From Pedobacter sp. SYSU D00535 (GTDB lineage: Bacteria > Bacteroidota > Bacteroidia > Sphingobacteriales > Sphingobacteriaceae): a stretch of 64,000 nucleotides of DNA. A program made the position numbers and the translations under genes. Position 1 is the first letter of the stretch. The number at the start of each line of letters is the position of its first letter. Shown in pieces: positions 1 through 64,000 of the stretch. The DNA lies in contig NZ_JAFEWD010000002.1 of the NCBI RefSeq assembly GCF_017355855.1, forward strand, positions 186,001 to 250,000. Direction: 5' to 3'. The notes beneath the pieces are model-generated. The model had not been told where the DNA came from. It saw nothing but the letters and a program-made list of their open reading frames with translations, and ran no database searches.

Positions 1-1127
1 ATAAGAAAGAAAGAATCATCACTTCCCCTCAGGGAGTTGACATGGAGGTACAGGGCGGTAAAAAGGTTATTAATTTTTGTGCGAACAACTATTTGGGCCT
101 ATCCTCAAACCCGTATGTGATTGAAGCTGCGAAGAAAGTGATGGATAGTCATGGTTACGGTCTTTCTTCGGTTCGCTTTATCTGTGGCACTCAGGATATC
201 CACAAGGAGCTGGAGAGGAAGATATCCGACTTTCTTGGGACTGAGGACACCATCTTATATGCAGCTGCTTTTGACGCCAATGGGGGAGTATTTGAACCTT
301 TGTTTAATGAACAGGATGCCATCATCTCCGATGAGCTCAACCATGCGTCTATTATCGATGGTATTCGGTTGTGTAAGGCCCAGCGTTTACGGTATAGACA
401 CGATGATATGGTCGATCTGGAAGAGAAATTGAAGGCCAGCGTTGGTCTTCGGCATCGCATTATTGTTACCGACGGCGCTTTTTCGATGGACGGGACCATC
501 GCACAGCTTGATAGAATTTGCGATCTGGCCGATAAGTATGAAGCGCTCGTGATGATAGACGAAAGCCATACCTCTGGCTTCATTGGAAAAACCGGCCGTG
601 GTACACACGAACATCATAATGTGATGGGAAGAGTGGATATTATTACGGGTACGTTGGGGAAGGCTTTGGGCGGTGCATCAGGCGGTTTTACCTCCGGGCG
701 GAAAGAGATCATTGAAATGTTGAGGCAGCGTTCCAGGCCCTATTTGTTTTCCAATACGCTTGCTCCGGCAATAGTCGGCGGTTCTATTGCTGTGCTGGAG
801 ATGCTAAGTACAACAACAGCACTGCGGGATAAGCTGGAAGATAACACCAGATATTTCAGAGAAAAAATGACCGAAGCCGGCTTTGATATCAGACCCGGGG
901 TTCATCCTATTGTTCCCGTTATGTTGTACGATGCCAAGCTGGCGCAGGATTTTGCTGCAAGAATGCTCGATGAAGGAATCTATGTTATTGGCTTTTATTA
1001 TCCGGTGGTACCACAGGGTAAAGCAAGGATACGGGTGCAGCTTTCAGCGGCTCACGAAAGGGAGCATCTTGATAAAGCAATTGCCGCATTTGTGAAAGTC
1101 GGCAGAGAGCTTAGTGTGTTGAAGTAA
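1..1127 (+). CDS. kbl: 2-amino-3-ketobutyrate CoA ligase (glycine C-acetyltransferase), 5' end outside window
   Basis: This PLP enzyme cleaves 2-amino-3-ketobutyrate with CoA to glycine and acetyl-CoA, the second step of threonine catabolism, in the cytoplasm. The reading frame is open from base 3, and the codons before the first internal ATG (position 42) encode the expected KBL sequence [11 protein letters not shown]. The gene therefore starts upstream of the window and the ATG at 42 is internal. Visible family signatures are [24 protein letters not shown] and the PLP-lysine motif GTLGKALGG (lysine about residue 207 counted from position 42). The C-terminal domain is complete. It ends about 220 bp before the prophage attachment site, so it is the left host neighbour of the insertion. 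Confidence 0.95.
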
Positions 1128-1301
1128 AATTTACAGGTTTTAGAATAAGATTTTTTTGAAGTACTATCCCTGTTTCTAATCTCAGCCTCGCTCGCTCAGG
1201 ACTTTGTATTACTCACAACATATCTTGGCCTAAAGGTAGGCTGACTGAATAGGTTTCCAAGAGTTCTCGTTCTTTCCACCTTTCCAAAAATAATTCGAAA
1301 A

Positions 1302-1339
1302 AAAAAACGCTATAAATCTTTCAATTTATAGCGTTTTTT
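1302..1339. terminator. Strong bidirectional hairpin; original tmRNA terminator
   Basis: A perfect 16-bp inverted repeat (1302-1317 and 1324-1339) encloses a 6-nt loop, with A/T runs on both sides, so it can terminate transcription in both directions. In the uninterrupted chromosome it would lie about 10 bp past the 3' end of the leftward tmRNA gene, the expected place for the ssrA terminator. In the lysogen it is 41 kb away from tmRNA. Confidence 0.85.
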
Positions 1340-1494
1340 AACCTGTTGGTGGAGCCGGAGGGATTCGAACCACCCTCATGCTGATTTTTTGAATTAAAAC
1401 CGCGTTTTTGACTATCTGGGAGTACTTTAAGTTTTTCTTTTTTGTCCCTCCAGTCAGCCAGTTGGTCAGTTGGCGCTTTTTCAGGAGTGCTCAT
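1321..1494 (-). CDS. 5' part of the phage integrase gene, separated from its body by integration
   Basis: From ATG at 1494 this leftward frame has 41 phage codons, then 8 codons of att core (GSNPSGST), then 8 host codons to a TGA at 1323-1321, giving 57 aa in the lysogen. In the circular phage the same frame continues through the core directly into the integrase body, because codon phase is identical at 1371 and 42404. This predicts a 473-aa integrase. An in-frame TAA seven codons upstream of the ATG supports the start. The segment encodes a TDQLAD peptide that echoes TDQSAD just after the core, coming from a DNA repeat that could be an integrase arm site. It lies 92 bp downstream of the HTH gene ending at 1587, in the same direction. 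Confidence 0.7.
   Translation of the reverse strand: MSTPEKAPTDQLADWRDKKEKLKVLPDSQKRGFNSKNQHEGGSNPSGSTNRLKNAIN
1349..1371. repeat. attL core (23-bp copy of the tmRNA 3' end)
   Basis: This is identical to 42382-42404. Reading leftward it is the T-arm and acceptor strand of tmRNA followed by host sequence that completes CCA and then the terminator at 1302-1339. Bases on either side of the 23 bp differ between the two copies, so the core is exactly 23 bp. Confidence 0.95.
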
Positions 1495-1586
1495 TTTATA
1501 GGCTTCCGAAGTGTTTTAGATAAGTTTTTGTTACATGAAATACCATCTTCGTTTGCTTCCTTCCAAGAATCCGTGAAGGATAAATG

Positions 1587-1934
1587 TTAGTTATGAGTAC
1601 CTTTTGTTTCATTTTCGATGTGTTTTAAGCGAGCATTTAGGATCAGGTTTTCCACCTGAAGATTCTTAATATTTGTAATGAGAGTTGACTTGTCTTCCTG
1701 GTACTTTGTCGGACCAGTACCGTTAACGATCCAGTCCGGGTGATACTTTAGTTTTACGGAAATATTTTGAATGACTTCGAGCGTGATTGGCTGAGTTGCT
1801 TTCATCATCCTGCTAATAGAAGGCTGCGAAGTTCCGCAGAGTTCCGCGAATTCCTTCTGGGCTCCCTTACCTGCGCTTTTAAAATCGCGGTAGATCAGTT
1901 CTAGTCGCTTAGCTGCTTTAAGATCAATCTTCAT
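1587..1934 (-). CDS. Cro/C1-type HTH protein
   Basis: The 115-aa protein has a lambda-repressor-like helix-turn-helix near residues 25-60 (QKEFAELCGTSQPSISRMMK) and a C-terminal coiled-coil stretch (about 85-110), consistent with a small DNA-binding dimer. It is the second gene of the leftward immunity operon, 10 bp after the S24 repressor gene. It probably acts as a second regulator of lysogeny. In the circular phage the next gene downstream is the integrase, suggesting one repressor-HTH-int transcript. Confidence 0.75.
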   Translation of the reverse strand: MKIDLKAAKRLELIYRDFKSAGKGAQKEFAELCGTSQPSISRMMKATQPITLEVIQNISVKLKYHPDWIVNGTGPTKYQEDKSTLITNIKNLQVENLILNARLKHIENETKGTHN

Positions 1935-1944
1935 CCCATATTTA

Positions 1945-2712
1945 TTAATAAGGCCTCATCTTTCCAAAAGGATCCACTACGTTGAACAGCTGCTCCACAT
2001 CATCGATGTGAATGGTGAAGTCCGGATATTCTTTTTTATCAGGATTCCAGGAGTGAAGCTTTAGCAATCCAGTTTCCAAGTCGTGATCAATAATCTCTTT
2101 CACCATGATGCCATCAGTTCGGTGAACGATGATCCAGGCTTCATTGCTGTGGATGTGTAGTTTGTATTGCCACTGCTCCCGCTTCAAATCTCGTCCGATG
2201 ATCTTCTGTCCTGGCCATAGGCTTTTGCGGGCCATCTCTTCTGTCTCAATGTTCACCATGCTTCTGCCCTTCATTTCAAAAGCCAGGTAGGTTCCGCGGT
2301 GAAGCCGGTGAACTGGTACCGTGATCGTTTCAAATCCATCATAGAATTCAGGATCTGCGTGGCCCATGGGGTAGCTACCCCATGCCTTTTGAGGAACTAC
2401 AGTAATCTGCATCACTTCTGACCCGTCTGGAAGAGTATAGAATTTTTGCCCAGTAGCATCGTACCCCATTGGATCTGCAAGGCGGAGAGGAACGGCTTCA
2501 AGCTTTGGAGTAGTCTTATTAGTGTCTTGTTTGTAAGACAAAAAATCGACACCAAGCACCTTGCTATACTTTTCTTTTAGAGTGGATTTAAGTCTTTCTT
2601 GCTTGAAGTGGACATAAATAGACGTTCGATTTAGGCCCAATTTGTTCGCCAAGTCGGTAACGTCAATGTTTTTATCCTGTATGTAGCTTTTCAGAGCTTC
2701 CCCTTCGTGCAT
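1945..2712 (-). CDS. S24/LexA-type phage repressor (CI-like)
   Basis: The 255-aa protein has an N-terminal HTH (residues about 16-37, LANKLGLNRTSIYVHF) and a C-terminal S24 peptidase-like domain. The likely catalytic serine is S151 in EMKGRSM and the lysine K205 in GIMVKEI. The region around 108-122 (KAWGSYPMGHADPEF) matches the self-cleavage hinge seen in Bacteroidetes phage repressors, so RecA-dependent autocleavage on DNA damage is the expected induction mechanism. It is transcribed leftward, divergent from the early operon, with a palindromic operator between them. Confidence 0.85.
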   Translation of the reverse strand: MHEGEALKSYIQDKNIDVTDLANKLGLNRTSIYVHFKQERLKSTLKEKYSKVLGVDFLSYKQDTNKTTPKLEAVPLRLADPMGYDATGQKFYTLPDGSEVMQITVVPQKAWGSYPMGHADPEFYDGFETITVPVHRLHRGTYLAFEMKGRSMVNIETEEMARKSLWPGQKIIGRDLKREQWQYKLHIHSNEAWIIVHRTDGIMVKEIIDHDLETGLLKLHSWNPDKKEYPDFTIHIDDVEQLFNVVDPFGKMRPY

Positions 2713-2753
2713 TTGTAGTCTGTTGAAAAAACGTAGAAAATAATTTCAATAAA

Positions 2754-2782
2754 TTTTCGACAACTATTGCAAGTGTCGAAAA
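2754..2782. promoter_or_regulatory. Palindromic operator in the divergent repressor/early intergenic region
   Basis: Perfect 9-bp arms TTTTCGACA (2754-2762) and TGTCGAAAA (2774-2782) are separated by 11 bp, so the arm centres are 20 bp apart, fitting a dimeric repressor on one helix face. It lies between the divergent repressor gene and the LuxR-type gene. It is most likely the repressor operator; which of the two regulators binds is inference. Confidence 0.65.
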
Positions 2783-2860
2783 AGTGTCTGATATTTGTAT
2801 TGTACAACGACAACAAAGGTAAATATTAAAAAAGCAACTCATATCCCCAAAAACTACTAA

Positions 2861-3427
2861 ATGTTAAATAGCAGCGGACATAACAAGATTTTACCAGGCC
2901 TAGTAGATAGCGCAGTTGAGTTCTTCGTAGATCAACACGAGGTTAAATGTGTGCATGACGGTAGAACTTATTCATTCGAAAATTTTCCTGAATGGATCAT
3001 TGAGCTGGTTAAAGAAGATATGCTTCAACACCCTGAAGCAATTAAGGCACTAGCATCTTGGGAGAATCTTCATGAATCAGAGCATGTTAGGCAATACATC
3101 TATTGCCGCTTCGGTGGACTTGATAACGACGCTGATATCGATGTTGATCGTGGTATTCATTACGCTGAGTATTTCGATTGTGGTCTTCGCGGAAGTTGCA
3201 AGTATGAAGGGAAGCTCTGCTGCAGTGTTCAGGTTTCAAACGGATACCTCACCAAAACCGAAATCGAAATTCTTAAGCGCATAAGCAAAGCGAATAAACT
3301 CATTGCTGACGAGTTATGCATCAGCTGTGAAACCGTCAACTCACACATCCAAAATATTATGAAGAAAACAGGCTTAGCCGGAAAGGTTGAACTGGCAATT
3401 TTCGCCACTAAGAAAGGAATGATTTAG
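2861..3427 (+). CDS. Early transcriptional regulator with LuxR-type C-terminal HTH
   Basis: The 188-aa protein has a C-terminal GerE/LuxR-like HTH from about residue 128 (LTKTEIEILKRIS, then CISCETVNSHIQNIMKKTGL) that matches the family core. The N-terminal half is unlike known sensor domains and contains a cysteine cluster (CGLRGSC, LCC, residues about 108-121) that could bind metal. It is the first rightward gene after the immunity switch, placed where a delayed-early activator would be. It overlaps no other gene and is followed immediately by a small ORF. Confidence 0.75.
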   Translation: MLNSSGHNKILPGLVDSAVEFFVDQHEVKCVHDGRTYSFENFPEWIIELVKEDMLQHPEAIKALASWENLHESEHVRQYIYCRFGGLDNDADIDVDRGIHYAEYFDCGLRGSCKYEGKLCCSVQVSNGYLTKTEIEILKRISKANKLIADELCISCETVNSHIQNIMKKTGLAGKVELAIFATKKGMI

Positions 3428-3661
3428 ATGAATACTGAACTAGCAACACCAGTAAAGGGCACCTCTTGGACCGACTTGATAGTGGCCATAGAGGTTGGAG
3501 GTGAAGGTTATTTCCCTTACGAAAAAGCAGCAACTATTCGCCCTCTTATTTCAGGCCGAGTAAAGGACAAATACCCAGAGAGAGCCTTCGAAGCTACCAA
3601 GGGAGAAAAGGAAATAGACGGATTGAATCAGGAAGTTCTGGTTGTAAAACGGATTAAATAA
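3428..3661 (+). CDS. Small conserved phage protein, function unknown
   Basis: The 77-aa protein starts on the base after the upstream stop codon. Its motif GTSWTDLIVAIEVG...FPYEKAATIRPLISGRVK resembles small proteins common in Bacteroidetes phages and integrative elements. It is basic at the C-terminus and could bind nucleic acid, but no domain is recognised. Confidence 0.7.
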   Translation: MNTELATPVKGTSWTDLIVAIEVGGEGYFPYEKAATIRPLISGRVKDKYPERAFEATKGEKEIDGLNQEVLVVKRIK

Positions 3662-3662
3662 A

Positions 3663-3869
3663 GTGGACTTAAAGGTTATCCATATCGACGAAGAGCAGGA
3701 GACTCCTGAAGTGGTGGAAGGCGCTAAACTTCCCCTGCATCAAGATCCTGAGTACTTGGCTAACCTAAAGCTTTCATTCATCGCTCATCACAACGAGAAG
3801 ATTAGGAACCAAAAAAAGAAAGCCCTTGCTAGTAACAAGAGCCTTCCCATAATATCAGCTGCTCGCTAA
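3663..3869 (+). CDS. Small hypothetical protein (GTG start)
   Basis: The 68-aa protein starts at GTG one base after the previous stop; no ATG is available in frame nearby. It is acidic in its first half and lysine-rich in its second. Function is not recognised. Tight packing with its neighbours supports coding. Confidence 0.55.
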   Translation: MDLKVIHIDEEQETPEVVEGAKLPLHQDPEYLANLKLSFIAHHNEKIRNQKKKALASNKSLPIISAAR

Positions 3870-3898
3870 AACAACTAAATATTAAGAACCATGTCAAA
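3869..3898 (+). repeat. Leader repeat copy 1 (AACTAAATATTAAGAACCAT type)
   Basis: The stretch immediately upstream of and including the start codon of the gene at 3891 is nearly identical to those at 5311-5340 and 7114-7147, although the following genes are unrelated. It probably acts as a shared translation-initiation or regulatory leader. Confidence 0.6.
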
Positions 3899-4244
3899 GG
3901 TAAGCATTCAAAACGAAAAAACGGTACTATGGATCAGCTCCCGTTTCATCAAGAACTACAGAGAGGTAGTATTGATCATCACTTCCAACGGTGTGAACTA
4001 TACCATCGCCGTGAATCAGCAACACATTAAAGACTTCATCCAGGATAACCTTGAGAAATATAGGGGCTGGCTTGATGCGAACTATTGCTCTTGGGAGCAG
4101 GATAATAACAATGAGCTGGCTTCTGAAATGGCTGCTAGAGTGTGGAAGTCGGACTGGATGCTTACCGATTACGTGAACGCTTTAACTGATGCTGAGCTTG
4201 CTGAACTGGAAACGGCACCAGTGGCAGAAAGGAGGGCTGCATAA
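3891..4244 (+). CDS. Hypothetical early protein
   Basis: The 117-aa acidic protein has no recognised domain. It is preceded by leader repeat copy 1. Its stop overlaps the start of the next gene (TAATG), indicating translational coupling. Confidence 0.65.
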   Translation: MSKVSIQNEKTVLWISSRFIKNYREVVLIITSNGVNYTIAVNQQHIKDFIQDNLEKYRGWLDANYCSWEQDNNNELASEMAARVWKSDWMLTDYVNALTDAELAELETAPVAERRAA

Positions 4245-4486
4245 TGTCTATGATAACAGGAAACGAACCAGCAATGCCTAGAGACCACAGATATCAAGGT
4301 CACAATGGCCTAACTATTCGCCAACAGTTTGCAGCTATGGCTATGCAGGGTCTAGTATCAAGCACAAAATGGGAGCATAGCCCAATGGGGAATATCTATC
4401 TGTCTTCAACTGCAAAACATGCAGTCGAACTTGCTGATGCCCTAATAGCAGAGCTTAACAAAGAAAGCGAGGTATCCAATGGGTAA
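4244..4486 (+). CDS. Small conserved phage protein (GNEPAMP / GLTIRQQFA family)
   Basis: The 80-aa protein matches the layout of a small family widespread in phages of Gram-negatives: GNEPAMP near the N-terminus, GLTIRQQFAAMAMQGL in the middle and an ADALIAEL helix near the end. Function is unknown. It ends in EVSNG within the junction repeat that also holds the next start codon (4469-4487). Confidence 0.75.
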   Translation: MSMITGNEPAMPRDHRYQGHNGLTIRQQFAAMAMQGLVSSTKWEHSPMGNIYLSSTAKHAVELADALIAELNKESEVSNG

Positions 4487-4487
4487 G
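4469..4487 (+). repeat. Overlapping stop/start junction repeat, copy 1
   Basis: A 19-bp junction (GAGGTATCCAATGGRTAAG) encodes the last residues EVSNG and stop of the upstream gene, and in another frame the ATG of the downstream gene. It includes GAGG placed as a ribosome-binding site. Further copies are at 4656-4674 and 7363-7381. Confidence 0.75.
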
Positions 4488-4673
4488 CACATGGAAAACT
4501 TCAATACGTTCTCCGTGGAGAAAAAGATATGGGCTTTACAACTAGAGATATCCCAAGAGGAAGGGTATCAAGAAAATACATCAAATCCGATGAAGTTCCG
4601 CAGACGGAAGAAATACATCAAAGATTTAAAGCAACAATTAAGGGATTTAGAAAGTGAGGTATCCAATGGATAA
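4479..4673 (+). CDS. Small hypothetical charged protein
   Basis: The 64-aa, highly charged, probably helical protein (RRRKKYIKDLKQQLRDLE) has no recognised domain. The ATG lies inside junction repeat copy 1, and its own C-terminus (ESEVSNG) lies in copy 2, so it is a cassette bounded by two copies of the same junction. Confidence 0.6.
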   Translation: MGKHMENFNTFSVEKKIWALQLEISQEEGYQENTSNPMKFRRRKKYIKDLKQQLRDLESEVSNG

Positions 4674-4674
4674 G
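4656..4674 (+). repeat. Overlapping stop/start junction repeat, copy 2
   Basis: It has the same arrangement as at 4469-4487 with one base difference. It ends one gene (EVSNG stop) and provides the ATG at 4666 for the next. Confidence 0.75.
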
Positions 4675-4998
4675 TGCGCGAACCTCATCAAGAAGATCAA
4701 GGAGATCTATGACTATTCGGGTGATGCTGCTGCCAACAAGTTCGATATCCGCGAGCAAATCGCTCAGGTGATTGAGGACTACGAGGCCGAGGAACTTCCA
4801 AAAGCTTTCACTGCAACGATCACGGTGAATGAGTACGAAGCCGAGTATTTTCTGGCAAACGTGGATGTGATTGTCAATAACTGTAAGATCATAGGCAATA
4901 CACATGTACCGATAGAGACTGTGAAGGATTTGCGGGAAAGGGGAAGGAAACTGCTTTTCCCGATTAGCCAGGGAGAGGAGGTGGTATGCTCAAAGTAA
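4666..4998 (+). CDS. Hypothetical early protein
   Basis: The 110-aa protein is taken from ATG 4666. A GTG at 4654 would add four residues, but the ATG sits at the conserved position in junction repeat copy 2. There is no recognised domain. The sequence looks like a helical N-terminus followed by a beta-containing region (AFTATITVNEYEAEYFLANVDVIV). Its end overlaps the next start by 13 bp. Confidence 0.65.
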   Translation: MDKCANLIKKIKEIYDYSGDAAANKFDIREQIAQVIEDYEAEELPKAFTATITVNEYEAEYFLANVDVIVNNCKIIGNTHVPIETVKDLRERGRKLLFPISQGEEVVCSK

Positions 4999-5168
4999 AC
5001 AGAACCGTTCATCCTGATGGAGTGGTGGTGTTTTACCTCAAAGGCATGGAACCTCCAAAGGTCAAAGACATGACGGATATCATGAAAGCGGCCGTGATCA
5101 AAAACATTCAGGATCGCAGGAGTAGCGAAGTCCTGATTACTAAATACGCAATAATCAAATTCAAATAG
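4986..5168 (+). CDS. Small hypothetical protein
   Basis: The 60-aa basic protein starts inside the end of the previous gene and finishes one base before the next. No domain is recognised. It is called on packing within the operon. Confidence 0.5.
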   Translation: MLKVNRTVHPDGVVVFYLKGMEPPKVKDMTDIMKAAVIKNIQDRRSSEVLITKYAIIKFK

Positions 5169-5169
5169 C

Positions 5170-5376
5170 ATGTATTTCTACGAGGACGAGTTAGAATATT
5201 CCGAGGCTCAAGAGCTTACGACGAAACAGAAAATGGTAGTGTGGTCGCTGGTATTAGCCGGTTTGGTACTACTCGTCTCTCTGGTCTATACATGCAATGA
5301 AGCAACATCAAAACAACTAAATATCGAGAACCATGTCAAATCAACTTCAAACGGATTCCCCAACTGGGGTGGCTAA
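5170..5376 (+). CDS. Small single-pass membrane protein
   Basis: The 68-aa protein has an acidic N-terminus and one clear transmembrane helix at about residues 23-42 (MVVWSLVLAGLVLLVSLVYT), followed by a short polar tail that overlaps the start of recT. Its role is unknown; small early membrane proteins can act in exclusion or host-takeover functions, but nothing here shows that. Confidence 0.6.
   Translation: MYFYEDELEYSEAQELTTKQKMVVWSLVLAGLVLLVSLVYTCNEATSKQLNIENHVKSTSNGFPNWGG
5311..5340 (+). repeat. Leader repeat copy 2
   Basis: This second copy of the AACTAAATAT..GAACCATGTCAAA leader lies immediately in front of recT and inside the 3' end of the membrane-protein gene. Confidence 0.6.
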
Positions 5377-6247
5377 AACGCAACAGCAGTTAACAAAGCA
5401 GTTTTTCTCTCAGGATAATGTTAGAAAGAAGTTTGAGGAGCTGTTAGGAAAGAAAGCACAAGGATTTGTTACGTCAGTCCTTCAATGTGTGTCTTCAAAT
5501 GCTCACCTCGTAAATGCTGAAACTAATAGTATTTACCAGGCGGCGATGATGGCGGCTACCCTTGATCTTCCAATTAACAACAATCTTGGATTTGCTTATA
5601 TCATCCCTTACACCCAGTCCTACAAAGACGATAAAGGGATCTGGCAAAAAAAGCAGGTAGCTCAGTTTCAATTAGGCTATAAAGGATTCATTCAACTTGC
5701 TCAAAGAAGCGGACAGTTCAAGACTATTTCGGCAACTCCAATCTATGCAGGACAAATAGTTAGGAATAACCCACTCACTGGAATTGAGTTTGATTTTTCG
5801 GTAACCGCGGAAGGGGAGCCGGTCGGCTATGCTGCTTATTTCTCTTTGCTAAACGGGTTTGAAAAGACACTTTATATGACCACGGAAGAGGTTAAAAAGC
5901 ATGGAGTAAAATACAGCAAATCGTTTTCGACAGGAGTATGGACCTCTGACTTTCCATCCATGGCCATTAAAACTGTTACGAAGCTCCTTTTGTCAAAATT
6001 TGCACCACTGTCGATCGAAATGCAGAAGGCTGTCACCGTAGATCAGTCCGTGATAAATAACGCTGAGACAGAAGATATCACATACATCGACACGACGGAG
6101 CCTCAGGATCAAACCGATAAAGAGGTAGAGAGGATGTATCTATTGATTTCCGATGCGACCAGCAAAAAGGAGCTGGAATCTCTGAGGCCCGATGTTCCCG
6201 AGCAGCTTCTTGATTTATTCAATCAAAAAATCACGGAGGTAAAGTAA
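5333..6247 (+). CDS. recT: RecT-family single-strand annealing protein
   Basis: The 304-aa protein anneals complementary single-stranded DNA during phage recombination and replication. It has the RecT core: QAAMMAATLDLPINNNLGFAYIIPY, then QFQLGYKGFIQLAQRSGQF and a GxEFDFS-like segment, at about residues 65-190. The C-terminal tail (about 245-304) is acidic and variable. Its stop shares bases with the start of the nuclease gene, so the two are co-translated as a RecE/RecT-like pair. Leader repeat copy 2 precedes the start. Confidence 0.92.
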   Translation: MSNQLQTDSPTGVAKTQQQLTKQFFSQDNVRKKFEELLGKKAQGFVTSVLQCVSSNAHLVNAETNSIYQAAMMAATLDLPINNNLGFAYIIPYTQSYKDDKGIWQKKQVAQFQLGYKGFIQLAQRSGQFKTISATPIYAGQIVRNNPLTGIEFDFSVTAEGEPVGYAAYFSLLNGFEKTLYMTTEEVKKHGVKYSKSFSTGVWTSDFPSMAIKTVTKLLLSKFAPLSIEMQKAVTVDQSVINNAETEDITYIDTTEPQDQTDKEVERMYLLISDATSKKELESLRPDVPEQLLDLFNQKITEVK

Positions 6248-7014
6248 TGTACGATTTTTCAACTCACAAGTTCAGGTGCTCCAGTTTGGGGCACCTAATG
6301 ACCGAGCCTAAATTGAAGGCGGATAAAGACGCGGGCAACCTATCAGAGTCTGCCAAAACCCATTGCATGGACATATTCATCAGCCATCAATATGGGAGAC
6401 AGGAGGATGTCAACAATAAGTTTATCGAAAAGGGACTCGCTGTTGAGGAGGATGCTATTACCCTTTATAGTAGGGTGACAAAGAAATTTTATAAGAAAAA
6501 CGATCAGCGTCTTTTCAATGACTACATCCAGGGAGAGCCGGATATTTTTCAGGGCGAGTCGATCGAAAAAGCGGACGTGGTAAAAGATATCAAGTCAAGC
6601 TGGTCAATATTCACGTTCCTGAGGACCTATGGGAAAAAGATAAATCCTCTTTATGAATGGCAGGGTGTAGGATACTCATGGCTGACGGGTGCAAAGGAAG
6701 CCTCCGTTGCTTATTGCCTGGTAAATACCCCACTTCCATTGATCGAAGCTGAGAAGCGAAAACTATGGTATCAGTTGGGGCAGCCGAGCGAGACTGACAA
6801 AAACTATCAGGAGGCGTGCGAGGCTCTGGAAAAGTCGCTGACGTACGATGATATTCCCCTTCAGCAAAGGGTTCTCGAATATACCATTGAGATAAAAGAG
6901 GAAAGCATCGGGCAAATAATTCCGAAGGTAACCAAGGCGCGGGAGTATTTGGTGTCGCTTCAAGAGGAACTTTTAAAGACCGGACGATTCCAAGACTTGA
7001 AGTTAACCGCTTAA
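6247..7014 (+). CDS. YqaJ/RecE-like exonuclease
   Basis: The 255-aa protein has the PD-(D/E)XK nuclease layout: an acidic residue near 68, GEPD with D99, then DIKSS with D114 and K116, and a downstream YEWQGVGY glutamine motif. This matches YqaJ-like viral recombinases that resect dsDNA ends to feed the partner annealing protein. It is directly coupled to recT. It ends 7 bp before a tRNA-like gene. Confidence 0.85.
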   Translation: MYDFSTHKFRCSSLGHLMTEPKLKADKDAGNLSESAKTHCMDIFISHQYGRQEDVNNKFIEKGLAVEEDAITLYSRVTKKFYKKNDQRLFNDYIQGEPDIFQGESIEKADVVKDIKSSWSIFTFLRTYGKKINPLYEWQGVGYSWLTGAKEASVAYCLVNTPLPLIEAEKRKLWYQLGQPSETDKNYQEACEALEKSLTYDDIPLQQRVLEYTIEIKEESIGQIIPKVTKAREYLVSLQEELLKTGRFQDLKLTA

Positions 7015-7021
7015 CCTGGCG

Positions 7022-7114
7022 GCGGAAGTAGCTCAGCTGGCTAGAGCGGGTGGTAGTAAGGTCGGCAACCGACAACTAAAACATCAGTCAGGGGTTCGAG
7101 TCCCTTCTTCCGCA
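7022..7114 (+). tRNA. tRNA-like gene with atypical central domain
   Basis: The acceptor stem is a perfect 7-bp pair (7022-7028 with 7107-7113). A standard D-arm (GCTC...GAGC) and a T-arm with GGTTCGAGTCC are present. The segment between the D-arm and T-arm is about 42 nt and does not fold into a normal anticodon arm plus variable loop. Instead it contains a hairpin GTCGG-CAA-CCGAC flanked by TAGT/ACTA. If the hairpin loop is read as a 7-nt anticodon loop, CAA would be the anticodon, but U33 is missing. CCA is not encoded. It may be an unusual tRNA or a tRNA mimic. Confidence 0.5.
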
Positions 7115-7147
7115 CAAACTAAATATTAAGAACCAATAAAATGTCAA
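7114..7147 (+). repeat. Leader repeat copy 3
   Basis: This third copy of the leader (ACTAAATATTAAGAACCA) lies between the tRNA-like gene and the ATG at 7141. Here a few extra A residues separate the motif from the start codon. Confidence 0.6.
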
Positions 7148-7380
7148 TCGCTAAAAACAAACAACACCAGACCGACCTGCAGAAGTTCATGAGCCTCTTT
7201 GGGATGGACAAGCATAAGGTGTCCGACACGAAAGTCGAGTATAGGGTGACGGATCTTGACGGGATGCTCCATGCAGCGCGGGAGATCATCCGAAAGAACC
7301 AGCTAAACCTGATTGCTGAAACATCAGGTTCCATGGCTCAGATCAGGGCTTTCGAAGTGAAGGAGGTATCCAATGGATAA
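7141..7380 (+). CDS. Hypothetical early protein
   Basis: The 79-aa protein has no recognised domain. It follows leader repeat copy 3 and ends in KEVSNG within junction repeat copy 3, like two earlier unrelated genes. Confidence 0.6.
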   Translation: MSIAKNKQHQTDLQKFMSLFGMDKHKVSDTKVEYRVTDLDGMLHAAREIIRKNQLNLIAETSGSMAQIRAFEVKEVSNG

Positions 7381-7381
7381 G
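7363..7381 (+). repeat. Overlapping stop/start junction repeat, copy 3
   Basis: This 19-bp sequence matches copy 2 exactly, ending the gene at 7141 and starting the gene at 7373. Confidence 0.75.
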
Positions 7382-7639
7382 CCAACGAAGGAGGATGTGT
7401 ATCTGATCTTCAGCAGCAATATCTCTTATCTAAGGGAGAAGCACGGGATTACGCAGGAGGCGTTTGCTCACCAGCTCGGGATTTCCAGGGAGAACCTAGC
7501 ATCCTACGAAGAGGGTAGAGCTACACCACATCTTCCCGTGCTCGTCAGCATCTCTAACAAACTTGACTACGGCATTGACTGCCTTTTGACTATCAATATC
7601 CGTGACATCGAAGAAGTAACACTTTTTACCCAGAAGTAA
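7373..7639 (+). CDS. XRE-family HTH protein
   Basis: The 88-aa protein contains a complete Cro/C1-type HTH (residues about 13-67: ISYLREKHGITQEAFAHQLGIS, then LASYEEGRATPHLPVLVSIS). It probably represses or modulates early genes. The start lies in junction repeat copy 3, and the next gene begins 1 bp after its stop. Confidence 0.85.
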   Translation: MDKPTKEDVYLIFSSNISYLREKHGITQEAFAHQLGISRENLASYEEGRATPHLPVLVSISNKLDYGIDCLLTINIRDIEEVTLFTQK

Positions 7640-7640
7640 G

Positions 7641-7862
7641 ATGAAAGATAAGTTCTTAATCAAGAAAGGTCTGAAGGTTTGGGAAGCCGGAAGCGTTGTT
7701 ATTGACTCCGTAAGACATATCGTAAAAGATGGTTTCATCAAGTGTAACGCTTCTCTGAATCACTCTGCCTGGAATACTACTATCGAGAAGAAAAAATGCA
7801 GGTTCTGCTTTGCTCGTATGTATTACGAACAAGCGTCATTATTTGAAGGAGGTGTTGCATGA
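7641..7862 (+). CDS. Small hypothetical protein with CRFC motif and QASLF tail
   Basis: The 73-aa protein has no assigned family. A conserved-looking HSAWNTTIEKKKCRFCFARMYYEQ segment has two cysteines (CRFC). The C-terminal QASLF fits the consensus of beta-sliding-clamp-binding peptides (QxxLF). Its stop overlaps the start of the PP-loop gene (GCATGA), so the two are coupled. Confidence 0.65.
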   Translation: MKDKFLIKKGLKVWEAGSVVIDSVRHIVKDGFIKCNASLNHSAWNTTIEKKKCRFCFARMYYEQASLFEGGVA

Positions 7863-9058
7863 GAACGGTTCAGACAAACATGTTCGAAGGGACCAAGCGC
7901 CTGCAGATGAATGACAGCATTGATCTCACTATTCAATCACTTCAGGCCTACGGTCCTAAATACAACTATTGGTGCGTGGCTTGGAGCGGAGGCAAGGACA
8001 GCACTACACTCGTGACCTTAGTGGTTTACCTGATCATCTCAAAGAAGATCCAACCGCCCAAGAAGATTTTCATAATGTATGCAGACACTAGACTCGAACT
8101 TACTCCTCTATTTGTCGCGGCTCAAACCATAATGGATGAACTCGCCGAGCATGGCTACCAGGTTGAAGTTGTAATGGCATCACTAGAGAATCGGTTCTTA
8201 ACCTACATACTAGGCCGGGGAGTTCCACCACCTAACAACGCTACCTTTCGCTGGTGTACATCCCGGATCAAGATCGAGCCGATGCAGTCAGCGCTTGAAG
8301 ATCTGGTAGGAACCCTGGGAGAAAAGGTGTTGATGTTGACAGGCGTTCGTCAGGGAGAGTCAGCAATCCGTGATTCCCGTATTGTTCTCTCTTGCTCCAA
8401 GAACGGAGCCGAGTGCGGGCAGGGCTGGTACCAGGAAACTCTTCCAGAAAGCTTATGCGATACGCTTGCTCCGATCTTGCACTGGCGGGTATGCCACGTA
8501 TGGGAGTGGTTGAAGCATTGGGCTCCTCTTCCTGAATATGGCGACTTCTCTACTGAGCTGATCGCTGATGCTTATGGAGGTGACGAAGCCGAGGAGATCA
8601 ATGCGCGGACTGGTTGTATGGGCTGTCCTCTGACCGACAAAGACACTGCATTGGATAATCTATTGAAGAAAGTAAAGTGGCAATACCTCGAGCCGTTGAA
8701 AAGGCTTCGACCCATATTTCGAGAAATGAGGAAGCCTCAATATCGTTTGCGCAAGACAGGCCTCGAGGAGTCGAACGAGAAGAACAAACAACGCATGGGC
8801 CCATTGACTATGGCCGCTCGAAAAAGATTCTTCAAAGAAATACTATCCATCCAGGAAGATATAAATGCTGGGGCAAAAAGATCTGGGATGCCGTATGTAA
8901 TTCTCCTGAACGCAGAGGAGCAGAAGTTCATAAAGGAATGCTGGGCGAATAACCTGTGGCCGAACAAGTGGACCGGCGAAGAGCCTACTGCTGACACTCC
9001 CATGGATACTGTTTATCCTGATGGATCGATTCAGCCGCTTATACAGTTTGGAGATTAG
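7859..9058 (+). CDS. PP-loop ATPase, PAPS-reductase/DndC-like
   Basis: The 399-aa protein has an N-type PP-loop SGGKDS (residues 43-48), a YADTRLELTPL segment typical of PAPS reductase/DndC proteins, FRWCTSRIKIEP, TGVRQGESAIRDSR, and cysteines in CSKNGAEC and GCMGC that could hold an Fe-S cluster as in DndC. Family members activate substrates by adenylation for sulfur transfer. No dndB, dndD or dndE homologue is present here, so a phosphorothioation role is uncertain; RNA or nucleotide modification is also possible. It belongs to the early/replication operon. Confidence 0.8.
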   Translation: MRTVQTNMFEGTKRLQMNDSIDLTIQSLQAYGPKYNYWCVAWSGGKDSTTLVTLVVYLIISKKIQPPKKIFIMYADTRLELTPLFVAAQTIMDELAEHGYQVEVVMASLENRFLTYILGRGVPPPNNATFRWCTSRIKIEPMQSALEDLVGTLGEKVLMLTGVRQGESAIRDSRIVLSCSKNGAECGQGWYQETLPESLCDTLAPILHWRVCHVWEWLKHWAPLPEYGDFSTELIADAYGGDEAEEINARTGCMGCPLTDKDTALDNLLKKVKWQYLEPLKRLRPIFREMRKPQYRLRKTGLEESNEKNKQRMGPLTMAARKRFFKEILSIQEDINAGAKRSGMPYVILLNAEEQKFIKECWANNLWPNKWTGEEPTADTPMDTVYPDGSIQPLIQFGD

Positions 9059-9061
9059 GAT

Positions 9062-9310
9062 ATGCAGTTACCGTGGTTCAGCGAGTTGGAAGAGGGATTA
9101 AGCATGCAGCAGGTTGCTGAGCTCATAGAAGATTATGTAAACGAGGTGCCCATGTTCTTGATACGCGGTAAATACAAAGTCGGTTCAGCAATGATCCAGT
9201 ATTATGTCGCGCAGTTCTACATCGGCGCCTCTCATTTAAAGCAACCGCAAATAACTATTACAATTAAATCAAATGAAGAAGTATGGCAAGAAAAGATAAA
9301 GCAGGGATAA
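9062..9310 (+). CDS. Hypothetical early protein
   Basis: The 82-aa protein starts 3 bp after the PP-loop gene and overlaps the replication gene by 28 bp. No domain is recognised. Confidence 0.6.
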   Translation: MQLPWFSELEEGLSMQQVAELIEDYVNEVPMFLIRGKYKVGSAMIQYYVAQFYIGASHLKQPQITITIKSNEEVWQEKIKQG

Positions 9311-10290
9311 GCTACTACGCCATGGATGTTGATCATGTCCATAACAAGAAGATCAAGCTTCTAGTGACGGAATATGACTCTCACGGCTACTGGATTTATC
9401 AGTGTCTACTTGCGGCGATTTATCAGCAAAAGGGATACTATTTCGATTTATCGGATGAGGACACTCTCGTATTATTCGCCGCTGATGTCTGTAAAAAACC
9501 TGTAAGTCTGGTTCGGGAAGTAATCGAATGCTGTGTGCGAAGAGATCTTTTTTCCCGGGAAATTTACGAAAATTCCCGGGTACTAACTTCGGACCGCATA
9601 CAGTCTCACTACCTGGTTGCGACCAATGAAAGCAGGAAAAAGGGTAGGGTTATCCGTATAAATACGCGGTACTGGTTGCTTGAAAATACAGAGGAAGAAA
9701 GGGGTGTAGAGCTGTTTGATGGAAACTCCCGGGAAATTCAAACTTTTTCCCGGGAAAAACCCGAAGAATCCCGGGAAAATGGTACACAAATAAAAGAAAA
9801 GGAAATAAAAGAAAATCAAATAAAAGGAAATGAAACAGATGCTCCCTTTCCTTTTCAAGAACTGATTGAAAAAATCCTGAAGAATTTCGGCTTCAATCAA
9901 ATTGCAAATTTTGACAAAGCCCGGGAAGCTTCAGCTTTTTTAAACTGCCTTGCTCTTTCAAGTCGAGTGGAGCTTTTCGAGTCACAGATGCAAGCCTATT
10001 TCGAATATAAAAAAATTTCCGGCGGGCAAAATTTCATTCACAGCTTCAAGAACTTCCTAGGCTCGCACGAAAAGCTTTTCGAGGACGGAGCCTGGAACGC
10101 GGAGAACTGGATCAAAAAACTGGAAACTGAAAAATTAAAATCAAATGAAAGACCTCATTCAAATACCACAAATGGATTCCAAACTCGCGAGGAGAGAAGA
10201 CAGTCAGTTAATGAGTTGGGTAGCTCAGCCAGACAAGTACTTAGAAGCATTGCGAGTAAGTACAACGGAGGACATACTGATGAGCACTAG
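9283..10290 (+). CDS. Lin1244/Lin1753-type replication initiation protein
   Basis: The 335-aa protein's N-terminal about 100 residues (ISYYAMDVDHVHNKKIKLLVTEYDSHGYWIY and following) match the Lin1244/Lin1753-like domain (DUF4373) found in phage DnaD-like replication proteins. The middle is low-complexity and contains repeats of Ser-Arg-Glu spaced seven residues apart, which are the coding readout of DNA iterons at 9554-9775. The C-terminal region (about 185-260) resembles a DnaD-like helical domain. It likely binds the origin inside its own gene, as lambda O does. Confidence 0.75.
   Translation: MARKDKAGISYYAMDVDHVHNKKIKLLVTEYDSHGYWIYQCLLAAIYQQKGYYFDLSDEDTLVLFAADVCKKPVSLVREVIECCVRRDLFSREIYENSRVLTSDRIQSHYLVATNESRKKGRVIRINTRYWLLENTEEERGVELFDGNSREIQTFSREKPEESRENGTQIKEKEIKENQIKGNETDAPFPFQELIEKILKNFGFNQIANFDKAREASAFLNCLALSSRVELFESQMQAYFEYKKISGGQNFIHSFKNFLGSHEKLFEDGAWNAENWIKKLETEKLKSNERPHSNTTNGFQTREERRQSVNELGSSARQVLRSIASKYNGGHTDEH
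9551..9835. other. Candidate phage replication origin: CCCGGG iterons plus AT-rich stretch
   Basis: CCCGGG palindromes, mostly within TCCCGGGAAA, begin at 9554, 9575, 9728, 9749 and 9770, with exact 21-bp spacing inside each cluster; a sixth is at 9920. Directly after the second cluster lies a purine-rich, AT-rich run (about 9784-9835) with repeated AAATAAAAGAAAA. Iterons at two-turn spacing next to a melting-prone tract inside an initiator gene is the architecture of lambdoid origins. The assignment is inference. Confidence 0.65.
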
Positions 10291-10948
10291 TCCTTCCCTG
10301 GCCAAGGTTAGAAGGGAATTAGGAGATGACGGAAATCTAGCGATTAAAGCGATCCTCACGATTTTACTGGAGGAGGTTATCAATTTTCTAAACGTTGGCA
10401 AGACGATGAACGATCGTCAGATTGCAACAACAATAAATTTGATCATTGATGATTATTCTCAGTTGAAACCAGATGACTTTAAGCTTTGCTTCAAAAACGG
10501 AATGAAGGGCAAGTATGGCAAATCTTATGACCGTTTGGATGGGAATGTGATCTTCGAGTGGCTGGAGCAATATCTCTATGAAAAGGAAAGTGAGATTGAG
10601 ATGATTCGGCGGAACGAAAACAGCAGGCTAAAAAGGAACTCTGACTTTGCTATCGGCCAGGAAGGGACAACCATGCCGGACTGGTTCAAGATGCCCGACA
10701 AAAAGCAAAGCGAAATAAAGTCCTCAGAGCCTCGCAAGATGTCGGATGAGCAAAGACTATTCAACGAGTTAATAAATCGATTTGACGGGGAGTTTAAGCG
10801 ACGCGGCGTGGAATCTGGAGGGGGAAGGTTTGTTAAGTTCTACGGACGGATGATGAACGTCGAAGAATACGTGAATTTCAAAGCTGCTCAGATAGATCGA
10901 ATCATCAAGCTTGATCGCTTTTTAACAGCTCGATCTAAGAGGAAATAA
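10145..10948 (+). CDS. Putative replication-associated protein
   Basis: The 267-aa protein overlaps the replication gene by 146 bp in another frame. The first in-frame ATG at 10145 may be early, and later starts cannot be excluded. The N-terminal half contains PDKYLEALRVST and LAKVRRELGDDGNLAIKAIL, a pattern seen in Bacteroidetes phage proteins next to replication initiators. The position of a helicase loader suggests that role, but no AAA+ motif is visible, so function stays unassigned. Confidence 0.65.
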   Translation: MKDLIQIPQMDSKLARREDSQLMSWVAQPDKYLEALRVSTTEDILMSTSPSLAKVRRELGDDGNLAIKAILTILLEEVINFLNVGKTMNDRQIATTINLIIDDYSQLKPDDFKLCFKNGMKGKYGKSYDRLDGNVIFEWLEQYLYEKESEIEMIRRNENSRLKRNSDFAIGQEGTTMPDWFKMPDKKQSEIKSSEPRKMSDEQRLFNELINRFDGEFKRRGVESGGGRFVKFYGRMMNVEEYVNFKAAQIDRIIKLDRFLTARSKRK

Positions 10949-10957
10949 TAACAGGCG

Positions 10958-11539
10958 ATGAAGCGCCAGCAAGCAAACGAGTTTATAAAGTCTCTCCTGG
11001 AGAAAGGCTACGTCTGGAATGAGAGCAAGACAAAGCTTCACACTCCTGCAGAAGCCTTTGCTCTTGGGTTAAAGTCTGCAAAGGGATCTTCAAAGAAAGA
11101 GCGCAAAGGGACAAAAACCGGATGGGTTGATGACTATCGAAACATCCGGAACAAAGCGAGGTACGTCGACGAGTTCATGAGCCTGGCCTCTCTTCACCTT
11201 CAAGTCGATATCTGGCCCGAGTTCTTCTTCAGCACCGATCGCGACTTCAGGATCGACTACGCCATTCCCATCTTCGACGATATACCCGTGAAGGTCGCTC
11301 TTGAACAGGAGGGAGGAATTTGGATGGAGAAGTCCGGACACAACACGGGAACCGGCATTACTCGTGACATGGAGAAGAATAATCTTCTTGTTCTGAATGG
11401 TTGGACCCTGATCCGAAGAACGCCGGCTCAACTGCAGGTAGTTGACTGTGGAGAGACGTTGGCGCTTCTCGAAAATATATTAAGAAGATTATCGGTAAAA
11501 GAGCCGATAAATGATAAATATCGGACAATTGCCCGATAG
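10958..11539 (+). CDS. Putative PD-(D/E)XK endonuclease / junction resolvase
   Basis: The 193-aa protein's residues 98-155 show FRIDYAIP (D100), VALEQEGGIW (E116/E118), GHNTGTGITRDMEKNN and GWTLIRRTP. This arrangement is seen in DUF559/Vsr-like restriction-endonuclease folds and phage Holliday-junction resolvases. It sits at the end of the replication block, where lambdoid phages carry a resolvase. The catalytic assignment is by pattern only. Confidence 0.6.
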   Translation: MKRQQANEFIKSLLEKGYVWNESKTKLHTPAEAFALGLKSAKGSSKKERKGTKTGWVDDYRNIRNKARYVDEFMSLASLHLQVDIWPEFFFSTDRDFRIDYAIPIFDDIPVKVALEQEGGIWMEKSGHNTGTGITRDMEKNNLLVLNGWTLIRRTPAQLQVVDCGETLALLENILRRLSVKEPINDKYRTIAR

Positions 11540-11596
11540 TATTACGCGGCTAAGGAACATTAAAATCCCGAGGGAAAATAGTAAATTTATCCAAAT

Positions 11597-11698
11597 ATGA
11601 ATAGATTGAATAGTTTTTTTCGCGGGTATAGAAAAGTAGTTCCAGAAATAGCCAGGTACTACGGTATCACACTTGACGAATTACTAACCCTTAAATAA
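11597..11698 (+). CDS. Very small hypothetical protein
   Basis: A 33-aa reading frame begins MNRLNSFF and ends VVPEIARYYGITLDELLTLK, which resembles the first helices of an HTH. It is short and supported only by its position in a tightly packed operon. Confidence 0.35.
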   Translation: MNRLNSFFRGYRKVVPEIARYYGITLDELLTLK

Positions 11699-11706
11699 AA
11701 AGAACA

Positions 11707-11883
11707 ATGAAAACAGCAGAAGAAATTCTCTATTCCTTCGGTGGGTCAGTTAACCCATCAAGGGAGGACGCAATAAAAGCTATGAAAGCCTATGCAGAGC
11801 AAGCACTAGATAGGGCAGCAGAGGCGGCAGAATACGCGAGCGCAAAGCGGCAAATCCTCTCCATCAAGCAAGAACTAAGATAA
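11707..11883 (+). CDS. Small hypothetical helical protein
   Basis: The 58-aa protein is strongly helical and alanine-rich in the second half (AEQALDRAAEAAEYASAKRQ), similar to small phage proteins of the same length. Function is unknown. Confidence 0.5.
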   Translation: MKTAEEILYSFGGSVNPSREDAIKAMKAYAEQALDRAAEAAEYASAKRQILSIKQELR

Positions 11884-11895
11884 CGGAGTAAGACA

Positions 11896-12060
11896 ATGAA
11901 AGAAGCAGTAGAAAACTTAATAAAAACGTACACTACAGAAATTGAAGAGATTCGGGATGTGTTAAATAGGATGCCGCATGGTGACTCTAGGATGTCTCAG
12001 CGTATTCAAGATTTTGAAAGGTTTATAAAAGACCTTAATCATTTAGCTAAACAACAATGA
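11896..12060 (+). CDS. Small hypothetical helical protein
   Basis: The 54-aa, probably helical, protein is preceded by GAGTAAGACA directly before the ATG, a leader that recurs before the gene at 12082. No domain is recognised. Confidence 0.45.
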   Translation: MKEAVENLIKTYTTEIEEIRDVLNRMPHGDSRMSQRIQDFERFIKDLNHLAKQQ

Positions 12061-12081
12061 AAAAGTTAACTGAGTAAGACA

Positions 12082-12351
12082 ATGAAAAAGAAAACTCTTA
12101 AAGGATGGGAAAAATCCGGCTTAAATAGACGTGATTACCTAACTGAACCATGTGAGATTGACGAAGCTCTATATCTCGACATTGCAGAAACAGTTCCTGT
12201 TGCTTATTCAAATGACGGGCTAATCCAAAATGGAGAAGCGAGTAGGTCTGAACGAAACGATGAGTGGGAAGAAGTATACTTCCACGAAACAGCAGTATAT
12301 ATTGGAGGCAAATACTTCTTCTTGGGAGTACTGCCTGAATTTAAAAGCTAA
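12082..12351 (+). CDS. Hypothetical protein
   Basis: The 89-aa protein is not a recognised family. Its leader GAGTAAGACA matches the one before the gene at 11896. It is part of a run of small accessory ORFs between replication and packaging genes. Confidence 0.55.
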   Translation: MKKKTLKGWEKSGLNRRDYLTEPCEIDEALYLDIAETVPVAYSNDGLIQNGEASRSERNDEWEEVYFHETAVYIGGKYFFLGVLPEFKS

Positions 12352-12357
12352 CCAACA

Positions 12358-13134
12358 ATGAAAACACCCATACCCGCAACAGTAACAAAACAAGAGGACG
12401 GACTCTTTTTGATAGAGGCCCAAAATCCATATACGAAGTTCATAAATAAAGACAATGTAACGAAACATTGGAGTCAGTTTAAAGCTACTCATCCCCCTAA
12501 GATCACAGACGAAGATTTAACCGGAGTAGAGCAGGTTAATTGGAATAGCTTTAATATAGAGGTGCATCAAGCTTTCTCAGAGGATTTTGGAAAATGGTAT
12601 GAAGATCCATACATCCCCCAAATAAAAGAGCTTGCGTTTAAAACCCGCACTATATGGCGCAGGGAAGCAGCAGAGCTAACCGAAAAGGAGGAAGGGGAAA
12701 AGCTGCACGATTGCCTTAAATGTGACTCTTTCCCTGTAGATACACCTAATAGCATCTGTAAGTACTGTAATTGGCCAGACGGACAAAAGCAGGAGCCAAT
12801 AAAGGAGAGGGAACAAGAGCCGGAGAAGAAAACACTCCTTCAATGCAAAGACGAAATAGCCAGCCGATATGGATATGAGTCTTATGGTCAGTTTTGCTTC
12901 GGTACTCCAAGAGAGCCTGAGCATGATGATTGGGATTTTCATTTAAGACTTGTCGATGATGCTGTTGAACTGTACGTAAGTCAATTTGTATCCTCTCAGG
13001 AGGAAAAGCAGACGCGAGAGCTGAGGGAGGAAGATGATTTAGAGCAACTGTATTTTAATTGGAAAGATACTGACACTGATCTATCATTCACAGCTTACGC
13101 TAACCAAAAAGGATACAGAATAACAAAAGAATAG
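12358..13134 (+). CDS. Hypothetical protein with zinc-ribbon-like cysteines
   Basis: The 258-aa acidic protein has an internal CLKC...CKYC pattern (C119, C122, C134, C137) that fits a small zinc ribbon. The rest is charged and mostly helical. No enzyme motif is seen. It begins 7 bp after the previous stop. Confidence 0.6.
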   Translation: MKTPIPATVTKQEDGLFLIEAQNPYTKFINKDNVTKHWSQFKATHPPKITDEDLTGVEQVNWNSFNIEVHQAFSEDFGKWYEDPYIPQIKELAFKTRTIWRREAAELTEKEEGEKLHDCLKCDSFPVDTPNSICKYCNWPDGQKQEPIKEREQEPEKKTLLQCKDEIASRYGYESYGQFCFGTPREPEHDDWDFHLRLVDDAVELYVSQFVSSQEEKQTRELREEDDLEQLYFNWKDTDTDLSFTAYANQKGYRITKE

Positions 13135-13136
13135 TC

Positions 13137-13508
13137 ATGGAAGTCAGAGAATTAAGAATATGCAACCTTGTTAAATACAAAACAACTCCTGAAGAATATC
13201 TTGAAGGTGAAATTACCCTTATAGACCATAGAGGTGTCGTGGTTAATGGGTTCTATATGCTTGTCGGTTTTATAGAACCGATCCCTCTCACAGAAGAATG
13301 GCTCTTGAAGTTCGGGTTAAAAGAGCATAGTTTAGGCTACTACTACCTCACAGATGATGTAATAATCAGTGTAGAAGGACAGGTTTATTTTGAAACCGGA
13401 ACTAATGTAACCCATTGGATGTGCGAGTGCTATACAGTTCACCAACTTCAAAACTTATACTTCGCCCTAACAAGTGAAGAGCTAACCCTTAACAGCAATG
13501 AAAGATAA
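13137..13508 (+). CDS. Conserved Bacteroidetes phage protein (PIPLTEEWLLKFG / VHQLQNLYFALT family)
   Basis: The 123-aa protein carries ELRICNLVKY at the N-terminus, PIPLTEEWLLKFG in the middle and VHQLQNLYFALTSEELT at the end. These are hallmarks of an uncharacterised family common in Bacteroidetes phages and integrative elements. Function is unknown. It overlaps the next gene by 11 bp. Confidence 0.75.
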   Translation: MEVRELRICNLVKYKTTPEEYLEGEITLIDHRGVVVNGFYMLVGFIEPIPLTEEWLLKFGLKEHSLGYYYLTDDVIISVEGQVYFETGTNVTHWMCECYTVHQLQNLYFALTSEELTLNSNER

Positions 13509-13845
13509 CAACATAAGAGAAGCAGCGGAGAAGCTAACCAAAGCTCTTGAAATACTAAACTCCCGACATAAGGACACAACCGGATTAGGAGCCGTAATAA
13601 CTCTTTTAAAGGAAGTAAAAGGGGAGCTAACCAAAGCAGAGGGAGAGAAGGAAGAGGAAGGATGGATAAGCTGCGAGGATAGATTGCCGGACGATAAGCA
13701 GTATATTATCATTTATTGTCAAGATGATATTGCTTTCAATCCATCTGGAAGAATTGCTATCTCTTATTTCTCGAAAAAGTACGGATTTAATAGTGGTGTA
13801 AAAGTAACCCACTGGATGCCTTTACCCACCCCACCCAAAGGATAA
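13498..13845 (+). CDS. DUF551-domain protein
   Basis: The 115-aa protein has a helical N-terminal 50 residues followed by a DUF551 domain: WISCEDRLPDDKQYIIIY near residue 56 and VTHWMPLPTPPKG at the C-terminus. DUF551 is common in phages, and its role is not known. Confidence 0.8.
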   Translation: MKDNNIREAAEKLTKALEILNSRHKDTTGLGAVITLLKEVKGELTKAEGEKEEEGWISCEDRLPDDKQYIIIYCQDDIAFNPSGRIAISYFSKKYGFNSGVKVTHWMPLPTPPKG

Positions 13846-13900
13846 GCAATGAGCGGTATTAAGCCATACAAGGAAGGACAACAATAACAAAATAGTCATT

Positions 13901-14068
13901 ATGAAAGACAAGGACAAAGTTTCAAACCAGTATCACGAACTGAAAGCCCTGGCAACAAAGTTCAATGTGTCAGTGTGGCAAGTGATGAAAGCAAAAGAAG
14001 ATCTGCAAACAAACGATAGAAAGCCAATCGAGGAGTATCTATCAGCTATTAGAAAACCGGAGGAATGA
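13901..14068 (+). CDS. Small hypothetical protein
   Basis: The 55-aa protein has a helical, HTH-like central stretch (ELKALATKFNVSVWQVMKAKEDL). Its stop overlaps the start of the small terminase gene (ATGA), suggesting coupling. Confidence 0.5.
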   Translation: MKDKDKVSNQYHELKALATKFNVSVWQVMKAKEDLQTNDRKPIEEYLSAIRKPEE

Positions 14069-14529
14069 TTGTGGAATCAGAAATGTCGTTCGACAAATTC
14101 GACAGTAATAAAAAGCGGCTCCTAGAGGGCCTTAGAAGGTATAGGGGAATAGTAACATCTGCCTGTAAGTTTGCCAATCTGGATAGGCAAACATTTTACA
14201 ATTACAAGAAAGATGACCCAGCCTTCGCTCAAGCAGTAGAAGATGTTGAAGAAGAGGCGATTGACTTCGTTGAGGGGAAGCTTTACGAGAAGATAAACGG
14301 CGTTGAGTGTGTGTCGTATAACGGCAAGGGGGAGGCGACTGTTTACGACCAACCGCCTTCGGATACAGCCATCATCTTCTACCTTAAAACTAAAGGCAAG
14401 AAGAGGGGATATGTTGAACGTCAGGAGATTACTGGGAAGGATGGAGATCCGATCGAAAGTGAGATCACGGTGAAGGTTATTCATGCCGGCCCAAGACCGG
14501 TGTCCCACGAGAAGGATGTGGACGCGTAA
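14065..14529 (+). CDS. Terminase small subunit-like protein
   Basis: The 154-aa protein has an N-terminal HTH (GIVTSACKFANLDRQTFYNYKKDDPAFAQAVED) followed by DFVEGKLYEKI and AIIFYLKTKGKKRGY, a layout typical of small terminase subunits that recognise the packaging site. The start could be ATG 14065 or ATG 14083. It is separated from terL by a 244-bp non-coding stretch. Confidence 0.75.
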   Translation: MIVESEMSFDKFDSNKKRLLEGLRRYRGIVTSACKFANLDRQTFYNYKKDDPAFAQAVEDVEEEAIDFVEGKLYEKINGVECVSYNGKGEATVYDQPPSDTAIIFYLKTKGKKRGYVERQEITGKDGDPIESEITVKVIHAGPRPVSHEKDVDA

Positions 14530-14773
14530 AAAGGAAAGGGAGACTAATCCCCCTTCCGTTTGAACCAGCGAACTTTTAATTCAAAACTATCGCTAGTGAT
14601 CTTCACCTCAAGACTACTCAAAATGAAGAACAGATATATGTACTCCATCTCTTCTGTTAGGGGTGTTACCCCCTACGCTTTCTTTAACTTTTTCTCGTAA
14701 GAGATTAGTTATATGATGAGGTAGGAATACGTAATCCGTTTCAAAGATATAAAAACTTGTAGTTGTACAACAA
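14530..14773. other. Non-coding gap between terS and terL
   Basis: It has no convincing gene; only a 25-codon frame (14623-14700) is seen. It contains a G-rich/C-rich inverted repeat just after terS (about 14532-14558) and a second hairpin TAGGGGT-GTT-ACCCCCTA near 14660. A palindrome GTTGTACAAC lies just before the terL ATG. A packaging site or a terL regulatory region would fit here, but neither can be proven from sequence. Confidence 0.45.
14757..14771. promoter_or_regulatory. TTGTAGTTGTACAAC element before terL
   Basis: A palindromic GTTGTACAAC core ends two bases before the terL start codon. Almost the same sequence (TTGTATTGTACAAC, 2795-2808) lies upstream of the first early gene. Shared placement in front of early and late blocks suggests a regulator-binding site. 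Confidence 0.4.
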
Positions 14774-15964
14774 ATGTTTGAAGTTTCTCCAGTTTACGAA
14801 GAGAATTTTAACTCGAAGGCCAAGATCAAGATCAATCAGGGTGGAACTTGGTCTGGCAAGACATACTCAATTCTGCAGCTGCTCTGCACGCACGCGATTT
14901 CTGATCCTAATAGCATTACTACGGTTGCTGGCCAAGACGTTCCAAACTTAAAGGCTGGACCGATTCGCGATTTCCAGACTATACTTAAAACCACTCCAGG
15001 GCTTCCCAGATTCATCGAAAGCTATAATAAGTCAGACAGAGTGGTCCAGTTTCACAACGGATCTATCATTGAGTTCAAATCGTACGAGGATGCACAAGAC
15101 GCTCACTCCGGAAAGAGAACGAGGCTGTTCATCAACGAGTGCAATGGTGTCTCTTACGAGATTTTCAAGCAGCTGTACATCAGAACCTCCAAGGATGTAT
15201 TTCTTGACTACAACCCTTCCTCTGAGTTTTGGGTGCATGAGTTGGTGCTGGGTAATAGATCGTTGTACCCGAGCGTTCAACGGATCATATCAGATCACCG
15301 CCACAATCCATTCCTTACCCAGGAGCAGCACGATAGCATAGAGCGATTGAAGTATGAGGATGAGGAGACTTTCAAGGTTTATGCTCGAGGCCTGACGGGA
15401 AAGATTGAGGGAGCCGTTCTGACACGATGCTTCATGATCGAAGATGATCAGTACCCTAACGACGCGAAACTTCTTGGAGGCGGGCTCGACTTTGGGTTCA
15501 CGAATGATCCTACTGGGTTCCTGGAAGTGCGAATGCAGGAAGGAGAACTATGGGTTCGCGAACATATTTACGAAACAGGTCTAACCAACCCCATGATCTC
15601 AGAGAGGTTGAAGGAATTAAACTGGAATAGCAGAGACGAGATTATTGCTGACTCAGCCGAGCCGAAGTCCATCAAAGAGCTACAGGATCTAAGGTGGAAA
15701 GTTGAGCCTGCAATGAAAGGTCCAGACAGTATTCGTTCTTCAATCGAAATATTGAACCGGTACAAGATCAACTACACCAGAAGCTCGGTAAACTTCCATA
15801 AAGAGCAGAAAGCCTATATTTACAAAAAGGACCGGAAGACAGGCAAATCAACAAATGAACCTATTGACGCGTTTAACCACCTAATAGATCCTTTGCGATA
15901 TGTCGCCCTTAATAAGTTATCAGCTTACAACAAGCCAGTTAAGGCTCCGAAATATTCATTTTAA
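14774..15964 (+). CDS. terL: Terminase large subunit (PBSX/Terminase_3 type)
   Basis: The 396-aa packaging ATPase/nuclease has Walker A GGTWSGKT (residues 23-30), Walker B RTRLFINECN, and nuclease-domain acidic motifs GGLDFGFTNDPT, IIADSAEPKSI and IDAFNHLIDPLRY. Length and motif order fit PBSX-type large terminases. It powers DNA translocation into proheads through the portal, which in this phage is encoded 13 kb downstream. Confidence 0.93.
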   Translation: MFEVSPVYEENFNSKAKIKINQGGTWSGKTYSILQLLCTHAISDPNSITTVAGQDVPNLKAGPIRDFQTILKTTPGLPRFIESYNKSDRVVQFHNGSIIEFKSYEDAQDAHSGKRTRLFINECNGVSYEIFKQLYIRTSKDVFLDYNPSSEFWVHELVLGNRSLYPSVQRIISDHRHNPFLTQEQHDSIERLKYEDEETFKVYARGLTGKIEGAVLTRCFMIEDDQYPNDAKLLGGGLDFGFTNDPTGFLEVRMQEGELWVREHIYETGLTNPMISERLKELNWNSRDEIIADSAEPKSIKELQDLRWKVEPAMKGPDSIRSSIEILNRYKINYTRSSVNFHKEQKAYIYKKDRKTGKSTNEPIDAFNHLIDPLRYVALNKLSAYNKPVKAPKYSF

Positions 15965-15982
15965 ATTATTATTTTTATCTCA

Positions 15983-16645
15983 ATGTTTGAGTTCAAAATT
16001 TCCAACAAAAAGTTTCTGATGCCTTCAGAAGTTTCTGAGCTTACCCTTGGCCAGTTTGTTAAACTTCGTGGCGAAAGGCTTGACTTACTTGAGCGACTTG
16101 CTATCCTATGCAACTTGAGTTCAGCAGGACTTAGCTCACTACGATATTCAAGCAAAACAGAAAAAGAATTGCGAGATGCTATTGTTCTTACAGACATTTT
16201 AAACCGTGACATTAAAAAGTTTTTTGAATCTGATTTGCGGTTTAAAACACCAAAGGAAGTCACAATCATGGGCAAGACTATCAAGGTTCCGCAGGACTTG
16301 GAGAAAGAACCATTGTGGCCATCTAGAAAGGTAAAAGAGATTATCCAGGAACAGGTGATCGCTACCGGCAAGGGAGAGGACTTTGATCCTACAGACAAGA
16401 TGGCTGACGTGATCGCCCATTACCTGTATGTTCCTTTTACCGGAATGAAGTACAACGAGTTCCGCGCTGACGAGTTCAAGGAAGCCATTTATGATCTTCC
16501 AATCACCGTGGCCGTTCCGCTGTCTAACTTTTTTTTTCTTCAGTGGAAGAGCTTATACTTAACGAGAACAAGCAGCTGGCTTACCAGCCTAGTGATCTGG
16601 AAAAAGAGGCTGGTATTGAGATTTTCGAGGACTACGGGGACGTAA
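15983..16645 (+). CDS. Tail assembly chaperone, short form (gpG-like)
   Basis: The 220-aa zero-frame product opens MFEFKISNKKFLMPSEVSELTLGQF and continues LDLLERLAILCNL, the pattern of tail-assembly chaperones and related phage proteins. After residue 185 the frame runs through a T9 run, and its last 35 residues look non-conserved. Ribosomes that slip back one base at the run would instead read the frame of 16543-16809. It lies upstream of tail genes, as expected of a G/GT pair. Confidence 0.65.
   Translation: MFEFKISNKKFLMPSEVSELTLGQFVKLRGERLDLLERLAILCNLSSAGLSSLRYSSKTEKELRDAIVLTDILNRDIKKFFESDLRFKTPKEVTIMGKTIKVPQDLEKEPLWPSRKVKEIIQEQVIATGKGEDFDPTDKMADVIAHYLYVPFTGMKYNEFRADEFKEAIYDLPITVAVPLSNFFFLQWKSLYLTRTSSWLTSLVIWKKRLVLRFSRTTGT
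16529..16538 (+). other. Probable -1 programmed frameshift site (T9 run)
   Basis: Nine consecutive T residues at 16529-16537 are read as three TTT codons in frame 0. The -1 frame is open from a stop just before the run to 16809. Slippage yields a 275-aa fusion (185 residues, SS, then the 88-residue extension). This may be ribosomal frameshifting or transcriptional slippage. Confidence 0.65.
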
Positions 16646-16809
16646 ACATTCTGGAGACTCTGAGCAACGGAAACGTCCTTTTGTGGGATGATATAATGAA
16701 CCTGCCTTACGAGCGGGTTTTTGTGCAACTAATGCTTAACAAAGATAAACGCCTGTTTGCTGATCGCTACCGGGCACTAATACAACCGAAGACAAATGAA
16801 CCTCGTTAA
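16543..16809 (+). CDS. C-terminal extension of the tail assembly chaperone (gpT-like, -1 frame)
   Basis: The 88-codon frame would have to start with GTG if expressed alone. It overlaps the zero-frame gene by 103 bp and has good coding character (LAYQPSDLEKEAG, LLWDDIMNLPYERVF). The most economical reading is a frameshift extension of the preceding protein. It overlaps the next gene by 14 bp. Confidence 0.6.
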   Translation: MEELILNENKQLAYQPSDLEKEAGIEIFEDYGDVNILETLSNGNVLLWDDIMNLPYERVFVQLMLNKDKRLFADRYRALIQPKTNEPR

Positions 16810-17236
16810 CGCAATTCAATCGATCGTGGCCACGCTAACTGGCGAGCCTCACTTCACGTATCAGGGTAAGTTCGAGCATAACGTGAAAGGCGATGATAAG
16901 GACTACTCAACGGCGAATGTGAACCTTCTGGAGCTTGAACAGATCGGCTTCAAGAAGAACTCTTCAGCTGGTGGCCTTCGCGATCGCTTTCCCATATTCA
17001 TCGAGTTCGTGAAGCAAGTTGATCAGAATCTTACTGCTGAAGAAAGGAGGCCAGTGATTGAAGAAATGAGGCTGCTCGCCGCCGAGTTTATCCTGGCTGT
17101 TGATGAGTCTGACCTATTCGAAGAGCTTCCCGAGACGATCAGCGGAGTAGTGGTGATCGATCGTTATGACGTGAATGTTGCAGGTGTAGAGATTAACTTG
17201 GTACTGATTGCAAACGAGCCCATGAGCTTTTGTTAG
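16796..17236 (+). CDS. Putative minor tail / tail-completion protein
   Basis: The 146-aa acidic protein has no recognised motif. Its position between the chaperone pair and a gp10-like gene suggests a virion or tail-assembly role. Confidence 0.5.
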   Translation: MNLVNAIQSIVATLTGEPHFTYQGKFEHNVKGDDKDYSTANVNLLELEQIGFKKNSSAGGLRDRFPIFIEFVKQVDQNLTAEERRPVIEEMRLLAAEFILAVDESDLFEELPETISGVVVIDRYDVNVAGVEINLVLIANEPMSFC

Positions 17237-17271
17237 TTACCAATTTATACATATTTGAATAGTTTGAATAA

Positions 17272-17733
17272 ATGAGATTCGCGACGGTAGTTGAAGCATC
17301 ACAAGAGATCTTAGCTGAGTGGCTGGAAGTAGCCAAGCAGATCCTCATTGATGATTTGGATGTGCATGGCCGTAATGCTACCGGCAGGACGAAGGCAGCG
17401 ATCAAAGTCGTAAACACAACCCCTTCAGCCGGACAGGTAGTCGGTCCTGAGCACGTGCTTTACACGTTCCAAGGTAGAGCGCCTGGTAAGATGCCACCGC
17501 TTTCGAAGATTATCGACTGGTGCGTTGCCAGGAACATTCCTAGGAATAGGGCGTGGATCATCGCCAAAAGAATCTCGGAGGCAGGTACCAGACTTTTCAG
17601 AGAAGGAGCAGCGTCCAACAACGCCCTGCTTAAGGCAACATCAAAAGAACGAATAGATCAGCTGCAGGCTGAACTTGGCAAAACATACTCCCTGGCTCTT
17701 CAAACAGATCTTAGGGATGTCATCAATAGATAG
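17272..17733 (+). CDS. HK97 gp10-like tail component
   Basis: The 153-aa protein shows the gp10-like pattern: NATGRTKAAIKV, a central LYTFQGRAPGKMPPLSKIIDWC segment (about 60-90) and AKRISEAGTRLFREGA. Family members are needed to complete the head-tail junction or tail tube. Confidence 0.7.
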   Translation: MRFATVVEASQEILAEWLEVAKQILIDDLDVHGRNATGRTKAAIKVVNTTPSAGQVVGPEHVLYTFQGRAPGKMPPLSKIIDWCVARNIPRNRAWIIAKRISEAGTRLFREGAASNNALLKATSKERIDQLQAELGKTYSLALQTDLRDVINR

Positions 17734-17735
17734 AA

Positions 17736-19025
17736 ATGGTAATACTAACTTCAGAACCAGTTACCACGATCGCGGGAAAACCTTCCCGGTGGAATGCTGC
17801 TTTTAATCCGCTTAAATTTACTTTTCAGCAGGAAGCCGGCGACACCCGGACGAATCTTCGAATCGAAGTAGTGATCACTTCAGGTACCAGATCAATACCT
17901 GGTTATTTCTCCGCTGGCCCTAACGGAACGATCAATGTCAATGTTTTCAGCTTGATCAAGTCTCTCATCCGTCCAGTCGATAAATTTAATCACGTTTCCA
18001 CTAATTATATCGATCGTAATTTATTCGCTCCATTTACCGTGAAGTATCGCGAGGAGTGGGAGGATGCAGAAAGAGTGACACAAAACTCAGAGTGGGTGAC
18101 ACTCAAGAATACCTATTACGTGACCTATAGCGCGATGCAGTTAGGAGAGAAGTTTGGCGGGAACATGGCCGAGTATGTTACCTTCAATGGCGGCAGCTCT
18201 GCAAAGTTCCTGACGGAGTTTAAGGAGCCTAAAGCTTGGCAAGGTCTTCCTTACGATATTGCTTTCATCCTTTACGAAAATCTGATCTTCAAGAAAGTGT
18301 ACTTCAAATATACTCCGGTCGACATCAACGGTAACCCGGTCGAAGGTGGTATTAAGATTTATTATCTGCTCACTGAAGAAGGAGGGAAGTTCTTGAACGA
18401 AGAAGGTGAGGGCGGCATGCTGCTGGAAGAAAGTGAAATTCCCGCGTTGCTTGAGTCGACTGTTACTGACCAGAACTCTCTTCCTCAGGACGTGGGAGTC
18501 GTTCGTCTCAGGATCCCGGAAGTACTGGCCACTGCCTACAAGGTGAAGCTGGAAGTCTTTTATATCGAGAATAACGAGTCTGTGAAGGTGACTGAAGACA
18601 AGTTCATCCAGATCAGCACACCTTGCTCTGATCCTTATGTCTACTTGAAGTGGATGAATCACCTGGGCGCCTGGGATTACTTCCGCTTTGGGTACAATCA
18701 GATAATAGTTTCGGACGTGAGAAACGAGCAGATGGTCTCGAGAGTGGTTTCCGATTGGGAGAACTCGGACACGATCGCTGATGTGGTGAAGAAGGCTGCA
18801 GTCGACAAGATTACGGTTGGTGCTCATGGACTGACTCCGGATCAGATGCAAGGTCTTACCTGGTTGCGGAGAGGGATCAAGGCGCAGATGCTTGTTTCAG
18901 TTAATCCTGTGAAGTGGCAGACCGTGATTGTGCAGTCCGGATCGGACTCGCGAGATAGTAGGGCGAGATCAGGCAACGTGAAACTTACGATCGAACTGCC
19001 AGAAGCTAATATTCAGAATCAATGA
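17736..19025 (+). CDS. Putative tail structural protein
   Basis: The 429-aa, predominantly beta-rich protein has no motif I can name. Its length, position after the gp10-like gene and tight coupling to the next ORFs suggest a tail or distal-tail protein. It ends within the start of a small membrane protein. Confidence 0.5.
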   Translation: MVILTSEPVTTIAGKPSRWNAAFNPLKFTFQQEAGDTRTNLRIEVVITSGTRSIPGYFSAGPNGTINVNVFSLIKSLIRPVDKFNHVSTNYIDRNLFAPFTVKYREEWEDAERVTQNSEWVTLKNTYYVTYSAMQLGEKFGGNMAEYVTFNGGSSAKFLTEFKEPKAWQGLPYDIAFILYENLIFKKVYFKYTPVDINGNPVEGGIKIYYLLTEEGGKFLNEEGEGGMLLEESEIPALLESTVTDQNSLPQDVGVVRLRIPEVLATAYKVKLEVFYIENNESVKVTEDKFIQISTPCSDPYVYLKWMNHLGAWDYFRFGYNQIIVSDVRNEQMVSRVVSDWENSDTIADVVKKAAVDKITVGAHGLTPDQMQGLTWLRRGIKAQMLVSVNPVKWQTVIVQSGSDSRDSRARSGNVKLTIELPEANIQNQ

Positions 19026-19216
19026 TGATAGCAGATCCCTTCGTGTATGTTTATCTCGGGTTGGTTCTCGTGATAGTGATATTCTTCAGCTTCCTTCCTT
19101 CCTCAGGGAGAATATCCGGAAGGCCGGGACGAACAAGAATGTTTTATGACAAGTTTGGAAAGCCGTTCTGGTGCCATCCAGACGACTACTTGAATGAATA
19201 CCACAAGAAGCATTAA
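19022..19216 (+). CDS. Small membrane-anchored protein
   Basis: The 64-aa protein has one hydrophobic helix near residues 7-26 (FVYVYLGLVLVIVIFFSFLP), followed by a basic tail. Start and stop overlap both neighbours. Function is unknown; it is inserted between large tail genes. Confidence 0.55.
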   Translation: MMIADPFVYVYLGLVLVIVIFFSFLPSSGRISGRPGRTRMFYDKFGKPFWCHPDDYLNEYHKKH

Positions 19217-21150
19217 TGAAAGAGCTTTACATAAATCATAAGTTAGTTGATCTCGACAAGGAAACGCTTATCGCTATGACCTTTGCGGTTAACGATATAG
19301 CGGATCTAAAGGATCGACAAGCCAACTTCTCCAATATCTTCAAGTGTCCGCCGACCGCGAACAACCGAGAGATCTTTGGCTATGCTGATTCTGTAAACTT
19401 TACTCAGGATCAACCTTATCAAGTACTTCATGCAAAGCTTATTCAAAACGGAATCGAGATCGTGCCGAATGGAATTGCGGTGATCAAGAGTGCGAGCCGG
19501 TTCTTCGAGGTTCAGGTCTTATCCGGACTAATGGGATTCGTTTCTCTTATCGAGGGGAAGTACCTGAATGACCTTGTTCTTCCAAAACACACGTTCAACT
19601 TTGCAACGGTTACCGGTTCTCAGACCAGCTCGACCGACTTCGTATATCCACTTATAGACTACGGGGTTTTCCCAGAGGATCAGCGAGTGGTCAACGTAAA
19701 GCAGATGCGACCCTCTACCTTCAATAAGACGATCATCGACAGTATTATCACTGGTGCTGGTTATTCTTACGAGGGAGAAGTGTTTGATGATCCAAGATTC
19801 AAGGCGGAGCTGATTGCATTCAGCAACGATAAGTTCGAACATGGCAAGTCTCATATAGAAGAGTTCAAGAAAAAAGACTTAAAGGCAGGTACCAGCACCG
19901 TAAAGACGTACACTGCTCAGTGGAATGGATCGCTCAATGAATATAACTCGACCGACACACTCTCACTTGACTCGTTCAGAATTGATCAGATGGATATGGT
20001 CTCTGCGGGACAAGCTTCAGGTGGATTCTATAAAGCTGACAAACTCACCTATGTCAATATCAAGGTTCATTTTCCATCGTTCACCATCGAGAAAGTCGGC
20101 AATACAGCGCCACATCAGGTCTACGTCGGTATCTTTCGGAATAACCAGGTGATATCCCTAGGAGAGCAAAGTAGTAACGCCTTCTTCTTTCTTCCGGAGG
20201 GGTTGCATGAGAAACAAGAAATTTCATGGACAGGAATCCTGAATCCGGGCGATGTATTAAAGCTTCACATCCTTCTTTCCCGGGGAAAGATAACCTTTCA
20301 ATCAGGCATCAAGTTCGAGTTGACCAACGAAACTGATATCGTTTACGGTCAGCAGGTAGAGCTCGAAGCCACGCTTCCCAAGATCAGCCAAAAGGATCAC
20401 TTGAAGGACTTTATGCAAAGCTATGGATTGACACCAGTTGTTGACAACTACAAGAAGAAGATATACTTCAGAAGCTTCGCCGAGCTTTACCAGAATAAGC
20501 CAATCGCCAGGGATTGGACCGATAAGTTCATCACTGCAGAGGAGGACGCAACGTTCACAATTGGGAACTATGGTCAGCTTAACTTCGGTCGATATAAGGC
20601 TGACGAGAATGTCTCGGATGATCTCGGACTTGGAAGTTTTACCATTGGCAATCAGAACTTGAAGACCGAGCTCGACGCGATTAACAGTCAATACTCGGCC
20701 ACCGGTACCATAACCAAGCTTCAAGGCCTAGTAGTTTCTTATATCAATAAAGTTGATGAAAATGATGACGAGGAGCCAAAAGAGTTCAAAATCAAGACTC
20801 AGCCGCGAAAGCTGATCAATAGAACGGCTCCTAATCTCGCTGTGTCTTTTACTGATGGCACAGCTTCAGCTACTCCCGGAACAGTTTCACTCCCGTACTT
20901 CACGGAGGATGATCTGCCCGGCCTTCACTTTAACGAGCTGTTTGAGGAATACTACTTCGAGCTGATTACCTACATGCTAAAGAAAGCGAGGCGGGTGGTG
21001 CGCTATGTGATGATAGACGAGGCCGACATTGCCGAACTTGATCACTTTATTCCCATTTACGACGCAAACGAAGCAACATACTATTATCTCAATCGCATCG
21101 AGGACTACATCGAAGGAGAGCCTACAAAATGCGAGTTAATTAAAATGTAA
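19216..21150 (+). CDS. Large tail-associated protein
   Basis: The 644-aa protein starts MKELYINHKLVDLDKETLIAMTFAVNDIADLKDRQANFSN, an N-terminus typical of large uncharacterised tail proteins in Bacteroidetes phages; a hub or baseplate-like function is plausible. No enzyme motif is seen. It overlaps the previous gene by one base and is followed directly by the tape measure gene. Confidence 0.55.
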   Translation: MKELYINHKLVDLDKETLIAMTFAVNDIADLKDRQANFSNIFKCPPTANNREIFGYADSVNFTQDQPYQVLHAKLIQNGIEIVPNGIAVIKSASRFFEVQVLSGLMGFVSLIEGKYLNDLVLPKHTFNFATVTGSQTSSTDFVYPLIDYGVFPEDQRVVNVKQMRPSTFNKTIIDSIITGAGYSYEGEVFDDPRFKAELIAFSNDKFEHGKSHIEEFKKKDLKAGTSTVKTYTAQWNGSLNEYNSTDTLSLDSFRIDQMDMVSAGQASGGFYKADKLTYVNIKVHFPSFTIEKVGNTAPHQVYVGIFRNNQVISLGEQSSNAFFFLPEGLHEKQEISWTGILNPGDVLKLHILLSRGKITFQSGIKFELTNETDIVYGQQVELEATLPKISQKDHLKDFMQSYGLTPVVDNYKKKIYFRSFAELYQNKPIARDWTDKFITAEEDATFTIGNYGQLNFGRYKADENVSDDLGLGSFTIGNQNLKTELDAINSQYSATGTITKLQGLVVSYINKVDENDDEEPKEFKIKTQPRKLINRTAPNLAVSFTDGTASATPGTVSLPYFTEDDLPGLHFNELFEEYYFELITYMLKKARRVVRYVMIDEADIAELDHFIPIYDANEATYYYLNRIEDYIEGEPTKCELIKM

Positions 21151-21152
21151 TT

Positions 21153-23915
21153 ATGGCAGACAAGATAATTATCGAAGTAGGCCTGGATCCGGGCGACTAC
21201 GGAAAGAGAGCCAGCGAAATCATCAAGCAGACCGTTGAGTTAAAAGATCAACAGGTTATCCTTGCGGCACAAGGGAAGAAGAACAGCTTGGAGTATGAGC
21301 AGAATAAACTGAGACTTCAGGAACTGGCCAAGGAACTGAAAGCGAACGTTGCACTTTCACAGAACTATGATGGAAGCATCACCGGACTTCGCTCAAGACT
21401 TGCTTTGCTAAATAACGAATGGATAAAGCTGAGCGAAGCCCAGAGGGAAAACAGCGTCGAAGGTCAGGCGCTTTCTGCTCAAATGCTGGATATCACCAAC
21501 AAGTTGAAGGAGCAGGAGGGAGCCACCGGCAACAACACGCGAAACGTCGGGAATTACAAGGAAGCTGTCGCAGAAGCGACCGCGCAACTAGTACCTTTCG
21601 GAGACCAGATACTTCAAGCCATCACTGGCGCTCATAACCTTGCAGGAGGAATTACAACAGGAACAACAGCAATGAAGGGACTGCGAATCGCTATGGCATC
21701 GCTGGGTATTGGTTTACTGATAACCCTTGCAGCATCTCTGGTCAACTATCTGTCTAAGTTTAAGCCGTTGACTGATGCAATTGAGAGAGGTATGGCGGCA
21801 GTAGGAGCGGTCTTCGAAGCGGTCGGGAACGCTATCTTCAATTTGATTGATCCTATCAAGTCTTTCTTCATTGATCCTCTTCGACCGATCAAAGAACTTG
21901 GGAACTCTATCCAGACCAACTTGATCAACAGGTTTAAAGCGTTTGGAGTGATCATCGATGCGATAAAGCGAGGGAGCTTGAGGGATATCACTGACGGGGT
22001 TATTCAGTTAGGTACCGGAATTACCAACACCTCCAAGAGGCTTGAGAAGTTCGCTAATGGCGTCAAGACTTCAGCCCAGTCAATATCAGCCGCTGCCCGG
22101 GAAGCTGCAAACCTCGTTCAGAAGACGCAAGACCTTGAGGATGCTGAGAGAACCAGCGTGGCCACGTTATCAGAACTTCGGCTCGCCCGGGATAAGTATG
22201 CTGTACAGGCGAAGAATGTAAGCTTATCAGAAGCAGAAAGGATTCGTCTTCTTAACCTGGCTACTCAAAAGGAAAAACAGGCAGCTGATCTGGAAGTCGG
22301 CCTTGCTCGTCAGCGTCTCAAGCTCATCCAGGAAGAGATCGCTCTTGACTTGAAACGTAATGGAGGCAGGGAGATATCGGACGAGCTTCAGGAGAAGCTG
22401 GCGAATCAGCAGGCAAAGGTGAACGATCTTCAGGCAGCATCGTTAAAGTTCACCGAGAAGCGATATAACGATGAGGCGAAGCTTCGCGAAAAGGCCCAGG
22501 CTGACCGTGAAAAGGAATTGGAGAAGATTAGGGAAGCTGACCAGGAGCGAATTGATTCCCTACTTAGGACAAATGAGCTTATCCTATCTGAGCGAGAGCG
22601 TGAACTTCAGTCGATCGATAGCGAGATCGATGAGAAGGTTAAGAAGTATAAGAAGTATGGCAGGACTACGGAGCAGCTTGAGGCTGAAAGGGTGGCTCGT
22701 ATCAAGCAACTTCGCGATAACTTCCTGAAAGAGGACCTGGCTCAGATCGACACTAATAACCGGCAAGTTCAAGACCTGACCGTCGCCTTGATCAAAGACG
22801 CTGATCAGCGGGCAGTAGCTCAACAGCGCTTGGCTAATGACAGGCGTCTGGCTGAACAGGACAAACTTATAGAGGGTCTGATTGCTCGCAGCATCCTTGG
22901 AGAAGAAAATGCCGGTGTACTTCTTCAGTCAGCGCTGCAGGTGCGGAATGCTCTCGTTGAGGATAACGCAAACCAGTTGAACGAGCGATTGAAGGCAATC
23001 GACGATAAGCGATTGAAAGATTACCAGGACAACCAGCTTGCTCTTGCTCAGGCTGCTGTCGACAATGCTAATTCTCCTGCTGAGCGCCTTGCTGCTCTTC
23101 AGACTCAGATGGATTTGGAGTATGAGATTCAGGTGGCGCAGGCGATGAAGTTGGGGCAGGACACCTTTGCTATTCATGAGCAATATGCCGCCAAGCAGAA
23201 AGCTCTTGATCAGGAAGTGTACGGAGCTGCTGCCGAGAGTGTCAATCAGTTCGGTACTGCCTTTCAGGACGTGGTCGGTAAAAACTCTATGGCGGCAAAG
23301 CTTGCAGCCAATGCTCAATTGAGAATGGAGTCTGCCTTGTTCTTGCAGCAGAATGCAAGGCTTGCTGTTGAGCAGCTGCTTGGTGTGACTACTCAATTGA
23401 AACAACCTTTCCCTGCTAACGTGGTAGCGGTAATGAGTACGCTAGCTTTGGTTGCAAAAATCGCATCAGCCGCTAAAAACATGGTAACAGTACCCAAGTT
23501 TGCAGATGGAGGATTGTTCGAGTCAGATGGTAGGGGTGCCGTTCTTCCTGGTTACAGCAGAGTTGACAATACTAACGCGAAGCTGAGGAGTGGTGAAGCT
23601 GTGATAGTCGCTGAAGCTGCAAAGGATCCGGGAGCTCTACGCATATTGTCTGCCATCAACGAGTCGTTTGGTGGTCGCCCTCTTGTTGGTCCCGGATCAG
23701 CCGGCTATCAATCAACTGCTTTTCCTGCCTTCGCTGCTGGTGGGATCTATGCAGGCAACGCCGGTACTACTGTTGCTCAAAACATTCTCAACCCCCAGGA
23801 TATTGCTGCTGCAGTTGGTCAGGAAATTCGTAACTTAACGGTCGTAACGGACGTTAGAGATGTAGTATCAGCACTTGACAAACGTAATTCATCAATCAAT
23901 AGCGGAGTCGTATAA
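21153..23915 (+). CDS. Tail tape measure protein
   Basis: The 920-aa protein has long alpha-helical/coiled-coil stretches (about 30-130 and 300-700, rich in K, E, Q, R, A, L) and hydrophobic segments near 175-200 (LRIAMASLGIGLLITLAASLV) and near 755-780. The C-terminal region is glycine/alanine-rich. This is the standard tape-measure composition, and its length sets tail length. It is the longest gene in the prophage. Confidence 0.85.
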   Translation: MADKIIIEVGLDPGDYGKRASEIIKQTVELKDQQVILAAQGKKNSLEYEQNKLRLQELAKELKANVALSQNYDGSITGLRSRLALLNNEWIKLSEAQRENSVEGQALSAQMLDITNKLKEQEGATGNNTRNVGNYKEAVAEATAQLVPFGDQILQAITGAHNLAGGITTGTTAMKGLRIAMASLGIGLLITLAASLVNYLSKFKPLTDAIERGMAAVGAVFEAVGNAIFNLIDPIKSFFIDPLRPIKELGNSIQTNLINRFKAFGVIIDAIKRGSLRDITDGVIQLGTGITNTSKRLEKFANGVKTSAQSISAAAREAANLVQKTQDLEDAERTSVATLSELRLARDKYAVQAKNVSLSEAERIRLLNLATQKEKQAADLEVGLARQRLKLIQEEIALDLKRNGGREISDELQEKLANQQAKVNDLQAASLKFTEKRYNDEAKLREKAQADREKELEKIREADQERIDSLLRTNELILSERERELQSIDSEIDEKVKKYKKYGRTTEQLEAERVARIKQLRDNFLKEDLAQIDTNNRQVQDLTVALIKDADQRAVAQQRLANDRRLAEQDKLIEGLIARSILGEENAGVLLQSALQVRNALVEDNANQLNERLKAIDDKRLKDYQDNQLALAQAAVDNANSPAERLAALQTQMDLEYEIQVAQAMKLGQDTFAIHEQYAAKQKALDQEVYGAAAESVNQFGTAFQDVVGKNSMAAKLAANAQLRMESALFLQQNARLAVEQLLGVTTQLKQPFPANVVAVMSTLALVAKIASAAKNMVTVPKFADGGLFESDGRGAVLPGYSRVDNTNAKLRSGEAVIVAEAAKDPGALRILSAINESFGGRPLVGPGSAGYQSTAFPAFAAGGIYAGNAGTTVAQNILNPQDIAAAVGQEIRNLTVVTDVRDVVSALDKRNSSINSGVV

Positions 23916-24184
23916 TGCCAATATCCCAGGTTAAAAGTAATATCGAGATCATCAACGATCTGAACAAGTCAGGCGCTTTAAAGTCGCTCGTATCATCCGG
24001 ACTTTTTCCCGCGAAAGTTCTTTTGCACATGGAAATATACTTCTATGTAACGGCCAAGGTGGACGCAGGAGAGAGAAAAACGGAGGCTGTGAGGAAAGCC
24101 GCTATTGACTTTGATCTTGATGAGAGTAGTATCTACCGGATCTTAAAATCTTTTTCGTCTAAGTTTTTATTCATATATGGATAA
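23915..24184 (+). CDS. Small protein with C-terminal HTH-like region
   Basis: The 89-aa protein's start overlaps the tape-measure stop. The C-terminal AVRKAAIDFDLDESSIYRILKSFS resembles an HTH. It is the last gene before a terminator, so it closes the terL-tail transcription unit. Function is unknown. Confidence 0.55.
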   Translation: MPISQVKSNIEIINDLNKSGALKSLVSSGLFPAKVLLHMEIYFYVTAKVDAGERKTEAVRKAAIDFDLDESSIYRILKSFSSKFLFIYG

Positions 24185-24236
24185 TATGAATAATTCGTAT
24201 ATTTGGGTCACTGCACATTATTAATATTTGGTTTGA

Positions 24237-24267
24237 AGCCTCGGGAGTCCTTCTCGGGGCTTTTTTT
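24237..24267 (+). terminator. Rho-independent terminator after the tail operon
   Basis: A roughly 10-bp GC-rich stem (AGCCTCGGGA pairing with TTCTCGGGGCT) is followed by seven T residues. It separates the tail block from the protease/capsid block. A TATATTTG element (24198-24205), matching the Bacteroidetes -7 consensus TAnnTTTG, lies just upstream. Confidence 0.8.
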
Positions 24268-24330
24268 ACTGCAAAACTCTGCCAGTAATTTTTTTTCCTC
24301 TAGCCTGAAATTTGTTTCAACACTTCACAA

Positions 24331-25557
24331 ATGGCAGAAATCCTATTACACGATTACGAGGAAGAGTCTTGGTTCGGTAAAATATCTTATGGTATCGGGC
24401 AAGGCAATCTGTCCTCAAATGTTATTGTCCCTCTTATTCATGAAGCAAAAGGAGAGGAGCTGACCGTGAGACTGAGTTCTGGTGGAGGTTCCGTCTTTCA
24501 CGGATTTCGGATTTATAATGCGCTCGTAGAGCATGGAAACGTTCATATCATCATTGAAGGAATTGCTGCTTCAATTGCCTCGGTAATTGCAATGGCGGGT
24601 TCTAAAATCACAGCAAAGGCAGGATCTATGCTGATGGTGCATAAGCCTACAACCCAAGTTTGGATGTATGACTCAATGAATGCCGATGAACTACAAAGCG
24701 AAGCCGATGCTCTTAATAAGGTCCAAGAAGTTTTAAACAGTCTTTACACGAAGAGGACTGGGCTAGAGCCGGAAGTAATAGATGCTCTAATCAACAAAAC
24801 TACCTGGCTCACTCCAGCTGATGCACTGGCTCTAAACTTTGTCACTGACATAGAAGAAGGCAAAACCGCTTCAGCCTCAATCCCGGATAAGGTGATGAAT
24901 TACATCTTCCACTCTGCTCCTCAAAGAGTTAAAGACTACGCAAATCAGTATTACCCCAAAACAACAGATATGAATAAAGAAACAAAAGAAGCTTTGAAGC
25001 AAAATAAAGGACTGCTTTCAGGGCTAAAAAACGCTTTCAACAACTTCTTCAATTCGATTGAAGAGATCGAGAATTCCGAGGCCACTACCAAGGATGGCAC
25101 CACCTTCTTTTATGAAGGAGAGCTTGCTGAAGGAACCCCCGTATTCGCCGATGCTGAAATGACTACAGCTCTTGCTGACGGCGACTACGAGTTAGAAGAC
25201 GGTCGTTCGATGACTGTAGCTTCTGGTGCAGTTTCGACTATTGCAGAAGCAGCATCTGAGAATTCAGAAGACAAGGAAGATTCGGAAGAAATCACCGAGC
25301 TCCAGAATCGAATTGCCGAATTGGAGGCAGAAAACCAAGAGCTGAAAGCCGAAAATCAGGAAGTTACTACTGCACTAAATGACACGAACAAGGTTCTTAA
25401 TGTCATCAAGCAGAAAAAGAGCACTCACGAACCCAAGGACCGGAAGCAAAACTTCAAGAAGGACGCGAAGACCAAAGAGGACGAAGAAGACTTCAGGAAT
25501 AAACTTGAGGAGACTCGAAATCGAATAAAAAACAAGGGTAAGGATAAGAAGGACTAA
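24331..25557 (+). CDS. ClpP-type prohead protease fused to scaffold-like region
   Basis: The 408-aa protein's N-terminal about 190 residues form a ClpP/S14-like head maturation protease: SSGGGSVFHGFRIYNAL, IEGIAASIASVIAMAG with probable nucleophile S81, and MVHKP with H104. Residues about 220-408 are acidic, coiled-coil and lysine/glutamate-rich, typical of an internal scaffold. Such protease-scaffold fusions assemble and mature the procapsid. It lies directly upstream of the capsid gene. Confidence 0.85.
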   Translation: MAEILLHDYEEESWFGKISYGIGQGNLSSNVIVPLIHEAKGEELTVRLSSGGGSVFHGFRIYNALVEHGNVHIIIEGIAASIASVIAMAGSKITAKAGSMLMVHKPTTQVWMYDSMNADELQSEADALNKVQEVLNSLYTKRTGLEPEVIDALINKTTWLTPADALALNFVTDIEEGKTASASIPDKVMNYIFHSAPQRVKDYANQYYPKTTDMNKETKEALKQNKGLLSGLKNAFNNFFNSIEEIENSEATTKDGTTFFYEGELAEGTPVFADAEMTTALADGDYELEDGRSMTVASGAVSTIAEAASENSEDKEDSEEITELQNRIAELEAENQELKAENQEVTTALNDTNKVLNVIKQKKSTHEPKDRKQNFKKDAKTKEDEEDFRNKLEETRNRIKNKGKDKKD

Positions 25558-25605
25558 TTCTTTCCCAGGTCAATCAATTGAGTATTAAATTTAAAAAGAT
25601 AGCTA

Positions 25606-26685
25606 ATGGCATCACATCTTGACCAGTCAGACTTGACGTTCAGCGGAAAACAAATAGAATCTTTGAAGGAAGCGTTCTTCACCGCTGTTTTCTCTAAACC
25701 ACAGTTGAATGAAATATTCAACGTGATCACCGGCATCAAAGCCAAACAACAAATCGTAATCTTCGGATTACTCGGACTCGTTGGTAAAAAGTCGGGTCCT
25801 AATTGCGCACCAGAACCTAGTGCGGAAACGATTCCTGCAACTGAGAAATGGTGGGATCCAGAATGGATCGAAGACCGTTTCGAGGAGTGCTTTAAGGACC
25901 TGTTGAAAAAGTTCACTGCTTGGGGGCTTAAAAACGGTCTTGATAAAGCTGACCTTACCGGTACTGAGTTCGCTCTTTTCTTAGAAGATCGCATCTCTGA
26001 CGCCTTAGCAGAAGCAATCCTTCGTATCAGTATGTTTGCTAAAAAGTCAGCAGCAAACGTTTCAGGTGGTGGAGTTATTAAAAACGGTGTTTCCGTTGAT
26101 TTCTTCAACCAGATTGACGGATTTTGGGTTCAGGCTTTTGCCATCGTTGCGGCTAATAGCTCTCAACGTATCGCGATCGACAGGAACGGTGGAGCAAGTT
26201 ATGCTGCTCAGGCCTTCACCCAGGCAGATATCGATAACCAGGTTATTACAGGCGTTTTGCGAGCAATGATCGCAGCAGCTGACGAGCGTTTAACTTCTGA
26301 CCCTGGCGCTCAGTTCTGGGTTACTAAATCGGTTGCAGATCAGTATAAAGCCGAGCGCTTAAAAGCTGGTGCAAACCTTGAAATTGGCTACACTCGTACT
26401 GAGTCAGGAATGCAGCAGTTCGAATTTGACGGTTACCAGATTAACGTTCTGTCCTTCCAAGACAGAATCATCCGGGCATACATGGATAACGGCACTAAAT
26501 GGGATTTACCTCACCGTATTTTCTTCGGTGTTCGGGACAATCACCAGCTTGGAGTTGAGGAAGAAGGCAACTTGTCAGAACTGGATCCATTCTACGATAA
26601 GAAATCGAAAACTTACGTGGTTGACCTCGGATTCAGCCTTGACATGAAGATTGTTGAGGATTACAAACTGATAGTGGCTTACTAA
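25606..26685 (+). CDS. Major capsid protein
   Basis: The 359-aa protein follows the protease-scaffold gene. Its C-terminal half (SVDFFNQIDGFWVQAFAIVAAN, ITGVLRAMIAAADERL, HRIFFGVRDNHQLGVEEEG) resembles HK97-fold capsid proteins of Bacteroidetes phages. Size and position support the call; no single diagnostic motif exists. Confidence 0.7.
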   Translation: MASHLDQSDLTFSGKQIESLKEAFFTAVFSKPQLNEIFNVITGIKAKQQIVIFGLLGLVGKKSGPNCAPEPSAETIPATEKWWDPEWIEDRFEECFKDLLKKFTAWGLKNGLDKADLTGTEFALFLEDRISDALAEAILRISMFAKKSAANVSGGGVIKNGVSVDFFNQIDGFWVQAFAIVAANSSQRIAIDRNGGASYAAQAFTQADIDNQVITGVLRAMIAAADERLTSDPGAQFWVTKSVADQYKAERLKAGANLEIGYTRTESGMQQFEFDGYQINVLSFQDRIIRAYMDNGTKWDLPHRIFFGVRDNHQLGVEEEGNLSELDPFYDKKSKTYVVDLGFSLDMKIVEDYKLIVAY

Positions 26686-26731
26686 GCTGCTATCAGTTAC
26701 CCTCATATTATTAATCTGTAATAAAAAAAAC

Positions 26732-27334
26732 ATGTCAGCTTGTTCAAAAATCACTAAAAATAGACTCTACAACGCCTGCAAAAGAATTTTCGGAGGTGTT
26801 GAGGCGACTCTTTATCTGTTCAACCGATCAGATATTGAGTCATATATAAGGGACGCCCAGAACCCAAACGTCATCCGGGGTATTACCATGAAATCCACTG
26901 CGAAAGGTTTCCGCTATGAAGGATACAAAAAGTCCATCAAGCCAACGGTAACCGGAGTTTCGAAAGAATTTGGGTATTCATACCGTCATGCTATCGCGTT
27001 CCTGGTCCTTGAAAATGGCTCAGAGGCAAAAGCAGAGATCGAGGCGCTCGGTGCAGGTGAGTTTGTTGCTGTTATCATCAACAAGCAGAAGACTCACGAT
27101 GCAGCAATCGAAGTATTAGGTACTGACGTAGGACTTGTGCTTACTGATATGACCCGCGACCTTCAGGATACTGCTACAGAAGGAGCTTATGCCCTTACTC
27201 TTCAGAACGAAGAAGGTAACGAGGAGCCTCATTTGCCGGCTTCATTCGCCGTGTTGACAGAAGGTGCTACTCCTGTTTACTCTTATGATCTTTCAATCGC
27301 TGCTCTGGAAGCTTTAATTACTCCGGTAGTCTAG
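26732..27334 (+). CDS. Virion structural protein, unknown (candidate tail-tube or head decoration)
   Basis: The 200-aa protein has no named family. It is beta-rich, with a YRHAIAFLVLENGSEAKAEIEALGAGEFVAVIIN core. It lies between capsid and portal genes. Confidence 0.5.
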   Translation: MSACSKITKNRLYNACKRIFGGVEATLYLFNRSDIESYIRDAQNPNVIRGITMKSTAKGFRYEGYKKSIKPTVTGVSKEFGYSYRHAIAFLVLENGSEAKAEIEALGAGEFVAVIINKQKTHDAAIEVLGTDVGLVLTDMTRDLQDTATEGAYALTLQNEEGNEEPHLPASFAVLTEGATPVYSYDLSIAALEALITPVV

Positions 27335-27337
27335 TAA

Positions 27338-27892
27338 ATGACTCCTGAGGAATTAATTGAAAGAATCAAAGGGCTTAACAACATAATTATCCAACTAGGT
27401 AAGAGAGAACCAGAGGCTCTTGCAGAGTTGGATACTATTTATCGAGCAGCATTCGGACAAGGCTTCGTCCCAGGCTGCAAGAGTTGTGTAACAAAAGCTT
27501 TCCATAAACTCCAAGCTCTTACGCTTGACAAATTGAAAACCATGGCAGAACAAAAGTTTAAACTTAAAAAAGGCATCGTGATCCAGTATCCTGCCTTTTC
27601 TCCCAACATGTACACCTCGGACAACATGACTGATGAGGTGGCGGCGAAGTACTTGAAAGATAATCCGGATAAGGCTAAGTACTTCGAATCTATTCCTGAA
27701 GTCGTTAATGCTCCGATCGACGAGGACGAGGAAGAAGATGATGAGCTAACAGCGAAAGAGCTGATTGCTAAAATCAAAGCGACTCAGACCCTCGAAGAAC
27801 TGAACGAACTTGTTCCTGAGGGCGAAGACAGAAAGACTGTATTGGAGGCCGCTCAAAAGAAATCAGCTGAATTAGAAAAGACTGAAGAATAA
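27338..27892 (+). CDS. Virion-associated protein with acidic tail
   Basis: The 184-aa protein has an N-terminal GCKSC motif around residues 47-51, a conserved-looking KGIVIQYPAFSPNMYTSDNMTDEVAAKYL core, and an acidic linker (IDEDEEEDDE) before a helical C-terminus. Its position between capsid and portal suggests a head or neck role. No domain is recognised. Confidence 0.55.
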   Translation: MTPEELIERIKGLNNIIIQLGKREPEALAELDTIYRAAFGQGFVPGCKSCVTKAFHKLQALTLDKLKTMAEQKFKLKKGIVIQYPAFSPNMYTSDNMTDEVAAKYLKDNPDKAKYFESIPEVVNAPIDEDEEEDDELTAKELIAKIKATQTLEELNELVPEGEDRKTVLEAAQKKSAELEKTEE

Positions 27893-27898
27893 AGGTAG

Positions 27899-29242
27899 AT
27901 GAGCAAAGTAACAAACCTTCCCGGCACTGAGCCGCGCATAAAAAAGGTAGATGTAAAGAAGTACAGCATCGCTGGCTATGACGTTGACAATGCCTATCCT
28001 CAAAGGATTATGGAGTTGATCAATGCGTCTTCAACGGCTAAGCAGGCTGTAGGTATCTATGCGGACTTTATCGCTGGGGAGGGCTTTGCTGATTTGAACC
28101 TGTACAAGCTGAAGGTGAACTCGCGAGGCTTGACAGCTGATGACCTGCTGAACCGTGTTGCTTCGGACTTTGCACCTTTTAAAGGCTTCGCTATCCACGT
28201 AAACTGGAACGCTGCTTTCGAAATCGACTCTCTATACTATACTCCATTTGAGAATGTTCGGAAGGGAATTGAAGACTATGCTGGCCGTTATGCTGTTCAC
28301 TCCGACTGGAGGGGAAAGGTTAAGAAGGAAGAGATCGAATACGTTTACCCGTTCAATCCTGATCCGGCAGTTATTCAGGCACAAGTCGATGCAGAAGGTG
28401 GATGGGACAAGTACAATGGCCAGCTGTACTATTTCTCTGCTGATTACGAAGCGTATCCTCTTGCTAGTTGCGACGCTGTGATTGAGCCAATGAAGGCCGA
28501 AATTGCTTCCGATAAAACAACCACTTCCAATCTTGAGAACAACTTCGCTCTTAAAAATATATATGTGAATAAGGGCGAATTTCAAACAGAGGAGGAGCGG
28601 AGAGAATTTATTGAAGGTTTAAAGGCATTCATGGGACCAGAGGGAGAGCAGGTGATGGTTGCTGAGTGTGAAACAACAGAGAATACGCCGGAGGTCTTGA
28701 AGATTGAATCAGCTCTTAACGACAAGCTCTTCGCTTACACGGACGACAAGGTTCTGAAGAAGATCATTCGCCACTACAAGCAACCAGGTATTCTTCACTC
28801 TATCACCGATGGCGGCTACTTCAACCAGCAGCAGCTTCAGGACGCAATGAACTACTATAACGGGATCACTCGGAAAGATCGGATCCTGATGGAGCGAGTT
28901 TTTGAGGAGTTATTCCTCTTGTTCAAGGAGCAAGTGACTGATGACTTCCAGATCAAGCCGCTTACCTACAACAAGTACATGAGTGACTTCGGGCCAGAAT
29001 ACTTCCAGTATTTAACCAGGAACGAGATAAGGGCGAGTATTAATCAGCCAGAAATTGAAGATACTGACGCAGACAAGAAGCTTCTTGTTGAGATTCTCGG
29101 TGTCGGTGGAACTCAGGCGCTTCAGTCAATACTCGTTGATCCAAGTCTTTCAAGTGATCAGAAAATTAACACGCTCAAAATCATCTTTGGAATTTCCGAT
29201 GATGACGCGAGGTCTATGGTCTTGGGAAACGAAACTAATTAG
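27899..29242 (+). CDS. Portal protein
   Basis: The 447-aa protein has the N-terminal pattern DNAYPQRIMELINASSTAKQAVGIYADFIAGEGFAD and the central PLASCDAVIEPMKAEIASDK and GITRKDRILMERVFEELFLLFKE segments. These fit a Bacteroidetes phage portal, the dodecameric ring through which DNA enters. Length is normal for the family. It is unusually far downstream of terL. Confidence 0.7.
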   Translation: MSKVTNLPGTEPRIKKVDVKKYSIAGYDVDNAYPQRIMELINASSTAKQAVGIYADFIAGEGFADLNLYKLKVNSRGLTADDLLNRVASDFAPFKGFAIHVNWNAAFEIDSLYYTPFENVRKGIEDYAGRYAVHSDWRGKVKKEEIEYVYPFNPDPAVIQAQVDAEGGWDKYNGQLYYFSADYEAYPLASCDAVIEPMKAEIASDKTTTSNLENNFALKNIYVNKGEFQTEEERREFIEGLKAFMGPEGEQVMVAECETTENTPEVLKIESALNDKLFAYTDDKVLKKIIRHYKQPGILHSITDGGYFNQQQLQDAMNYYNGITRKDRILMERVFEELFLLFKEQVTDDFQIKPLTYNKYMSDFGPEYFQYLTRNEIRASINQPEIEDTDADKKLLVEILGVGGTQALQSILVDPSLSSDQKINTLKIIFGISDDDARSMVLGNETN

Positions 29243-29244
29243 CA

Positions 29245-29793
29245 ATGACACCAATCCTCCTGATAACTAAGGCCGACTTCATTCCTTATGTTGATCTTCC
29301 GGCTAACGTGGACGCTGTGAAGAAAATCAACATGCACATTGAACATGCTCAGCAGTTTGATCTGAAGCCATTGCTCGGTGATGTCCTGTATTACGATTTG
29401 CTAAAGAATAGTACAGAAGAAAAGTATGTGACCCTTTTGGACGGACAAGAGTATGAGGTGAATGGCGTACCTGTCCTGTTCAAGGGGCTTAAACCGGCGA
29501 TCGTTCACTTTGCTACAGCTAGGGTTCTTCCAAATATATCCAGCCAGATAACTCCTTCCGGAATGTTCCAGAAGCGTAACGAGTTCAGTGACCCTGTTGA
29601 CTTCAGAGATATCTCAAGGCAGGTAAAATATTTTGAAAGTTTGGCCCATGGCTACTGGGCGGAAGCGAGAGCGTTTCTTGATCAGAACTCCGACACCTAC
29701 ACACACTGGAGAAGTAACAAATGTGAATCACCACGCGCTTCAAGAAATAGCGGCGCAAGAATTTACGGAGTGAATAGCTATGGCAGGAGATAA
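29245..29793 (+). CDS. Head-tail connector-like protein (DUF6712-like)
   Basis: The 182-aa protein's N-terminus (LLITKADFIPYVDLPANVDAVKKINMHIEHAQQFDLKPLLG) resembles DUF6712-type proteins that follow the portal in Bacteroidetes phages. A head-completion or adaptor role is inferred from position. It overlaps the next gene by 14 bp. Confidence 0.6.
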   Translation: MTPILLITKADFIPYVDLPANVDAVKKINMHIEHAQQFDLKPLLGDVLYYDLLKNSTEEKYVTLLDGQEYEVNGVPVLFKGLKPAIVHFATARVLPNISSQITPSGMFQKRNEFSDPVDFRDISRQVKYFESLAHGYWAEARAFLDQNSDTYTHWRSNKCESPRASRNSGARIYGVNSYGRR

Positions 29794-30652
29794 GAAAATA
29801 TCGCAAATAGCCAAGCAGCTCCCGCTCCTGTCGGATGTAGTTGTAGCGGCCCGTGACAATAACGGCAATCCGATCAATATCACCTTCACCCTGGCTGATA
29901 TTCTCGCAGCTGTTACTGGTTCCCCGTTTAAGATTTTTCCTGACTCCGATTCCTACGAGTTCGTGAGTCCAAACGCAGTGATCACTGATAGTCGCTTGGC
30001 TGGAAAAACAGGGTATCCAATTTACTCGACTCAGGTGAACTCGGAGTTCCGGTCTGAAGATCTTACATACGATGCTGTAAATGGCCGGGTAACAATCAAA
30101 GACTTTGAGCTTCAGGAAGGTCAACATATTTCGATTTATCCTACTGTTGCGCTGAATGAATCGACCGGAAACTTCCAGGCAATCAATAACAAGATTGCCG
30201 CGCTCGAGGAGGATATTGAAGGCCTTCAGTCAGCTCTGCAAAGTGCGAATGAAGAAATCGATCAGCTGCAAATTGTGGCTGCTCCCTTCTCTATATCGAA
30301 CGGGCCAAGTGCCGGTTGGGTGCTGTGGGGGAAGCCCGCAAACCAGATTCCAGCAGGATGGGAGCCAGTACCAGAAATGGAAGGACGCATGGCCATTGGA
30401 GCAATTGCCGGCCATTCTCAATTTGATTTCGGAAAAACTGGAGGTTCAACATCCTATCAGCTTATGCTGCAAAATCTTCCTCCAATTGATCTGGCACTTA
30501 AACAAGCGAATAGTGATTCCGGATCCGGAGCATACGATGAGGGAAATTGGGGGGGAAGTAATCGGATAATCAAGCTTGGTGGAACATCGGCCCCATTCTC
30601 CCTGATGAACCCCTACAGGACTGTACATTTTATCAGAAGAAAGGCTTCTTAA
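29780..30652 (+). CDS. Tail collar-domain fibre protein
   Basis: The 290-aa protein has a coiled-coil near 135-170. The C-terminus carries a phage tail collar-like region: PAGWEPVPEMEGRMAIGAIAG followed by GKTGGS, with a C-terminal FIRRK, as in short-fibre tips. It likely contributes to host adsorption. Confidence 0.7.
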   Translation: MAGDKKISQIAKQLPLLSDVVVAARDNNGNPINITFTLADILAAVTGSPFKIFPDSDSYEFVSPNAVITDSRLAGKTGYPIYSTQVNSEFRSEDLTYDAVNGRVTIKDFELQEGQHISIYPTVALNESTGNFQAINNKIAALEEDIEGLQSALQSANEEIDQLQIVAAPFSISNGPSAGWVLWGKPANQIPAGWEPVPEMEGRMAIGAIAGHSQFDFGKTGGSTSYQLMLQNLPPIDLALKQANSDSGSGAYDEGNWGGSNRIIKLGGTSAPFSLMNPYRTVHFIRRKAS

Positions 30653-30653
30653 T

Positions 30654-31622
30654 ATGCCGTTGAAAGATTTTATAAGGACACCAAAAAGCGAAAAACTTAT
30701 TCAAGACTTTGCTCTGAAAGTAGGCGGCATTCTTTATATACCGGTAGATAGTGAGGAAGTTCCTGAACAGCCAGGTGCGCTGAGGCGTTACAATGGAAAT
30801 TGGGAAGGATGGGACGGAACTGAGTGGGAGAGCTTAGGAGGAATTTCCCCTGAGGACTTGGGACCGGGTTTAACTGTAGTAGACGACAAGGTCACCCTCG
30901 ATACTGAGACTCTTGCTCTTGTATCGCCAACTATCTATCCGGAATGGACCATCTACAGGAATGACGGCCTGACTCCATACGCGACTCCTTACACTACTGC
31001 AAAGCATATCACAGTAGACAAAGGCTGTAAAGTTGATCTATCAGCCATATTTAATTATCCGGTCCCCGGAGCTGGCCAAGGTGCTCCAACTGGAATGAGC
31101 GGTAACTTCCCGGGAAGCTTGCCTTCACCTGGTAATAACTCCAGTGTACTAGCAGTAGCTGGCATTGTTGCAAATGCCAGCTACAGCGTGACTCTGAGCA
31201 AGCCGAAGTCTGGATTGATGGTAGTGGGAAGTTCAGTAAAACCCGCGACGGGAAACGACACCACGAGCGACAGTATTTCTGTAAACTTCCAAGGACGGGG
31301 AGTGCTAGCTTACTTTCCGGATGCTGCTTTGTCAGCTGCTCAGATTGAATCAGTTTTAAACGGTGCCAGTTTCCAGACGAGCAGATCAAGGACCTTCTCA
31401 GGTGTTACGGCCAGCGGAGGAAATTACACCTATTACATATATGACGCTTCGCTGGGGAATATAACCAACGCTATTCAGAACGGCGCGCTTCCTGTCCTAG
31501 GGGCTTTTCAATTCCTATCCCAAGTTACGATCACGAATGCGGCGGGCTTTCAAATGCCTGTGATAGTGGTTCGAAGCAATGCGACGGATGCTTTTAATAA
31601 TGTAACACTAGCTTTTTCATAA
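30654..31622 (+). CDS. Tail fibre protein
   Basis: The 322-aa protein has an N-terminal MPLKDFIRTPKSEKLIQDFALKVGGILYIP, then a glycine/serine/threonine-rich beta region typical of fibre shafts. It is one of four consecutive fibre genes. Confidence 0.6.
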   Translation: MPLKDFIRTPKSEKLIQDFALKVGGILYIPVDSEEVPEQPGALRRYNGNWEGWDGTEWESLGGISPEDLGPGLTVVDDKVTLDTETLALVSPTIYPEWTIYRNDGLTPYATPYTTAKHITVDKGCKVDLSAIFNYPVPGAGQGAPTGMSGNFPGSLPSPGNNSSVLAVAGIVANASYSVTLSKPKSGLMVVGSSVKPATGNDTTSDSISVNFQGRGVLAYFPDAALSAAQIESVLNGASFQTSRSRTFSGVTASGGNYTYYIYDASLGNITNAIQNGALPVLGAFQFLSQVTITNAAGFQMPVIVVRSNATDAFNNVTLAFS

Positions 31623-31623
31623 T

Positions 31624-32856
31624 ATGCCTTTAGAAAATCCAGACATACTCGAACACGCCAATAAAAACAACGCGGCTCTCGATACGGATTTCGTCAGAGG
31701 TGCTCCTCGCGTAGTTGCTAATCTTACTGAGCTATATGCCCTTGCTTCCAAAGCTGATCAGCTGAAGAATCACGCTACCATTGTGACTGTACTTGATGAC
31801 GGGAACGGTAAGAAGCAGCGCTACGAGCTGGTCAATAAGGCTGATATTACTAATGGCGTATTCAATCCAACTGCGTGGTTGCTTTACACTGTAGGAGCTG
31901 ATGAAAATAAATTCCTCGTTAAAACGGGCACTACTCAGCAAAACGTAGCTCCAATAACGAACTTCCAGAATAGCGTTTTTGGTCGGAGATTCTATGTAAA
32001 TAATCCTCACACCAACAGCACACAGAATTCAGTACTGGTTGAACTCGGCTACACTGATACATTCCCGGAAGTGTGGGGGACGCTTACCCTTTACAGGCAC
32101 AATAGAAATACAAATACTTTCTATTCTGTAAAGATTTTACCGCCCTCCAACCCGACTAAAAATTATCAGTACCAGTATCCCGCTGATGACGGAACATTTG
32201 CACTGACTAAGCAGATCCCTGACGTAACGGTCAAGGAAGACAAGACCAACAAGAATCAGCCGAACGGATATGCTGGTCTCGACAGCGCCGGAAAAGTTGC
32301 CGCCGAACAGCTCCCTTCTTATGTAGATGATATTGTTGAGGTAGCTACTCAATCCGCGCTACCACAACCAGGAGAGACAGGCAAGATCTATATCGCGCTG
32401 GATACCGGAGCCGAATACCGTTGGGGTGGCAGCACCTACGCTGAGATCATTGCAAGTCCGGGCAGTACTGATGAGATCACCGAGGGAAACAATAATAAGT
32501 TCTTCACTGTCGCACGTACCATCGGGTCGGTCCTTACTGGCTATGTAAAGGCCCTCACTAAGGAAACGATCACGGCTGGGAAAAGCATCCTTGAAGCTTT
32601 CGGGATTCTTGAAAAACGACTCGAAGATGTCGAGAACGGGCTTTCAGAACTTCAAGATACTGTGTCGGCTCAAGCTTTTACTCCGATCCCTGCTAATACT
32701 AATGGCGGTCATCCTAAAGTGGACATTAACACGGAGCATGAATACAGGATGTACGTGCTGCAATACTTAGGAACGGGAGGAACTACTGAGCCTGATCCTA
32801 GCGATCCGGTTACCTACATGCAGGCGGGCTATGTCGATCAAGGATATGTACAATAA
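31624..32856 (+). CDS. Tail fibre protein
   Basis: The 410-aa beta-rich protein has a NGYAGLDSAGKVAAEQLPSYVDDIVEV segment, the recurrent GYaglDsnGKVp..qLP motif of phage fibre proteins. A coiled-coil segment lies near 330-350. It is probably trimeric and adhesive. Confidence 0.75.
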   Translation: MPLENPDILEHANKNNAALDTDFVRGAPRVVANLTELYALASKADQLKNHATIVTVLDDGNGKKQRYELVNKADITNGVFNPTAWLLYTVGADENKFLVKTGTTQQNVAPITNFQNSVFGRRFYVNNPHTNSTQNSVLVELGYTDTFPEVWGTLTLYRHNRNTNTFYSVKILPPSNPTKNYQYQYPADDGTFALTKQIPDVTVKEDKTNKNQPNGYAGLDSAGKVAAEQLPSYVDDIVEVATQSALPQPGETGKIYIALDTGAEYRWGGSTYAEIIASPGSTDEITEGNNNKFFTVARTIGSVLTGYVKALTKETITAGKSILEAFGILEKRLEDVENGLSELQDTVSAQAFTPIPANTNGGHPKVDINTEHEYRMYVLQYLGTGGTTEPDPSDPVTYMQAGYVDQGYVQ

Positions 32857-32869
32857 AATATTTTAATAT

Positions 32870-34969
32870 ATGACTTTAGTAAAGAGAACATTAAAAGGTA
32901 GCCCGCTGACTCATCAAGAGCTTGATGGAAACTTCGATCACGCATTAGATAGAAGCAATCATTCAGGTCAACAGACCGCTTCCTCAATCGCTGATTTCAC
33001 GGAAGCAGTTCAAGATGCTGTAGCAGCGCTGTTAGGTGCAGGATCTAATATTACTCTCAACTACGATGATACTAATAATACTCTCACCATTGGAGCTCTA
33101 GGAGACGGCACAGGCGCTGATCCTGAAGCGATACGTGATGCTATCGGAGTTGCTTTAGTTGGTGTTGGCAATATTTCGATCACAGTTAACGACGCCGCCG
33201 ATACGATCACGATTTCGACTACCGCCACCCAGAATAGCTCTGACGCCTTTCTGTTAAATCGGGCTAATCATACGGGCAATGTGCCTGCTGCGAACGTTAC
33301 GGAAACTGCTGAAAAACAATTCTTGTCAGCCGCAGAAAAGATCTCGTTTCAAACATCGTCCGCGATGCAGGCTGAAACAAAAGCATACTATGCCGACATC
33401 TTGGAAGCAGGGGGCGACATTGATAACTCGACTCTTTCTGCGGTAGATAGGTGGGTGATCACCGGAAAAAAGCGGGGCTGGTTCTCGAAAGTAGTCGATT
33501 GTGGACCGTGGCAAGGGGGTGGCATTACTCCTTCGCTTGTTAAACTTGTAAGCGCTGGAACTTCCATGAATAACGGGTTTACTGATGCTGATTGGAGCGT
33601 AAACGGAGGATTGTACCCTGGTAGTGGCGCTCACACAAAGTGGATCGACCTTGGATTCGATGCAGCTACAGCGGGATTAAGTCAGACAGATATCACAGTC
33701 TTAGTTGGAATTCCCGACTATCCCAATGACAAAGGTGGATTTGGTGGGAATGGGATGGCCCTAGGGAACAACCCCGCCACTGGTTTAGGGATAAACCTCC
33801 AGCGTGCTGGACAAACTTTTGGGGGAGGAAAGGGCCTAGAAATAAAAATAAAGGCAGGGGTTATTGGTATGACAGGCTCTACCGATTTCTGGGCATTGGG
33901 TCGAGATGGGGTGATGTTAGCGAAGGCAACAACTCCAATGAGTGGCGCTGCAATGGATGGTAACTTCAACCTTTTCAGATGGCACTATAACGGCACCACT
34001 TACTACTGGACAAATAAGATCGGCTTTCACGTGGTAGCTAAGGGACTTACAGAAGCAGAGTTTAAGTCGATGATGGACGCAACCCGTCAATATATGATTG
34101 ACGTTAAACGGTATGCGGACAGAGGGGATTGTTTTACCTGTGGAGATAGTATAACCGAAGGTGTGAGCAATCAGATTAATGACAAGTCAGAGTGGGGTTA
34201 CCAACTTTCAAAGAGATTAGGTTTGAATCATCGAAATACAGCGAGAGGGGGTGCGCCTTTTGTGTCAACGGGCACAGGAACCAATGTGGCCGATTATGTC
34301 GATGCTGTGGTCAAGTATATTCCAAAGTATATTGTGATTTCTGGTGGCACCAATGACATGAACCAGGACGGTACCACAAATGGAAATCCCACAAATTATA
34401 GTAACGCTTTAATCGCTAAAATTGACGAGTGTTTGGCCATCGGTGTAAAACCTTTAGTTGCTGGACCTCCATATCGCTTAGACATGAGTGGTGGCAATCC
34501 TGCTCATTCAGAAACCAAACAACTGGCCTACAGGAATGCGGTAGCAGCCGTCTGTAAATCGAAGAAGGTAAACTTCGTGAATCTATATGACGGAATAAAA
34601 GACGCTGTCGATGCCGCAACGGCCTCAACCTACTTCCAGGCCGACATGATTCATTTTAATACAGCAGGCAACAACCTGTTAACAGAGCTTTATTGGGAGG
34701 CTCACCTTGGCCGATTAGTTAGAAGGCCAACTCTTGATTTTGGATCAATCAGCGCAGGATCATCTGTTGAGTTAACGGTTGCCGTTCCGAATGCAGAAGT
34801 TGGGATGGAGGTTCTACTGAGTTTGCCAGCGTCTCTGGAATCCGGACTGATCGCAAATGCTTGGGTAAGTGCAAATGATACTGTCACGGTGAGGTTAACT
34901 AACGTGACCGGCTCTGCAATTGATCCAGCTTCTGGCCGGTATAAAATTACCGTATTGTTAGCGTACTAG
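32870..34969 (+). CDS. Tail fibre/tailspike with SGNH hydrolase domain
   Basis: The 699-aa protein's N-terminus has fibre attachment-type motifs (SPLTHQELDGNFDHAL and RSNHSGQQTASSIADF). Residues about 415-615 form an SGNH/GDSL hydrolase: CGDSITEG with S427, ARGG, SGGTNDM with N495, and DMIHFN with D592/H595. All four catalytic blocks are present, so it should be an active esterase that removes acyl groups from surface polysaccharide during adsorption. A beta-rich C-terminal domain of about 75 residues follows. Confidence 0.85.
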   Translation: MTLVKRTLKGSPLTHQELDGNFDHALDRSNHSGQQTASSIADFTEAVQDAVAALLGAGSNITLNYDDTNNTLTIGALGDGTGADPEAIRDAIGVALVGVGNISITVNDAADTITISTTATQNSSDAFLLNRANHTGNVPAANVTETAEKQFLSAAEKISFQTSSAMQAETKAYYADILEAGGDIDNSTLSAVDRWVITGKKRGWFSKVVDCGPWQGGGITPSLVKLVSAGTSMNNGFTDADWSVNGGLYPGSGAHTKWIDLGFDAATAGLSQTDITVLVGIPDYPNDKGGFGGNGMALGNNPATGLGINLQRAGQTFGGGKGLEIKIKAGVIGMTGSTDFWALGRDGVMLAKATTPMSGAAMDGNFNLFRWHYNGTTYYWTNKIGFHVVAKGLTEAEFKSMMDATRQYMIDVKRYADRGDCFTCGDSITEGVSNQINDKSEWGYQLSKRLGLNHRNTARGGAPFVSTGTGTNVADYVDAVVKYIPKYIVISGGTNDMNQDGTTNGNPTNYSNALIAKIDECLAIGVKPLVAGPPYRLDMSGGNPAHSETKQLAYRNAVAAVCKSKKVNFVNLYDGIKDAVDAATASTYFQADMIHFNTAGNNLLTELYWEAHLGRLVRRPTLDFGSISAGSSVELTVAVPNAEVGMEVLLSLPASLESGLIANAWVSANDTVTVRLTNVTGSAIDPASGRYKITVLLAY

Positions 34970-34979
34970 TAGCATGGAA

Positions 34980-35183
34980 TTATTCTACTGGTTCCCAGCC
35001 AAACTGCTTTCCCATCCCAGAGGGTTCGTGGACGCAAATCTGTTTAGCACCGCAGGCTTTGCAAGTTCTTTGATCGCCGTCATCCGGAAAGTATCTGGAC
35101 CATTTACGGTAATACCTCCAACTATGTATGTGGTTGTAGCACAGGAATTCTTGGATATAAGTCCGGAGCTCTTGGAGATTCAT
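34980..35183 (-). CDS. Possible small zinc-binding protein on the opposite strand
   Basis: From ATG 35183 the leftward frame gives 67 aa ending in RTCKACGAKQICVHEPSG; a longer version to 35243 is also open. The CxxCGxxQ signature resembles small cysteine-pair proteins of Bacteroidetes phages. A rightward frame of similar length (34974-35198) covers the same bases, and only one is likely real. I favour this one because it has a protein-like motif. Confidence 0.4.
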   Translation of the reverse strand: MNLQELRTYIQEFLCYNHIHSWRYYRKWSRYFPDDGDQRTCKACGAKQICVHEPSGMGKQFGWEPVE

Positions 35184-35250
35184 CAGATGAAATTTTGAAA
35201 AGAATATAAAGATAGCAGAATACCATCTAACCGCAAATAACAATTATAAT

Positions 35251-35937
35251 ATGAGAACAATAAAATACATCGTCCTACACTGCACAGCAGGACCGCAAAA
35301 CCAGAAGATAGAGGACATTCTCTCATACTGGAAAAACTCGCTGGGTTGGAAGAATCCGGGCTATCATTATATCCTTCGTCCAGATGGGATCGCTGTCAAC
35401 CTGTTCCCGATCGACAAGGTTGCAAATGGAGTGGCTGGGTTCAATAAAGAGGCTATTCATATCAGCTACATCGGCGGGATAGACAAAAAGGGACAGCCGA
35501 TCGATAATCGTACTCCGGAGCAGAAAGCGACCCAAATCGAACTGATCACAAAATTCAAGAAGATCTTTCCTAACGCTGTAGTCCTCGGCCACAGGGATTT
35601 CTCAACAGATCAGAACGGAAATGGTATCATCGAGAAATGGGAGTGGATTAAGTCTTGTCCTTCGTTTGATGTTCGCTCCTGGATGGAGGCAATCAACTAC
35701 GAGAAATTTGCTAGGCCTTCCGGGATTGTCTACAAGCTCAACTACCCGCTTATCAAGGATAGCAAGGTGCTGGAGATTCAGAAGGCTCTGAACCGTAACG
35801 GCGCTAAAGTTACCGAGGATAAGATCTTCGGAAAGGAAACACACGAAGCGCTGCTGGCTTTCCAGAAAGCGAAAGGACTGGTACCGGACGGAGTAGCTGG
35901 TCCCAAAACAGCGAAGGCGTTAAATATCACTTTATAA
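35251..35937 (+). CDS. Endolysin: N-acetylmuramoyl-L-alanine amidase with peptidoglycan-binding domain
   Basis: The 228-aa enzyme cleaves the amide bond between MurNAc and L-Ala. The Amidase_2/PGRP domain at 1-150 shows zinc ligands H10 (VLHCTAG), H114 (LGHRDFS) and C136 (SCPSFDV). A C-terminal PG_binding_1 domain (about 160-228: VLEIQKALNRNGAKVTEDKIFGKET) anchors it to peptidoglycan. There is no signal peptide, so a holin or equivalent must release it. Confidence 0.92.
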   Translation: MRTIKYIVLHCTAGPQNQKIEDILSYWKNSLGWKNPGYHYILRPDGIAVNLFPIDKVANGVAGFNKEAIHISYIGGIDKKGQPIDNRTPEQKATQIELITKFKKIFPNAVVLGHRDFSTDQNGNGIIEKWEWIKSCPSFDVRSWMEAINYEKFARPSGIVYKLNYPLIKDSKVLEIQKALNRNGAKVTEDKIFGKETHEALLAFQKAKGLVPDGVAGPKTAKALNITL

Positions 35938-35939
35938 AG

Positions 35940-36251
35940 ATGGCAAACAACCTACCAAAGGCATCATTTTCTCAAATTGTAAATCATCCCACAACGTACA
36001 TGCTGATGGTTGCTGTTGGTTTGCTATCTGTTTTTGTGACTCAGTTTTTAGGTAGTTCAAAGCAGGTGAGTGAGAACTGCGAGATTGAAAAACGAGAACT
36101 GCGAGCAGATCTTGCTAAAGAGAGACAGGAGAAAAATGAACTGGTTCAGGCTCTATTGGTGAAGAATGGGATTATAAATGAGATAAAGAGAAACACAGAT
36201 AGCCTGGTCCGAGAGAAAGTCGGAAACGAAGCTAAAAAAATAATCAAATGA
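35940..36251 (+). CDS. Membrane-anchored coiled-coil protein (spanin or holin-like)
   Basis: The 103-aa protein has one transmembrane helix at about residues 18-38 (TYMLMVAVGLLSVFVTQFLG), followed by a charged coiled coil to the end. This topology is that of inner-membrane spanins (Rz-like). It sits directly after the endolysin and overlaps the next gene. A holin role cannot be excluded. Confidence 0.55.
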   Translation: MANNLPKASFSQIVNHPTTYMLMVAVGLLSVFVTQFLGSSKQVSENCEIEKRELRADLAKERQEKNELVQALLVKNGIINEIKRNTDSLVREKVGNEAKKIIK

Positions 36252-37057
36252 TAACTTATAAGAACATTCTATTTTTCATGACTGCGGCGCTCTGCGTTCT
36301 GCTGGCCATTTACAGCTTTACCCTTCATAAGAAGCTGTCGCAAAAGGAAAAGGTTGAACAGACGGTATCATCGAAGATCCAGGAGGAAGCTAAAATAATC
36401 TCCCGGAAGGTTGATGCTGCAGGGCTTGAACATGTGACGATTGAAGCCGCCGGCAACATCATACCGAAAGCTCAGGCAAATGCAGCCGTAAGTGAGGGTA
36501 TCTTGGACACGACAGCAATGGCGATCGGAATTTTAAAGAAGCAGATTGAGAACTTGCTGGTAGTGAATTCGACTTTGAAAGCCGATAACCTGCGAGCTAT
36601 TCAACGGCTCGACGAACGGCAAAACCCCGTCTACTCATACCAGGATAAATACCTCAATCTCAATTATACCCCGGGAGACCCGACTGACACTGCTGATAAA
36701 GGCTCGTTCGACTTCCAATATAATGCTGATCTCACCATTACTCAGTATTGGAAGCGAAACAAGGTCCTCGGGCTTCCCTTGGGATCAAAGAATAGCTATA
36801 TCGATATCTACTCAAATGATCCGAGAACTATCGTAAACGGCGTTAAGAAGCTGACAGTACAGCAAGAGCAGCCTTTACTAGGTTTAAGGGTGCAAGGTGT
36901 CACGAGCTACGATTTTACTTCTGGCACTCTTCGACCGGGTGCTGAAATCCAGTTTGATGCAGGAAGAGCAAGTTTCACAGGAGCATATCTGTACGATCCA
37001 ATCACAGATAAGTGGAGGCCTACCGTTACCGGAAGGTATGACTTGATCAGGTTTTAA
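36248..37057 (+). CDS. Membrane-anchored phage protein of the lysis region
   Basis: The 269-aa protein has an N-terminal transmembrane helix (about 8-26, ILFFMTAALCVLLAIYSF), a helical linker and a beta-rich C-terminal domain (TITQYWKRNKVLG, GAEIQFDAGRASFTGAYLYDP). It is common next to endolysin genes in Bacteroidetes phages, but function is not established. It may span the periplasm during lysis. Confidence 0.6.
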   Translation: MITYKNILFFMTAALCVLLAIYSFTLHKKLSQKEKVEQTVSSKIQEEAKIISRKVDAAGLEHVTIEAAGNIIPKAQANAAVSEGILDTTAMAIGILKKQIENLLVVNSTLKADNLRAIQRLDERQNPVYSYQDKYLNLNYTPGDPTDTADKGSFDFQYNADLTITQYWKRNKVLGLPLGSKNSYIDIYSNDPRTIVNGVKKLTVQQEQPLLGLRVQGVTSYDFTSGTLRPGAEIQFDAGRASFTGAYLYDPITDKWRPTVTGRYDLIRF

Positions 37058-37086
37058 TTGATGTGACGAGATTATTTCTACTTTTG
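37058..37086 (+). promoter_or_regulatory. Bacteroidetes-type promoter for the acyltransferase gene
   Basis: TACTTTTG (37079-37086) matches the -7 consensus TAnnTTTG, with TTG about 20 bp upstream (37058-37060). The predicted start of transcription falls at or next to the ATG at 37092, so the mRNA may be nearly leaderless. It gives the cargo gene its own promoter. Confidence 0.55.
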
Positions 37087-37091
37087 TGCCC

Positions 37092-38057
37092 ATGCCAAAC
37101 CGGTTAGATAGTCTCATTTTTTTGCGCGCAATTGCGGTTATTATGGTTTGCTTGTGTCACTTCGGAGATCCGCTATCTGAAGGACACGCACTTTCTACAG
37201 CTTTCAATCTCTTTGATAAATATGGTAAATATGGTGTCGAGGCTTTCTTTGTGATATCAGGATTCGTTATTCCCTTAAGCCTAGATAGAGGACATTACAA
37301 TTTAAACAACTATCCAAGATTTCTCGCCAAAAGGATAATCCGATTGCATCCTCCTTACTTATTGGCTCTATCTTTTACAGTGGCAATATCGTATTTGTCG
37401 TATAAGCATCGAGGTCTACCTTATCCCGAGAACATATCCACAGTCATCCGGAGTGCCTTTTATATGCATGCCCCGGCTGATAATCCGGTCTTCTGGACAC
37501 TTTTCGTTGAGGCCCAGTATTACATATTTATTGGATTAGCATTTCTTGTTTTCAGGAACTACAAGCTTTTAACATCCTTTCTCGTTGTCCCGTTGCTGTT
37601 GTTATTGACTCGTGTTGATACTGGTCCAGCTACAATATTCTATTACATGGTGTTCTTTCTGATCGGGTGTTTCGGGCTTTTTTTATACAATGGTACTTAT
37701 CAGAAGAAGTGGAGTATCGCTTTACTATCAGGTATAATCGCCTTCACATTCTACTTTTATGACCTGCCATCTTCAATTACTGCTGTGCTAACCCTGGTGG
37801 TTATCATGTTATATAACAAGCCCGTCCCGAAACCTTTAGCTTTTATTGGAGCGATCTCCTATTCCATCTATTTGATTCACTTCCCGCTAGGAGTAAAGCT
37901 TATAAACGTCATGAAAAGATATTTTTCTAGTGATTATTACCCGCTTCTAATGTTTGTGTCATTAGTTGTGGTAACGGCTGTTTCCTGGGCATTCTATAAA
38001 GTAATAGAAGAAAGATCAGAAGATTGGTCTCGGAGAGTGAAATATAAAACATTCTAG
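37092..38057 (+). CDS. Acyltransferase family 3 (OafA/YrhL-like), lysogenic-conversion candidate
   Basis: The 321-aa integral membrane protein is taken from ATG 37092; a GTG at 37086 lies inside the promoter motif. It has about ten hydrophobic helices. Family signatures are LIFLRAIAVIMVCLCHFG (catalytic-type His in the first helix), GVEAFFVISGFVIPLSL and a following FLAKRIIRLHPPYL. Members O-acetylate surface polysaccharides. A gene of this type with its own promoter outside the virion operon is a typical serotype-converting cargo gene that alters phage receptors. Confidence 0.85.
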   Translation: MPNRLDSLIFLRAIAVIMVCLCHFGDPLSEGHALSTAFNLFDKYGKYGVEAFFVISGFVIPLSLDRGHYNLNNYPRFLAKRIIRLHPPYLLALSFTVAISYLSYKHRGLPYPENISTVIRSAFYMHAPADNPVFWTLFVEAQYYIFIGLAFLVFRNYKLLTSFLVVPLLLLLTRVDTGPATIFYYMVFFLIGCFGLFLYNGTYQKKWSIALLSGIIAFTFYFYDLPSSITAVLTLVVIMLYNKPVPKPLAFIGAISYSIYLIHFPLGVKLINVMKRYFSSDYYPLLMFVSLVVVTAVSWAFYKVIEERSEDWSRRVKYKTF

Positions 38058-38185
38058 GCTTTCTTCTCCTTGTCTGGAGGATTTGTTTCGCCCCAGAACG
38101 TATAAGACTCTCGCATCGCATCTGATCGATTTCTTTTAAAAATCTTTTTCAACCTCAGTATAATTCGACCGACCAGCTTTTTCAT
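38054..38185 (-). CDS. Small basic protein convergent with the acyltransferase
   Basis: From ATG 38185 the product is 43 aa: a basic helix (KKLVGRIILRLKKIFKRNR) followed by SYTFWGETNPPDKEKKA. A longer version to 38266 is open but less likely. It overlaps the acyltransferase stop by 4 bp. The pattern looks protein-like, but evidence is thin. Confidence 0.4.
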   Translation of the reverse strand: MKKLVGRIILRLKKIFKRNRSDAMRESYTFWGETNPPDKEKKA

Positions 38186-38400
38186 GATAGTTACAAAGGT
38201 CGGCTTTTTCCTGAATAAAAATGGAACTCGTTTAATAGAAGAAGTTTCACCTACTGTCAATATCAATGCCTTCTCCTATACCTAGGCTTACCTAGGCTCT
38301 CCCATTTGGCAGGATGAGTAAGAGCGTATGCTAAGACGTTTTTTAATAGTTTTAAGGTTAGGCGTAGGGCTTTCATGCTTAAAGATAGTAATTTTGCTAA

Positions 38401-38601
38401 ATGACTATTCAGGAACTAGAAGACTTCTTTAAATCAACAGAACTGCCGAAAACGATTTACATAAATAACGCGGAAAAGGTGATCGATATTCAGCTATTCC
38501 TGAACACGTCTTTCGATCAGGTGAAGTTTAAGGGGGAGACAGCACCCGCTTACTACCGTCTCTTAAAAGCTCGCGATTATATCCGAGCTAGTAGCAGCTA
38601 A
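38401..38601 (+). CDS. Small conserved Bacteroidetes protein (DUF6965-like)
   Basis: The 66-aa protein (TIQELEDFFKSTELPKTIYIN, then KVIDIQLFLNTSFDQVK, then AYYRLLKARDYI) resembles a small family of unknown function found on Bacteroidetes mobile elements. It is followed by its own terminator. Confidence 0.65.
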   Translation: MTIQELEDFFKSTELPKTIYINNAEKVIDIQLFLNTSFDQVKFKGETAPAYYRLLKARDYIRASSS

Positions 38602-38606
38602 AAACA

Positions 38607-38640
38607 AAGCCCCGCACATATCGTACGGGGCTTAACCTTT
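38607..38640 (+). terminator. Terminator after the small DUF6965-like gene
   Basis: A stem AAGCCCCG...CGGGGCTT encloses an 11-nt loop and is followed by a T-containing tail. Confidence 0.7.
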
Positions 38641-38650
38641 TATTAAATTA

Positions 38651-38673
38651 TGGTACACCACCGTATGGTGTAA
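38651..38673. promoter_or_regulatory. Near-perfect inverted repeat, possible operator
   Basis: GGTACACCA and TGGTGTAAC form 8 of 9 paired positions around a 5-bp centre, between the terminator and the 3' end of the SRAP gene. No gene starts beside it, so it may be a structured RNA end or an operator. Assignment is open. Confidence 0.3.
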
Positions 38674-38732
38674 CGCCTGCACTTGTAAAGGTATTTCCTC
38701 AAAGTTAAATTTACAAATCTTTCGACTCCTAA

Positions 38733-39398
38733 TCAGCAAAACGCCAGCTGTTTAAACTCTTCAGGGTCGCCTACTTTTTGTATAGGCACTGCTTCCAGCA
38801 AATTATCCGGATAGGTTTTAATGAGTTCCAGTTTTTCGCTTAATGGTATTTCGGCATCAAGCCATAACTTATACTTATCTTTTGGAAGTATGGCCGGCAT
38901 CCGTTCTCCGTTGTTATGGATCTTTGCCATCATCTGGTTTGCAGGAAGTGTGATAACAGAACAGCTCTTGATTATTTCTCCTGTAGATGGGTCTGCTGTT
39001 TCATCCCATAGCCCCGCCATCAGCGTAAGTCTTTCCCCGGCTGTTTTTATGAAGTAAGGCTGTTTCTTTTTCCCTTTAGGGTCCAGCCATTGCCACTCGT
39101 AAAAACCGCGAACCGGCACTATGCAGTGTTTTTGCCCTATCAGCTTCTTCCAGGTCCGGCCGGATTCCAGGTTTTCATATCTTGCGTTCCATGTCGCCAT
39201 TTTCAGCAGCGTACCATTCGAGAAAATAGCTATACCCCATCTGAAATACTCCGCTTCCTTCGGGTTTTTGTCGGTGATTGTTAGAACCTGATTAGTCGGC
39301 CGGATATTGATGTTAGGCGAGTCTATCGGACCGTTTACAATAACATCAAGCTCTTCTCTGATATCTGACGAGGTAACACCTGCTTTTGCATTGCACAT
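38733..39398 (-). CDS. SOS response-associated peptidase (SRAP / YedK-HMCES family)
   Basis: The 221-aa protein forms a thiazolidine cross-link with abasic sites in ssDNA, protecting replication intermediates. Catalytic features are present: C2 immediately after Met1, N71 (WNARYE), E101 (GFYEW) and H161 (KIHNNGERMP). Length is normal. It is encoded in the leftward cargo block of the prophage and may protect phage or host DNA during induction. Confidence 0.9.
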   Translation of the reverse strand: MCNAKAGVTSSDIREELDVIVNGPIDSPNINIRPTNQVLTITDKNPKEAEYFRWGIAIFSNGTLLKMATWNARYENLESGRTWKKLIGQKHCIVPVRGFYEWQWLDPKGKKKQPYFIKTAGERLTLMAGLWDETADPSTGEIIKSCSVITLPANQMMAKIHNNGERMPAILPKDKYKLWLDAEIPLSEKLELIKTYPDNLLEAVPIQKVGDPEEFKQLAFC

Positions 39399-39401
39399 AT
39401 C

Positions 39402-39653
39402 CTAGTGATTGTAGTGGTTGTCAATTTGTTCTCCAAATACCATAGCTTCTAGTCTGGTCAGGCTTCCTTCCAGCCATTCCCATTCTTCAATATCTATGCA
39501 CTTCAGTACTCCCAGCTGAACGCCATCCAGAAGAATAGTAAATTCTGATTCTTCCTGTTCTTCGTCCCAATCAGGGATGACTAGAAACTCCTGATCGCCT
39601 TCCCCGATATCGGCCGTAATGGAGAAAGGCATTTCAATTTCTAATTCGTCCAT
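39402..39653 (-). CDS. Hypothetical acidic protein
   Basis: The 83-aa, very acidic, beta-rich protein lies 3 bp upstream of the SRAP gene in the same direction. No domain is recognised. Acidic mimics occur among anti-restriction proteins, but there is no specific evidence for that here. Confidence 0.55.
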   Translation of the reverse strand: MDELEIEMPFSITADIGEGDQEFLVIPDWDEEQEESEFTILLDGVQLGVLKCIDIEEWEWLEGSLTRLEAMVFGEQIDNHYNH

Positions 39654-39663
39654 AGATGTAAAG

Positions 39664-39930
39664 TTAAAAGTACTCCGGTAAATTCTTCTCTATTATTTCT
39701 CCTAATACCTGGTAGTCTTCATACTCGGGAACAAAAACTAGATTTTTAGAATTTAAAGGCTCACTTTGTAAGTTCTTCCAGTATCCTTCTTTTGTTTTTA
39801 TTATATCCCCTAAGAAGTAGTTATTCATTATTATTCTAAAGCAGTATCCTTCCTGATAGGGGAAATGGGGAGTAATGCTTAGAGGGTATTCCTTCCCTTC
39901 GTAGGTGAATGTTGTGATGATGCCGGGCAT
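39664..39930 (-). CDS. Hypothetical protein
   Basis: The 88-aa protein has no recognised family. The sequence pattern (FTYEGKEYPLSITPHFPYQEG) suggests a compact beta-rich domain. It lies in the same leftward operon as the SRAP gene. Confidence 0.55.
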   Translation of the reverse strand: MPGIITTFTYEGKEYPLSITPHFPYQEGYCFRIIMNNYFLGDIIKTKEGYWKNLQSEPLNSKNLVFVPEYEDYQVLGEIIEKNLPEYF

Positions 39931-40007
39931 GAAAGTGTAACAAGCCGCCTGCTTTTTAGGTTTGGGATCTCTAATGTATCATCAGATCCTACTGTACTTC
40001 TGATTCT

Positions 40008-41096
40008 CTAACGTTGATCGCTTGGGTTTGATTTTTTTATGCGGTATCTCCGATGTGTGAAAAGATGACCCCGTGCTTCCTCTTTTATCCTCTGCATCGG
40101 GTACAGCCTGTCTATCCATACTTTTGAGATTGCATTATCGCTGGTTAGCTCCTTTTTGTGTGTGTTTAAGGCATCTATTAATAATTCCCGAGCAAGATTG
40201 TCGATTTTTTTACTAATGTCTATCAGTTCATTCCTATCGATTGCCCGTTTCCTATTACCTAAAGTTGTTTTTACATTGTCTCCATGGATGAAGTTTGATC
40301 TTACTTTGTAAGCGTCCTTTATAATTCTTGCCATTTCTCCAACGGTGAAACGACTTTTCGTTAGAAAAAAGGGTATCCTTGCAACCAACTGCGAAATCAA
40401 ATACTCGGAACTATTACTAAGTATTGACTCTAATAGTCCGATGTAAAAGGTGATTTTTATCGGCAAGAACTGATTTCCTCGAGCCATGTCTAGAAATAAA
40501 AGTGCTCGGTTTAGTCTGTTGAAGGAATAGGGAATATAATTTAACAAATAGGGTTGGACCCCCATTTTTTTTTCTTGCTTTAGTTCGTACATAACTTGCT
40601 GCATATCCGGCAGCATCGGTACATCCAGCATTTTTTCCAAAAATTCTAGAGATTGATTTAGTTCAGTCACATCGTAGAAGGTGGATTCTTGCGATTCGCC
40701 GTCCGCTTTAGAATTGAACACATAGTTCTCTTTTAGGCGGGTGTTATAGTCAGGGCTAAAGCGACAAACAGGATTAGTAACCGATTGTATATAACTTTTA
40801 TAGACACTTACGCTGCTGTCTTTCGTGAACCATAACGCTCGGGCAAACAGTAGATGGAGATGGAATACATCATCGTGGGTTTGCAATGGATCATCGGAAG
40901 TATAGATGAAATAATTCTTTAGAAATATTTCATCGAATTCTAATGTTCCGATCGTGCCAATCAACTCGGGTTCAAAAAAGTGAGTTCTAACATACTGATG
41001 ATCCTTAGATAAATAAGAGTTAAAGAATTCATAATATGAAAGGTCCTCCTTGGTTTGGAAATTCGTAATTACGGTAATAAAACGGTTGTCAATCAC
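40008..41096 (-). CDS. HEPN-domain protein (ApeA-like), candidate defence RNase
   Basis: The 362-aa protein's C-terminal third (about 215-330) is helical and contains AYKVRSNFIHGD with R266 and H271, the Rx4-6H motif of HEPN RNases, in an ApeA-like context. The N-terminal part is unlike known domains and may sense or bind a target. It is the first gene after the integrase at the prophage edge, a usual place for superinfection-exclusion or abortive-infection cargo. RNase activity is inference. Confidence 0.7.
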   Translation of the reverse strand: MIDNRFITVITNFQTKEDLSYYEFFNSYLSKDHQYVRTHFFEPELIGTIGTLEFDEIFLKNYFIYTSDDPLQTHDDVFHLHLLFARALWFTKDSSVSVYKSYIQSVTNPVCRFSPDYNTRLKENYVFNSKADGESQESTFYDVTELNQSLEFLEKMLDVPMLPDMQQVMYELKQEKKMGVQPYLLNYIPYSFNRLNRALLFLDMARGNQFLPIKITFYIGLLESILSNSSEYLISQLVARIPFFLTKSRFTVGEMARIIKDAYKVRSNFIHGDNVKTTLGNRKRAIDRNELIDISKKIDNLARELLIDALNTHKKELTSDNAISKVWIDRLYPMQRIKEEARGHLFTHRRYRIKKSNPSDQR

Positions 41097-41105
41097 AATA
41101 TTTGT

Positions 41106-42413
41106 TTAAAATCTTCTTCCTTTTTTATATTCAGTGTTCTGAGTGTCAACTCCCAGTCCCTTCATATAGATCATGGTAGTCGCAAGATCTCGGTGTCTGA
41201 ATAGCTTCATAATCTTGTACAGATCTTCTCCATCTTCTCCCAGGTGAACAGCTCGCGTATGTTTGTACCTGTAAATCCCATGTTCAGTGGGAGGGATGTT
41301 GAGGGCCTTTTTATAAGGTCGGAACTTCTTTGCAAAATAATCCTGACCGATGGGATAAGGCGCTCCGATCTGAAATTCTGTAGCTGGGATGTTTTTGTGA
41401 GGCTGATTTTTGCCGAAGATGTAGAAGTCCGGAGGCATCTCGTTCACCTGAAGCTCGTACAGTAGTTCAAGAAAATCAGGGTAAATGGGAATGTATTCGG
41501 TCGTCCTGTTCTTCGCGGTACCTGATTCAATCTTCAGGGTTCGTGTCTTGAAATTAAAGTCTCCTGCTTTTAACTGGTTGCCTTCTGCCTCATTCCTGAG
41601 CGCTGCATAATAAACGAAGCTGCAGAAATGATAAAGCATGGAGTCTTTGTTATCGAGCATCATGTCTTTTAGCTGCTTGAACTGATAATCATTCCAAGCG
41701 GTGTTGCCTGGCCTAGCTACCGGCTGTCTCTTGAGGCTCAGCGTCGGCACCTTCTCCAAATAGTCGTCGAAGTTGTCGTGGTAGTAATTGAAGAAGGTGG
41801 TGAGATCGTTCAAATAATGATTATACGTCTTGCCGGACCACTGTTTTTCTTGTTTGTAATGGTTGAGAAAAGAAGTCACAATACTTTTAGTGACGCCGTC
41901 TATTTTAATCTCGCCCATGCTGTTCGCCTGTAGCCACTTTTTGAAAAGGTTCAGCTCTTGCTCGTACTTCCCGTATGTATTAGGTCGAAGGCTGGGCTTT
42001 ACGGTCTCAAGATATCGATCGATTAAAGTTGCTACCCGTCTGTCACGCTGATGTTCGAATACATTGTATTCGTCATAAGGAGTCCATCCCTTTTGCAAGA
42101 GCTCATCAATAACCTTCTTAAGAGCCATGGCATGCTGACGCCGCTCTCGTTTGGTTGTAAACTGATTGAAGCCGTGATTAAAGCGAAATCTTTCGAATTG
42201 ACCAGTGATAGGATGCTGATACTTGATCCAAACTAGCCAGTCTTTCTTTAGGTCTCCGCCTGGTGGTTCATAAATAAAAGGGCCTTCCCATTTCGTCCTC
42301 ACTGGAACTAATTGTCTTAAGGTTTTGTCAGCTGATTGGTCAGTCAGCTTTTTTAACTGACTGACTATCTGTGCTTTAAAAGTGGAGCCGGAGGGATTCG
42401 AACCCTCGTCCAA
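41106..42413 (-). CDS. int: Tyrosine-family integrase, body (5' end replaced by host ssrA sequence)
   Basis: The 435-aa protein is read from a TTG (42413) that lies inside tmRNA; an in-frame TAA four codons upstream rules out an earlier ATG. The core-binding domain is about 125-225. The catalytic domain has AALRNEAEG (first Arg), YKHTRAVHL (H385, R387), FRHRDL (H407) and nucleophile Y416 in MIYMKG. Codons 4-11 (GSNPSGST) are the att core. In the circular phage the same frame continues upstream to ATG 1494, adding 41 residues and dropping the three ssrA-derived ones. The lysogen copy therefore lacks its native start. Confidence 0.9.
   Translation of the reverse strand: MDEGSNPSGSTFKAQIVSQLKKLTDQSADKTLRQLVPVRTKWEGPFIYEPPGGDLKKDWLVWIKYQHPITGQFERFRFNHGFNQFTTKRERRQHAMALKKVIDELLQKGWTPYDEYNVFEHQRDRRVATLIDRYLETVKPSLRPNTYGKYEQELNLFKKWLQANSMGEIKIDGVTKSIVTSFLNHYKQEKQWSGKTYNHYLNDLTTFFNYYHDNFDDYLEKVPTLSLKRQPVARPGNTAWNDYQFKQLKDMMLDNKDSMLYHFCSFVYYAALRNEAEGNQLKAGDFNFKTRTLKIESGTAKNRTTEYIPIYPDFLELLYELQVNEMPPDFYIFGKNQPHKNIPATEFQIGAPYPIGQDYFAKKFRPYKKALNIPPTEHGIYRYKHTRAVHLGEDGEDLYKIMKLFRHRDLATTMIYMKGLGVDTQNTEYKKGRRF
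42328..42371. repeat. Candidate integrase arm-type sites, paired with 1409-1470
   Basis: TTGGTCAGT (42336-42344) and TGACTATCTG (42362-42371) recur in the same orientation on the other side of attP at 1462-1470 and 1409-1418. Both lie within integrase codons. They are candidates for N-domain arm binding. Confidence 0.4.
42382..42404. repeat. attR core (tmRNA 3' end)
   Basis: This is the exact 23-bp partner of 1349-1371. It forms the last 23 nt of the tmRNA gene and at the same time codons of the integrase frame. Confidence 0.95.
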
Positions 42414-42747
42414 ACATGGAACAAATTATGCTTTCTACATGCTTAGCAGCTATTAGATTGTCGGGAAGGGGAAGGCCAGCTGCTTGCCTATACCGTCTTC
42501 CTTAGGTGCTTTATCTCACCCGGTAATCACACCTCTTACCAGGCCAGTTCCGTTGATCGATGCCCCGGATGCTAGTTTAACAGAACGGAAAACTAGCGGG
42601 ACAAAAGCTGAGCTAATTCTAAATTAGGCAGCTAAGGCGTAGTTATTTTCGCCAATTATAGTTTGAGAGTTCAGATTAGAGCGCTATACTCACAATGCGC
42701 TGCATGCTTACATACTTGCCGCCATCCTGTCAATTCCGGTCGACCCC
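42382..42747 (-). ncRNA. ssrA: tmRNA (transfer-messenger RNA)
   Basis: The RNA rescues stalled ribosomes and tags their products. The 5' end GGGGTCG (42747) pairs with the 3' acceptor strand CGGCTCC over 7 bp with two wobbles, and the conserved CGGAATTGACA follows. The tag frame starts at GGC (42653-42651) and reads GENNYALAA then TAA (42626-42624), typical of Bacteroidetes. The T-arm GGTTCGAATCC is intact. In this lysogen the 3' flank is ACTTTT instead of ACCA, so CCA is no longer encoded. Confidence 0.95.
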
Positions 42748-42776
42748 ATAGTATGTTTATTGTTGGAAGCTTTTCA

Positions 42777-42800
42777 GCGTTGAGCCTTTTTGGCTCACGC
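42777..42800. terminator. Hairpin between aminotransferase and ssrA
   Basis: An inverted repeat GCGTTGAGCC-TTTT-GGCTCACGC lies after the leftward aminotransferase gene and before tmRNA. It lacks a long T tract, so termination may be weak. Confidence 0.45.
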
Positions 42801-42837
42801 TGTTGTCAATTCCGATGGATTGTAAGTTCTCATAATC

Positions 42838-44067
42838 TTAATGTGCGACTACTGATTCCTTGCTTCCAATCATTTTCCTGCCCGGATATTCTTTTAACGC
42901 TTTGTCCAGGCAAATCATTGCGTTGTTCAAATCTTCTTTGTTCAAAACGTATGCCAGACGGATTTCGTCTCTTCCTGCGCCAGGTGTACTGTAAAATCCG
43001 GCAGCTGGCGCCATCATTACTGTCTGATTGTCATGAGAAAACTCTTCCAGCATCCACTGACAGAATGCCTCTGAGTCATCTACCGGAAAACGTGCCACCA
43101 CATAAAATGCACCCCCCGGATTGGGACAATATACGCCTTCCATTTTATTTAATGCGGCTACCAGCATATCCCGACGCTCGGTATATTCTTTATTTACCCG
43201 GTCAAAGTAAGACTGCGGAGTGTCTACAGCAGCCTCTGCAGCTATCTGAGCCACCATTCCCGGACTTAAGCGAGCCTGAGCGAACTTCAAGGCAGTTTGG
43301 ATCACTTGTCTGTTCTTTGTAATAAAACATCCAAGACGTGCTCCGCAAGCGCTGTAGCGTTTGGAGATGCTGTCAAATACTACCACGTGGTCCTCCAGGC
43401 CGTCAAAATGCATTGGCGAATAAAATTTACTACCATCGTAACAGAATTCCCGGTAAGCCTCGTCCGCAAACAGATAAAGATCGTGCTTCAGACAAAGGTT
43501 CTTCAGCTCTACCATCTCCTCATAAGAATAAAGATAGCCCGTAGGATTATTCGGGTTACAAATAAAAATGGCCTTAGTTTTCTCAGTGATCAGCTTCTCG
43601 AACTCACTGATAGGAGGTAGCGCAAAGCCATTTTCTATCAAAGATAAAACCGGCTTTACTGTCACATTGCTCATCCAGGCGAAGGCGTTATAGTTCGCAT
43701 AGAATGGTTCAGGAATAATCACTTCATCACCAGAATCCAGACAAGTTTGCATAGCAATGATGATCGCCTCAGAAGCTCCGGTAGTCACCAGAATATCTTC
43801 AACACTTATATTATAGTTCGCTCGGTTATAGTATTCTACTAGTTTTTTACGATAGGATAAGTTTCCTTCAGATTGTGTATAAGCCCAAACTTTAAAGTCG
43901 ATATTTTTTATAGCATCGAGCATCACATGAGGTGTTTCAATATCGGGCTGGCCGATATTCAGATGATACACCTTCTTTCCCTGCTGTTTAGCCTGGTCGG
44001 CGTAAGGAGTTAACTTTCGTATAGGAGAGGCAGGCATCAGCTTCCCCTTATTTGAAATTTTTGGCAT
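42838..44067 (-). CDS. Pyridoxal-phosphate aminotransferase, class I (aspartate-aminotransferase-like)
   Basis: The product is 409 aa from ATG 44067 (MPKISNKGK); an upstream in-frame start at 44076 adds three residues. Family motifs are LNIGQPDIETP, VTTGASEAIIIAMQ, FICNPNNPTGYLYS, LFADEAYREF and the PLP lysine in DSISKRYSACGARLG. It transfers amino groups between an amino acid and a 2-oxoacid in the cytoplasm. The exact substrate cannot be read from sequence. It is the right host neighbour of ssrA. Confidence 0.9.
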   Translation of the reverse strand: MPKISNKGKLMPASPIRKLTPYADQAKQQGKKVYHLNIGQPDIETPHVMLDAIKNIDFKVWAYTQSEGNLSYRKKLVEYYNRANYNISVEDILVTTGASEAIIIAMQTCLDSGDEVIIPEPFYANYNAFAWMSNVTVKPVLSLIENGFALPPISEFEKLITEKTKAIFICNPNNPTGYLYSYEEMVELKNLCLKHDLYLFADEAYREFCYDGSKFYSPMHFDGLEDHVVVFDSISKRYSACGARLGCFITKNRQVIQTALKFAQARLSPGMVAQIAAEAAVDTPQSYFDRVNKEYTERRDMLVAALNKMEGVYCPNPGGAFYVVARFPVDDSEAFCQWMLEEFSHDNQTVMMAPAAGFYSTPGAGRDEIRLAYVLNKEDLNNAMICLDKALKEYPGRKMIGSKESVVAH

Positions 44068-44084
44068 AGTCCGCAAAAATAAAA

Positions 44085-44110
44085 AAACCTCTCTGCTTAC
44101 AGAGAGGTTT
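44085..44110 (-). terminator. Terminator for the DUF1573 gene
   Basis: An 11-bp stem AAACCTCTCTG/CAGAGAGGTTT encloses a 4-nt loop and is followed, in the leftward direction, by a T-rich tract. Confidence 0.8.
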
Positions 44111-44133
44111 CCGATCTTTTCAGCTTTTTATTT

Positions 44134-44526
44134 TTATTTTGAGCTTGCGCTGGTTACTTCACCTTTGATGTACAACAACTTTACAGGTGTTTTAGCATTC
44201 GACTTGATCGTTACCGCCTTGGTAAACGGACCAATCGCCGCTGCATTATAAGTTACGCTAATCACGCCAGAATCGCCTTTCTTAATAGGTGTACTGGTAT
44301 ATTTAGGAACAGTACATCCACAAGATGATTCCACATTCTCGATAATCAAAGGTTGGTCACCTACGTTGGTGAACTTAAATTCATAGCTAACAGGCTTGCC
44401 TTGAGCAATTTTGCCGAAATCATTAGTTTCTTTTTCAAACTTGAATTCAGCCTTCTCGTCAGCTCGCATTGCAGTAACCAGGGTAAATCCTAAAATAACT
44501 GCACATAATGTTAATAGCTTCTTCAT
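44134..44526 (-). CDS. DUF1573 secreted protein
   Basis: The 130-aa protein has an N-terminal signal peptide (about 1-22). The DUF1573 core shows FEKETNDFGKIAQGKPVSYEFKFTNVGDQPLIIENVESSCGCTVP, the immunoglobulin-like fold common in Bacteroidetes exported proteins. Function is unknown. It is a single gene with its own terminator, divergent from the dehydrogenase gene. Confidence 0.9.
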   Translation of the reverse strand: MKKLLTLCAVILGFTLVTAMRADEKAEFKFEKETNDFGKIAQGKPVSYEFKFTNVGDQPLIIENVESSCGCTVPKYTSTPIKKGDSGVISVTYNAAAIGPFTKAVTIKSNAKTPVKLLYIKGEVTSASSK

Positions 44527-44656
44527 TTCGAAATTTTGTTAATCAGGTATAAAAGTACGACTTTATATTCAAAAACCATACCGGTGTACGTAACAAAAAA
44601 ACTAGGGTTTCAGAACGTCTATATTTTATTAATTTTGACACCTGACCTGTGTAATT

Positions 44657-47077
44657 ATGGCAGCAATAGATATGAATGTGACTAATCAATTTGACGTTTC
44701 AGCAGAACTGAGCTTCGATGATTTCAAGCAGATCGTGTTAAACGATTACAGGATTTGCTATGAAAGCAGACAAGCAAGTATTCTGGGACGGAAGGAGGTG
44801 CTGACCGGGAAAGCCAAGTTTGGCATTTTTGGAGATGGAAAGGAAGTTGCACAGGTGGCTATGGCTAAAGCCTTTAAAAAGGGGGACTGGAGGTCCGGCT
44901 ATTACCGCGACCAGACGTTCATGTTCGCGACGGGAATGGCGACCATTACCGAGTTCTTTGCCCAGCTTTACGGAAATACCGACGTTAATGAAGACCCTTT
45001 TTCAGGCGGTCGTCAGATGAATTCTCACTTCGCTACGCGTATCCTCAATGAGGATGGTACCTGGAAAAATCAGACGGAGATGAAAAATACCTCTTCTGAT
45101 ATTTCTACAACCGGCGGTCAAATGTCACGGCTGGTAGGTCTGGCATGGGCTTCGAAGTTATACCGGCAAAATCCGGAATTAAAATACTTAACCCATTTCT
45201 CAGTGGAGGGAAATGAGGTTGCATTCGGAACAGTGGGAAATGGCTCCACCTCTGAGGGGGTGTTTTTTGAAGCCATCAATGCCGCGGGTGTTCTTCAGAT
45301 TCCGCTCGCTATTTCCATTTGGGATGATGGTTACGCAATCTCTGTACCCTCTGAATTGCAGACAACCAAAATGGATATTTCTGAAGTTTTGAAGGGTTTT
45401 CAGCGGGATGAAAAAGGAGACGGCTTCGAAATATTCAAAGTGAAGGGCTGGGATTATCCCGGTTTATGTGAGACTTATGAGAAAGCGATAGAAATTTGCC
45501 GCGAGAAGCATATTCCGGCAATGATCCATGTATATGAGATGACTCAGCCGCAGGGGCATTCCACATCAGGATCCCACGAGCGTTATAAAACAAAGGAACG
45601 CCTGGAGTGGGAAGCAGAATATGATTGTTTGGTGCAGATGCGCAAGTGGATGATCGAATCAGCTATTGCCACGGAGGAGGATTTGACGGAAATTGAAAGC
45701 AAGGCTAAAGAATATGTGCGCAAGTGTCAGAAAACAGCCTGGGCAAATGTTCAATCGGTACTCAAAAAAGAAGCAGAAGAAGCTATAGAGCTGCTTTTGT
45801 CCTTTAAAAGAGATGATATCTCGAAGATTGCTGCCGGCTTGAAGTCGTCTGTAGAGATATCCCGGAGAGAGATCATGGTGGCCCTGAGGAAAGTAATCAG
45901 ACTGCTGGCCACTGACCAATCCCAGGAGAAGCAGCGTCTGATCCGCTGGTACCAGGAGCAGTTGGAGCTGAATAGGGAGCGGTATAATTCAAAGCTTTTC
46001 ACCGATTCTGTTAATTCGCCCGCTACTATTCCCGTGGTAGAACCCGAATATGATGAAGATGCTAAATGGATTGACGGAAGAGAGATATTAAATGCGTGTT
46101 TTGACGAGAACATCGCCCGCGATCCCCGTATCATCGCTTTTGGCGAAGATGTAGGAAGTATCGGAGACGTGAACCAGGGATTTGCAGGTCTTCAAGCTAA
46201 ATACGGTCAGCTGCGTGTAGCAGATACAGGTATCCGAGAAAGTACCATCATTGGTCAGGGTATTGGATTATCTCTACGCGGTTTGAAGCCGATAGCCGAG
46301 ATTCAATACCTTGATTACCTGTTATACTGTATCAACGTAGTAAGCGACGACCTGGCGAGCCTAAGTTACCGCACTAAGGGAGGACAAAAGTCGCCGGTCA
46401 TCATTCGGACAAGAGGGCATCGTTTGGAGGGGATCTGGCACTCCGGTTCTCCAATGGCCATGATGCTCGGTATCATGAGAGGAATCCACATCTGTGTCCC
46501 GAGAAATATGACACAGGCTGCGGGAATGTATAATACGCTGCTTCGGGCCGATGAGCCGGCCATTGTGGTTGAATGCCTGAACGGCTATCGCCTGAAGGAA
46601 AGGTTGCCTGCAAATGTTGGCGAATTTACCGTGCCCCTTGGCAAGGCTGAAGTAGTGAAACAAGGGACTGATCTTACGATCGTTTCCTACGGTTCTACAT
46701 TACGCGTAGTTGAAGAGGCTGCCGTAGAACTTGAAAAAATGGGAATCTCGGTTGAAATTGTGGATCCGCAGACGCTGCATCCGTTCGATTTGGATGAGGA
46801 ATGCGCCAGGTCGCTCAAGAAAACCAATAAGTTGCTCGTGGTGGATGAGGACGTACCGGGAGGTGCTTCGGCATTTATCTTACAACAAGTTTTGGAAAAG
46901 CAAAAGGGGTATTATCACCTGGATAGCGCTCCGCGTACCATCACTGCAAAAGAGCACCGTCCGCCTTACGGCACGGACGGCGATTACTTCACGAAACCGT
47001 CAGTGGATGATGTAATAGAAGTAGTGTACGAGATGATGAGCGACGCTAATCCTGCCAGGTTCCCGGCATTGTATTAA
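44657..47077 (+). CDS. Branched-chain 2-oxoacid dehydrogenase E1, fused alpha and beta subunits
   Basis: This 806-aa thiamine-diphosphate enzyme decarboxylates branched-chain 2-oxoacids and passes the acyl group to lipoyl-E2. Residues 1-about 400 are E1 alpha, with the ThDP motif GNGSTSEGVFFEAINAAG and WDDGYAIS; about 470-806 are E1 beta (IAFGEDVGSIGDVNQGFAGL, ADTGIRESTIIGQGIGLSLRG, LLVVDEDVPGGASAF). The fusion is standard in Bacteroidetes. A TAATTTTG element (44630-44637) lies 20 bp upstream. Confidence 0.92.
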   Translation: MAAIDMNVTNQFDVSAELSFDDFKQIVLNDYRICYESRQASILGRKEVLTGKAKFGIFGDGKEVAQVAMAKAFKKGDWRSGYYRDQTFMFATGMATITEFFAQLYGNTDVNEDPFSGGRQMNSHFATRILNEDGTWKNQTEMKNTSSDISTTGGQMSRLVGLAWASKLYRQNPELKYLTHFSVEGNEVAFGTVGNGSTSEGVFFEAINAAGVLQIPLAISIWDDGYAISVPSELQTTKMDISEVLKGFQRDEKGDGFEIFKVKGWDYPGLCETYEKAIEICREKHIPAMIHVYEMTQPQGHSTSGSHERYKTKERLEWEAEYDCLVQMRKWMIESAIATEEDLTEIESKAKEYVRKCQKTAWANVQSVLKKEAEEAIELLLSFKRDDISKIAAGLKSSVEISRREIMVALRKVIRLLATDQSQEKQRLIRWYQEQLELNRERYNSKLFTDSVNSPATIPVVEPEYDEDAKWIDGREILNACFDENIARDPRIIAFGEDVGSIGDVNQGFAGLQAKYGQLRVADTGIRESTIIGQGIGLSLRGLKPIAEIQYLDYLLYCINVVSDDLASLSYRTKGGQKSPVIIRTRGHRLEGIWHSGSPMAMMLGIMRGIHICVPRNMTQAAGMYNTLLRADEPAIVVECLNGYRLKERLPANVGEFTVPLGKAEVVKQGTDLTIVSYGSTLRVVEEAAVELEKMGISVEIVDPQTLHPFDLDEECARSLKKTNKLLVVDEDVPGGASAFILQQVLEKQKGYYHLDSAPRTITAKEHRPPYGTDGDYFTKPSVDDVIEVVYEMMSDANPARFPALY

Positions 47078-47140
47078 ATGGTTTTTTAGCCAACAATTTA
47101 GATTTAGCGCTGTTGAATTTGCGTCTATTTATGGAAAAAG

Positions 47141-47323
47141 ATGGAAACAAGCGCAAACATGCCTGGAGGCTCAGCCGAAGATAATCGGGGCAGGAAGTCG
47201 GAAACTCAGGATACGGGAGAAGACAGAATGCCACCCGCAGAGGAAGAATTAAAAGAACTGCTTAGAAAAACGCCGGATGACCTGAATCTGGATGATGATC
47301 AGGATCTGAAAGCGGACAATTGA
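47141..47323 (+). CDS. Small acidic hypothetical protein
   Basis: The 60-aa acidic and probably disordered protein (EEELKELLRKTPDDLNLDDDQDLK) has no domain. It is followed by a terminator shared with the convergent fmt gene. Confidence 0.5.
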   Translation: METSANMPGGSAEDNRGRKSETQDTGEDRMPPAEEELKELLRKTPDDLNLDDDQDLKADN

Positions 47324-47339
47324 TCTAAGCTGAAAAAAG

Positions 47340-47375
47340 ATCATCCCAGGCAGAAGGTACAAGACCTGGGATGAT
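47340..47375. terminator. Bidirectional terminator between convergent genes
   Basis: A perfect 11-bp stem ATCATCCCAGG/CCTGGGATGAT encloses a 14-nt loop, between the small ORF and fmt. Confidence 0.7.
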
Positions 47376-47383
47376 TACGGATT

Positions 47384-48295
47384 TTATAGCCGGAAGCCGC
47401 GTAAGAACTCTTCCACGCCCATCCTTTTTTTGCCCTCTGTCTGAAGATCGACCACCGATAGATAGCCATCCTTGCCCGCGAACTTCAGAAATGTTTTTCC
47501 ATCACTAAGGAACTCTCCTGGTGGTACAGTTGGCACTTCTTCAATTAACTCAGCTTTATATATTTTCAGCGTTTTGTCTTTAAATACGGTGTAGGCAGCA
47601 GGATATGGACTTAAGCCCCGAATTAAATTATAAATCCTACGAGCTGGTTCGTCCCATTTAATCAGGCAGTCTTCTTTAAATATTTTCGGAGCATGGGTAG
47701 GAGGCCTGTCAAAAGTTTCCTGTCGTTTTTCTGTATAATTCCCGCTTTCTATCGCTTTTACAGTTCGCACCAGCAGTTGGGCTCCCACGAGCATCAGTTT
47801 GTCATGAATTTCGCCCGCAGTACTATCGTCCGAAATCGACACCTTCTCAGAGAAGATAATGTCTCCGGTATCGATCTCATGTTGGAGGAAAAATGTAGTG
47901 ACGCCAGTTTCCTTCTCGCCATTAATTACTGCCCAGTTGATAGGTGCAGCTCCCCGGTAATTCGGCAAAAGTGAGGCATGTAAATTTATGGTTCCCTTAG
48001 GCGGCATATTCCATACAATTTCCGGTAGCATTCTGAAGGCGACTACGACCTGCAGATCCGCCTTATACGCTGCCAGGTCCTGCACAAATCCAGGATCCTT
48101 CAATTTGACAGGCTGCAGTATCGGAAGTCCCTTTGCAGCAGCGTATTTTTTAACTGCCGACTCATTCAGCTTTTGTCCCCGTCCCGCCGGTTTGTCAGGT
48201 GCTGTTACTACAGCCACTATATTGCAGCCCGCCTGTACGAGCGCATCAAGTGAGGCTACAGCAAAGTCGGGAGTCCCCATGAAAATGATTCGCAT
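47384..48295 (-). CDS. fmt: Methionyl-tRNA formyltransferase
   Basis: The 303-aa enzyme formylates initiator Met-tRNA using 10-formyl-THF. The N-terminal Rossmann domain begins MRIIFMGTPDFAVASL. The catalytic set N104, H106 (NLHASLLPNYRG) and D142 (HEIDTGDI) is intact, and a C-terminal OB-like domain is present (about 205-303). Length is normal. Confidence 0.95.
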   Translation of the reverse strand: MRIIFMGTPDFAVASLDALVQAGCNIVAVVTAPDKPAGRGQKLNESAVKKYAAAKGLPILQPVKLKDPGFVQDLAAYKADLQVVVAFRMLPEIVWNMPPKGTINLHASLLPNYRGAAPINWAVINGEKETGVTTFFLQHEIDTGDIIFSEKVSISDDSTAGEIHDKLMLVGAQLLVRTVKAIESGNYTEKRQETFDRPPTHAPKIFKEDCLIKWDEPARRIYNLIRGLSPYPAAYTVFKDKTLKIYKAELIEEVPTVPPGEFLSDGKTFLKFAGKDGYLSVVDLQTEGKKRMGVEEFLRGFRL

Positions 48296-48305
48296 GTGTG
48301 TTTAA

Positions 48306-49583
48306 TTAATTATATAACAGATATTTCTTGCGCATCAGCTTATACTGCGACAATGCAGGTTCCCAGCTACGGCGTATCTCCTCCTCGGATTTTCCTGCAA
48401 TGATTTGTTGCCTCAGATCTTCTGTTCCGGCAAGGCGGTCAAAGTTATTGATCTGCTTGCTTTGTTTATAATCAAAGAATTTTTCCTTTTCGGGATAGGC
48501 CTTATACAGATCTATCAACCATTTTAGGTTAATGCGCTGCGTTTTTCTAAAGTTATTCGTGTCATACTTTCTCAGGTCCAAACCGTAGCATTTCTGGTTC
48601 TGGTGCAAAGGCGTTTCACTCATTCCCCGGATGCTGACGGGGGTAAAGTGGAAGCTGTACTTCCCTGCAAGTTTCGGGCTGCCCAGTACCTGAAAGGGGA
48701 AGTGCGTGCCGCGTCCCTGGCTGATAATAGTACCTTCGAACAGGCACAGGGAAGGATAGAGGAGGATCGACTGCTGCGTGTTTAAGTTGGGGCTGGGTTT
48801 TACCGGTAATTTGTATACACTATTATGGCTGTAGTTCTCCATCTTGATAATCTTCAGCTTACACTTTACCTTGTTTTTCAGCCACCCTTCGCCATTAATC
48901 ATCTGCGCATACTCGGCAATAGTCATTCCGTGAACTATTGGAATAGGGTGCATCCCGATAAATGATTTGTGCTTCTCCTCCAGCACCGGCCCATCTACGT
49001 AGAAGCCATTCGGGTTCGGCCTGTCCAAGATCAGTAATTCGATGCCACTCTCTGCGCAGGCTTCCATCATATAATGCAGGGTAGATATATAAGTATAGAA
49101 TCGGGCACCAACGTCCTGTATGTCAAAAATCATCAGGTTTATCCCGTTTAAATCTTCCTTCGTAGGTTTGTAATGACTGCCATATAAAGAAATTACGGGT
49201 ATGCCTGTTTTCGCATCAGTCGTACTGCTCACTTTTGCTCCTGCACTTGCTTGTCCCCGAAATCCATGCTCCGGCCCGAATATCTTCACGATGTTTACAC
49301 CCAGACTTCTCAGGCTGTCGATACTGAATTTTCCATCGATTATTGATGTTTGATTGATCAGCATCCCCACCTTTTTTCCTTTCAGGTAGGGGACATATTC
49401 CCTCGTTCGTTCTGCCCCGATTTGCAGTCCTGCTTTCTTTTTGCCGTCAATAGCGTCAACGTCTACGTTATAGGGATTGGGAACATTGGTCCGGATGGTG
49501 GGCCTGCTTCCCGGCTCAGTAGTAACAGCGCAGGATGCGATAATTGATACAGGAAACAAAAGATTGAAAAAATACTTTCTCAT
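48306..49583 (-). CDS. DUF1343 / NamZ-like exo-beta-N-acetylmuramidase, exported
   Basis: The 425-aa protein has an N-terminal lipoprotein-type signal with Cys at about residue 18 (SIIASC). The domain shows KKVGMLINQTSI, IFGPEHGFRG, VISLYGSHYKPT, LMIFDIQDVGARFYTYISTLHYMMEA and LDRPNPNGFYVDGP, all hallmarks of NamZ proteins that release terminal MurNAc from peptidoglycan fragments. It probably acts in cell-wall recycling in the periplasm. Confidence 0.88.
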   Translation of the reverse strand: MRKYFFNLLFPVSIIASCAVTTEPGSRPTIRTNVPNPYNVDVDAIDGKKKAGLQIGAERTREYVPYLKGKKVGMLINQTSIIDGKFSIDSLRSLGVNIVKIFGPEHGFRGQASAGAKVSSTTDAKTGIPVISLYGSHYKPTKEDLNGINLMIFDIQDVGARFYTYISTLHYMMEACAESGIELLILDRPNPNGFYVDGPVLEEKHKSFIGMHPIPIVHGMTIAEYAQMINGEGWLKNKVKCKLKIIKMENYSHNSVYKLPVKPSPNLNTQQSILLYPSLCLFEGTIISQGRGTHFPFQVLGSPKLAGKYSFHFTPVSIRGMSETPLHQNQKCYGLDLRKYDTNNFRKTQRINLKWLIDLYKAYPEKEKFFDYKQSKQINNFDRLAGTEDLRQQIIAGKSEEEIRRSWEPALSQYKLMRKKYLLYN

Positions 49584-49620
49584 AGTAAGATTTGGTGATT
49601 AAACAACAGTCGGAAAATTT

Positions 49621-49628
49621 TGCATCTT
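49621..49628 (+). promoter_or_regulatory. Possible -7 element for the LolC/E-type gene
   Basis: CATCTTTG resembles the TAnnTTTG consensus and lies 25 bp before the TTG start at 49654. No clear -33 element was identified. Confidence 0.35.
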
Positions 49629-49653
49629 TGCTAAAGTACAAAAAACGTAACAT

Positions 49654-50874
49654 TTGAATCTACCAGCCTTTATAGCTAAAAGGATAACCTTTCATTCAAA
49701 ACGCACCTTTTCTAAGCTAAGTGTGCGCATCGCCGTAATCGGCATTATGCTGAGTTTGGCGGTAATGATTCTCTCCCTGGCAGTAGTAAATGGTTTTAAG
49801 TCAGAGATCAGGGAAAAGATCAGAGGTTTTTCAGGTGATATCATCGCCATCAAATACGACCTGAACTCCTCTTACGAAAATTCGCCTTTTTCTATACGTG
49901 CGGATTCTCTGAAGCTCATCAAATCCGTAAACGGGATTGAACATCTTCAGCCCTATGCGATAAAACCTGGTATCATCAACACGAATGAGGAAGTAGAGGG
50001 AGTGGTTTTGAAGGGAGTAGATGAATTGTACGATTGGAGTTATTTTAAGAAGATATTAAGCGCAGGACGCGTTATCGATTTCTCGGACAGCGTAAAAGCT
50101 AACCGTGAAATTCTTATCTCGAAATACCTCGCAGGCCGACTTAAGCTGAAGGTGGGCGATGATTTCCTGATGTATTTTGTACAGGAACCGCTTCGGAAGC
50201 GAAAGTTTGAGATTGTAGGAATCTATGATTTAGGGGTAGAGGAAGTAGACCGCACCTACGTAATTGGTAGTCTTTCTCTTATCCGGAGACTCAACGATTG
50301 GAAGCCCGACCAGGTAGGGGGCTATGAGTTACGAGTGAGCGATTTTAATCAGCTGGAGGCCTCCTCCGAGCGGGTAAGCGATGTTTTGAACTATACGCTG
50401 CGATCGTTCACTATCAAGGAATGGTATCCAAGTATTTTCCAATGGCTTGGCTTGCTCGATGTAAATACGCAGGTGATATTGGTATTGATGCTGGCTGTAG
50501 CAGTTATTAATATGATTTCTGCCCTACTGATCATCATTTTGGAACGTACCAACATGATTGGCGTTTTGAAAGCCCTGGGTAGTTCAAATTGGTCGATTCA
50601 AAAGATATTTCTGCACAATGCAGCCTACCTGATTGGATTGGGACTGCTGCTGGGTAATCTTCTTGGTCTGGGACTTGGCTTCCTTCAGCGCGAGACACAT
50701 TTTTTTCAGCTAGACCAGGCTTCGTATTATATGACGTTTATCCCTGTTGAGCTAAACGCACTGGATATCTTACTCCTTAATGTGGGAACAATGATCGTCT
50801 GCCTGCTGGTGTTGATCATTCCATCCATGCTGGTAGCAAGGATATCACCAGTGAAGGCAATAACCTTCAAATAG
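49654..50874 (+). CDS. LolC/LolE-type ABC transporter permease
   Basis: The 406-aa protein is read from TTG 49654; no ATG is available, and the N-terminus NLPAFIAKRITF is the conserved beginning of Bacteroidetes LolC/E proteins. It has four transmembrane helices (near 25-47, 275-300, 320-345 and 370-395) with a large periplasmic MacB-type domain between the first two. With an ATPase such as LolD (encoded at 57558) it would extract lipoproteins from the inner membrane. Confidence 0.88.
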   Translation: MNLPAFIAKRITFHSKRTFSKLSVRIAVIGIMLSLAVMILSLAVVNGFKSEIREKIRGFSGDIIAIKYDLNSSYENSPFSIRADSLKLIKSVNGIEHLQPYAIKPGIINTNEEVEGVVLKGVDELYDWSYFKKILSAGRVIDFSDSVKANREILISKYLAGRLKLKVGDDFLMYFVQEPLRKRKFEIVGIYDLGVEEVDRTYVIGSLSLIRRLNDWKPDQVGGYELRVSDFNQLEASSERVSDVLNYTLRSFTIKEWYPSIFQWLGLLDVNTQVILVLMLAVAVINMISALLIIILERTNMIGVLKALGSSNWSIQKIFLHNAAYLIGLGLLLGNLLGLGLGFLQRETHFFQLDQASYYMTFIPVELNALDILLLNVGTMIVCLLVLIIPSMLVARISPVKAITFK

Positions 50875-50878
50875 CCCT

Positions 50879-52222
50879 TTATTTTTTTGTCGTACTGAAG
50901 TTTAACTTCAAGTTTAGCCCGGCCGCCCCAAACCGAATATTCTGCGCACCTAATCCTCCCAGCGGGTACTTCAAAAAAGGCTCGTAGGAGATACGGCTCT
51001 TCTTACCAAGGGGATGCCCCATTCCCACAGAAAAGTTGAGCATACGGGCAAAGTCGAACGTTTGCGCCTCTGTCTCTGCCTTCTCGTCCTCCCTATCCAG
51101 CTTAATGCCGTTGTAATTGCCACTTACGTTGTAGGAGTAAGTGTACGACTCTTCAATAAAAAAGTTGGAGCTTAAGCCAGCGGTTACAAACAGCTGATTC
51201 TTATTGTCAAGCAGGACATACTTCATATTGATCGGGATGTCGAGCCCCAGCAGCGAAGCATTGTATTTCTGAATGTTATATGTTTCAGCAAGATAGGAAC
51301 CAGCGGGGCTAAGGCCTGCATTCCATCGCGAGGTCTCGGTGGGTTGCATGGTAAAGTTGTCGAGCGCTACAGCAGGGATGGATCCGGAGAAGTTCAAATT
51401 GTTCTGAGCAAGGGCAACTCCCGTTGAAATCTTAAGCTTCTTGCTAATGGTGAACTCCGACTGTACTCCGAATCCGGTATTTATGTTCGACTCACTGCCC
51501 TCCGCATAGTTGATATAGCTTCCCGCATACACCCCGATCGAAATACCCCGATTCTTTTTTGGCTGATCTTTCTTTGCATCCGGAAGCTCCGGAAGTTTAG
51601 CTAATGCCAGGGCTATGCTCTCGGGTTTCCCCGGTTCTGTTTCTGCGGGTAATGTCGTTGTTTTCTCACTGTTTTGAGAGGCAGCTGCTACCAAATTCTC
51701 TTTTACTTCATTTGGGAAATTCTCTTGAGTGACTACATCTTCCCTGGGTGTCTCAGTGCTGGGTTGTGTGAAAAACTGATCGTCATGGTCGGTAACAGCA
51801 TCCTGTTGGCCTGCTGATGGTTTTTGCGTTTCGTTATACGCAGATCCTGAAATCAAAGCAATCTCGTTCATCTCCGCTTGCAGTTCCGGTTTAATGTTAG
51901 TACCGTCTGTCTGGCTTGCTGTTGTCTGCTGTTCTTCCAGTATGTCGTCCTGCACTCGGGCAGTAGCAGCTTCCTCCGTCGGCTTTGTTTTGCCCGTGAG
52001 GTAAATCTTTTCTTGTTCGTTGCCCAGGAATAGCCAGCCTGCAGTGGCGATCAAAGCAATAGCAGCGGCATATCTCCACCAGAGTACAACTGGTTTTTTT
52101 TCTGGTTCACCAGGAAATCTCTTGCGAAGATCTTCCCAGCCAACAGACGCAGTATCATCTTCGTAGTCCTCGAAAATGTCTTTGATTCTGTTCACCAGTA
52201 AATCATCAAACTGATCCTTCAT
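50879..52222 (-). CDS. Sigma-factor-linked membrane protein with C-terminal outer-membrane-barrel-like domain
   Basis: The 447-aa protein has a cytoplasmic N-terminus (about 1-47), one transmembrane helix (about 48-65, WWRYAAAIALIATAGWLFL), a long low-complexity linker, and a beta-rich C-terminal domain (about 225-447) resembling PorT-family barrels. It overlaps the upstream ECF sigma gene by 17 bp, so it is probably the regulatory partner of that sigma factor. An anti-sigma function is inferred from operon structure and topology only. Confidence 0.65.
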   Translation of the reverse strand: MKDQFDDLLVNRIKDIFEDYEDDTASVGWEDLRKRFPGEPEKKPVVLWWRYAAAIALIATAGWLFLGNEQEKIYLTGKTKPTEEAATARVQDDILEEQQTTASQTDGTNIKPELQAEMNEIALISGSAYNETQKPSAGQQDAVTDHDDQFFTQPSTETPREDVVTQENFPNEVKENLVAAASQNSEKTTTLPAETEPGKPESIALALAKLPELPDAKKDQPKKNRGISIGVYAGSYINYAEGSESNINTGFGVQSEFTISKKLKISTGVALAQNNLNFSGSIPAVALDNFTMQPTETSRWNAGLSPAGSYLAETYNIQKYNASLLGLDIPINMKYVLLDNKNQLFVTAGLSSNFFIEESYTYSYNVSGNYNGIKLDREDEKAETEAQTFDFARMLNFSVGMGHPLGKKSRISYEPFLKYPLGGLGAQNIRFGAAGLNLKLNFSTTKK

Positions 52223-52772
52223 ACTTCATCTCCTGTTGTTGATTCAAATATTTTCTTAGTTTTTCTTTTGCCCGGCTCAGGTAAACTCTTGAGGAACTTA
52301 CCGGAATAGCGAGCATGCTGCCAATCTCTTCGTGGCTATAACCGTCAATTTCGTACAGGTTGAACACCATACGATGTACTTCCGGTAATCGGTCCAGAAG
52401 CTTCAAAATGTCTTTAGCTGATAACTGATCAACAGCATCCGGCGCCTTACCGAGATAAGCCGCCTCCTCCAGGTCGCCGTTGTTCATGTGCTTTAAGTTT
52501 TTTCGGCGATGATCAATAGCCGTATTAACTATTATTCTCCGAAGCCAGGCCTTGAATGGCTGGGTTTCATTAAAGAACTGTATTGCCTTAAAAACTTTGA
52601 TGAACGAGTCGTTCACCACTTCTAAGACGTCGTCCCGATTTGATAGGTAACGTAAGCCAACCCCCATAGCGTAGCCATAGAAATGCTTGTACAGCCTTTC
52701 CTGATACTTTAGATCGCCAAGTTTACATTTCTGAACGAGCTCTTCTTCAGAAACGGGGGGCTTTTTATGCAT
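52206..52772 (-). CDS. ECF-type RNA polymerase sigma factor
   Basis: In this 188-aa protein, region 2 is at about 20-90 (LYKHFYGYAMGVGLRYLSNRDDVLEVVNDSFIKVF, then PFKAWLRRIIVNTAIDHRRK) and region 4 at about 120-180 (LPEVHRMVFNLYEIDGYSHEEIGSMLAIP, SRAKEKLRKYL). It likely directs transcription in response to an envelope signal. It is co-transcribed with the downstream membrane protein. Confidence 0.92.
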   Translation of the reverse strand: MHKKPPVSEEELVQKCKLGDLKYQERLYKHFYGYAMGVGLRYLSNRDDVLEVVNDSFIKVFKAIQFFNETQPFKAWLRRIIVNTAIDHRRKNLKHMNNGDLEEAAYLGKAPDAVDQLSAKDILKLLDRLPEVHRMVFNLYEIDGYSHEEIGSMLAIPVSSSRVYLSRAKEKLRKYLNQQQEMKYEGSV

Positions 52773-53200
52773 TAATTACCGACCTTTTTTAAATTATATC
52801 TATAGACCGTTGGTGCTAAAAATGAAGCCCCCGGCTGGTTTGTCTTGCTTAAAATCAGCTCATCTCCCTGTATTTCATAGGTATATGAACCGGATAGTAT
52901 CAGCAGCGGATCAAAATGAGCGGGCCAGACATTTTTGTCCCTGAATTCAATCACATTTCCTTTGATCTCAAATGTTCCTGAACCTCCTGCCGGATAGTAG
53001 TTGGGGTTGCCTTGTGATGTATAGGTTTTACCCTGGAAGGTGATAGAGGCTTCTACCGGTGGTGTCAACATTGAACTGATCGGCCGAATGACAGTAAACT
53101 CGCCCGTGTAAGTTCCACTGAAGATAACCTTCTCTTCTTTCTTGCAGGCAGCAAGCAGGACGAAGGTGAATACGAAAATCCCAACTTGTCGGCTTGTCAT
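52772..53200 (-). CDS. Hypothetical lipoprotein
   Basis: The 142-aa protein has a signal peptide ending in a lipobox (LLAAC, Cys about 19). The rest is a small beta-rich domain, lipocalin-like in pattern (FSGTYTGEFTVI, GSYTYEIQGDELILSKT). It shares one base with the start region of the sigma gene. Confidence 0.65.
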   Translation of the reverse strand: MTSRQVGIFVFTFVLLAACKKEEKVIFSGTYTGEFTVIRPISSMLTPPVEASITFQGKTYTSQGNPNYYPAGGSGTFEIKGNVIEFRDKNVWPAHFDPLLILSGSYTYEIQGDELILSKTNQPGASFLAPTVYRYNLKKVGN

Positions 53201-53306
53201 TTTTTTCTCTTTATAAAGCTCCTACGAGGTGGAGGATCAAAACGCTACAGCTCCTATTCTTTTTCTAAACTTTTTGTTTCTTCCCGAAGTGAGTGTAAAC
53301 CCGCGT

Positions 53307-54173
53307 CTATTGTACTTTTCCGCTTATCTTGTGAGTGGAAGTAATATGAATAGGAGAGGAAGTATCTGCCTTGTTAATATTCCCCTCCATTTTAATAATC
53401 ATGGTGCCGGATAAGGGAAGCCCGCTCTTTCTGTCAATTTCGATTGTACCAGTTCCGGAACCAGTAAGAGTAGTCTGAGCTCCCGACTGGGCCAGCTTAG
53501 CGTCAACGGTATTTTTAACAAGGATACCGGCTGTCTGCACACCCAGTTTCATTAGGGTATAATCGGTTTTGCTGGTCGTGCTACCGAGGACGGTCCCTTT
53601 AATATCCTTTGTCCATGATTGTCCGATTGCTACCGGATAGGAGGGGAAAATATTGAAACTGGTGGAGAAATCGTTCAGGAAGCGCTCGTTGTTGTAGCTT
53701 GCTCGTATAGCTGCTTCCACCTGAGGGTCGGGTTGCATGGATTTAATAATGGACGCCATTAACTCGTTTATCCCATTCACATCAGTAATTACACCTTGCT
53801 TATCCAGTCGTAGCGTAAAGGACTTTCCGATCATACTCCCAAAGATATTACCTAGCAAGGGAGCAGAAGCCTCTGGATTTTCTGAGTCGTAGTTCAGTCC
53901 CATCATCTCTACCTTTATTTTATTATAGGTAGTTCTGATCACCTGTCCCTCGCTTGTTTCAGCCTCTACGACCATATCATAACCAAACTGGAAGGCCTGC
54001 TTAAGTAACAGTGGTTGGTTATTCTCCTGTAGTGAAATCTCCTGGTTGATAGCCATCTCTGTACTATACTTTCTGCCTTTCTCAAAGGAGAGTTTTAGTA
54101 ATGCTTTGGATTGTGCCGCGGCCTGGCTTATGCTGAACAATAACAGCAGCGCAAAGGTGACTATTCCCTTCAT
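53307..54173 (-). CDS. DUF6263-like exported protein
   Basis: The 288-aa protein has a signal peptide at 1-21 (FALLLLFSISQAAAQ) and a beta-rich body with LLKLSFEKGRKYSTEMAINQEIS and a conserved SYPVAIGQSWTKDI segment, matching a Bacteroidetes family of unknown function. It starts directly after mazG on the same strand. Confidence 0.75.
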   Translation of the reverse strand: MKGIVTFALLLLFSISQAAAQSKALLKLSFEKGRKYSTEMAINQEISLQENNQPLLLKQAFQFGYDMVVEAETSEGQVIRTTYNKIKVEMMGLNYDSENPEASAPLLGNIFGSMIGKSFTLRLDKQGVITDVNGINELMASIIKSMQPDPQVEAAIRASYNNERFLNDFSTSFNIFPSYPVAIGQSWTKDIKGTVLGSTTSKTDYTLMKLGVQTAGILVKNTVDAKLAQSGAQTTLTGSGTGTIEIDRKSGLPLSGTMIIKMEGNINKADTSSPIHITSTHKISGKVQ

Positions 54174-54980
54174 CTATAGTTTTTTTGCTTCATTCCAGTA
54201 GATATCCATTTCAGCAAGGGTCATGTCTTTTAAGTTCTTACCCTGCTCTGAGGCTTTTTTCTCCAGGTATTGAAATCTCTTAATAAACTTCTTGTTTGTC
54301 TTTTCTAACGCATTTTCGGGGTTGATGTCGATAAACCGGGCATAGTTGATGAGTGAGAAAAGCAAGTCTCCGAACTCACTCTCAGCCTTGTCGCGATCAA
54401 TTTCCTCGTTATTTACGCTGTTGAACTCCTCTCTGAACTCTTGTATTTCCTCTTCTACTTTCTCCCAAACCTGACTTTTTTCTTCCCAATCAAACCCCAC
54501 CCCGCGGGCTTTTTCCTGAATACGGGATGCTTTTACCAGGGCCGGTAATGAAACAGGAACTCCCTCAAGCACCGATTTATTACCCTCTTTTAACTTGAGC
54601 TGTTCCCAGTTGCGTTTTACGTCTGTTTCATTCTCGACCTCTGTATCTCCATAAATGTGAGGATGGCGCGATATTAATTTATCACATATCCCATTTAGTA
54701 CATCGGTGATCGTAAAGAGGTCCGTTTCTGATGCTATCCTTGCATAGAAGACCATGTGGAGCATGATATCGCCAATCTCTTTTTTTATTTCGCTCATGTC
54801 TCCGTCCAGAATCGCGTCGGATAACTCGTAAGTTTCCTCAATGGTGAGATGACGGAGGCTTTCCATTGTCTGTTTTTTATCCCAGGGGCACTGCTCTCTC
54901 AGTGTGTCCATAATAGAAAGCAAACGTTCGAAGGCCGTGGCCGGGGTAGATGATGATGGAGGGGCTATATTTTTAGGCAT
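54174..54980 (-). CDS. mazG: Nucleoside triphosphate pyrophosphohydrolase MazG
   Basis: The 268-aa enzyme hydrolyses NTPs to NMP and pyrophosphate, sanitising nucleotide pools. Two MazG domains are present. The first has LRHLTIEETYELSDAI and EIKKEIGDIMLHMVFYA with the metal-binding Glu/Asp set; the second has EFREEFNS and KAESEFGDLLFSLINYARF. Length is normal. Confidence 0.93.
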   Translation of the reverse strand: MPKNIAPPSSSTPATAFERLLSIMDTLREQCPWDKKQTMESLRHLTIEETYELSDAILDGDMSEIKKEIGDIMLHMVFYARIASETDLFTITDVLNGICDKLISRHPHIYGDTEVENETDVKRNWEQLKLKEGNKSVLEGVPVSLPALVKASRIQEKARGVGFDWEEKSQVWEKVEEEIQEFREEFNSVNNEEIDRDKAESEFGDLLFSLINYARFIDINPENALEKTNKKFIKRFQYLEKKASEQGKNLKDMTLAEMDIYWNEAKKL

Positions 54981-55116
54981 TTTTTTTTTGAGGCAAAGTT
55001 AGCGTTTCCTGCTGAAGGTGCTAAGGGGATATTAAGTTGAAAAACAGGGATAAATGAATTGGTCCTGAAATTTGTCGGGAAATGAACGTGTGTAACGCTT
55101 GTGTTAATAAATTGTT

Positions 55117-55157
55117 TTAGAGATTGTAAAAATAATGAGAGAATTGCAATATATTTG
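55117..55157 (+). promoter_or_regulatory. Candidate promoter for the PAP2-like gene
   Basis: TATATTTG (about 55150-55157) matches the Bacteroidetes -7 consensus. A TTG lies roughly 25 bp upstream of it. It is 40 bp before the ATG at 55197. Confidence 0.5.
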
Positions 55158-55196
55158 ACCCGCCTAAAACTAGGGTAAAGATTGTGTTATCTTTTT

Positions 55197-55856
55197 ATGA
55201 ATAACAATAGGATAAAAGTAGCAGAAACATCACTTAATAGATGGGCATTGGCCTGGCAAGAACCTCTTTTTAAACAGAAGCTATTATTCGGTGTTGGTTT
55301 GTTTTTTAGCTTGATGCCGATATATCCGGTGTTTTACCAATATATTGAGCAAAGGGACGGATATAATCAGCAGGACATTGTTCTCCAGATGCTGCCGTCA
55401 ATTGATGTTTCCATGCCTATTTTTATAGTTACCTGGGCGATGGCAATTCTACTGACAGTAAGAGCACTTCAAAATCCGGCTATATTCATTACCTTTTTAT
55501 ATGGCTTTGTAGTATTAAATGTGCTACGTTTTTTTACGATTGGGTTGGTTCCTTTTGACCCTCCTCCAGGCTTGATTCCGATTGTAGACCCGATTAGCAA
55601 CTATTTCTATGGAAAAAGCTATGTTACAAAAGACTTGTTTTTCTCCGGGCATACAGCAACACAGTTCCTGTTCTTTATGTGTCTTCAAAAGAAGACCGAT
55701 CGGAAATTGGCTCTGTTCGGAACCATCTTAATGGGGATTTTCGTTCTGATTCAGCACGTACATTTTACCATCGACGTGGTGACCGCACCAGTGTTTACGT
55801 ACTTTTGTTATTTGGTAGCAAAGAAAATCACAAAGCCCTACTCGCAAATGTTTTAA
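55197..55856 (+). CDS. PAP2-like / sphingomyelin-synthase-related membrane phosphatase
   Basis: The 219-aa protein is taken from ATG 55197; a GTG at 55182 would add five residues. It has about six transmembrane helices. Catalytic-type motifs are FSGHTATQFLFF and HVHFTIDVVTA, the His/His/Asp pattern of the PAP2_C group. It may act on lipid phosphates or transfer head groups in sphingolipid metabolism, which is typical of Sphingobacteria. The substrate is not established. Confidence 0.8.
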   Translation: MNNNRIKVAETSLNRWALAWQEPLFKQKLLFGVGLFFSLMPIYPVFYQYIEQRDGYNQQDIVLQMLPSIDVSMPIFIVTWAMAILLTVRALQNPAIFITFLYGFVVLNVLRFFTIGLVPFDPPPGLIPIVDPISNYFYGKSYVTKDLFFSGHTATQFLFFMCLQKKTDRKLALFGTILMGIFVLIQHVHFTIDVVTAPVFTYFCYLVAKKITKPYSQMF

Positions 55857-55908
55857 TCTTTATGAAAATATAATTACCTTTATTCTAAATTAACAAACTC
55901 TCACTCTT

Positions 55909-56061
55909 ATGGACTACCTTGAAGATGAAGCCAAAAAAGGCTTCGTTGCTATTACTGTTATAGCACTTGTCATTCTATTCCTAGGTCTCATTCTCAGCTC
56001 TATGATTGATTTTACTGCCGACGACTATTACGGCTCGGCTGTTGCTACTGCCCCTAAATAA
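55909..56061 (+). CDS. Small single-pass membrane protein
   Basis: The 50-aa product of ATG 55909 has an acidic N-terminus, one transmembrane helix (FVAITVIALVILFLGLILSS, about 12-31) and a short polar tail. No homologue is known to me. It is followed by a strong terminator. Confidence 0.5.
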   Translation: MDYLEDEAKKGFVAITVIALVILFLGLILSSMIDFTADDYYGSAVATAPK

Positions 56062-56117
56062 GGTGAGTGCAGGTTCTGCTGCGTATATTTGCCAGGGCGG
56101 GAAAGAGAAATAGACAA

Positions 56118-56156
56118 AACAATAAAGGGCGATGAAATTCATCGCCCTTTATTGTT
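56118..56156. terminator. Strong bidirectional terminator
   Basis: A 19-bp perfect inverted repeat (56118-56136 with 56138-56156) with flanking A/T tracts serves the rightward small ORF and the leftward sucC. Confidence 0.85.
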
Positions 56157-56176
56157 TTCTGTTGTTTGGCTTTTAC

Positions 56177-57370
56177 CTATTTAGAAAGCACTTTGGTTAC
56201 TAGTTCTGCCGCTTCCTTTAGTAAGATTGCGGAGTAAACCTGAAGTCCTGACTCGTCAATTAGTTTTTTAGCTTCTTCAGCATTTGTTCCCTGAAGACGA
56301 ACAATGATTGGAACGCGAACGTTTCCTAGCTCTTTGTAAGCATCAATCACACCTTGAGCAACACGGTCGCAACGAACAATACCACCAAAAATGTTGATTA
56401 GAATAGCTTTAACATTCGGATCTTGCAGGATGATATTGAATGCAGCTTTTACAGTTTGAGCATTGGCTGTTCCACCCACGTCAAGGAAGTTTGCAGGTTC
56501 TCCACCAGCTAATTTGATAATATCCATGGTAGCCATAGCCAAACCGGCACCGTTTACCATACAACCCACGTTTCCATCTAACTTTACGTAGTTAAGGTTA
56601 GACTTGCTGGCCTCTACTTCCATTGGGTCTTCTTCTGTTTCATCCCGCAAGGCAGCGTAATCAGGATGACGGAATAGCCCGTTATCATCCAGATTCACCT
56701 TTGCGTCAACCGCCAGGATCTTGTTATCTGAGGTTTTAAGAACAGGGTTGATTTCAAACATCGAAGAGTCTGTGTGCTCATAAGCTTTATATAAGGCAGC
56801 GATGAATTTCGTCATGTCCTTGAAAGCATCCCCGCTAAGACCAAGGTTGAAAGCAATTTTACGAGCCTGGAAACCTTGTAATCCAACCTTTGGATCAATT
56901 TCTTCCTTAAAGATGAGGTGCGGTGTATGTTCAGCAACTTCTTCAATGTCCATACCACCCTCGGTTGAATACATCACAATGTTACGTCCTTTTGCTCTGT
57001 CGAGTAGAACGCTGACGTAGAATTCTTTTGTTTCACTTTCTCCAGGGTAGTATACATCCTGTGCAATAAGTACTTTGTTTACTTTTTTGCCTTCGGGACC
57101 AGTTTGAGGTGTCACTAACTGCATTCCGATAATTTGCTCAGATTTTTCCCGAACTTCATCCAGGTTTTTAGCAAGTTTTACACCACCGCCTTTTCCACGG
57201 CCACCAGCATGGATTTGTGCTTTTACCACTACCCAGTCTGAGTTATAATCTTCTTTCAGCTTTTTTGCAGCCTCTACAGCTTCTTCTGGTGTTTCGGCAA
57301 CAATGCCTTCCTGCACTCGAACACCGAAACTTTTCAATATGGCTTTACCTTGATACTCGTGAATATTCAT
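56177..57370 (-). CDS. sucC: Succinyl-CoA synthetase beta subunit (ADP-forming)
   Basis: This 397-aa subunit acts in the TCA-cycle interconversion of succinyl-CoA and succinate with nucleotide. An ATP-grasp domain starts MNIHEYQGKAILKSFGV; QIHAGGRGKGGGVKLA and a C-terminal CoA-ligase domain (LDVGGTANAQTVKAAFNIIL, NIFGGIVRCDRVAQG) follow. Length is normal. sucD is not adjacent in this window. Confidence 0.95.
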   Translation of the reverse strand: MNIHEYQGKAILKSFGVRVQEGIVAETPEEAVEAAKKLKEDYNSDWVVVKAQIHAGGRGKGGGVKLAKNLDEVREKSEQIIGMQLVTPQTGPEGKKVNKVLIAQDVYYPGESETKEFYVSVLLDRAKGRNIVMYSTEGGMDIEEVAEHTPHLIFKEEIDPKVGLQGFQARKIAFNLGLSGDAFKDMTKFIAALYKAYEHTDSSMFEINPVLKTSDNKILAVDAKVNLDDNGLFRHPDYAALRDETEEDPMEVEASKSNLNYVKLDGNVGCMVNGAGLAMATMDIIKLAGGEPANFLDVGGTANAQTVKAAFNIILQDPNVKAILINIFGGIVRCDRVAQGVIDAYKELGNVRVPIIVRLQGTNAEEAKKLIDESGLQVYSAILLKEAAELVTKVLSK

Positions 57371-57545
57371 TGTTTTGAAAGTTTTCAGGCGTAAAACTAC
57401 TACTTTGCTTCAATTTCCGAAAGGTTAATGTAAGTTTTAAAAATTTCGCTACAGGATATTATCTTTTTATTAATCAATTTTTCGAGGCTATCCGAAATAC
57501 AAGGGAAAACTTTTATTAGCCTTTAAACCTTTTCAAGTAAAAAAC

Positions 57546-57553
57546 TATCTTCG
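57546..57553 (+). promoter_or_regulatory. Likely -7 element directly before lolD
   Basis: TATCTTCG resembles TAnnTTTG and ends 4 bp before the ATG at 57558, so the transcript may be nearly leaderless. Confidence 0.4.
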
Positions 57554-57557
57554 CCCA

Positions 57558-58223
57558 ATGCTGCAGGCCAATGCTATTCGGAAATCTTATGGGAAGCTCG
57601 AAATATTAAAAGGAGTAGACTTTGGGGTTAGCAAGGGAGAGATTGTAACGATCCTAGGCGCTTCAGGAGCAGGTAAAAGCACCTTGCTTCACATCATTGG
57701 CACGCTTGATCGTCCTGATAAGGGAGAAGTGATTCTCAATAATGTGAATGTGTCAAAGTTGTCATCAAAAAAGTTGAGTCTTTTTCGGAACAGGCATATA
57801 GGTTTTATCTTTCAGTTTCACCATCTGTTACCTGAATTCACCGCACTTGAAAATATTTGTATTCCAGCATTTATTGCTAAGCAGGGCAAGAAGGAAGCGG
57901 AGGGGAAAGCCAGGAACTTGCTTGAAATGTTGGGGCTAAGCCACCGGGCGGAACATAAGCCATCCGAACTGTCCGGCGGAGAACAGCAGCGTGTTGCCAT
58001 TGCAAGAGCCCTGATTAATGATCCATCTATTATTTTGGCAGATGAACCTTCTGGTAATCTTGATTCGGAAAACGCAAGAGGGCTTCATCAGCTATTCCTG
58101 GACTTGAGGGAGCAATTTTCTCAAACTTTTGTGATTGTTACCCATAACGAAGACTTGGCAGAACTCGCCGATCGGAAGGTGATTATGAAAGACGGACAAA
58201 TTATAAAGGAGCCATCAGCGTGA
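57558..58223 (+). CDS. lolD: LolD-type ABC transporter ATP-binding protein
   Basis: The 221-aa ATPase has Walker A GASGAGKS (34-41), Q-loop [16 protein letters not shown], signature [15 protein letters not shown] and Walker [13 protein letters not shown]. It is of the MacB/LolD class that drives lipoprotein release through LolC/E-type permeases, one of which is encoded at 49654. It overlaps the next gene by 4 bp. Confidence 0.9.
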
Positions 58224-58681
58224 AAGTACTGATTACAGGAGCTACATCAGCTTTGGCCTTTCAGCTTGAGAAAAAGCTTGGCCCTGCTTTCGATATTGTG
58301 TTTGCAGATTCCCAGGAGTTGCCACAGTTTTTGCTGAGTAACAATCGTTTCTTGAAAATTCCAAAGGGCAGTGAGCCTTCTTTCGCCCATCAGCTTCTGA
58401 GTACTTGTCTCGACTTAGAAATTAGCTATTTGTTCCCCCTGCGTCGAGAAGAGATCCTATCTCTGATTGAAGCAAGGCAGTTGTTTGATGAGTATGGGAT
58501 AAAATTGATGGTTCCTCCTCAACGGGCTCTAAACTCCTTGTTAATGGGACCGAAAATAGGTGAGTTAACGATAGTAGGTCTGGAGGAAGCACCAGGGGTA
58601 GATGAAAGTGACACAGACCGGGGAGCTTTCTGGGCTAATGGAGAAGATAAGGCTACTTATCGAATACTAACAGTTGACTAA
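58220..58681 (+). CDS. Truncated ATP-grasp-like protein (pre-ATP-grasp domain only)
   Basis: The 153-aa protein starts at GTG overlapping the lolD stop. The Rossmann-like N-terminal part [21 protein letters not shown] and the following layout match the pre-ATP-grasp domain of carbamoyl-phosphate-synthase-like enzymes. The ATP-binding and catalytic domains are absent, so it may be a remnant or a single-domain regulatory protein. Confidence 0.6.
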
Positions 58682-59289
58682 TGCTTGCTTATTCAGAAAT
58701 AGATCCCCAAAAAAAAGCGTTCATTTTTGAATTGGATAACGTGCTCATCCCCGAAAGGGATTACCTGTTGCAGGTGTATTATCTTTTTTCAAATTTTTTA
58801 GAGTATCTGGAGACTTTCCCTCCGGCCAATGATCTTACCCAGTTCTTCAAGAAAGCTTATGAGAATAAAGGCCCCGATAAGTTGTTTGAAAAGGCGCGGG
58901 AGGTATTTGGTTTTGATGAGAAATACAAGGCGAATTTCGAGCGTTTACATATCGAGGCCAAGCTGCCGCTGAAATTGCTGTTGTATCAACAGGCACTGAA
59001 CCTGCTGCAGGAAATTGTGGTAGACCGGAAACAGATCTTCATCGTCACCGGTGGGAACCCTTTGCAGCAGTTGAATAAAATCAAGCAGACAGAATGGAAC
59101 GGGCTTGAAAAGTATTTAAGAGTTTATTTTGTGAACGAGGTAGCACCAAAGCCTTCCCCTGAAATTCTTAACCTCATTTTAGAGGAGCATAAGCTTGATA
59201 AAAAGGACGTATTGCTTTTTGGTGTATCTGAGACTGACCGTGTTTTCGCAAGAAATGCGAACCTTGATTTTGTTGAAGTAAAATATTAA
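58681..59289 (+). CDS. HAD-superfamily protein with degenerate catalytic motifs
   Basis: The 202-aa protein has HAD motif I as FELDNVLI, so the nucleophile Asp of DxDxT is Glu and the Thr is Val. Motif II (FIVTGGN) and the motif III Lys (APKPSPE) are kept. Motif IV reads FGVSETD, lacking the usual GDS Asp. It is probably a non-catalytic HAD fold. Its ATG overlaps the stop of the ATP-grasp-like gene (TAATG), so the two are coupled. Confidence 0.7.
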   Translation: MLAYSEIDPQKKAFIFELDNVLIPERDYLLQVYYLFSNFLEYLETFPPANDLTQFFKKAYENKGPDKLFEKAREVFGFDEKYKANFERLHIEAKLPLKLLLYQQALNLLQEIVVDRKQIFIVTGGNPLQQLNKIKQTEWNGLEKYLRVYFVNEVAPKPSPEILNLILEEHKLDKKDVLLFGVSETDRVFARNANLDFVEVKY

Positions 59290-59321
59290 CTTCCAGAAAT
59301 CGTTTAAGACAAAATTCTGGT

Positions 59322-60926
59322 ATGATTCTTCATAAAGCTTCTTTAAGAGGCCTCCTTTTATTTCTGGGAATAGCTGCTTTGGCAGCCTGTAAAAAAACTC
59401 CTCAGGGAGAGGAGCCGCAGCCCCAGGCGGATGGAACAAGGTCGGAACTGACCAAAGATTCCATTTTCCTTTATGCAAAAGAAGTTTATTACTGGAATAG
59501 CTCGCTTCCCAGCTATGAGCAGTTCAATCCCCGAAAGTACAGTGACAATAGTGCCGAGATTGACAATTTAGACGAAGAGCTTTACTATCTTACCCGCTTC
59601 GGCATTAACCCCAGCACCAGCCGTCCTTTTGAATTCGTAAGTAATTCTAATGGCACCGACGCAGGCTATCCCAAATATTCCTATATCTCTGATATTACGC
59701 AGCAAAATCCAACGGCCTATATACCCTCGAAACGTAGCTCCGTAGACTTAGAGGGAAACGGCAACGACTTTGGTTTGCGTGTTGGCCTCTTCGGTACTCA
59801 GTCTAATTATAAGATACTTGTTCAGGCGGTATACCCCGGCTCCGATGCCGCTGCTAAAGGGTTTAAAAGAGGTGATACCATTAAAGTGATCAATACAAGA
59901 ACCGTCGGATCAAATTATAACTCGGAGGTTGATTTTATCGACGATGCTCTTTTCTCGTCCTCTACCGTTTCTTTAAAGGGAAACAGGGGAGTATCCGCTA
60001 CTGCCTTCGATCTTACGCTTAGCAAGACGAGTTACAAAAGCAGTCCGATTTATAAGGATGCGGTAATTACTTCTGGGGCAAAAAAAATTGGCTACATCGC
60101 TTATGCCCGATTTTCTCACCTCGCCAGCAATTCCAAAGCGGAGCTTGACCGGGTCTTCTCGAGTTTCGTTACTCAGGGTGTTACTGATCTTATTATTGAC
60201 CTGCGTTACAATGGCGGTGGCTACGTTGCTACAGCAGAATACCTTATTAACACGCTTGCTCCGACAACCCTGCGGGACCAGATCATGTTTAGGGAGCACT
60301 ATAACTCGCAGATGCAGCAGGGGAATGCGAAGATTCTCAAAAATCAGCCGGTTCGTGATGTTAATGATAAACCCATTTACCAAAATGGCAAGATGCAAAC
60401 CTATGCGGACCAGGACTACAGCCTCAGCGGCCAAACTACTTTGTTTAAACCAAGAGGGGTGCTCAGCGGAATTAATAAGATAGTTTTTATCACCACCGGT
60501 AGTACTGCTTCTTCAAGTGAACTGGTGATTAATAGCTTAAAGCCTCATTTATCTTCCAATATTAAGATTGTAGGTTCGCGTTCTTACGGGAAGCCTATTG
60601 GTTTTTTCCCTTTACGGATTGACAAGTACGACGTATTTCTGAGTATGTTCCAAACCAAGAACTCTGCGGGCTATGGCGACTACTTTGATGGCTTTACTCC
60701 TGATATTTCTGCCAGTGATATCTCTTCAAGCGATAAGGTGGTTTATGATTTTGGTGATAGCCGGGAAAAGCTTCTTGCGGCTGCGGTTAACTATATCACC
60801 ACCGGGACGGCTACCGCTACTGCCTCTGTATTGAGTCGTGAAGTGCAACTGCTGGATGCCTCCGGCAATCCCTTCGGCGACCACGAGTTTAAAGGAATGG
60901 TAGAAACGAGATTTCAAGCAAAGTAG
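59322..60926 (+). CDS. S41-family C-terminal processing protease, lipoprotein
   Basis: The 534-aa protein has a lipoprotein signal with Cys in AALAAC (about residue 23). It carries the S41 N-terminal domain, a PDZ domain (about 140-205: GSDAAAKGFKRGDTIKVINTRT), and a catalytic core with TGSTASSSELVINSLKP (Ser) and VGSRSYGKPIGFFP (Lys). It likely acts in the periplasm on envelope proteins. It is the first of two tandem paralogues. Confidence 0.88.
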   Translation: MILHKASLRGLLLFLGIAALAACKKTPQGEEPQPQADGTRSELTKDSIFLYAKEVYYWNSSLPSYEQFNPRKYSDNSAEIDNLDEELYYLTRFGINPSTSRPFEFVSNSNGTDAGYPKYSYISDITQQNPTAYIPSKRSSVDLEGNGNDFGLRVGLFGTQSNYKILVQAVYPGSDAAAKGFKRGDTIKVINTRTVGSNYNSEVDFIDDALFSSSTVSLKGNRGVSATAFDLTLSKTSYKSSPIYKDAVITSGAKKIGYIAYARFSHLASNSKAELDRVFSSFVTQGVTDLIIDLRYNGGGYVATAEYLINTLAPTTLRDQIMFREHYNSQMQQGNAKILKNQPVRDVNDKPIYQNGKMQTYADQDYSLSGQTTLFKPRGVLSGINKIVFITTGSTASSSELVINSLKPHLSSNIKIVGSRSYGKPIGFFPLRIDKYDVFLSMFQTKNSAGYGDYFDGFTPDISASDISSSDKVVYDFGDSREKLLAAAVNYITTGTATATASVLSREVQLLDASGNPFGDHEFKGMVETRFQAK

Positions 60927-61048
60927 AAAAGAACGTCTTTAAATGCGGCGGTTTTAGCCGTGATTGCAAATTTGTGAAAGTTAGAACTTTATAGATGCTT
61001 AGGTGTCTTACTAGAACATCTATCCATACAATTACTATATGTCTAGCT

Positions 61049-62653
61049 ATGAAAACACATATTTCAATCGCATGTAAACGAGTCTTTTTCTACTCGATAC
61101 TGCTGTTAACAGTCCTTTCAGGATGTAAGGACGAATCAGACGTTGAACCCGAGCCAGAACCACCGGTTATTACGCCCGCAGGGACAAGAACGGAGCTGAT
61201 AAAAGATTCTATTTTTCTGTATGCTAAGCAGGTATACCTGTGGAACGAGTCGCTTCCTTCCTATCAGGAATTCAACCCTAGAAGGTATAATACTTTTCCA
61301 GATGAGATAAGTAATTATCACAAAGAATTGTATGATATTACGCAGTACAAAATAAATCCGGCGACCGGCAGGCCTTATGAATATATATCGCCGACTGCAG
61401 ACTATCCCAAATACTCTTACATCACGGACAACACTTCTGACAATCCACCTCGTACTACTCAGGCGCCGCTCATCAGCGAGGTGACACTGGAAGGTGTAGG
61501 GACTGATTTTGGAATTGCATTATCGGCCGTGGGAACTACCAGTTCCTACCAGGTTTATATACGTTACGTCAATCAGGGATCGCCCGCAGATAAAGCCTTT
61601 TTAGCACGAGGCGATCTGTTGACAGAGATTAATGGCAGAACGCTAGGCGGCAATTTTTCGTCCGATCAGAATTATATCAACAACGCCTTTGATCAAAGCA
61701 GCATTCGTCTAGCGGGAAGAAAGCCGAACGGGTCTACCTTTATTCGCACCTTAACCAAAATGACCTATACCAGCAGTCCGGTGTTTAAAGATACGGTTGT
61801 GGAGCGAAGCGGGAAAAAGGTAGGGTACATCGCGTTTGCACGTTTTTCAAACCCAAGTAATGCAACAGAGCCCCTTAACCGGTCCTTTGCGCGGTTTGCC
61901 AGCCGCGGCATTACTGATTTGGTTGTCGATTTGAGATATAACGGTGGAGGTTATGTCTCTACTGCCGAGCATATGTCAAATCTAATTGCTCCAAGTTCTG
62001 TGAATGGAAATGTAATGTTTACAGAGTATTTTAATGAAACAATGCGTTCCGGCCAGGCTACGATCTTAAGAAATCAACCTCTTCTTAATGCAAGTGGGAA
62101 TCCCCAATACAGTAATGGCAAGCTCGTGACTTATTTTGATATCGACTATTCGGTAGCTGAGAATACGTACCGGTTTCAGAAAAAGGGGAACCTTAATGGC
62201 ATAAACAACGTTGTTTTCATTATAACCGGGAATACCGCCTCTGCTAGTGAGTTAGTCATCAACGTCTTGAAGCCTTATATGAACGTGAAGCTTGTAGGTT
62301 CAACCAGTTACGGCAAGCCAGTAGGCTTTTTTCCGATCACCATCGACCGGTACGACGTGTATTACTCCATGTTTGAAAGTAGGAATTCAAGAGGTGAGGG
62401 AGGATATTATGAGGGCTTTGCGCCCGATAGCCAGGCTGCTGATGATGTCACCCGGGATTTTGGAGATCCGCAGGAAGCGTCATTTGCTACCGCGCTTAAT
62501 TACATCTTAACTGGTAGCCTGGTAGCGTCCGCTCCACCTGTAAAACTTTTGGGTAAGTCCGTCAGCGTTGCTTCAGTTCCCATCAAGCCACTTGGAACCG
62601 ACAATTCCTTTAAGGGGATGATTGAGCTGCCACGGAGACTGAAATTAAAGTAA
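61049..62653 (+). CDS. S41-family protease, lipoprotein (tandem paralogue)
   Basis: The 534-aa protein is taken from ATG 61049 (MKTHISIACKR), because the lipobox VLSGC then sits correctly at about residue 27; a start at 60995 would add 18 residues. It has the same domain order as the upstream gene: PDZ (SPADKAFLARGDLLTEINGRT), catalytic TGNTASASELVINVLKP and VGSTSYGKPVGFFP. Divergence from its neighbour suggests an old duplication. Confidence 0.88.
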   Translation: MKTHISIACKRVFFYSILLLTVLSGCKDESDVEPEPEPPVITPAGTRTELIKDSIFLYAKQVYLWNESLPSYQEFNPRRYNTFPDEISNYHKELYDITQYKINPATGRPYEYISPTADYPKYSYITDNTSDNPPRTTQAPLISEVTLEGVGTDFGIALSAVGTTSSYQVYIRYVNQGSPADKAFLARGDLLTEINGRTLGGNFSSDQNYINNAFDQSSIRLAGRKPNGSTFIRTLTKMTYTSSPVFKDTVVERSGKKVGYIAFARFSNPSNATEPLNRSFARFASRGITDLVVDLRYNGGGYVSTAEHMSNLIAPSSVNGNVMFTEYFNETMRSGQATILRNQPLLNASGNPQYSNGKLVTYFDIDYSVAENTYRFQKKGNLNGINNVVFIITGNTASASELVINVLKPYMNVKLVGSTSYGKPVGFFPITIDRYDVYYSMFESRNSRGEGGYYEGFAPDSQAADDVTRDFGDPQEASFATALNYILTGSLVASAPPVKLLGKSVSVASVPIKPLGTDNSFKGMIELPRRLKLK

Positions 62654-62662
62654 TAAAGCACG

Positions 62663-62709
62663 AGCAAAATAAAAAGCCGGAAGATTTACTTCCGGCTTTT
62701 TATTTTGCT
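62663..62709. terminator. Long bidirectional terminator
   Basis: A 21-bp perfect stem (62663-62683 with 62689-62709) encloses a 5-nt loop, with A/T tracts inside the arms. It separates the S41 pair from the convergent M28 peptidase gene. Confidence 0.85.
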
Positions 62710-62720
62710 TGTGATCGAGG

Positions 62721-63638
62721 CTATTTATCCATAATCACTTTATCTCTAAAGATGCTTTTGGTGCTGATATTCTTATCGATATTTCCAACCACTTCAACTA
62801 TTACATTTACACTATTGCGGAAGAACTCCTGATGGATTCGCTCGAAATCGTCAGTTGGTTGGTGATAATCCTGATGATCTTCCACACCAAAATAGATGAA
62901 CGGGATCTTTTTCTGGTGAAAGGCAAAATGATCGCTCTGATTGGTCCAGTCATCTTTACCCTGATCAGGATGGTCGTGCCCCATCATCAGCTTGATTTTA
63001 GAATTCGTGGTAAATAAGTACTTTTTCAATTCCGGATAGTGGTAGGATCCTGCCGCAAAGAGCTCGCCACTTTCACTTCGGCTTATCATGTCCATGTTCA
63101 CGTTCAGCTTAATTTTTTCTATTGGCAGGGGAGGTTGCTCCACAAATGCTCTCGCGCCCAGCAATCCCATTTCTTCCGCATCCAGAGCAGCGAAAACCAA
63201 AGTATGCTGCGGGGGATGTTTGCTGAAGTAAGTTGCCAAAGCGAGCAGGCCCGCCACGCCGGAAGCATTGTCGTCGGCACCATTGTATATCTGGCCGTTT
63301 ACCTTACCTACATGATCAAAATGAGCAGTAATCACGATCGCTTCATCGGTTTTTCCGGGGAGGTAGGCTATCAGATTAGTACCTGAATTGATGCCTCCAT
63401 TTCCTTTAATGCGGAAATCATGGGCATAGCTGGTTTCGAATGATTTCAATCCCAGTTGCCGAAAGCGGGAGCTGATGTAGTCAATAGCCATTTTATTTCC
63501 GGCAGTTCCTGTCTTTCTTCCCTCGTACCTGTCGGACGAGAGCTCTTTCACGTCGTCGAAAAGCTGCTGTGGACGAATGGATTTTGAGCATCCTACAAGC
63601 ATCAGGAGCAGGAGGACGGCCTGAAATGGATATTGCAT
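62721..63638 (-). CDS. M28-family metallopeptidase, lipoprotein
   Basis: The 305-aa protein has a lipoprotein signal with Cys at 17 (LMLVGC). Zinc-ligand motifs of M28 aminopeptidases are present: TAHFDHVG, NGADDNASGVAG, LDAEEMGLLGA, NVNMDMIS, and a late QSDHFAFH. It probably trims peptides in the periplasm or at the outer membrane. Confidence 0.9.
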   Translation of the reverse strand: MQYPFQAVLLLLMLVGCSKSIRPQQLFDDVKELSSDRYEGRKTGTAGNKMAIDYISSRFRQLGLKSFETSYAHDFRIKGNGGINSGTNLIAYLPGKTDEAIVITAHFDHVGKVNGQIYNGADDNASGVAGLLALATYFSKHPPQHTLVFAALDAEEMGLLGARAFVEQPPLPIEKIKLNVNMDMISRSESGELFAAGSYHYPELKKYLFTTNSKIKLMMGHDHPDQGKDDWTNQSDHFAFHQKKIPFIYFGVEDHQDYHQPTDDFERIHQEFFRNSVNVIVEVVGNIDKNISTKSIFRDKVIMDK

Positions 63639-63688
63639 AATACTAAATAAAGATAATAACTCGTTTTAAGTATAAATGTTGCGATATT

Positions 63689-63952
63689 ATGGAACAGTTA
63701 ATAGCGAAAGAAGAGATAGGAAATTTCCGGATAGTTCCTGCACCTGAAGATCACTCGCAGGAGCTCAGCAAGAAAATGGAAGATGCCCTACGACTGGGTA
63801 ACGGATATAAGGGAAAGGCAAACATCACCTTCCAAACGGAAGCAGGACCGAAAAAGGTAGAAACAACGGTTTGGGCTGTCGACGAACATTTTCTTCAACT
63901 CAAAAACGGAATTATTATTCCCAGCCGCAGTCTGATTGATATCGTCCTATAA
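63689..63952 (+). CDS. Small hypothetical protein
   Basis: The 87-aa protein has no recognised domain. The second half is beta-rich (KANITFQTEAGPKKVETTVWAVDEHFLQLKNGIIIPSRSL), suggesting a small OB- or SH3-like fold. Transcribed divergently from the M28 gene. Confidence 0.65.
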   Translation: MEQLIAKEEIGNFRIVPAPEDHSQELSKKMEDALRLGNGYKGKANITFQTEAGPKKVETTVWAVDEHFLQLKNGIIIPSRSLIDIVL

Positions 63953-64000
63953 TCCTAGGCCACTTCTCTTAAGTCAACAGCAACCACTCTCGAGATTCCT

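Follow-up and report, generated by a model that had tools for sequence, protein, structure and literature searches.

Can a single stretch of DNA encode a phage replication initiator and also serve as the origin at which this initiator acts? The question is raised by a gene within a 64,000-nucleotide stretch of the genome of Pedobacter sp. SYSU D00535 (the window), in which the palindrome CCCGGG recurs at regular distances. A first-pass annotation had read these sites as origin-like iterons inside the initiator gene, placed as in the lambda O gene. Judged from the window, its relatives and a wider phage family, the gene very probably codes for a phage replication initiator and at the same time holds the in-gene iteron origin of the phage.

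The initiator gene and its dyads

The encoded protein matches the Pfam family PF14297 (Lin1244_N/DUF4373) over residues 11-106 with 77.9 bits against a cut-off of 25, which places it among the Lin1244_N/DUF4373 phage initiators, and it matches phrog_2562 of PHROGs, annotated as 'replication initiation protein', with an E value of 1.3e-32. Upstream, Pfam and PHROGs identify a RecT annealing protein gene and an exonuclease gene, and recombination and loader genes form the neighbourhood of DUF4373 initiators. Just 5′ of the initiator gene, in the early region of the prophage, stands a gene with a PAPS-reductase domain (window positions 7859-9058; phrog_12882, E 2.3e-175). The 3′ end is overlapped by an open reading frame at 10145-10948, which matches DUF6633 weakly, below the cut-off, and phrog_35728 of unknown function; in Listeria B054 and Bacillus Pavlov a gene annotated as a DnaC-like loader occupies this position. 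Among named genomes, close relatives of the N-terminal part are found in Hufsiella ginkgonis and Desertivirga xinjiangensis, both Sphingobacteriaceae. The C-terminal part has a different distribution: three putative initiators (L007, L010 and L011) match only residues 170-294, 183-286 and 192-323 of the window protein, respectively, and in none of the three did Pfam detect Lin1244_N. Since the C-terminal part is common to these proteins, modules seem to have been exchanged between initiators at the linker that would encode the origin.

CCCGGG starts at positions 9554, 9575, 9728, 9749, 9770 and 9920, exactly as annotated. The steps of 21, 153, 21, 21 and 150 bp confirm the strict 21-bp period within both clusters, and all six sites share a single codon phase. 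The window holds 13 copies, compared with an average of 7.2 in whole-window shuffles; six fall within the 1,008-bp initiator gene and seven within the remaining 62,992 bp. When the synonymous codons of the gene were shuffled 20,000 times, we obtained at most four CCCGGG sites and never three pairs at 21 bp, and six of its eight CGG arginine codons are those inside the sites. The repeat turned out to be longer than the six-base palindrome first noted, as the CCCGGG core extends to the 10-bp dyad TTCCCGGGAA, of which two copies are perfect, three match at 9 of 10 positions and the last (9918-9927) at 8 of 10. SRE was said to recur every seven residues; the seven-residue step exists only within the two clusters, and the six sites encode SRE, SRV, SRE, SRE, SRE and ARE.

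The AT-rich purine run annotated behind the sites is likewise real. It extends from about 9787 to 9835, with 23% GC and 80-85% purine (40-bp windows starting at 9780 and 9800), and is periodic, yielding TRF rows of period 15 and 5 and matches at 22 of 30 positions at a lag of five bases. In the present analysis we define an in-gene origin layout of DUF4373 genes, which is not an established family, by dyads 21 or 33 bp apart in the linker, the last of them most commonly, though not always, centred 12 bp ahead of an A/G-rich tract with a five-base step. In the window the linker dyads are present (9726, 9747 and 9768, 21 bp apart), as is the stepped tract, with units AAATA/AAAGA and not TAAAG. 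The distance between the two is 14 bp instead of 12 bp, and 14 bp was also counted in the sequence of a relative, L001.

Judged from this arrangement (Table 1), the working origin most likely consists of the three sites at 9726-9777 and the tract at 9787-9835, and for these the iteron reading is supported. The site at 9918, which had been included, is of doubtful role and may be a chance occurrence. A further two dyads, 21 bp apart, lie at 9552-9582, where the DNA-binding domain is encoded; the origin cluster follows 153 bp downstream. This pair is possibly an extra binding or control site; such dyads are uncommon, in that the linker repeat word also occurs in domain codons in 8 of the 72 DUF4373 genes with linker repeat words, the window gene included. 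In the genome as a whole TTCCCGGGAA occurs at 15 places, two of them in the initiator gene, compared with 8 for the backwards word, and a genome-wide role of the dyad was rejected. The GC skew, followed in 2-kb steps, has no turning point near the initiator gene.

Table 1. Features of the initiator gene and its candidate origin (positions in the window)
Feature	Position	Strand	Basis or remark
Replication initiator gene, Lin1244_N/DUF4373 family	9283..10290	+	335 aa, 1,008 bp; ORF call
Codons of the predicted N-terminal winged-helix domain (residues 1-120)	9283..9642	+	AlphaFold2 model, mean pLDDT 89
Dyad TTCCCGGGAA, upstream pair, site 1	9552..9561	.	Inside domain codons; word identical to linker sites
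Dyad TTCCCGGGTA, upstream pair, site 2	9573..9582	.	21 bp after site 1
Iteron 1 of candidate origin, CTCCCGGGAA	9726..9735	.	
Iteron 2 of candidate origin, TTCCCGGGAA	9747..9756	.	21 bp after iteron 1
Iteron 3 of candidate origin, ATCCCGGGAA	9768..9777	.	21 bp after iteron 2; centre 14 bp before tract
A/G-rich tract with five-base step (CAAATAAAAGAAAAGGAAATAAAAGAAAATC...), likely unwinding element	9787..9835	+	TRF, lag-5, GC
Codons of C-terminal part	9838..10287	+	Common to putative initiators without Lin1244_N (L007, L010, L011)
Weak sixth site, AGCCCGGGAA	9918..9927	.	Past tract; 8/10 match

Frames and spacings in relatives and in the family

As all six sites lie in one frame, the window alone cannot separate a repeat of the DNA from a repeat of the protein. 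The relatives, in which the dyad is also read in other codon frames, speak strongly against a pure protein repeat, as far as sequence comparison can tell. L001 (53% identical; its DNA is the same as that of the Hufsiella ginkgonis gene) carries three copies of TTCCCGGGAA exactly 21 bp apart that encode SRE. L002 (51% identical) has two copies of CCCGGGAA 33 bp apart, which encode PGK and PGN in a frame that differs from that of the window, and L005 (Desertivirga xinjiangensis, same genus, 42% identical) has TTCCCCGGAA and TTCCGCGGAA 22 bp apart in two frames. Related dyads also precede the tract of L024. The conservation of spacing, which the annotation had proposed as a check, thus takes the form of the same or a near dyad at 21, 22 or 33 bp. 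Exact pairs of TCCCGGGAA 21-33 bp apart are confined to 2 of 301 genomes of the family scanned, namely the window's own, in the initiator gene, and that of Hufsiella, in the relative of this gene and at a further place (27 bp apart); the reversed TCCCGGGAA control pattern gave no spaced pair in the 301 genomes. The L005 genome scores no such pair because its dyads differ. The clade of the window uses TTCCNNGGAA-type dyads, whereas the commonest dyad of the DUF4373 family is TTAATGTNNACATTAA.

DUF4373 genes were gathered from viral contigs, genomes and eight named phages, the latter being 8 of the 19 phage records listed; six plasmid records were left out. The set excludes open reading frames below 120 aa, domain hits with E above 1e-8 or a start past model position 15, and duplicate proteins; 334 gene hits gave 258 unique proteins and 172 clusters at 70% identity. 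Exact repeats of at least nine bases were listed over the whole gene, with tract words excluded. Repeats 21 bp apart occur in 42 clusters (synonymous-shuffle mean 9.0), 33 bp apart in 20 (6.2) and 42 bp apart in 15 (3.3), and distances of 18, 24, 27, 30, 36 and 39 bp in 1, 3, 2, 0, 3 and 2 clusters, respectively. The out-of-frame distances 22, 31 and 32 bp are found in 4, 4 and 5 clusters (shuffle means 0.6, 1.1 and 0.5). Multiples of three account for 145 of the 218 cluster-distance entries, and 77 of these 145 are 21, 33 or 42 bp. Among 203 neighbouring open reading frames of at least 200 aa from the same loci, two have a 21-bp and four a 33-bp repeat pair. Of 241 repeat pairs, only 112 are centred within the stretch 5-50 residues past the domain, and 27 of the 172 clusters have neither an exact repeat at 21, 32, 33 or 42 bp nor a tract score of at least 20. 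Synonymous shuffles erase the identity left by recent duplication, so that the excess of direct repeats could partly reflect duplication and not selection, and the clusters have a common ancestry, so that the counts are not independent events. For these reasons the weight of the argument is placed on reading frames, dyad symmetry, favoured offsets and the non-coding copies.

The most frequent iteron, the dyad TTAATGTNNACATTAA, has 210 sites at 11 or more of 14 positions compared with 115 in shuffles. Adjacent sites are 21 bp (53), 33 bp (39) or 32 bp (6) apart, and any other distance occurs at most four times. The sites are distributed over the three frames as 196, 7 and 7; therefore, nearly all copies stand in the ancestral frame and a minority do not. 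The position of the dyads relative to the tract was determined in 97 genes, selected from the 132 clusters with a tract score of at least 20 by a tract starting with CAAAG; the window gene, whose tract starts with CAAAT, lies outside this set. The last TTAATGTNNACATTAA dyad, found in 59 of the 97, is 12 bp from the tract in 35 genes, 13 bp in 2, and 45 or 33 bp in 15. When dyads of at least 6/7 were scanned without a motif, offsets of 12, 33, 45, 54 and 66 bp before the tract were seen in 25, 14, 29, 6 and 4 of the 97 genes (shuffle means 4.2, 3.0, 5.0, 0.8 and 0.6), and no other offset between 9 and 89 bp was seen in more than three genes. The favoured offsets thus equal 12 bp plus 0, 21, 33, 42 or 54 bp. 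Based on these sequences, the layout of in-gene dyads and tract appears to recur in many phages of two phyla, Bacteroidota and Firmicutes.

The five-base step and its non-coding copies

The five-base step was scored as the lag-5 identity in the best 30-base window, for 171 of the 172 clusters. The mean of the 171 DUF4373 genes is 21.9, compared with 15.9 in shuffles, and 79 of them reach 24 or more where 0.7 are expected; none of the 203 neighbouring open reading frames does. Lag 10 comes next (49 genes, 0.1 expected), and the remaining lags from 2 to 12 each account for at most seven genes. In the 97 genes anchored at CAAAG the tract consensus reads CAAAG TAAAG TAAAG GAAAG TAAAG TAAA. The first base of the unit is T in 65-86% of the genes at columns 5, 10, 20 and 25. 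At columns 15 and 30, where a T would complete an in-frame TAA stop, this share falls to 8% and 4%.

The tract is also present in named phages whose DUF4373 initiators have the same N-terminal domain (Listeria B054, Bacillus Pavlov, Lactobacillus iLp84, Paenibacillus PG1, Bacteroides BKO1-TP3 and others). The eight regions, drawn from 19 records and with Listeria, Latilactobacillus, Enterococcus, Bacillus, Bacteroides, Lactobacillus, Dorea and Paenibacillus as hosts, all score 20-24 at lag 5; four have TTAATGTNNACATTAA-type sites and four have other or no scored repeats. The tract of Bacteroides phage BKO1-TP3 is nearly identical to that of the window. A tract scan of viral contigs yielded at least 80 loci. 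Among the matches listed, 75 lie in open reading frames matching the DUF4373 profile, two border on the end of the available sequence, one is unassigned and two lack a read-through frame. All 78 coding copies among these matches use a single frame, a count that carries no weight here, as the pattern scanned for would give TAA stops in either of the other frames. The encoded peptides vary widely (QIKEKEIKE, QSKVKESKV, QTKQNKTKA, HSIAQHSIA). Of the genes with the C-terminal part and without Lin1244_N, L007 scores 22/30 at lag 5 and L010 and L011 each 15/30; the purine tract of L007 stands after 11/22-bp repeats.

A run of (TAAAG)n contains TAA in every frame and consequently cannot be protein-coding on that strand. 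Scanning for CAAAG(TAAAG)3 gave 14 loci, 10 of them distinct, and in 13 of the 14, as expected from the pattern, no same-strand open reading frame of at least 60 aa crosses the tract. Six of the 14 records, many of which are short fragments, hold a DUF4373 gene (one below the cut-off). Repeats precede the non-coding tract at 6 of the 10 distinct loci. In L468 the DUF4373 gene has two in-gene repeats 21 bp apart and no tract, and a non-coding block 3′ of the gene combines four repeats at steps of 21-22 bp with seven TAAAG units, its tract starting 269 bp past the gene. This block (L468:1915-3000) carries the repeat word of the adjoining DUF4373 gene and, judged by eye, looks like a decayed copy of the linker region of that gene. 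In L404 the linker of the DUF4373 gene is devoid of repeats and tract, and a non-coding block about 0.7 kb away holds 20-22-bp repeats and five TAAAG units. L461, L462, L465 and L459/L466 have 8-mer repeats at 31 (one pair), 21, 21 and 32 bp, respectively. No clear repeats precede the tract in L423, L458 (four near-identical loci), L467 and L384, i.e., 4 of the 10 distinct loci; in L384 the DUF4373 gene ends within the tract. An even-centred dyad of at least 6/7 at exactly 12 bp was found at none of the 10 distinct loci; at a threshold of 5/7 and with base-centred dyads allowed, a dyad at 12 or 12.5 bp is present in five of the six repeat-bearing loci, L462 being the exception. In these copies spacings of 20, 22, 31 and 32 bp occur and the stop-avoiding G is absent, the pattern expected of a DNA element that has been bent to the reading frame.

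Could the SRE heptads nevertheless have arisen by codon duplication in a disordered linker, as a repeat of the protein with no role in the DNA? Besides the shared frame of the six window sites, the 21-bp step, which is also seven residues, and the multiples of three among the family distances (145/218) would fit, as would the predicted lack of structure in the linker (full-length model, mean pLDDT 45, built from only five sequences and a hint at most). One frame also holds 196 of the 210 TTAATGTNNACATTAA sites, which we count against the DNA origin reading. However, the relatives conserve the dyad independently of the frame, out-of-frame distances occur in coding (22, 31 and 32 bp) and in non-coding copies (20, 22, 31 and 32 bp), and the elements found at preferred offsets are dyads and not plain repeats. 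A protein repeat without conserved DNA spacing had been named beforehand as the result that would contradict the annotation; given the frame changes, the out-of-frame spacings and the non-coding copies it was rejected, and we consider it highly improbable. CCCGGG is also a common restriction site, and the clusters might accordingly be restriction or methylation marks. Yet the family changes the word while spacing and dyad symmetry stay, and the genome has just 15 copies of TTCCCGGGAA, against 8 of the backwards word; this explanation was likewise rejected, its likelihood being next to nil.

Two further explanations accept a role in the DNA for the dyads and place the origin, or the function of the tract, elsewhere. 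Initiator-binding sites are often autoregulatory as well, and the dyads might form an operator at which the initiator or a phage repressor regulates the gene or operon; the pair at 9552-9582, in domain codons and away from the tract, would suit this role. We regard it as unlikely, since the sites lie 0.3-0.5 kb inside the gene at a preferred distance from an AT-rich tract, and repeats and tract stay together in non-coding copies, a pairing that an operator does not need. Alternatively, the dyads alone might act in the DNA and the tract be a feature of the mRNA, which is purine-rich, or of the protein, as most copies encode a basic linker of the KVKES kind. The chance of this appears slim in view of the five-base step (79 genes versus 0.7 in synonymous shuffles, 0 of 203 neighbouring open reading frames), the avoidance of T exactly where TAA would arise, the non-coding (TAAAG)n runs after repeats at 6 of 10 distinct loci and the widely different peptides.

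Comparison with known origins and a proposed mechanism

That an origin can lie within its initiator gene is a known principle; the part that appears to be new is the conserved geometry together with the five-base tract. The lambda O gene, with which the locus had been compared, is indeed alike in having repeats and an AT-rich tract mid-gene (NC_001416 annotation), and the available part of PMC7466680 places iterons and, behind them, an AT-rich tract in the central part of O. It differs in that the iterons start 20, 24 and 23 bp apart and the gene scores 17/30 at lag 5, i.e., is not periodic; its tract starts ACACAAAAG after iteron 4. Neither Pfam nor PHROGs matched the initiator to a lambda O family at E ≤0.01.

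An equally close comparison is offered by the initiators of RepA_N plasmids. According to the portion of PMC5703833 at hand, a domain of about 120 N-terminal residues binds boxes in the central part of the rep gene, the linker encoded by the origin DNA can be dispensed with and the C-terminal domain is variable; in the accessible text of PMC7145576, the iterons are mostly semi-palindromic direct repeats. As far as these sources go, RepA_N initiators such as those of pSK41 and pLS32 (RepN) appear to resemble the window gene in the arrangement of N-terminal domain, in-gene boxes at the linker and variable C-terminus, and the window gene has the repeats inside the rep coding region that are typical of them. 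In pLS32 RepN the repeats likewise lie past the N-terminal domain; unlike those of the window gene they are 33, 23, 30 and 11 bp apart, and the AT-rich stretch is without a five-base step (lag-5 15/30). PMC1626470, by its available part, is about a different plasmid family.

When the N-terminal domain was compared with 338 re-aligned PDB chains, the best four were 4pql, 4pt7, 5kbj and 4pta (Z 6.1-6.4 over 87-89 residues), of which we take 4pql and 5kbj to be structures of RepA_N plasmid initiators. As the next row is another DNA-binding domain with Z 5.8, rows within 1 being tied, and the best Foldseek E value is 0.68, the predicted fold kinship with RepA_N initiators is suggestive only. The chains 4PT7 and 4PTA are S. 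aureus RepA_N structures, as stated in the part of PMC7145576 consulted. A PDB sequence search with the domain profile returned one chain at E 0.43, which is uninformative. In Pfam (E ≤0.01) PF14297 is the sole match of the initiator, and the RepA_N family PF06970 does not match it; no PF06970 match was obtained in its own and the relatives' genomes (41) either, a negative that is uninformative because no control genome matched, although pLS32 matched in the same search.

We infer that the initiator itself recognises the dyads, that the tract is the part that melts and that copying of the phage genome begins here. The N-terminal winged-helix domain would bind the 10-bp dyads (TTCCCGGGAA in the window), probably as dimers; placed two helical turns apart in the codons of a flexible linker, the dyads would all lie on one face of the helix. 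The A/G-rich tract, 14 bp past the last dyad, would then open, and a helicase would be loaded there via the C-terminal part or a partner. As for the five-base step, we conjecture that its units are recognised as single strands. Unwinding elements contain short repeated motifs beside the initiator sites that are bound single-stranded, such as the DnaA-trio and the RctB motif (PMC10797057, in the part available), and the Rep 13-mers are comparable repeated single-stranded motifs (PMC4081077, likewise in part). The DUF4373 tract shares with them, as these excerpts describe them, the short repeated motifs next to initiator sites; it differs in its step of five, its unit TAAAG and its location within a coding gene, and is known from sequence.

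It is conceivable, albeit on balance doubtful, that (TAAAG)n-type tracts are a new class of unwinding element, namely a five-nucleotide code for loading on single strands that is read stepwise by the initiator or helicase loader and kept by phages of both Bacteroidota and Firmicutes. What varies with the recognition domain would then be the dyad words alone, and the origin would normally lie in the gene and sometimes be free and non-coding. Searches of the literature gave nothing on replication by title for DUF4373 and no paper for Lin1244, and a search with TAAAGTAAAG gave none on phage origins by title among the matches listed. The five-base tract and its geometry, and an in-gene origin in this phage family, might thus be undescribed in the literature searched, which leaves subscription journals mostly uncovered.

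Taken together, dyads 21 or 33 bp apart, a gap of about 12 bp and a five-base A/G tract provide a simple and testable rule for locating origins, applicable to a large phage family in two phyla, many members of which are known from metagenomes only. Coding sequence and replication origin apparently share one stretch of DNA, and coding has left its marks on the latter, with 33 bp in place of 31-32 bp and G for T where a stop would form. The five-base step raises the question of how phage origins capture single strands.
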